IMG/VR virus record: IMGVR_UViG_3300031646_000022
Coordinates: 1-21,136 of that record
DNA length: 21,136 nucleotides
Reading direction: 5' to 3' (one strand)
Source: a virus
A model generated the notes under the pieces. It saw only the letters and a list, made by a program, of their open reading frames with translations. It was not told where the DNA came from and ran no database searches. Both the position numbers and the translations under genes were made by a program. Positions 1 through 21,136 of this stretch are shown here, in pieces; positions within the stretch are counted from its first letter, which is position 1; each line of letters opens with the position of its first letter.

Positions 1-245
1 GTGCCACCGTCAGGTGTCGCTGTTTCACCTATTTCCATCGCGAATGTCGCCTGAAGCCTTTTGTTACCATGGGTTTAACGGTGTCGCTATCAGGTGGCTG
101 CAAAGCAATGTTGGCGGATAGAATCCACCCGACTTTTCGACGAAAAATCGCAGATGTGCGGCGAAATATCCCCTAAGTTCTTGAGTAATAAGTAGATACT
201 TTATTTTCACGGTGCATAGAAGATGCCGTCGAAATTTCGGTGAGA
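1..245. other. Non-coding left end, small repeats only
   Basis: No open frame here has a convincing start or matches a protein pattern; the stretch lies downstream of the primase-helicase stop. It holds two copies of GGTGTCGCT (13-21 and 80-88), two copies of TCAGGTG (10-16 and 90-96), a near-palindrome centred at position 140 (130-150, arms CGACTTTTCG / CGAAAAATCG with one mismatch) and a perfect 10-bp palindrome CGAAATTTCG (230-239) about 6 bp beyond the primase stop. The 180-210 stretch is AT-rich. No clear terminator with a T-run is visible. It could be an end-of-operon or control region; function unknown. Confidence 0.5.
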
Positions 246-2303
246 TTAGAATCGCTCCTCGTCCGGTTCAAGTGCTGTCAGCGTGGTCTCGGCAAGACAG
301 ACCCGGTCAGACGCATCCTTGCGGAACAGGTCCATCCGCCGCACGATGCGTGCAATGGATTGAGGGTTCGCTTCCAGCTCGCTCGCAAGCTGAGGTATCG
401 TCATCGGCGTATGCGACACCAGCGACTTGACCCTCTGCCATATCGGTAGCGTGGTTGCGAGGTCGGCGCTACCAGCTAGGTCGAATGTGTCAACGGTGGT
501 GGTTGTGCCGGCGAAGTCCAACTTAATGCCTCGGGTCGAGAGTCGCTGGCCGGTGTTCGACTTGCGGTGGGAGAGGGCTAGCTCGACGGTTGATGAATCG
601 GCCCCCTCATTGTCATTCCGTCGCACATGCCAGACGCTCCGAGCGCCGTTGTTATAGAAGGCCGACCCGAACACCGTCTTGTCAGAGTTGTCGCCTCCCT
701 TGGTCTGGTGGGCAAGACTGAGCGACCCCACGTTCAGGGTCCGCAGCGAACGGAAGAAGCCCGCCGCCACTTCCGCCGATTCTGGCGGCCCATTGAGCGC
801 GAACGCAATCGAGTCCACCACGCAGAATCGACACCCGTATTCGAGCATCCATTTTTGCAGACGCCCCACCTCCGTGACGAGCGGCTGGCTACACCGTACG
901 TAGTGCAACCCCTGCGGCATCGCGGCCCCAAAAAGACGTTGGAGTCTGGCCCGGTGCGCCTCTGGCTCGAATTCAAAATCAATGAAGATCGTCGGTACTT
1001 GACGGGCAATCGTGCCAGCGAGATACAGCGCGAGGTACGACTTCGCCGCACCCCCGTCACCAAACAGGATCGTGGGGTGGTCCTTCAGAATCGGCAGGCC
1101 GGCAATCGTCCAGGCCGGGTCGTCCGTGGGGAGGTCGTAGTCTGCGAGCGGTTGGATCTCGCTCGACCCCTCGGCCTCGGCACGGCTCACGAGGACCGAC
1201 AGGCGTTCCAAGGCCGATAGCCAATCCCACTTCGGCTCGCCCGACCGTGCGGCGAGCCCCTTGGCGAGTCCAGCCCGTGTCCGGGCGGCACTCAGATTGG
1301 TGGCGGTCCACAGTAGCGTGCCGTCAACGGTGCGGGCGTGCGGAAGGGCAGACGTGGTATTGACCGTCAGTTCACACTTCAGGTCGTCTCGGTCACGGTG
1401 GAGATGCGACACCAGAAACGTCACCCCCAGCGTGGGGTAGTCCAGGGAATACGCATCCTCACCCAAGCGGCTGAACACCTGTTCGGCCGTCAGTATATCG
1501 ACCGCCTCAATGGTCGTGGCGGTCACCGCCTCAGGGTCCGGTGGGTCAGCCGCGAGTGCCCGCAGCGCATCGACAGTGCCCCCGGCGGCAAACCAGTCGC
1601 TGGCATCGCCGTGAGCCGGCAGTCCGGGCAGCGGCACAACCGTGGCTGTCAGTCCCGCAGCGGTCAGCTGCTCCCGCACACTGTCAGCGTGCTTGCGTCC
1701 TGGCGTATCATTATCGGGAATGATGTAGGCCCGTGCCGGCCGTAGGTCGAGCAGTGCGGCGGTTTCCTCGGCCCTCCACTTGGACGCACCGCCCAGGTTG
1801 CACGTCGCGACGAGACCGTGGTCGAAGAGACAATCTACGTCCTTCTCACCTTCACAAATAAACACCTCGGTCTGGCCCACCAGCTCAGGCCAGCGATACG
1901 GCACACGGCGACCGGAGGTCTTCCAGACCCAGCCCTCTGGGGTCGGGTGCCGCTGCCGGAACTGCTTGCCTGCCCCCTTGACGACTTCGTGGAGCAGTGT
2001 CCCGTCGAGGTCGTGATAAGTGTAGGTCACAGCCTCCGTACTGGACCCAGCGGTCAGTCTCGGGGTGGGGAGGGCCACAGGCACCGGGTCATCATCGTAG
2101 AGGTCAGACAGGCTGAGTCCGAGTGTGAGGAGGATGTCATCGAGCGCACATCCCGCGTGACAATGCACGAGAGCGCGTCCGTCGTCACCTTCGGAAATAC
2201 TCAGGCTGGAGACGCGGTCCTCGTGGACGGGGCAGCGGGCACTGTGGCCGGACCCGGTGGAGCGCACCGCCTCGAAACGAGAGAGCAGATCAGCGAATGT
2301 CAT
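246..2303 (-). CDS. Bifunctional DNA primase-helicase (zinc finger, TOPRIM, RepA/RecA-like ATPase)
   Basis: A 685-residue protein that should synthesise primers and unwind DNA at the phage fork. A primase-type zinc finger is seen near the N-terminus (C24, H27, C48, C52). A TOPRIM domain follows (about 145-240) with the FICEGEKD motif carrying the catalytic Glu (E151) and the IPDNDT Asp pair (D197, D199). A RecA/RepA-type ATPase follows at about 395-600, with Walker A GDGGAAKS (415-422), Walker B VVDS (495-498) and an AHQTKG motif (531-536). The last 70 residues look like a winged-helix (IPQLASELEANPQSIARIVRRM). The ATG is preceded by GTGGGGAT as ribosome binding site. It is the last gene of the leftward operon and sits directly behind an iteron-like array. 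The ATPase resembles RepA/AAA_25 helicases more than T7 gp4. Domain assignments come from motif reading; the zinc finger has one His and three Cys. Confidence 0.93.
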   Translation of the reverse strand: MTFADLLSRFEAVRSTGSGHSARCPVHEDRVSSLSISEGDDGRALVHCHAGCALDDILLTLGLSLSDLYDDDPVPVALPTPRLTAGSSTEAVTYTYHDLDGTLLHEVVKGAGKQFRQRHPTPEGWVWKTSGRRVPYRWPELVGQTEVFICEGEKDVDCLFDHGLVATCNLGGASKWRAEETAALLDLRPARAYIIPDNDTPGRKHADSVREQLTAAGLTATVVPLPGLPAHGDASDWFAAGGTVDALRALAADPPDPEAVTATTIEAVDILTAEQVFSRLGEDAYSLDYPTLGVTFLVSHLHRDRDDLKCELTVNTTSALPHARTVDGTLLWTATNLSAARTRAGLAKGLAARSGEPKWDWLSALERLSVLVSRAEAEGSSEIQPLADYDLPTDDPAWTIAGLPILKDHPTILFGDGGAAKSYLALYLAGTIARQVPTIFIDFEFEPEAHRARLQRLFGAAMPQGLHYVRCSQPLVTEVGRLQKWMLEYGCRFCVVDSIAFALNGPPESAEVAAGFFRSLRTLNVGSLSLAHQTKGGDNSDKTVFGSAFYNNGARSVWHVRRNDNEGADSSTVELALSHRKSNTGQRLSTRGIKLDFAGTTTTVDTFDLAGSADLATTLPIWQRVKSLVSHTPMTIPQLASELEANPQSIARIVRRMDLFRKDASDRVCLAETTLTALEPDEERF

Positions 2304-2316
2304 ATATCCCCACTGC

Positions 2317-2377
2317 GCGTGTTTTAGCGTGTTTTAGCGTGTTTTAGCGTGTGTTTTAGCGTGTTTTAGCGTGTTTA
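2317..2377. repeat. Iteron-like array, 6 copies of GCGTGTTTTA (10 bp)
   Basis: Six head-to-tail copies of GCGTGTTTTA start at 2317, 2327, 2337, 2347, 2359 and 2369. Copy 4 carries two extra bases (GT) and copy 6 lacks one T. The period is close to one DNA helical turn, so all copies face the same side of the helix. The array lies 14 bp upstream of the primase-helicase start, in the only real gap of the leftward replication operon. Such iterons are known as binding sites for replication initiators or as autoregulatory operators; assigning this array as the phage origin is inference. Confidence 0.75.
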
Positions 2378-2400
2378 GGACGATGCGGACGATGCGGACG
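2378..2400. repeat. Tandem 9-bp repeat GGACGATGC, 2.5 copies
   Basis: GGACGATGC occurs at 2378-2386 and 2387-2395, followed by GGACG. It abuts the GCGTGTTTTA array and together they fill most of the 119-bp gap between the coiled-coil protein gene and the primase gene. The GC-rich 9-mers next to T-rich 10-mers resemble a composite origin (binding sites plus an easily melted element). Function unproven. Confidence 0.6.
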
Positions 2401-2422
2401 CAGTCAAACAGGTGTTTTTGCG

Positions 2423-3127
2423 TCATGTCGAAACAAGTGTGGTGGTGTGCTTGAGCGCCACGCCCGGCACATCCAAATCATCTTTGAGGGCGCGGGCGAG
2501 GGCGTTGAGGTCAGGACTCGATACCGTCAGGAGACTCAGCGTGGCCTGCGGCGAGGGTTTGCAGACCGTTGTGAGCCAATACCAAGGCGTCAGGGTCTCG
2601 ACGCTGCTCCGATTGATGAGAATCTGCGCGGCCACACTCAGCACGAGAGCTTCCATATCCTCTACCGTGCCGCTGTAGGTGGATCGCTGATGCATTCCCG
2701 GCGTCAGCGGCGGCGGCGAGGGCGGCGTGGGGACGAGTGCTTCCCCGTCGAGCATCCGGTCGGTCTCGGCCGCAAGCCGCCGGGTCTCCAGGTATTTGGT
2801 GGCCTGGGTGTAGGCCAGGATCTTGCTCATGACCTGTTTCTCCACCTCCTTGATGGGGTCCACCAGCGCGTGTTCCTGCTGGTCGAGGGTCTTCTTGGCG
2901 TGCGCGAGCGGTTGCTTGGCGTCCTTGTAGATGCCGACCAGAAACTTCCGCAGCTTCTGGAGCTTCTGGAGATAGTCTGATGCGGAGACCGATTGCGCCG
3001 ACGAGGTCACCACCACCGCATCCGAGAGCAGCAGGAGGTCGCGGGCTTGTCGCTCAATCCCCGGACGTTGGCGTAGGTCCATCGTCAGGGTCTGAGGGGC
3101 TGGCGGGGTCGAGGTGATCTGTGGCAT
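2423..3127 (-). CDS. Coiled-coil phage protein of the recombination cluster (DUF1351-like)
   Basis: A 234-residue protein whose exact role I cannot name. Residues 24-127 are largely helical and charged (DYLQKLQKLRKFLVGIYKDAKQPL through DPIKEVEKQVMSKILAYTQATKYLETRR), the pattern of a family found next to exonuclease/annealing genes in many phages, often called DUF1351-like. A Pro-rich linker (132-143) separates this from a C-terminal part (150-230). The ATG at 3127 is chosen over an upstream frame opening at 3217 because AGGAGA lies 7 bp before it. The first 74 bp overlap the 3' end of the nuclease gene, so the two are probably translated together and may act together in recombination or DNA end processing. 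Family match is from memory of its pattern and is moderate. Confidence 0.8.
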   Translation of the reverse strand: MPQITSTPPAPQTLTMDLRQRPGIERQARDLLLLSDAVVVTSSAQSVSASDYLQKLQKLRKFLVGIYKDAKQPLAHAKKTLDQQEHALVDPIKEVEKQVMSKILAYTQATKYLETRRLAAETDRMLDGEALVPTPPSPPPLTPGMHQRSTYSGTVEDMEALVLSVAAQILINRSSVETLTPWYWLTTVCKPSPQATLSLLTVSSPDLNALARALKDDLDVPGVALKHTTTLVST

Positions 3128-3698
3128 CGGGTGTCTCCTGGGATGGGGCGCACATCTTGAGCGCCAGGGTGTAATCGTACGGACTGGCAAACTCGACGCT
3201 CTGGGCCATGCGTCCATTGGCTCTCAGATAGAGGACGATACGGCGGCGTTTGCGCGGTGGCAGATCGTCATGGAGCAGGTCGTAGAGCGCCAACTGCACG
3301 GAGTGCCACGAGGCCCGACCCCCACTCTTCAGGTCAAGGACCATCGGTTGCCCGTCGTGGAACGTCCCGACCCTGTCGGCCGTCCCCGCCGTGCCGTACT
3401 TCGCGGAATACCGTGGTGTCTCGATGGAGGTCCAGATCGGCTGGATGGCATCGCACCATTTGATGTACGAGGTGAGATAGCCGCCGTGCTCCCCCCTGGC
3501 GAACGCCGATACGTCCAGGCCGTGGTCTCGGTCGGCGCACGCTTGATGGATGGCGGTGCCGCGTGCTGCGCTCTCGGGTGAGTAGAATTTCGCTGCTGAG
3601 CCGAGCAGGCCCGCGTCCGTGATGCGCTGGGTGACGGAGGGAATGATGCGGCCCTCGACGGTGTAGCGGTGCGTGACGGGATCGAATTGAACAGTCAT
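3054..3698 (-). CDS. PD-(D/E)XK nuclease, RecB/Cas4-like exonuclease
   Basis: A 214-residue nuclease expected to process DNA ends during phage recombination or replication. The RecB-nuclease motif series is complete: a His in ARGTAIH (H51), E93 in the SIETPRYSAKYGTAGTADRV block with D108, the catalytic D122-x-K124 in VLDLKSGG, and the QxxxY motif (Q135, Y139 in SVQLALYDLL). The iron-sulphur cysteines of true Cas4 are absent, so it is closer to PDDEXK_1-type phage exonucleases. The start at 3698 is set by GGAGGG 6 bp upstream; the open frame continues to 3911 but that part overlaps the next gene and has no family pattern. A poorly conserved acidic/Pro-rich tail covers residues 185-214. Confidence 0.9.
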   Translation of the reverse strand: MTVQFDPVTHRYTVEGRIIPSVTQRITDAGLLGSAAKFYSPESAARGTAIHQACADRDHGLDVSAFARGEHGGYLTSYIKWCDAIQPIWTSIETPRYSAKYGTAGTADRVGTFHDGQPMVLDLKSGGRASWHSVQLALYDLLHDDLPPRKRRRIVLYLRANGRMAQSVEFASPYDYTLALKMCAPSQETPDATDHLDPASPSDPDDGPTPTSGD

Positions 3699-3708
3699 GC
3701 AGCCCTCC

Positions 3709-4002
3709 TCACTTGATGAATTGCACCCGCACCTCGGCAATGGCCCCTTCGGCGTCGAGACGCACCTCGACCGGATACACGCCATCGCCATGCCCGGTAG
3801 ACACCACGCATCCGAGTGGGTGTTCCTTGGCGATATCGGCATCGCCCAGCCAATCAATGAAGCCGCCCCACGGACCAGCCGGTGACCCCTCCGCGTACCC
3901 GCTGGGGTCATACCTCAGATAGCACGGGTCGCCAATCCAACAGAGTCCGGCGTCGATCCCAATCTTGCCAATCTCGGTCCATGTCTCAGTCGGTGTCGTC
4001 AT
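3709..4002 (-). CDS. Small conserved phage protein with GDPCY and GDGxYPV motifs
   Basis: A 97-residue protein of unknown function. Two short motifs stand out: IDAGLCWIGDPCYL (16-29) and STGHGDGVYPVEVRLD (68-83), ending in a beta-strand-like VRVQFIK. The paired 'GDPCY ... GDGxYPV' arrangement recurs in small phage and bacterial proteins (DUF4241-like in my recollection) without a known activity. Cys21, Cys27 and Cys65 could form a metal site, but this is a guess. The start codon lies directly after a hairpin with a trailing U-run, so its expression may be attenuated relative to the SSB-like gene upstream. The ribosome binding site is weak (GGGGG four bases before ATG). Confidence 0.75.
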   Translation of the reverse strand: MTTPTETWTEIGKIGIDAGLCWIGDPCYLRYDPSGYAEGSPAGPWGGFIDWLGDADIAKEHPLGCVVSTGHGDGVYPVEVRLDAEGAIAEVRVQFIK

Positions 4003-4020
4003 GTGGCCCCCAAAGGAAAA

Positions 4021-4050
4021 GGACCGACCCTGATCGCGCAGGGCCGGTCC
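4021..4050 (-). terminator. Hairpin with U-rich tail, minus-strand terminator or attenuator
   Basis: Arms 4021-4032 and 4039-4050 form a 12-bp stem with a 6-base loop. In minus-strand RNA all 12 positions pair (one is G-U), while in plus-strand RNA the same position is an A-C mismatch. The minus-strand RNA continues with UUUUCCUUU. It lies 12 bp after the SSB-like stop and 18 bp before the next start codon, so it probably reduces read-through from the first gene into the rest of the leftward operon. Confidence 0.7.
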
Positions 4051-4061
4051 AGGGTTAAGCG

Positions 4062-4418
4062 CTAGAACGGAATCTCGTCCACGGACGTGGGCTTCTTTCT
4101 CTTGGCCGGGATGGCCCGAAGGCGCACGCCCCCGACGACTTTTCCGCCAAATTCGACGGACTCGTCGTCAAAGACCACAATGCTCTTCCCACCCCAGTCG
4201 TTCACCTCGGCCGTGCCGAAGGCGGCGACCGCACGCCGGATATTGGTCGCGTTCATGATCAACGGCTTGAGATCCGAGAGATATAGAATCCACTTAGTCT
4301 CCGATCCACCGTCTGAAGAGTTGATCTCCTCCTCGGCGCACTTGATGACTTTATGGACCTCACCCTCGGCGGTGACGGATTCACGTTTGAGATACTTTCC
4401 GGTGCTGATGACGGGCAT
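4062..4418 (-). CDS. SSB-like phage protein with DEIPF C-terminal tip
   Basis: A 118-residue protein, first in the leftward operon. The core TKWILYLSDLKPLIMNATNIRRAVAAFGTAEVNDWGGKSIVVFDD (41-85) followed by GKVVGGVRLRAIP matches a widespread phage family whose members sit among replication genes and are thought to have an OB-like fold. The tail is basic then acidic and ends in VDEIPF, like the DDDIPF tip by which bacterial SSB binds partner proteins. This makes a single-stranded DNA binding role plausible but not shown. The ATG has a strong AAGGAGG site 7 bp upstream and follows a roughly 38-base leader from the leftward promoter, fitting high early expression. Confidence 0.82.
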   Translation of the reverse strand: MPVISTGKYLKRESVTAEGEVHKVIKCAEEEINSSDGGSETKWILYLSDLKPLIMNATNIRRAVAAFGTAEVNDWGGKSIVVFDDESVEFGGKVVGGVRLRAIPAKRKKPTSVDEIPF

Positions 4419-4440
4419 GTGTGTCCTCCTTGAAATGGAT

Positions 4441-4455
4441 GTGAACGGGTGAACG
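4441..4455. promoter_or_regulatory. Direct repeat GTGAACG at leftward transcription start
   Basis: GTGAACG occurs at 4441-4447 and 4449-4455, 8 bp apart. The pair begins just downstream of the predicted leftward start point (about 4456), a position where a bound protein would block the promoter. It may be a second operator type or a leader element; unproven. Confidence 0.35.
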
Positions 4456-4462
4456 AGTCACG

Positions 4463-4491
4463 ATGGTACACGCTCACTAGCCACAGGTCAA
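4463..4491 (-). promoter_or_regulatory. Sigma70-type leftward early promoter
   Basis: Read on the minus strand: -35 TTGACC (4491-4486), a 17-bp spacer, and -10 TACCAT (4468-4463). Start of transcription is expected near 4456, giving a leader of about 38 bases to the SSB-like gene. The -35 matches 5 of 6 consensus bases and the spacer is ideal. It drives the replication operon. Confidence 0.7.
4471..4482. promoter_or_regulatory. Operator-like repeat copy 1 (CGCTCACTAGCC)
   Basis: First of two 12-bp repeats (second CGCTCATCAGCC at 4500-4511) that differ only by a swapped CT/TC pair and begin 29 bp apart, close to three helical turns. This copy lies wholly inside the spacer of the leftward promoter. 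Likely binding site for the adjacent HTH protein (4533-4742). Confidence 0.5.
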
Positions 4492-4499
4492 TACTTATC

Positions 4500-4511
4500 C
4501 GCTCATCAGCC
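4500..4511. promoter_or_regulatory. Operator-like repeat copy 2 (CGCTCATCAGCC)
   Basis: Second copy of the 12-bp repeat. It ends 9 bp before the rightward -10 box (4521-4526), in the region between its -10 and -35, so binding here could control the repressor's own promoter. See copy 1 at 4471-4482. Confidence 0.5.
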
Positions 4512-4520
4512 GAATTGGTG

Positions 4521-4526
4521 TATACT
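4521..4526 (+). promoter_or_regulatory. Rightward -10 box TATACT, leaderless repressor transcript
   Basis: TATACT ends 6 bp before the ATG at 4533, so transcription would start at or next to the start codon. No ribosome binding site precedes that ATG, which fits a leaderless mRNA (as known for lambda cI from PRM). No good -35 is present at 17 bp (TTATCC at 4495-4500 is 20 bp away), so the promoter may be weak or need activation. Confidence 0.6.
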
Positions 4527-4532
4527 CTCACC

Positions 4533-4742
4533 ATGACTACCCTGAAGATCGTCAACCCGGCTGACCGTCTGGAGGCGCTGGTGAGCAAGCACCGGAACCA
4601 GACTCGGGCCTCCCTGGCGCTCCAGGTCAGCGAGAGTTACTTTTCTGACCTGATCCGGGGTCGCCGGGCCTGCTCTGACCGGATTCTGAAAAAGCTCAAA
4701 CTCCGGCGGGTCATCGTGGACGCCCCACGGAGATCACGATGA
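4533..4742 (+). CDS. Cro/CI-family HTH transcriptional regulator
   Basis: A 69-residue DNA-binding protein. Residues 23-58 (QTRASLALQVSESYFSDLIR then GRRACSDRILKKLKL) follow the Cro/C1-type helix-turn-helix pattern, including the 'S.SYFSDLIRGRR' recognition helix region. There is no oligomerisation or protease domain, so it is Cro-sized. The ATG at 4533 is preferred over an upstream in-frame one at 4449, because the -10 box TATACT and the operator-like repeats lie between them. It is divergent to the replication operon and probably controls both directions through the repeats at 4471 and 4500. The stop overlaps the next start (ATGA). Confidence 0.88.
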   Translation: MTTLKIVNPADRLEALVSKHRNQTRASLALQVSESYFSDLIRGRRACSDRILKKLKLRRVIVDAPRRSR

Positions 4743-4933
4743 GCACGGACAGACTGGACGCCTACCGCGCACTGCTCGCAACGGGGCCACCCAACGACGG
4801 CCACCGCTGGGGATCGACGCTGACACAGCAGGGTGACCCTGACCGTATAGCGACGGTCTGGTCACGTCTCACACGAGCGTATATCGCCCACTGTATGCTC
4901 AGCCAGGACGCTGGACGCGAGGGTGAGAGCTGA
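4739..4933 (+). CDS. Small hypothetical protein of rightward operon
   Basis: A 64-residue protein I do not recognise. It is soluble, mildly charged, with DPDRIATVWSRLTRAYIAHCML forming a probable amphipathic helix in the second half. Its ATG overlaps the repressor stop by four bases (ATGA) with GGAG 7 bp upstream, and its own TGA overlaps the next ATG by one base, so it is translated as part of the chain. The tight spacing on both sides supports it as a real gene. Confidence 0.65.
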   Translation: MSTDRLDAYRALLATGPPNDGHRWGSTLTQQGDPDRIATVWSRLTRAYIAHCMLSQDAGREGES

Positions 4934-5295
4934 TGGCACGTCGGAAGACCGTGAAACCATCTGCACCCCCCAAGGTCTCCCCCAAAGCGCGGCTCATCCT
5001 AGCGACCACCGTCCGCCAGTTTTACGAGGCAAATGTCATCCGCGCCACCCAGGGTCACTGCTCGACTCGGGATGGTCATCGCTTTGCCGTCGATGCGTCG
5101 GGCCGTGCTGTCTTGTCAGGCACAGCGGCCGATCCGGTTGAATGGCTGACCGAGATCGAACACCGCATTGTCGCCTGCGCTGATAGGGAGGAACGGTCGG
5201 CCCGGTTTATCCCTGATCACACACGCATCTGCCGTGAAAACGGCAAGCTCTCCTGGGACGGCGCGAGCGCGTATCGGCCGATAAAAAAGAGGTAA
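4933..5295 (+). CDS. Hypothetical basic protein
   Basis: A 120-residue protein with no family I can name. It begins with a basic, Pro-containing leader (MARRKTVKPSAPPKVSPKAR), then a mixed alpha/beta region (FYEANVIRATQGHCSTRDGHRFAVDASGRAVLSGTA) and a helical part (DPVEWLTEIEHRIVACADREERSARF), ending in RPIKKR. The high basic content would allow nucleic acid contact. A GAGGGTGAGAG site lies within the end of the preceding gene, which overlaps by one base; the PP-loop gene begins 2 bp later. Confidence 0.7.
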   Translation: MARRKTVKPSAPPKVSPKARLILATTVRQFYEANVIRATQGHCSTRDGHRFAVDASGRAVLSGTAADPVEWLTEIEHRIVACADREERSARFIPDHTRICRENGKLSWDGASAYRPIKKR

Positions 5296-5297
5296 CG

Positions 5298-6107
5298 ATG
5301 CGAATCATCTCCTACGGCGGCGGCGTGCAATCCACGGCTCTCTGTGTCCTTGCCGTGCAGGGCAAGATCGGACACATCGACGCGGCCTTGTTCTCCAACG
5401 TGGGTGACGATTCTGAGCATCCGGCGACCATCACCTACGTCCGAGAGGTCATGATCCCGTGGTGTGCGGAGCGAGGACTGCCCGTCCATGAGCTACACCG
5501 CGTGAAACGGAACGGCGACACCGAGACACTCTTGCAGCGACTCCTGAAGCCCGGGTCGCGCTCATTGCCGATCCCCGTGCGGATGCCCGACACTGGCGCT
5601 CCAGGGACGCGGAACTGCACGGCCGATTTCAAGATCAAGGTCGTCACGAAATGGCTCAAAGCGCATGGAGCCACCACGGACGCCCCCGCCGATGTCTGTA
5701 TCGGGTTCAGCACCGATGAAGCGCACCGGGCGAACAATCGCAGCCCCAGTCCCTACGAGATCCCGGTATATCCGTTGCTCGACTCACGGCTATCGCGCAC
5801 GGACTGCAAGAACGTCATCAGCCGTGCGGGGTTGCCAGTCCCCCCAAAAAGCGCCTGTTTCTTTTGCCCGTTCCATCGTCCGGCGATGTGGTCGAAGATG
5901 CGCCGAGACGAGCCGGCGCTGTTTTGGAAATCTGCCGATCTAGAGCAGACCTTGCTTGCGCGACGTGAAATGCTTGGCAAAGACCCGGTCTACCTGACAC
6001 GGTTTGGGAAACCGCTCGCAGAGGCCATTGCCGAGCGTCAAACTGATCTCCCTGGGCTGCTCGACCCCGACACGGATTCGTGCGACGAGGGGTACTGCTG
6101 GACGTGA
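5298..6107 (+). CDS. PAPS reductase-like PP-loop ATP-hydrolase family protein
   Basis: A 269-residue member of the adenine-nucleotide alpha hydrolase (PP-loop) group related to PAPS reductase and common in phages. The PP-loop is SYGGGVQSTA (5-14). RNCTADFKIKVV (106-117) matches the conserved phage 'R-C-T-x-x-FKI' block, and GFSTDEAHR (136-144) the substrate-side block. C107, C170, C187 and C190 (CFFCPFHR) suggest a metal or thiolate site. It lacks the C-terminal redox motif of true assimilatory reductase, so sulphate reduction is unlikely; transfer or activation chemistry on nucleotide, RNA or DNA is more likely but unknown. GAGGT precedes the ATG. The stop overlaps a GTG start of a small membrane protein. 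Confidence 0.88.
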   Translation: MRIISYGGGVQSTALCVLAVQGKIGHIDAALFSNVGDDSEHPATITYVREVMIPWCAERGLPVHELHRVKRNGDTETLLQRLLKPGSRSLPIPVRMPDTGAPGTRNCTADFKIKVVTKWLKAHGATTDAPADVCIGFSTDEAHRANNRSPSPYEIPVYPLLDSRLSRTDCKNVISRAGLPVPPKSACFFCPFHRPAMWSKMRRDEPALFWKSADLEQTLLARREMLGKDPVYLTRFGKPLAEAIAERQTDLPGLLDPDTDSCDEGYCWT

Positions 6108-6226
6108 GTTCCACACTTGAGCTGGTCCTGCGATTCGTGTGGTTCGTGGTGGGCTGGGGACTCGGCTTCCTCGCGCTGCTGGCGGTCTATCTCGCCTGGG
6201 AAGCGTATCGAGAGTCACGGCCATGA
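6104..6226 (+). CDS. Small single-span membrane protein (GTG start)
   Basis: A 40-residue protein (SSTLELVLRFVWFVVGWGLG then FLALLAVYLAWEAYRESRP) with one transmembrane helix at about residues 7-31 and a charged tail. The GTG overlaps the PP-loop gene stop as GTGA, and its TGA overlaps the next gene's start as ATGA, so it fits exactly between two genes in a third frame. GAGGGG lies about 12 bp upstream. It may be a phage-encoded membrane effector (exclusion, inhibition or lysis-related); its function is not known. Confidence 0.72.
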   Translation: MSSTLELVLRFVWFVVGWGLGFLALLAVYLAWEAYRESRP

Positions 6227-6555
6227 GTATTCTAGATGACGACCGATGGGACGAGGTTTTGCCTCATCTCTACATTCAGACTGGCGGGGGGCTGAATGGG
6301 CCACGACATCGCATCGAGGCCGATGATGGCGCTACTCGGTACATGCATATGCAGACTGACTGTGTGGGCTGCGGCAGAATGCATCATCCGATCAAACAGC
6401 GTGCGCGATGGGGCACCGTGTATTTCTCGGTGACGTGTGCATTCGGAGACAAGCGTTCGATGCAATGTCGGAATGGGAAAGCCGCTCGGATCGAAGCAGA
6501 CGCGATTCGCGCAGCCATACAGGGTCTGCCGTCTGCTCAGAATTTGTTTTCATGA
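6223..6555 (+). CDS. Hypothetical protein with Cys motif
   Basis: A 110-residue protein with no recognised family. CVGCGRMHHPIK (47-58) with C72 and C82 suggests a bound zinc. A beta-rich middle (RWGTVYFSVTCAFGD) precedes a helical end (ARIEADAIRAAIQGL). The start at 6223 is chosen because it overlaps the previous stop (ATGA); an in-frame ATG at 6139 would run through the small membrane protein gene. Its stop overlaps the nuclease start in the same ATGA manner. Confidence 0.72.
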   Translation: MSILDDDRWDEVLPHLYIQTGGGLNGPRHRIEADDGATRYMHMQTDCVGCGRMHHPIKQRARWGTVYFSVTCAFGDKRSMQCRNGKAARIEADAIRAAIQGLPSAQNLFS

Positions 6556-6866
6556 GACGCCGCGCTCGCATCGACGGGAACCACGTAGCGATTGTGCAGA
6601 CGTTGCGAGACCTTGGTGTCTCCGTGTTCTCTACAGCGGGGGTTGGCGATGGCTTCCCAGATTTAGTCTGCGGCTATCACGGCACACATTTACTGGAACT
6701 AAAGGACGGCTCGCTCTCACCCTCTCGTCGCCGGCTGACCGACGATGAACGGGAGTGGCATGAGGCATGGCTGGGAGAACCGGTCGAAGTCGTGGAATCA
6801 CCAGGGCAGGCAGCGGAACTGGTCGAATATTGGGACAGGTTGGAAGTCAGCAAAACCGCAACGTAA
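6552..6866 (+). CDS. VRR-NUC / Holliday-junction-resolvase-like nuclease
   Basis: A 104-residue PD-(D/E)XK nuclease of the small phage VRR-NUC type. The core is GVGDGFPDLVCGYHGTHLLE LKDG (30-53): catalytic D37, then E49-x-K51. The C-terminal LTDDEREWHEAW ... PVEVVESPGQAAELV block is typical of these proteins, where it completes the fold. Members cut branched or structured DNA. The start at 6552 overlaps the preceding stop (ATGA); an upstream in-frame ATG at 6408 would lie inside the previous gene. The last 15 codons carry one arm of a perfect inverted repeat that runs into the next gene. Confidence 0.86.
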   Translation: MRRRARIDGNHVAIVQTLRDLGVSVFSTAGVGDGFPDLVCGYHGTHLLELKDGSLSPSRRRLTDDEREWHEAWLGEPVEVVESPGQAAELVEYWDRLEVSKTAT

Positions 6867-6882
6867 ATGCTGACTTCCAACC
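6838..6882. repeat. Perfect 15-bp inverted repeat across a stop/start junction
   Basis: GGTTGGAAGTCAGCA (6838-6852) and its exact reverse complement (6868-6882) flank a 15-base loop. The loop holds the TAA of the nuclease gene (6864-6866) and the first base of the following ATG (6867-6869), whose other two bases lie in the stem. No T-run follows, so it is not a classical terminator. It may hide the start codon of the next gene or be a protein or recombination site. Confidence 0.8.
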
Positions 6883-7166
6883 GTGGAATCGCCACCACAG
6901 CCGACAAAGCTGGTCTGGCTATGGTAATCAGTGAAATGGTAACTCCCTTTTTTTGTGATGCCTGCCGCAAGTGGATTCCACATCAGCCAGACAAAAACCT
7001 GTTTGGCGATGTAGAAACAGAGAAGATTGTCGTTGGCGGAATATGTCCCGCATGTTGTTTAGAGGGGTGGGATTATGACGCGCAACTGAGGGCTAAGCAT
7101 TACGGGAAGGCGACTTCAAACCGTGACGACGCATCGTTCACACGCAGCACAACACAGGAGGAGTAA
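6867..7166 (+). CDS. Zinc-ribbon-like hypothetical protein
   Basis: A 99-residue protein with two Cys pairs, CDAC (30-33) and CPACC (60-64), spaced as a zinc ribbon around a beta-strand-like KIVVGGI. Function unknown; these small zinc proteins often bind nucleic acid or partner proteins. The start is uncertain: the ATG at 6867 directly abuts the previous stop but is buried in an inverted repeat and has no ribosome binding site; in-frame ATGs at 6921 and 6939 also lack good sites. Base use is AT-richer than the neighbours, hinting at separate origin. The gene ends 3 bp before the next start. Confidence 0.68.
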   Translation: MLTSNRGIATTADKAGLAMVISEMVTPFFCDACRKWIPHQPDKNLFGDVETEKIVVGGICPACCLEGWDYDAQLRAKHYGKATSNRDDASFTRSTTQEE

Positions 7167-7169
7167 AAC

Positions 7170-7382
7170 ATGACACTTGCCGCAGTAAACACCCCAGAGG
7201 CCGTGGAACCCGCAGGGCGACGGACGGTCGCGAACATCGTGGCGGAGATTGAGGCGCAGCGGGCCGGGTATCTAGAGGCGATGCGTGGTCACGAGGCCGA
7301 GACGCGACACCTGCTGGCGAAGATGGCCGCACTCGATGCCATCCTCGATTCCCCGGCGGTGACCTCCCGTGCGACCGCCTGA
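7170..7382 (+). CDS. Small coiled-coil hypothetical protein
   Basis: A 70-residue protein with one long charged helix (ANIVAEIEAQRAGYLEAMRG then HEAETRHLLAKMAALDAILD, residues 21-60). It carries the best ribosome binding site of this operon (AGGAGGAG, 8 bp before ATG), so it may be made at higher level than its neighbours. No family recognised. Its last 14 bp overlap the zinc-ribbon gene at 7369. Confidence 0.7.
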   Translation: MTLAAVNTPEAVEPAGRRTVANIVAEIEAQRAGYLEAMRGHEAETRHLLAKMAALDAILDSPAVTSRATA

Positions 7383-7503
7383 GGGACCACGATGCCCCAA
7401 ATGTGGCGACTACCAGACTGAGGTGGTCGTCACCGCCGGGCGGTCGGAGATGTATTGCGTGACCTGCTCGCACGCCTGGACACTACCGGGCGGGCGAGCG
7501 TAA
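7369..7503 (+). CDS. 44-residue zinc ribbon protein (GTG start)
   Basis: The frame encodes RCPKCGDYQTEVVVTAGRSE followed by MYCVTCSHAWTLPGG: a near-ideal zinc ribbon with C9, C12, C30 and C33 and a beta-hairpin between the pairs. A TGA lies two codons upstream of the GTG in frame, so this is the only long start. It overlaps the preceding gene by 14 bp and closes the rightward operon. Its last 21 bp also overlap the end of the convergent gene at 7483-7812. Such tiny ribbons often act as nucleic acid or RNA polymerase contacts; the role here is unknown. Confidence 0.68.
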   Translation: MRPPEGPRCPKCGDYQTEVVVTAGRSEMYCVTCSHAWTLPGGRA

Positions 7504-7812
7504 GGACGCAGCAGACGACGAGATCGTGCGGGCGAGGGGATTCTGGCGCATGGCGACGTAGACCCCGCAGTCCGGTGGGCAGGACAGTTCGACGACCAGC
7601 ACGCACCGGCTCGCGCCCCCGCCCATCGGGTCACACCACCGTTCCCACTCAGCAGGCGTCCAGTCGGGCTCAGCGAGCATCCGACGCATGACCTGGATGT
7701 CTACGTCCAGCGCGGGCCGGTCGCATGAGGGGGCGACAATAAGCAACCCCACGAGCGCGATGACAGCACGGGGCTTACTCGTCGTCGCTGGCCGCAGCCG
7801 CTTGGAGCACAT
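7483..7812 (-). CDS. Cys-rich secreted or membrane-anchored hypothetical, end of lysis block
   Basis: A 109-residue protein. Residues 15-29 (RAVIALVGLLIVAPS) after a basic start look like a signal or anchor segment followed by Cys30. The site APSC breaks the strict lipobox because of the proline, so a lipoprotein call is uncertain. Further Cys at 60, 70, 78 and 82 and a WTPAEWERW stretch (51-59) suggest a small disulphide-linked domain outside the inner membrane. It is the last gene of the leftward late operon, behind the holin candidate, where spanin-type genes are often found. The start uses AAGGGG 8 bp upstream and overlaps the holin gene by 38 bp. Confidence 0.55.
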   Translation of the reverse strand: MCSKRLRPATTSKPRAVIALVGLLIVAPSCDRPALDVDIQVMRRMLAEPDWTPAEWERWCDPMGGGASRCVLVVELSCPPDCGVYVAMRQNPLARTISSSAASLRSPAR

Positions 7813-7975
7813 GCACCGGCCCCTTGGTCACAAGTCGAATCGCGACATTGAAGCCCGCCAGGACCAGCGTGAGCGCACCAGGAGGGATCACCCCCGCGAG
7901 CGCGCCCGTGACCTCCACCGACGCCGTGAGCACGTTCAGCCAAAATGACTTACTGACAAACAAGCTTCGAGACAT
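7775..7975 (-). CDS. Holin candidate (two hydrophobic segments)
   Basis: A 66-residue membrane protein: SRSLFVSKSFWLNVLTASVE, then two hydrophobic segments (about 12-30 and 33-48) split by a PPG turn, and an acidic end (ASDDE). The 'KSFWLNVLT ... IPPGALTLVLAGFNVAIRLVT' layout matches small phage proteins annotated as holins. It follows the endolysin, fitting a lysis role. The ATG at 7975 is preferred for its GAAGGAG site 7 bp upstream. The frame stays open to an ATG at 8071 (GTG at 8074) with a weak site, giving a 98-residue form with an extra amphipathic, basic N-terminus (NPFTLLRIYGRVSRVLGLFR). A dual-start holin/antiholin is possible. Confidence 0.7.
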   Translation of the reverse strand: MSRSLFVSKSFWLNVLTASVEVTGALAGVIPPGALTLVLAGFNVAIRLVTKGPVHVLQAAAASDDE

Positions 7976-8081
7976 GGAGTCTCCTTCGTTGTATGACGCT
8001 GACGCGGACCGGAACAACCCCAGCACGCGACTGACACGCCCGTAGATTCGTAGCAACGTGAACGGATTCATCACGTTCCGG

Positions 8082-8213
8082 TCAGCCCTGCCGCTTGAAG
8101 TGCTCCACCTGCGCGAGGCGCTTGGCGGCAGCGGCCTTACTCAGCCCCGGCTTACTCAGGTTCTTCCCCGACTTGCTGACGACCTTGAAGCCGCTCTTGG
8201 TCTTCTTGATCAT
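8082..8213 (-). CDS. 43-residue basic protein
   Basis: Very lysine-rich small protein (IKKTKSGFKVVSKSGKNLSK, then PGLSKAAAAKRLAQVEHFKR). The pattern 'SxxGKxLSKPxxxKxxAxKRLxQVExFK' recurs as tiny proteins in many phage virion/lysis regions, so it is a real family though of unknown role; it may bind DNA or membrane. The ATG overlaps the endolysin stop as ATGA, with GGGGAG 11 bp upstream, and the stop lies 11 bp before the extended start of the holin frame. Minus-strand reading of this gap shows no other candidate. Confidence 0.72.
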   Translation of the reverse strand: MIKKTKSGFKVVSKSGKNLSKPGLSKAAAAKRLAQVEHFKRQG

Positions 8214-8569
8214 GATGGGTAGGTCTCCCCTTTTTTGACCTGGACATGGATATGCTCATGCGGCTTGCCGGCCCCCTCGAATAAGACCGTGAAACGCGCA
8301 CCGAGCAGCTCTGCGTACCGCCGACGGAACTTTAGCTTCCGAGCCCTCGACCGCATCGTGTTTTCCAGCGGCCCTTTCGTGCGGAAGTCCAGCGCGTCAT
8401 CCGTGTAGTGCCGGGAGTTCACCGCATGAGCGCTGTCGTTCGCGGAAGTCACGAGCAGCACCTCCGGGTAGCCCAACTCCGCCTGCGTGGCGAGGGCGCA
8501 ATTCTCGATGTGCGACAACGCGAGCGTCCGCCGTTGTATCCGCACGCCGTGTTTATAGGCCAGTGGCAT
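8210..8569 (-). CDS. Endolysin candidate, M15-type zinc peptidase
   Basis: A 119-residue protein resembling D-Ala-D-Ala/L-Ala-D-Glu carboxypeptidases of family M15 that cut peptidoglycan stem peptides. The metal site is visible: H54 and D61 in SRHYTDDALDFRT, spaced H-x6-D, and the paired HEHIHV near the end (H106, H108, with E105 as possible catalytic base). No signal peptide, so release through a holin is expected. Its length is short but normal for phage M15 domains. The start overlaps the upstream gene's TAA by one base. It sits in the lysis block between a membrane-anchored coiled-coil protein and the holin candidate. Confidence 0.8.
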   Translation of the reverse strand: MPLAYKHGVRIQRRTLALSHIENCALATQAELGYPEVLLVTSANDSAHAVNSRHYTDDALDFRTKGPLENTMRSRARKLKFRRRYAELLGARFTVLFEGAGKPHEHIHVQVKKGETYPS

Positions 8570-8775
8570 TACAGCATTCGCTGGATGATCGAATCGAGCT
8601 TGCCGTCCATCGACCGCATCTCATCCAGTGTTTCGAGATGGCGGGCCTGGAGCTGCTGGTACCGCTCTGAGCAGATCGCTTCGTGGGTGTTCACCCGTCC
8701 CTCCAGCCTGATCAACCAGACGACCGACCCCACGACGAGCGCCAACATGGCAGCGGCTTCGGCGGCGATGTCCAT
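8569..8775 (-). CDS. Membrane-anchored coiled-coil protein of lysis block
   Basis: A 68-residue protein with an N-terminal transmembrane helix (about 8-25, AAMLALVVGSVVWLIRLEGR) and a long charged helix (26-68) of coiled-coil type. The layout resembles an inner-membrane spanin or a holin-like accessory protein (Rz-like N-terminal anchor with a periplasmic coiled coil), but it is shorter than usual Rz. ATG overlaps the upstream TAA by two bases (cat/tta), and its own TAA overlaps the endolysin ATG, so the three are translationally linked. Confidence 0.65.
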   Translation of the reverse strand: MDIAAEAAAMLALVVGSVVWLIRLEGRVNTHEAICSERYQQLQARHLETLDEMRSMDGKLDSIIQRML

Positions 8776-8909
8776 TACGGCTCCGTGGTGTCGGATTCAA
8801 GTTCCTTGATGCGTGCCGCTTGCTGGGCGATCAATAGCTGTTGCTGTGCAAGACGGGCCTCGCGCTCGCCAATCATCATCAATAGGTCATTCACGCCCAC
8901 GGCTGTCAA
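8775..8909 (-). CDS. 44-residue coiled-coil protein (TTG start)
   Basis: The minus strand encodes VNDLLMMIGEREARLAQQQL followed by LIAQQAARIKELESDTTEP: a continuous amphipathic helix. Small proteins with the 'NDLLMMIGEREA' start are common directly behind phage tail-fibre genes, though their role is unknown. TTG at 8909 is chosen because AGGAG at the very end of the tail-fibre gene lies about 6 bp upstream; a GTG at 8900 has no suitable site. Its TAA overlaps the next gene's ATG. Confidence 0.68.
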   Translation of the reverse strand: MTAVGVNDLLMMIGEREARLAQQQLLIAQQAARIKELESDTTEP

Positions 8910-8910
8910 C

Positions 8911-11547
8911 TCATTCTCCTGGGTCTTCGTCGTCATCGTCCTCCTCTGGGTCTGGCACTTCTGGCTTCAGCGGCTCTATGATCGGACGGCCGTTTTCATC
9001 GGTCCATTGCGTATCGTACATGTGCTGATCTTGCCGCTCTGCCACAACCATCCACGAGACGGTGTCGGTACAGTCGCTTTCTTCACAGTCGATGGTGAGC
9101 GTACTGCCAGAGACTGACCCTCGAACATGGAACCAGCCAGTCTCATTTGACGTGAATACCTGCTCATCCCGGCAGAGCAATACCCACGTCCCGACCGTCA
9201 TACCTGCGGCGACATCAAGGTCCACCGTCGCTGCACCATCCGAGAGTGTGACAGTGCCACGATAGATCAAGTCGGCCTTCGGGCCTTCGATAAAGCTATG
9301 AACAAGACTATGCGTGTCCTTCTTGGACGGCAGCGGATGGTCGATCAGGAAACTCCCGCTCCCTTTACTGAGCGCCCCGGCGACGACGACGTTGCCGTTG
9401 TTTTGGACTTCAAACTGCGATGCCCCGTTCTTGTCCACACGAAACGGTATTCCAGTTGCCCCCGAACCGATGTTGACATAGACCCCATTCGCCCCCGTCG
9501 TGCCCGTGTTCGCAAACGTCGCCGCCCACGCGGAGTTATCCGCCGAGGTTTGAATGAGACGGCCCGCGAGCGTCGTGTCCTGCGATGCGTCAACCGTCAG
9601 CGCCTTTGTTCCGGTGACGGTCGTATTGTTCGCAGCCGTCCATATCGACACCTCAGTCGCCGCGTTCAGTCCGGCCGCATTGCCGCCGATGTCCACGACA
9701 TTCGCAGACGTGGTGCTGCTGCCCTTCACCAACGCGACGTTTTCTTCGGCGTTCGTATAATGACGCCCGACGAAGTAACCCGCCTTGTTGGTCGAGTTCG
9801 TTTCGTTGTCCCCAATCCGAAGGGTATTCCAGCCGCTGTCAACGATGTCGATCCTCGCCCCCGGTGTCGCCGTCCCGATGCCGACGTTGCCGCCGTTAGG
9901 ATTCAAAGCGATGGGATACGTAAGAGCCAAGTTCGCGGAGTCTGTATTTTGAAACCATGCCGCCGCCGAGACAGAGTCGGACCCCATGTCTAGGACCGCC
10001 GTCCCGCCCGACTGCGAGAAACGAGCGATACCTGTCTGGGCTGTTCCGGACGAAGCCGGACCACCAATCGTTCCATGCGCGTGGAAGAGGAGTGCCGGGG
10101 CCGTCGTCCCGATGCCGACGTTGCCGCCAGTCGCAATCGTCATGCGTGCTAAATTGCTTGTGGAAAATTGTGTAGCTGCCGCACCAGCATTGCCAAAGAT
10201 CGCAGCATAAGCTAACGATCCTGTAGCTAATTGGCCAGTTACCGTGCCCTCTACGCCCATTCGAGCGTCACCGCCCGTGTTCGACATCTCCGTGTATTGA
10301 TAACCAGTCGTCGCGGTCGTACTCTGGAAAATCAACGTGTTATTGCCCATCGTGGATGCGTAGAGACCCGAAAGGGACAACGACGTGCCCGTAGCAACGC
10401 CGAGCACTGGCGTCGTAAGGGTCGGGCTGGCCTGCATGACAAACGTCGTGCCCGTGCCTGTCTGTGCCGCGATGGACGTCGCGTTACCGACCGAGGTAAT
10501 CGGGCCTGTGAGGTTTGCGTTTGTCGAGACGTTGCCAGCGGTGAGCCCTGCGGCAGTGCCGGTGATGTTCGTGCCGACGAGTGCCGAAGGCGTCCCAAGC
10601 GCAGGCGTCGTAAGGGTGGGTGAGGCCGACATTACGACGTTCCCCGTGCCAGTAATTGCGTTGGAAACCAACCCCTTCGAGCCGTCGCTGAACACGGCCA
10701 CACTGGCTGTCAATGTGGACAACACGGGCTGAGAGGACAATGTTGCCACGCCCGTGACCCCGAGTGTCCCACCCACCACGGCATTCCGACTGAAGAATCC
10801 GTCTCTGGGCCGGGTCGCCCCGGCCTTGCCGATGTCGTAGGTCGCGTCCGTGAAGAGTAGATCCTGGCTAATCGGGTTGGGAATACTCGCAGCGACCACC
10901 GTCGTGGCGGCGAGGAGCAGGGACGAGGTGGTCAGTCCAACGCCCACCTGTCGTAACAGAACCGGAGCCGATGACACAATGGCCCCCGGTGTCGCGCCGA
11001 CGTAATACGTGGTGCCGACAACCACCGTCCCGGCACTGTTGACCTCACCCGCGAGCCTGATGGTGCCGGCGGTGTTAATCGCAATGGCACTCACCGCCAC
11101 GCCGAGACTCTGCGGGGTCGTGCTCGTCGCGGCGGCGTCCGAGTTGGTCAGATACCACTTCCCGGCCGTCAGTGCGGGGGACTCAGCCGCACTGGAGAGG
11201 TACAGCACCTGTCCGGCCGTGACCGCTACGCCGACCGTGCCCTCGATGTCGAGGTTGACTGACGACCCCGGCACGGCCTGGATATTGGTCTGTGTCTCTA
11301 TCGCCGCACCGGCACTGGTCGTGATCGCAAAGGTGAAATTGGACCCGGCCGGGAGATAGGCGACATACCGACCAGCACTGTCCGTGACAATCGGGTTGGT
11401 GTTCGCAGCCGACAACGCCGCGTTGGTGTAGGTCGCCGCATCCACCCCCGTGCCTGTGTCTGTGGTCTTTATCTTCGCCCCAGACACGGCCACGCCATCG
11501 CCATCGAGGACGGTCTGATACGGGGTCGGGGTCAGTGTGCCTGCCAT
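8911..11547 (-). CDS. Tail fibre / receptor-binding protein
   Basis: An 878-residue fibre protein. The N-terminus (AGTLTPTPYQTVLDGDGVAV) resembles phage fibre attachment regions. The centre is low-complexity beta structure rich in Ala, Gly, Thr and Ser, with repeated blocks such as SASPTLTTPALGTPSALVG and GGNVGIGTTAP / GGNVGIGTATP (about 474 and 552) that are typical of trimeric fibre shafts. Residues 729-764 (GSFLIDHPLP ... HSLVHSFIEGPKADLIYRG) form a conserved block that also occurs in many phage fibres. A Cys-containing beta domain (765-845) and an acidic tail PDPEEDDDDEDPGE end the protein. It should bind the host surface. AGAGGAA precedes the ATG. No fibre-specific chaperone domain is obvious. 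Confidence 0.9.
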   Translation of the reverse strand: MAGTLTPTPYQTVLDGDGVAVSGAKIKTTDTGTGVDAATYTNAALSAANTNPIVTDSAGRYVAYLPAGSNFTFAITTSAGAAIETQTNIQAVPGSSVNLDIEGTVGVAVTAGQVLYLSSAAESPALTAGKWYLTNSDAAATSTTPQSLGVAVSAIAINTAGTIRLAGEVNSAGTVVVGTTYYVGATPGAIVSSAPVLLRQVGVGLTTSSLLLAATTVVAASIPNPISQDLLFTDATYDIGKAGATRPRDGFFSRNAVVGGTLGVTGVATLSSQPVLSTLTASVAVFSDGSKGLVSNAITGTGNVVMSASPTLTTPALGTPSALVGTNITGTAAGLTAGNVSTNANLTGPITSVGNATSIAAQTGTGTTFVMQASPTLTTPVLGVATGTSLSLSGLYASTMGNNTLIFQSTTATTGYQYTEMSNTGGDARMGVEGTVTGQLATGSLAYAAIFGNAGAAATQFSTSNLARMTIATGGNVGIGTTAPALLFHAHGTIGGPASSGTAQTGIARFSQSGGTAVLDMGSDSVSAAAWFQNTDSANLALTYPIALNPNGGNVGIGTATPGARIDIVDSGWNTLRIGDNETNSTNKAGYFVGRHYTNAEENVALVKGSSTTSANVVDIGGNAAGLNAATEVSIWTAANNTTVTGTKALTVDASQDTTLAGRLIQTSADNSAWAATFANTGTTGANGVYVNIGSGATGIPFRVDKNGASQFEVQNNGNVVVAGALSKGSGSFLIDHPLPSKKDTHSLVHSFIEGPKADLIYRGTVTLSDGAATVDLDVAAGMTVGTWVLLCRDEQVFTSNETGWFHVRGSVSGSTLTIDCEESDCTDTVSWMVVAERQDQHMYDTQWTDENGRPIIEPLKPEVPDPEEDDDDEDPGE
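9871..10128. repeat. 24-bp direct repeat inside tail fibre gene
   Basis: The same 24 bases occur at 9871-9894 and 10105-10128 (key part CCCGATGCCGACGTTGCC), encoding the GGNVGIGT motif of two fibre repeats 78 codons apart. Perfect identity could allow recombination that drops or adds 78 residues of the shaft. Confidence 0.7.
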
Positions 11548-11574
11548 GTGTGGTTCCTCTGTGACAAAGAGCGG

Positions 11575-13743
11575 TTAACGCCGTGCGAGCGGATCCTCAG
11601 TGAGCGTCTGGCCGCTCTGGATGCGGTCATTGAGTGGCGGGAGAATGTCTGCCATGGTACGACGTTCTGCTGCTGGCTGACGACCCTCTTCCGATGTATT
11701 GGCTTGTCTCATGGCAATGGCCCCTACGCCAGCTCCTGTGGGAATGCCGCGAAGACGTGCATACTCCCCCAACTTATCAAGCAATTTACTCCGAGAGACT
11801 TGACGTGTCAGCACGCGACCAAGTGCGGCCGTGCTACCCATAGAAAACAGGCCCCACCCTGCGGCGGGTAGTCCACTGATATATGCCGCTGTCGCTGTGC
11901 CAAGACTCATCCCGTAATTGATCGACGTGGCCATGAAAGCCAAGGCGCTCGATGCCTGTGCTGCCGGTCCAAAAATCAAATCAGCAGTCTCAATGATGGA
12001 GTTGATCTCTGTTAATTCTTTCTTCGTGAATAGCTTCTCTAGTTTTTCCGTGTCAAGGACGTTTTCCTGCCAATTCTTCATTTGGCCAGCCTTGAACGAT
12101 GTCGCCTCTGTTTGACCCGTTACAATGCCAGCGCGTTCAGCGACCTCATCGGCAATGCCGAGACTCTTTGATATTTCACCACCCGTGGAACGATTAAATG
12201 CATCGGCCAACAACTTCCCGCGAAGTTCGTCCCAGTCTACTGTGGGAAGTTCCTGCTTCAATATGTCGATGTCATCAACTTTAGCTCGCTCAAACACGCG
12301 ATGTATCTCTTCTGGAGCGGACTTCTGTATTTTGGAAATAACTGAATCGTTAAAGGTTGTTTTCAGTTGCCTCCATGACGCATTCGCATTACGCACCTTG
12401 TCGGCCAATGATATCGTCGTGCCGTCTGGGCCAGTCCAGGTGAGCCTGCTACCCTCCGCGGCTTCCTCCATCGCATCGTTGGCGAGTTGAACCAATCGCT
12501 TGGACTGTCCTTGGGCTTGCCCACCGATGGCCACATCAGTCTTTCTCGTGAGATCGTAGAGTGCGCTCCGTATCCCTTGATAGGTCTTAAAATCAGCGAA
12601 GTCAGGCCCGTCAATAATCTTTTGAAGCTGAGACCGCATAGTGTTTAAGTCTGAACTGTCAATATGACTTGCAATCTCCTCCAATGGCGCGTCCGCGGCT
12701 TTCCTGACACCACGAAGCCTGTCTTCCGCGAACGCCTTGAGCGATGCCTTGCTAACTCGGAGCCCATGGGTCAGTTCGTTAATCTCAGTGTATTCCTGCC
12801 CTATTGTGTCTTTTGCCTCTTCCAGGGCTTCCTTGAGAGAGGTCTTCGCCCGTTTTCCCGCACCAACTGTCCCACGCGCCCCCGCGGTTGGTGAAATACC
12901 TTCAACTACCCTGGATGCCCATTCACCAATGTCCTGTTGCTGTCTTGCTCGCAGTCGATTAAATCGCCCCTCTGAAGTGAACAGCTTTCGAGATAACGAT
13001 TCAACTTTTGTTACCCCTGAAGCCATGACGCTCCCACGCGCCCGTAATCGCTCGGCCAATGACATGGGAATGTCGGATGCCTTCTTAGGCACGACCCTCC
13101 CCACACCTCGGAGTGCGCCAAATGATTTAACCGCAGCACCTGGAATCGCCATCCCAGCAACGCTGCCCAGCGCACTCCCAAGCTCGCCGCGTCCTCCGCG
13201 CTCCCCGATTTCAGCCGCCGCAGGCCCAAGCAGGGGAATTGCAGAGGCCGCACCATGCCCAAGCATTTCACTGTAACGGCCCTCGCTGGCTGCTGTGCGT
13301 GCCTTGCCAAACTGTTCAACTTGTGCTGCTCCCAAGGCTTCACCGGTTTTGAACGGATGCCTGGCTATCTGCCATAATCCTTTCCCAAGTTCAATCGGAT
13401 TCAGTTCGGTGGCGACACGACCAGCGGCCTCTCCCAAATGTTCTGAGATGTCCTTTTCCCACCACCCCTTTGGCTGCACAAACGTCGGGAATCTTACTGG
13501 ATCTTCAGCGAATCCAGACCTTCGATACGCCCTGTATTCCTCCTGTTGGGTACTACTCAGACCAGGTGGATCTGGCGTACGACTAGTTGTCCGTTCGGGG
13601 GTACCGCTCCCGGCTTCTATCGGAAGTACGTCCGAGTAATCCCACTTCCCTCTGTCTGGAGGTTTGGGCGCACTGCTCCCAGATTCTATCGGCAGCATGT
13701 CTGAGTAATCCCACCTCCCGTTGCTGTTCCTTTGCGGTGCCAT
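11575..13743 (-). CDS. Large internal virion / ejection-type protein
   Basis: A 722-residue protein with no firm family match. Residues 9-24 and 32-47 repeat W-DYSD-LPIE (RWDYSDMLPIESGS and KWDYSDVLPIEAGS). Two Gly/Ala-rich hydrophobic regions (about 163-210 and 591-645, the latter with ALAFMATSINYGMSLGTATA) could insert in membrane, and between them lies long charged helix (about 225-560). This layout, and its place between two other large virion genes and the fibre, fit an internal protein released with DNA. Base use is AT-richer than in the replication genes. The start is 3 bp after the upstream stop; its ribosome binding site is weak. No lytic transglycosylase motif is seen. Confidence 0.75.
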   Translation of the reverse strand: MAPQRNSNGRWDYSDMLPIESGSSAPKPPDRGKWDYSDVLPIEAGSGTPERTTSRTPDPPGLSSTQQEEYRAYRRSGFAEDPVRFPTFVQPKGWWEKDISEHLGEAAGRVATELNPIELGKGLWQIARHPFKTGEALGAAQVEQFGKARTAASEGRYSEMLGHGAASAIPLLGPAAAEIGERGGRGELGSALGSVAGMAIPGAAVKSFGALRGVGRVVPKKASDIPMSLAERLRARGSVMASGVTKVESLSRKLFTSEGRFNRLRARQQQDIGEWASRVVEGISPTAGARGTVGAGKRAKTSLKEALEEAKDTIGQEYTEINELTHGLRVSKASLKAFAEDRLRGVRKAADAPLEEIASHIDSSDLNTMRSQLQKIIDGPDFADFKTYQGIRSALYDLTRKTDVAIGGQAQGQSKRLVQLANDAMEEAAEGSRLTWTGPDGTTISLADKVRNANASWRQLKTTFNDSVISKIQKSAPEEIHRVFERAKVDDIDILKQELPTVDWDELRGKLLADAFNRSTGGEISKSLGIADEVAERAGIVTGQTEATSFKAGQMKNWQENVLDTEKLEKLFTKKELTEINSIIETADLIFGPAAQASSALAFMATSINYGMSLGTATAAYISGLPAAGWGLFSMGSTAALGRVLTRQVSRSKLLDKLGEYARLRGIPTGAGVGAIAMRQANTSEEGRQPAAERRTMADILPPLNDRIQSGQTLTEDPLARR

Positions 13744-13746
13744 GAT

Positions 13747-15504
13747 CTAGAAATCCGGGTTAGCGACTAGGAATTGAGAAACTTTTTCATCACTTGAAAG
13801 CATTCCGCGTTCATCCAGGTGCAGACGTACCTGCTGACGTCTTGATCTGGTCATGAGTTCCAGTATTCTCGTTATTTCGGTGCGAGCGGATTCTTCGCTC
13901 ATGCTAGCTTCAAGCCTGGTTCTGGCATTCTTCAAGATAATTATGTCGTTATCAGTCAATGTTCCTGACATCAACGCTAGGCTCTCAATCGTCATCTTGT
14001 CTATGAGGTTCTTCCTAAGGCCCCTGGCATCAGTCGTCTCTTGAATTGTCTTGGGCGTCAATCCGGCCGGGAACCTCCACTCTTCAGCCGCGGCATCCAA
14101 GGCTCCAAACGCACCTTCAAAGCCTTCATGATTGAGGAGATCATTCCCTACAGAAATAATGTCATTAGTTAGCTGAGCATCGTAAGTGCTATCCGATTCA
14201 CCAGTTGAGGAATCGCGACCCGCTCTCGCTTGTGAACTAGCAAGGTTTAGATCCTCCATCCTCTTATTGTGACGTATGGTTTCATTTAACTGCTGTTGTT
14301 CCAGATCCAGGCCGCTCTCAAATTGTTCAATTTCTACCTGAGACATCGCCCGCGTCATGTCTCCATACTGGGTAACCGCAGCATCATATGCCTCGGTGCC
14401 AGGGGTGAGAGCTAAGATTTTAGAAAGTTGATCTTTGAGGGGTTCTGTCCCTGCTGGTGTCTCTGCCAACCCTGAAATCATCCCGAGCCTTGTCTGGCCA
14501 GGGGTGAATACCTGATGACCAACAATGTCGTCTGCCGCCTTGGCTGCATTTGTCAAAGAAGACTGCTGTTCCTCTGGTGACAGATTATGTAATTGAACAC
14601 GCAAGTCATTGACCACGTCTTTACCAAATCGTAACTCCAGCGCGGCCAAGTTGACATCAATAGCGTCGTCAATCGACAGAACTTCAAGTTCTGCCTGCCT
14701 TAAAGCATCAGCCGCGAGTCTTCCTATTAAGACCGTACGGTCTTCGTCGCTTTGAGACTCAAGCGCGTCGAAATCAGAAAACATTTTATTGGTGTTCGTG
14801 ATGTTTCCTAATACCTCATTGATCACATCAGGACTGACGTTCCCTGCTGACATATCGGCCGCAGCCCGACGAGGATCGAATAATCCTTCATCAGTAATAT
14901 AACCACGAATGGTTCTCTCTCTGTTTTCAATGGCCCCGTCTGGCATTACGGTTCCAGGGTCTGCCCCTACAGTTACCGATGGATGATAAGCGCCACTCAA
15001 TGTCCTTGGATCGCTTCCTGTCCATCCTTCACCAAGTGGTCCCCCTGATTGCATACGATCTAGTTCAGTCTCGGTCGGAGCGGCACCGAATGGGAGTCCT
15101 TCTTCTACCGTATCAACCCTGATAGGACTGTCAGTTCTCACAGTTGGCTCGACCGGTTCTCCAGCGAAAGGTGGCCCGACCATTTCACCCGTAGTGCGTC
15201 GGTAAAACGGTTCATTGAGCACCCTCTCTTGTTCACTTCCTCTGGCGAAAATCTCTCGGGCCTTTTCAAGCTCTCTCTGGCGTCTCGCTTCAGGCGAGTT
15301 CCAGTTGGTAATCGCCTGGGAGACAGTATTGCCAATGCCCTGCACGGCCCCGCCCCACGCCTGTCCGCTGGCCTGGGCGGCTTGGGCCTGGGCGTTGGCC
15401 GAGGCGATCAGGGCTTGGGCTTCAGCCTCATTGCCACGACCCATCAGGTCGGCAATGGACCCGACGTAGCGGTTCTGGTTGGGTGTATATCTAAATGGAG
15501 GCAT
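13747..15504 (-). CDS. Internal virion protein, helical, unknown
   Basis: A 585-residue protein. The N-terminus (PPFRYTPNQNRYVGSIADLM and then GNEAEAQALIASANAQAQAA) recalls ejection/internal virion proteins with small-residue helices; a Gly-rich segment (QAWGGAVQGIGNTVSQAI) follows. The remainder is charged and mostly helical without known motifs. The ATG overlaps the stop of the preceding gene (TAATG), with GGAG 9 bp upstream. With its neighbours it forms a three-gene block of large proteins, the arrangement seen for ejection proteins of P22- and T7-type phages. Assignment is by context and composition only. Confidence 0.72.
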   Translation of the reverse strand: MPPFRYTPNQNRYVGSIADLMGRGNEAEAQALIASANAQAQAAQASGQAWGGAVQGIGNTVSQAITNWNSPEARRQRELEKAREIFARGSEQERVLNEPFYRRTTGEMVGPPFAGEPVEPTVRTDSPIRVDTVEEGLPFGAAPTETELDRMQSGGPLGEGWTGSDPRTLSGAYHPSVTVGADPGTVMPDGAIENRERTIRGYITDEGLFDPRRAAADMSAGNVSPDVINEVLGNITNTNKMFSDFDALESQSDEDRTVLIGRLAADALRQAELEVLSIDDAIDVNLAALELRFGKDVVNDLRVQLHNLSPEEQQSSLTNAAKAADDIVGHQVFTPGQTRLGMISGLAETPAGTEPLKDQLSKILALTPGTEAYDAAVTQYGDMTRAMSQVEIEQFESGLDLEQQQLNETIRHNKRMEDLNLASSQARAGRDSSTGESDSTYDAQLTNDIISVGNDLLNHEGFEGAFGALDAAAEEWRFPAGLTPKTIQETTDARGLRKNLIDKMTIESLALMSGTLTDNDIIILKNARTRLEASMSEESARTEITRILELMTRSRRQQVRLHLDERGMLSSDEKVSQFLVANPDF

Positions 15505-17801
15505 TACTGTGCTCCACCCAGTTGGTACATCATATCGAAGTTATCTCTTCTGTTCGTGCGCTGCTGGTTGTACTGCGCAACCCACTTGTCATATCCCTGT
15601 CTCCAGCCCTGATTCTGCGCTCGTAGTCCAAAGTTCTGAGCGTCTTGGTAATTCCTGGCATTCGTGTTGTAGGCACCAGCGCGTCTGTTCTCGGCGGTCT
15701 GGTTCTCATTGAGCCGAGCTATTTCGTTGGTCGTATACCCTTGGAAACGGTTCCGCTCGTTGGTGTTATAGGCGGTCTCTGCGTTACGAACATTCGTGTT
15801 GAACGCGCCTGCACGGTTAAACTCATTTATCCCGTATTCGCCTATGGCGTTACCGTAATTAGTATCGTAGGCACCTGAACGGTTCTGCTCGTTCGTGTCA
15901 TAGGCGGTCGCACGATTACGTTCATTCACGCTGAATGCGCCAGCCCTGTTCCGCTCATTCGTATCGTAGGCGGTCATGGCGTTCCCGAAATTGGCCTCAT
16001 AGGCGTTGAATCGGTTCCGCTCGGCGGTATCGTAGGTGTCCCGCTTACGGGCATCGACGCTTGCATACTCCTGTGACGCCGAGTTTGCTCCGTAATCGAA
16101 GAGACCCTTCATTGTTGCACCAGTTCTACTGATACCGCGTGCGGCACCGCTCCGTTCCAGTGCGTCCAGCCCCTGCTGAAGCCGGAACTGGTAGCTCGGG
16201 TCTGCTGCCGCTTCCGCTGCTGTCGGAAGTTCGTAGGGAGCCGCCGCCTCGTATTCATCACGAGCAAACGGGACAGCCCCTTGATACGTCGCCTGCTGAT
16301 ACGGTGTTGCGGGTCGGTACCGGTCGCCCGCGAACGGGGTCGGTGCCGCATAGGCCGGCGGACGATACGGAGCTGGTGGGACATAGGCTTCGGGGCTGTA
16401 TGTCGCAAGCGGGTTGTAGGGGGTCATCATATTCCCCATCGTGCCGCCGCCACCGCCTGGACCCATCATGCCGCCACCGCCTGGACCCATCATGCCGCCA
16501 CCGCCTGGACCCATCATGCCATAGGTATTCGGTCCCGGGTTCAGCTGCGGAGGTGCCAATGGACTGTCCTCTGGGTATCCGGCCCAGACAGGCGAAGGGT
16601 CGTTTGGTTCAACATCGCCTGTGTCGTCAGTCGTTCCATCGCCCGAACCGGCACCCCACCAGAATCCCCCAGAGGTGTCACCCGCTTGATCGGCACGCAT
16701 CAGCACGTCGACTTCGTAGACCGGGACGCCATCGCTTTCGATTCCGTTGAAATTGATCTTGTCTTTGCCGTCGAAGGTCGCGCCGCCGAATCGGGCTTGA
16801 AAGTCAGCACTCTCAACCATGGCCTTGATTTCTGACGGCTTGGTCAGTCCAGCCAGAAATCCGCCGGCGTCATACTTCATGCTGCCGTGGCCTGATTCCC
16901 ACTTGGTCTGGTCGAATCCTCCTGGTGCCTGACCGGTGCGCGGAGGAGGTTCCCCTGTATTTCCCGGCCCTGCGGCAGCCTCTTTCAGACGGTTTCCCTC
17001 ATGCGCTACGCCACGTAACCAGCCTGGGAGTCCCTCAATCCCTTCTGGTCCCCACTCGTTCGTGCCGTCCCACCATGCCTCGAACTCCTCATCTGACATC
17101 TCCCGATCAAGATGTTCGAGATACGCAGCCTGCATCTGACCTTTTGCGTCTTCCTTCTCGGGGTCTTCATTGCCGCCGGTAGCCTCAGGCGCGCTATAAA
17201 GCCCCGCCTCCTCGGATGTCCGTATCCCGTTGATGGCGTGCCGAACATTCGCGGGAGCAAAATATCGCCCACCAGATAACTGGTTTGAGATTTCCTGCTG
17301 CGAGGCATCTCGACCAAGGTATGTCCTGTAGGCGTCCTGTATTTGCCGACTCGCAGACTGGTAGGTATTGCCGCCCTGACTTGCCGCCGATCCTGTGGCT
17401 CCAGTATTTGGCGGTATGGTCGTGTTTCCGCCTACGGGAGTATATGGACCACGGCCTCGACCGCCAGCGTAGGGGTCATTTTCAGGGCCACTCGTTTGGT
17501 CATCTGAGAACCCCTCTGGAATCATATTGCCCATAGTCTGGTTAGACTGATTCCTGTTTGCTGCATCTCGGGCCTCTTGATCCCGAATGGCTTGAAGCCT
17601 GCCCTCTTCTACACGGTCGGCTTGATCCTGTTGGTAGGCTTGACCCTCACCAGAGTTTTGGATCGCATTCAACCAGTCATCGAGTCCACCGCCATGGAAT
17701 TGACCTGTCGCCCATCCCTCTACGTCCTCTTCTGACGCATCACGGCCGAGGTAGTCCAGGTATGCCTGCCGAATTGCGGCCCGATCTCTATCACTCGCCA
17801 T
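15504..17801 (-). CDS. Multidomain virion protein with DUF4214-like and 11-residue repeats
   Basis: A 765-residue protein. Residues 8-50, 152-196 and 222-272 are three divergent DUF4214-like repeats (AYLDYLGRDASEEDVEGW, AYRTYLGRDASQQE, AYLEHLDREMSDEEFEAWW). Residues 296-370 contain a conserved phage block with KWESGHGSMKYDAGGFLAGL and ATFDGKDKINFNG. Then follow MMGPGGGG x3 (429-452), a Pro/Tyr-rich linker (462-525), the phage injection-protein signature YQFRLQQGLDALERSGAARG ... YGANSASQEY (537-579), and about 13 copies of an 11-residue unit AYDTNERNRAG (589-731). ATG at 17801 has GGGAG 8 bp upstream; an upstream TTG at 17828 is weaker. Likely an internal or DNA-transfer virion protein. Confidence 0.82.
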   Translation of the reverse strand: MASDRDRAAIRQAYLDYLGRDASEEDVEGWATGQFHGGGLDDWLNAIQNSGEGQAYQQDQADRVEEGRLQAIRDQEARDAANRNQSNQTMGNMIPEGFSDDQTSGPENDPYAGGRGRGPYTPVGGNTTIPPNTGATGSAASQGGNTYQSASRQIQDAYRTYLGRDASQQEISNQLSGGRYFAPANVRHAINGIRTSEEAGLYSAPEATGGNEDPEKEDAKGQMQAAYLEHLDREMSDEEFEAWWDGTNEWGPEGIEGLPGWLRGVAHEGNRLKEAAAGPGNTGEPPPRTGQAPGGFDQTKWESGHGSMKYDAGGFLAGLTKPSEIKAMVESADFQARFGGATFDGKDKINFNGIESDGVPVYEVDVLMRADQAGDTSGGFWWGAGSGDGTTDDTGDVEPNDPSPVWAGYPEDSPLAPPQLNPGPNTYGMMGPGGGGMMGPGGGGMMGPGGGGGTMGNMMTPYNPLATYSPEAYVPPAPYRPPAYAAPTPFAGDRYRPATPYQQATYQGAVPFARDEYEAAAPYELPTAAEAAADPSYQFRLQQGLDALERSGAARGISRTGATMKGLFDYGANSASQEYASVDARKRDTYDTAERNRFNAYEANFGNAMTAYDTNERNRAGAFSVNERNRATAYDTNEQNRSGAYDTNYGNAIGEYGINEFNRAGAFNTNVRNAETAYNTNERNRFQGYTTNEIARLNENQTAENRRAGAYNTNARNYQDAQNFGLRAQNQGWRQGYDKWVAQYNQQRTNRRDNFDMMYQLGGAQ
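15609..16037 (-). repeat. 11-residue (33-bp) repeat domain, about 13 copies
   Basis: Coding repeat with a 33-bp period inside the 765-residue virion protein: units such as AYDTNERNRAG, AFSVNERNRAT, AYNTNERNRFQ and GYTTNEIARLN. The aromatic and NE/NR positions recur every 11 residues, which suggests a right-handed (hendecad) helical bundle. Units have diverged in sequence, so this is an old repeat. Confidence 0.75.
16447..16518 (-). repeat. 24-bp tandem repeat, 3 perfect copies (MMGPGGGG)
   Basis: Three identical 24-bp units at 16447-16470, 16471-16494 and 16495-16518 encode MMGPGGGG, a flexible linker between the N- and C-terminal halves of the virion protein. Perfect identity at DNA level points to recent expansion and possible length variation. 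Confidence 0.85.
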
Positions 17802-17824
17802 GATGTTTACTCCCGCTGCTCTCG

Positions 17825-18340
17825 TCAAACGAGCCGGTTTTTGTTACGGTCGTTTTGATCACTGTAATCCGTGGGGTCTGGCTCGTAGTCGGGCAGGAAC
17901 GGCTTCTTGTATACCCATGCATCGGGAGACACGTTGATAGATTCAGCCTTGTTCGGCATCCCCATCATCTGACGCATCGTGTTGAACTGTTTCTGGTTCT
18001 CGCCATAGAGCCTGTCATCGGTGAGATTCCTCGCTACAAGCTCATTCCGCCTGTTTACCCCGGTGTCATTATATTGGGCGGACGCATTCATCATCTCGGC
18101 TTTCGAGAGTCCGTAATTCTGTCGATCCGTCCATTGCTTGGACTCACGATCTATGCGGTCCTGGTTGCGTAGATAGTCCAATTTGTCCATATTCGACTGA
18201 CGCTGCAATTCAGCCGCCCGCAGGGCTGCGTCAGTCGTTATTTGTGCGCCTCGACCGGCAGCACCGCTCTGCATCTTGGCAGCGCCGATTGAGCCAAGAC
18301 CACCAGCGATTCCAGCGATAGCCGTCCCTACTCCAATCAT
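17825..18340 (-). CDS. Small internal virion / DNA-ejection-like protein
   Basis: A 171-residue protein that begins with a Gly/Ala/Ile-rich membrane-active segment (IGVGTAIAGIAGGLGSIGAA) followed by long polar helices (DAALRAAELQRQSNMDKLDY, ESKQWTDRQNYGLSKAEMMN). This is the common form of gp14/gp7-like ejection proteins, although overall sequence is not one I can assign. C-terminal part (130-171) is acidic and Asn/Asp-rich. AGGAG 8 bp before the ATG. The stop region overlaps the possible upstream extension of the 765-residue gene but not its preferred start. Confidence 0.72.
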   Translation of the reverse strand: MIGVGTAIAGIAGGLGSIGAAKMQSGAAGRGAQITTDAALRAAELQRQSNMDKLDYLRNQDRIDRESKQWTDRQNYGLSKAEMMNASAQYNDTGVNRRNELVARNLTDDRLYGENQKQFNTMRQMMGMPNKAESINVSPDAWVYKKPFLPDYEPDPTDYSDQNDRNKNRLV

Positions 18341-18358
18341 CTTTCTGCTCCTAATCTA

Positions 18359-18385
18359 CGCATGATAAAAATGCAATCTCATGCG
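18359..18385. repeat. Short inverted repeat between GNAT and virion gene
   Basis: CGCATGA (18359-18365) and TCATGCG (18379-18385) form a 7-bp stem with a 13-base AT-rich loop, overlapping the GNAT stop. It is the only gap larger than 30 bp in this part of the late operon. Too weak to call a terminator; possibly an mRNA processing or end-protection element. Confidence 0.35.
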
Positions 18386-18816
18386 CCTAACTCCTTCTGG
18401 TAGGAGATTTCCGTCCGAGTGAATCCCATGCGGTCGTAGAACTGTCCGACGCGCTCGGTGGGGGCGATCATTTGGAGCGCCTTGGCCCCATGCTCGATGG
18501 CCCACGATTCAGCCGCACGCAGGAGACGGACCCCGTCACCTCGCTGACCCGGCGTGACCCACCAGAACACCTCACCGGCATACATTTCACCAGATAGGAA
18601 ATGCAGGGTGCAGACGAGTCCGATCATCCCCACCAGAATGCCATCTCGCTCAAGGACCAGAATCGCACCGGACTCATGGCCAATCAAATTGCCCGCAACA
18701 ATCGCCATCTGCTCGGGGTTCTCGCGCAGGACATCCCGGTACATCTCTGTCTGGGCGAATTGACGACCCATCGCCACCAGGGCCGGAACATCCTCCATGG
18801 TCGCCGGTCGAATCAC
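18379..18816 (-). CDS. GNAT-family N-acetyltransferase
   Basis: A 145-residue acetyl-CoA-dependent acetyltransferase. The start IRPATMEDVPALVAMGRQFA is the usual GNAT strand 1/helix 1; strands 3-4 are ILVLERDGILVGMIGLVCT and YAGEVFWWVTP, and the acetyl-CoA loop is Q91-R-G-D-G95 followed by helix VRLLRAAESWAIEHGA. The end carries FYDRMGFTRTE, the common GNAT strand 6 block. It begins with GTG overlapping the 161-residue gene's TGA (GTGA); the larger open frame upstream to 19659 is a shadow of its neighbours. Substrate unknown. Placement within the structural operon means late expression, pointing to a virion or host protein target. Confidence 0.88.
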   Translation of the reverse strand: MIRPATMEDVPALVAMGRQFAQTEMYRDVLRENPEQMAIVAGNLIGHESGAILVLERDGILVGMIGLVCTLHFLSGEMYAGEVFWWVTPGQRGDGVRLLRAAESWAIEHGAKALQMIAPTERVGQFYDRMGFTRTEISYQKELGA

Positions 18817-19298
18817 GCGACCAGTTCGCAGGACACGTCCAGACTGTATTGCATCGTCGTGCCCCCCGCACTGACATACGTCGTCGCATAAGTAATCGCG
18901 GTCGCCTCGTCCACGCGGGCCAGGACTGTCAGGCTCCCCACCGTCGCGGTCGTGTTGCCGGTCATCGCCGGACTCGCCGTGGTGCAACTCACGCCCCCGG
19001 AGGTCCATCCGAACGTCACGATCAGGGACGAACTGGTCGTCGCCGCCCGTGAGATCCGTGCCGACATCGAGAGCCGATACAACCCCGGTGACACCGACAG
19101 GATCGAGAAGCTGGTCGCGCTGATCGACGCCGCTTGTGTGGACGCCTTTACGCTCGCTAAAATCTCTGGCGTGGCATTGATCCGGTCGGCCAGGGACAGA
19201 AGCCAATAGCGCATCAGAAACGTGAGCCGGCCCGAAATTCGTCCGTTCGTCACGTCCTGCTCGACCACGATGGCCGGCGTCGGTGCGAGATTCGCCAT
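18813..19298 (-). CDS. Hypothetical virion protein next to gp10-like gene
   Basis: A 161-residue protein. The N-terminal half is helical (ISGRLTFLMRYWLLSLADRI, PEILASVKASTQAASI); the C-terminal half is beta-rich and Thr/Ser/Gly-rich (GVSCTTASPAMTGNTTATVG, YVSAGGTTMQYSLDVSCELV), as in small tail or decoration proteins. No named family. GGGAGAA 8 bp upstream of ATG; 3 bp after the gp10-like stop. The stop overlaps the GNAT start, so the two are co-translated. Confidence 0.72.
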   Translation of the reverse strand: MANLAPTPAIVVEQDVTNGRISGRLTFLMRYWLLSLADRINATPEILASVKASTQAASISATSFSILSVSPGLYRLSMSARISRAATTSSSLIVTFGWTSGGVSCTTASPAMTGNTTATVGSLTVLARVDEATAITYATTYVSAGGTTMQYSLDVSCELVA

Positions 19299-19301
19299 GT
19301 G

Positions 19302-20774
19302 TCATTCTCCCGGCCCCTGAATGTTCCGACCTTCGACATTCGCGCCGACGAGACGCCACGGGATAGGGTCTGAGACCGACAGTTCGGGCACCCAGACGCG
19401 ATCCGAACTCGCCAGCCGTGTCCAGTAGACCCGCGTATTGAACTCGCCTTGTTTGCCCGCAGAGGCCAATTGTGTGGCGCTCCACCGCTTCAGGTCCGTC
19501 GAGGTCCGCATCATCATCTGTGGGTCCACGCCTTGGCCTGTCGAAGTGCCCAGTCCCGGCTCCAGCAGTACGGTCAGGCGCGAAACGAAGAGCCGCCGTC
19601 CCTGACCGAGCCACAGTGGGGGAGGGATACGCACGCGGCGAATCACGTCCCCATTGCACTCGGTGGCGTAGTCCGTGTCCATCGTGCAGATCAGGCCCGA
19701 GGTGCGGTTCCCGACGAGATGCTGTCCGAACGCATAACAGTGACTGCGCGGCCCCCAGAGGTCGTAGTCCCCGTCGCTACTGTCCCAGACACCCCGCTCG
19801 TGCCACAAGCCCGTCGCGAGATCGAACACCCACGTCGCATTGGCACTGGGAAAGGTCAGACAGTAAAACGTGTGGCCCTGGTCGCTATAGACGACCGCTT
19901 CCGCATCAGAGATGGTGCTCGTGCGGGCATACCCGGCGATGGCGGTCTCGATGGCGTAGGAACTGATGCGCTGGGGTTCCAGTCCTGTCGCCGCCACCAC
20001 GACCCCAGCCCCCTCGGCCGTCTGCGAGAGCCAGATCATCGTGTCGTTCGCGAGCTTGACCGAATACGGCGCAGGCGTGCCATACCCGAATACCGACCCC
20101 GGCACAGGCGCGAACGGGAACGGGCTGGTCCCGGCGTCATACCAGACCTCGCCCGTCTGCTCACCAATGAGCCAAATCTGCCGGTTGCCGTCCACGACCA
20201 TCGCTTTCCAGGGGTCTGGGGCAATACTGCGCTGGGCAGACTGCGTGGCGTCCCAGCTCGCGCCGTTGTTCAAGGCGGAAATGTAGAATTTGGAGGCGGC
20301 TGAGTCGAAGGACAGGAAATACCCATCAATCATGCCGACCATCGTGCATTTACCGGCGAGGGTGCCGATGCTCGCACTCAACGTATTGCTTGCGATGGTG
20401 AGCAGATAGGCGTTGGTGCCTGACCCGATCAGGAGCTGACCGCCTGCGTCTCCGTTGCTCGCAATTGAGGCTGGATTGGGGTCATTGACGACGGTGCCGC
20501 TCGTGACGACCGCCGCTGAGTTCGTCTCGTAAATCTGGTAGACGTGCGGGCCCACGACGGAATAACACCGCCCGGCCATGGCGAACAAGGCGCGACAATT
20601 CAGGTCATTGACGGTGACATACTCTTCGTAGCCTGGGCACGGATAGAGGGCCGCGCTATGGGGCGATGACGACGCCTGCGACTGCTCTGGATACCAATTG
20701 ACCGTGCGTTCGCAGTCAGCCCACGGACTCTGGTCTTCATTCGATCCGTAGATGAAACCTGGATACTGGGCCAT
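19302..20774 (-). CDS. P22 gp10-like tail hub / packaged DNA stabilisation protein
   Basis: A 490-residue protein of the P22 gp10 type, which closes the portal after packaging and joins the tail needle region. The N-terminal block GFIYGSNEDQSPWADCERTV followed by NWYPEQ (7-32) is the diagnostic start of this family, followed by repeated beta-strand segments (LFAMAGRCYSVVGPHVYQIY, GQLLIGSGTNAYLLTI, YVSDQ-type turns) consistent with a beta-propeller. Length agrees with P22 gp10 (about 470). Its ATG overlaps the stop of the preceding gp4-like gene by two bases. It sits directly behind that gene, as in P22-like tail clusters. Confidence 0.87.
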   Translation of the reverse strand: MAQYPGFIYGSNEDQSPWADCERTVNWYPEQSQASSSPHSAALYPCPGYEEYVTVNDLNCRALFAMAGRCYSVVGPHVYQIYETNSAAVVTSGTVVNDPNPASIASNGDAGGQLLIGSGTNAYLLTIASNTLSASIGTLAGKCTMVGMIDGYFLSFDSAASKFYISALNNGASWDATQSAQRSIAPDPWKAMVVDGNRQIWLIGEQTGEVWYDAGTSPFPFAPVPGSVFGYGTPAPYSVKLANDTMIWLSQTAEGAGVVVAATGLEPQRISSYAIETAIAGYARTSTISDAEAVVYSDQGHTFYCLTFPSANATWVFDLATGLWHERGVWDSSDGDYDLWGPRSHCYAFGQHLVGNRTSGLICTMDTDYATECNGDVIRRVRIPPPLWLGQGRRLFVSRLTVLLEPGLGTSTGQGVDPQMMMRTSTDLKRWSATQLASAGKQGEFNTRVYWTRLASSDRVWVPELSVSDPIPWRLVGANVEGRNIQGPGE

Positions 20775-21136
20775 TAGGTGTCACTGTAGATGTTGTAGTG
20801 CGGTCCAGCCCCTCCGAAAATCAATCCGGCGACCCCGCACGACATATCGCTGAGCCGCTCGTTCGCCCGCTTGATGTCGCCCTTGCTCTCAGCGGCGGCT
20901 TGCTGGAGGTCAGGGGTCAGTGGCGAGTCGAACGCACTGGCGAGTTCTTTGGCGAGATTGGTCCGCAGGAACCGGCGATACCCAGGCGGCAGCGCAATCG
21001 TGTCGCTGATCGCTGAGAACTCACTCACCGGAACGAGCGTGTAAATGACCCCCTGCAACGTCGTGCTTGTGGGGATCGGCCAGAGATAAATCAATCCCAG
21101 GCCAGATGCGTAGGTCGGGTTGTAATAGACCGACTG
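20774..21136 (-). CDS. gp4-like tail accessory / head-tail adaptor protein, 5' end missing
   Basis: The frame is open to the window edge (upstream codons read QSVYYNPTYASGLGL before the TTG at 21094), so the gene begins outside the window and only its last 120 codons are seen. The block ISDTIALPPGYRRFLRTNLA (about 44-63 of the visible part), then KELASAF and a helix AAAESKGDIKRANERL, matches C-terminal parts of P22 gp4-type and similar adaptor proteins ('lPpGy ... nLA ... ik..N'). Adjacent position to the gp10-like gene supports this. The assignment to gp4 itself rather than another adaptor family is moderate. Confidence 0.68.
   Translation of the reverse strand, partial: QSVYYNPTYASGLGLIYLWPIPTSTTLQGVIYTLVPVSEFSAISDTIALPPGYRRFLRTNLAKELASAFDSPLTPDLQQAAAESKGDIKRANERLSDMSCGVAGLIFGGAGPHYNIYSDT

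Follow-up and report, generated by a model that had tools for sequence, protein, structure and literature searches.

An enlarged gp7-type ejection protein with a hendecad helical array, divided over two genes, in an uncultured virus

An uncultured virus was found to encode a strongly enlarged protein of the gp7 type, which belongs to the DNA ejection proteins of tailed phages. The DNA analysed here (the window) is a record of 21,136 bases from this virus. The protein has 765 aa, versus 229 aa for P22 gp7. Compared with P22 gp7, its N-terminal segment is encoded by a separate gene, and DUF4214-like domains, a second conserved domain, linkers and 12 hendecads have been added. Its family membership, the division of the gene, the repeat structure and the stepwise lengths are established here by comparison of sequences. 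Taken as a whole, the evidence makes it rather probable that this is a split gp7-type ejection protein whose helical array extends the DNA conduit. The features of the locus are as follows.

19302..20774, minus strand: P22 gp10-like head closure protein (Hc3), the upstream landmark (phrog_578, E 5e-89)
17825..18340, minus strand: small gene, 171 aa, homologous to the N-terminal segment of one-gene gp7
15504..17801, minus strand: whole CDS of the enlarged gp7-type ejection protein, 765 aa, ATG at 17801
17631..17792, minus strand: DUF4214-like (LGR) unit 1, residues 4-57
17196..17357, minus strand: DUF4214-like (LGR) unit 2, residues 149-202
16983..17153, minus strand: DUF4214-like (LGR) unit 3, residues 217-273, fold predicted
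16641..16940, minus strand: conserved unnamed domain (GFDQTKW..KYD..GKDK..WWG), residues ~288-387
16446..16520, minus strand: Met-Gly linker (MMGPGGGG), period 24, 3.1 copies, 100% matches
16203..16424, minus strand: Pro-aromatic region, residues ~460-533, repeating every 11 residues (A-[TV]-P-[FY]-x-R-x-E-Y-x-A)
16035..16202, minus strand: gp7 signature core, residues 534-589
15639..16034, minus strand: helical array, 12 hendecads or six 22-residue units, residues 590-721
13747..15504, minus strand: gp20-like ejection protein (phrog_2534, E 3e-8; P22 gp20 matches phrog_2534 too)
11575..13743, minus strand: third ejection protein in the gp16 slot, assigned by position

Membership in the gp7 family and division over two genes

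The open reading frame at 15504-17801 and a phage injection signature within it had both been proposed by a sequence-only reading, and both were borne out, the frame with its ATG at 17801. Residues 533-663 match phrog_598, annotated 'DNA ejection', with E 4e-5. The match covers only positions 88-211 of the 240 profile positions, and positions 1-87 have no counterpart in the 765-aa protein. The same family is matched by P22 gp7 (2e-95), by one-gene phage homologs (2e-59 to 1e-45) and by L004 (1.3e-4). When the window core was compared with the one-gene homologs by profile, E was 6.6e-18. A tblastn search found 27 phage records, which aligned in the core alone and had a P22-like gene order in the records examined. 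The window itself has the order 10-...-7-20-16, the same as P22, with the gp7-type gene between the gp10-type and gp20-type genes. Since the phrog_598 signature and the P22 gene order coincide, we assign the 765-aa protein to the gp7-type ejection proteins. An ejection role is thus supported by homology and gene order, and the protein itself would leave the virion for the cell.

The link to P22 gp7 runs through phrog_598 (also annotated DNA transfer protein p32), with which the protein shares the signature core, the gene order and the gp20-type gene that follows. A direct HMM search of the window core against P22 gp7 gave no match, and a direct link was dropped for this reason, leaving phrog_598 as the connecting family. 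The curated cut-off of Pfam P22_gp7 (PF25688) was not reached by the window protein; a one-gene homolog gave E 0.005, also short of the cut-off. The equivalent ejectosome slot in T7 is that of gp14, the outer-membrane ejection protein (PMC8954989). Pfam T7_gp14 gave no sequence match to the window protein and a weak match (E 0.03) to the N-terminus of one one-gene homolog. A sequence search of the PDB returned nothing useful, and no relative of the core with a solved structure. Scans of genome contigs, for the core plus array and for the second domain, found no relatives, and therefore gave no clue to a prophage or host. The gene in the gp16 slot has no detectable sequence relative, and tblastn of the 171-aa and 722-aa neighbour proteins against phage records gave no matches.

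Among ejection proteins, the gp14/gp7 class is described as varying least in sequence and size, with 181-240 aa (PMC8954989), and the 765 aa found here lie outside this range. The relatives are likewise enlarged, by big N-terminal additions or by long C-terminal arrays. The family, from short-tailed phages, spans ~40 uncultured phage contigs, ~17 of them with the window architecture. A class held to be constant in size is therefore split and modular here, and can reach three or four times the usual size. The literature that we searched, which leaves most subscription journals outside, does not describe such a size, split or domain content, nor a quantised helix; these appear new, and the core is already known as that of the gp7 family. 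The earlier statement that the protein has no counterpart in model phages holds accordingly for the N-terminal half and for the whole architecture, and fails for the core.

The N-terminal part of gp7 was found in the 171-aa gene, which lies 23 bases upstream of the 765-aa gene and starts with a Gly/Ala-rich hydrophobic segment. A family HMM of the small gene matches one-gene gp7 proteins over ~50 residues at their N-terminus (L109 8e-5, L106 3e-4, VvAW1 8e-4, BA3 1.6e-3), and the best match to reversed sequences had E 0.98. In a narrower hhalign comparison of the small gene with gp7 N-termini, 2 of 200 shuffles scored equally well. The small gene stands upstream of the array-bearing cores in all loci with sufficient upstream DNA, and as a separate gene it is missing from the four one-gene forms. 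From this homology and this absence it follows that gp7 was split in the window's line, or that two genes were fused in the other; the sequences are compatible with either direction.

At 15502-15506 the ATG of the gp20-like gene and the stop of the 765-aa gene share one base, an overlap that points to coupled translation within the ejection operon. A GNAT acetyltransferase gene (phrog_1249, E 2e-26; 18379-18885, minus strand) also lies within the structural operon, between the gp10-like gene and the ejection genes, where relatives have similar or other accessory genes.

The helical array and its length steps

Within residues 590-721 we counted 47 identities at lag 11, while 10,000 shuffles gave a mean of 13 and a maximum of 27. 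The lag identity of the array was higher at 22 and 44 residues (0.39 and 0.37) than at 11 and 33 (0.28 and 0.30). The hendecads alternate in two kinds, and the true unit is therefore 22 residues. Position 8 is Arg in all 45 odd units, and position 4 is Asn in all 45 even ones. The least variable positions (1, 4, 5, 7, 8 and 11) form one unbroken stretch of an 11/3 helical wheel, for which we calculated a chance of ~0.02 (11 of 462 six-position sets), and the conserved residues of the 22-residue super-repeat occupy one face of the helix. About 13 units of 11 residues had been proposed from the sequence-only reading. The hendecads are indeed far above chance; the register covers 12 of them rather than 13, and the repeating unit is twice as long.

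The length of the array changes in steps. Arrays of 8, 10 or 12 units were found in the window's clade. Of 24 non-redundant members, which share ancestry and do not count as 24 independent events, 20 have a core-to-stop length within one residue of a multiple of 11; the lengths range from 143 to 232 residues. The resultant of these lengths was 0.75 at period 11 and at most 0.54 at the other periods from 5 to 19. The helix thus changes by whole steps of 11 residues in the family and of 22 residues in the window's own clade. The one-gene gp7 homologs L105, L107 and L011 have only one or two units at the array position, which indicates that the array probably expanded in place from a short helix after the core. 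Identity between the array units at the DNA level is poor (at most 23 of 33 nt), so the units are old and maintained by selection.

A monomer prediction by AlphaFold placed residues 564-758 in one straight helix, at modest confidence (mean pLDDT of the array 60, pTM 0.19). The continuous long rod that had been suggested before is in line with this prediction. A helical hairpin could be expected from the 22-residue step, and was set aside in view of the straight helix predicted. Only 5% of the array residues are I, L, V or M, so a hydrophobic core is lacking and the array is unlikely to form a helical bundle of the classical hydrophobic kind. N, Q and R make up 35% of the array, compared with 17% elsewhere in the protein and 30% in the phiX174 H tube.

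The H tube is a 170 A DNA conduit built of 121 residues in hendecad and heptad helices, with a lumen lined by N, Q and R (PMC7354561). The array has 132 residues and would be ~200 A long if helical, and it resembles H in its hendecads rich in N, Q and R. A polar hendecad helix of this length, set beside the N/Q/R-lined H tube, led us to propose that the array makes up or lines a tube for the DNA at the tip of the tail. By this analogy, it may work like the H tube in lengthening a conduit at infection. The two proteins show no homology, and they differ in that H has 21% I/L/V/M and also heptads, the array 5% and hendecads only; the tube, established for H, is conjectured for the array.

N-terminal domains and linkers

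Three N-terminal repeats had been described as DUF4214-like, and an HMM search of residues 1-280 had been proposed for them. Such a search fails with the Pfam model: DUF4214 (PF13946) gave no match at any threshold tried, with the whole protein, single units, the genome or 10 related records. Likeness was found by other means. A profile trained without the window and its close relatives recovered the three units with E 3e-20, 1e-9 and 5e-22, and recovered none in the reversed protein. In hhalign against DUF4214 proteins from plasmids, P was 2.8e-4 with a score of 22.7, while the maximum of 200 column shuffles was 16.7. Among viral proteins, the predicted fold of residues 209-388 was closest to a 'DUF4214 domain-containing protein' from an uncultured phage (E 5e-7). 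In the PDB, phycobilisome linker domains were among the best fold matches (E 2.3 and 9.1), a resemblance of the predicted fold that we take as a lead only. The units and DUF4214 have in common the motif Y..yLGR...W....S.E, in matching order over the domain, whereas the window units have another loop, a WWsG-ygWG insertion, and a setting in a phage ejection protein rather than a secreted one. Profile and fold comparisons thus support a distant relationship of the N-terminal units to DUF4214, as far as can be judged from sequence and model. If so, the gp7-type setting offers a context for giving the DUF4214-like domain a function.

The copy number of these units varies from 0 to 4 in relatives: the window has 3, L040 has 4 and L023 has none, and L003, L005, L006, L036 and L040 are truncated at contig edges. 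Nine aligned LGR units were too variable for use as a search profile. Tblastn of residues 1-277 found no match in 50,697 phage records. One sister clade has an LGR unit in a gene of its own, immediately upstream of the core gene (L087, E 1.5e-6; weaker in L081, L076 and L080). The window clade therefore looks like a fusion of these neighbours, and this apparent fusion suggests that the LGR units and the core function jointly.

The second conserved domain and the Pro-aromatic repeat had been overlooked in the earlier domain list, of which the other parts are present. Other proteins of uncultured phages share this second domain; two of them, L045 and L048, have an LGR unit as well and are encoded directly downstream of another structural-looking gene. 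PHROGs returned nothing for the other second-domain proteins or their neighbours. An unrelated-looking phage protein (L046, 4668-6314) carries the second domain, an AAR..GLG..SG signature and polar helical repeats, and is perhaps another ejection protein.

The linkers are variable in length. The Met-Gly linker was correctly read before as three perfect 24-bp copies, found at 16446-16520. Its prediction as a site of length change was also supported, the unit being present in 0-3 copies in relatives. The Pro-aromatic repeat was significant at lag 11 in the window (p = 0.0003), and its identity at lag 11 was 0.26 in the family, against ~0.1 at most other lags. L041 and L042 are identical over 1,650 bases save one 48-bp in-frame deletion (near 5606-5654 of L042), which falls in the Pro-aromatic repeat region. 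Such a difference between otherwise identical sequences indicates that length change in this region is recent and ongoing, unless it is an artefact of assembly. In L034, L026, L028 and L027, the N-terminal linkers are tandem micro-repeats (PDPGPYPPL, GDDTG, TERDG, AAPGP) with differing copy numbers. One relative has an open frame that reaches 1000 codons.

Proposed working and other readings

According to PMC8402733 and PMC8954989, gp7-type proteins leave the virion and take part in building the conduit across the envelope; a post-ejection fragment of T7 gp14 is a hexameric helical channel (PMC8954989). We propose that the 765-aa protein, being of the P22 gp7 type, resides inside the virion, is packed into the head and leaves it together with the DNA. 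The 171-aa product carries the N-terminal segment of gp7, and the 765-aa protein the signature core plus its additions. These are the DUF4214-like units, the second domain and the flexible Gly and Pro-aromatic linkers on the N side, and on the C side the 22-residue super-repeat helix, into which a single short post-core helix has probably expanded. After adsorption, the helices would most likely align side by side as a tube, with their conserved Asn/Arg/Tyr face towards the interior. Such a tube would extend the DNA path from the tail to the periplasm and so span the envelope, and the N-terminal domains would tether or anchor it on the flexible linkers. More tentatively, and in our view doubtful, a gp7 of tailed phages may have evolved a phiX174-H-like tube in which the 22-residue units act as a ruler of ~33 A each, with 8, 10 or 12 hendecads fitting different host envelopes. 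With the natural length variants one could test which factors determine how long a DNA conduit across the envelope is.

The composition of the array, rich in Asn and Arg and poor in hydrophobic residues, would also suit a protein that binds or organises the packaged genome in the head, for packaging or retention, with any conduit formed by the gp20- and gp16-like proteins alone. P22 ejection proteins and DNA share the virion space, as PMC8402733 describes. However, the conserved face also carries Glu and Tyr, and steps of whole hendecads suggest a register with identical neighbours, not loose contact with DNA, so we consider this reading unlikely. Lower still we place a head-assembly or hub protein, which would remain in the particle, bind virion parts by its DUF4214-like units and use the helix as scaffold or spacer. 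The joint occurrence of the LGR unit and second domain downstream of a structural-looking gene would fit such a hub, but the core belongs to a DNA-ejection family and the gene stands in the 7-20-16 order.

The same core homology and gene position, which indicate an internal, ejected protein, make it very unlikely that the N-terminus is an outward ligand on the tail with the helix as stalk. DUF4214, the likeness of the N-terminal domains, is typical of secreted proteins, and linkers that are flexible and variable in copy number would also suit a surface adhesin or fibre; yet an 878-aa gene at 8911-11547 looks, from its sequence, like the fibre gene. Drift of low-complexity sequence without structural role is the least probable reading and was already disfavoured. 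Micro-repeat linkers are common across the family, but the invariant Arg and Asn positions, the one-sided conservation, the 11-residue length steps and the age of the selected units, visible in their low DNA identity, all speak against drift. The split gp7-type protein with a conduit-extending array is thus the reading that we prefer.

Two other features were observed in the window. A gene at 5298-6107 on the plus strand begins MRIISYGGGVQSTAL, and its product looks like a PAPS-reductase/ATP-pyrophosphatase family protein; in phages, this family is often tied to DNA modification. A tandem repeat of GCGTGTTTTA, ~6 copies of 10 bp, lies at 2315-2376, just upstream of the start of a 685-aa gene (246-2303) that looks like a primase-helicase, and the repeats are possibly iterons, an origin or a promoter region.
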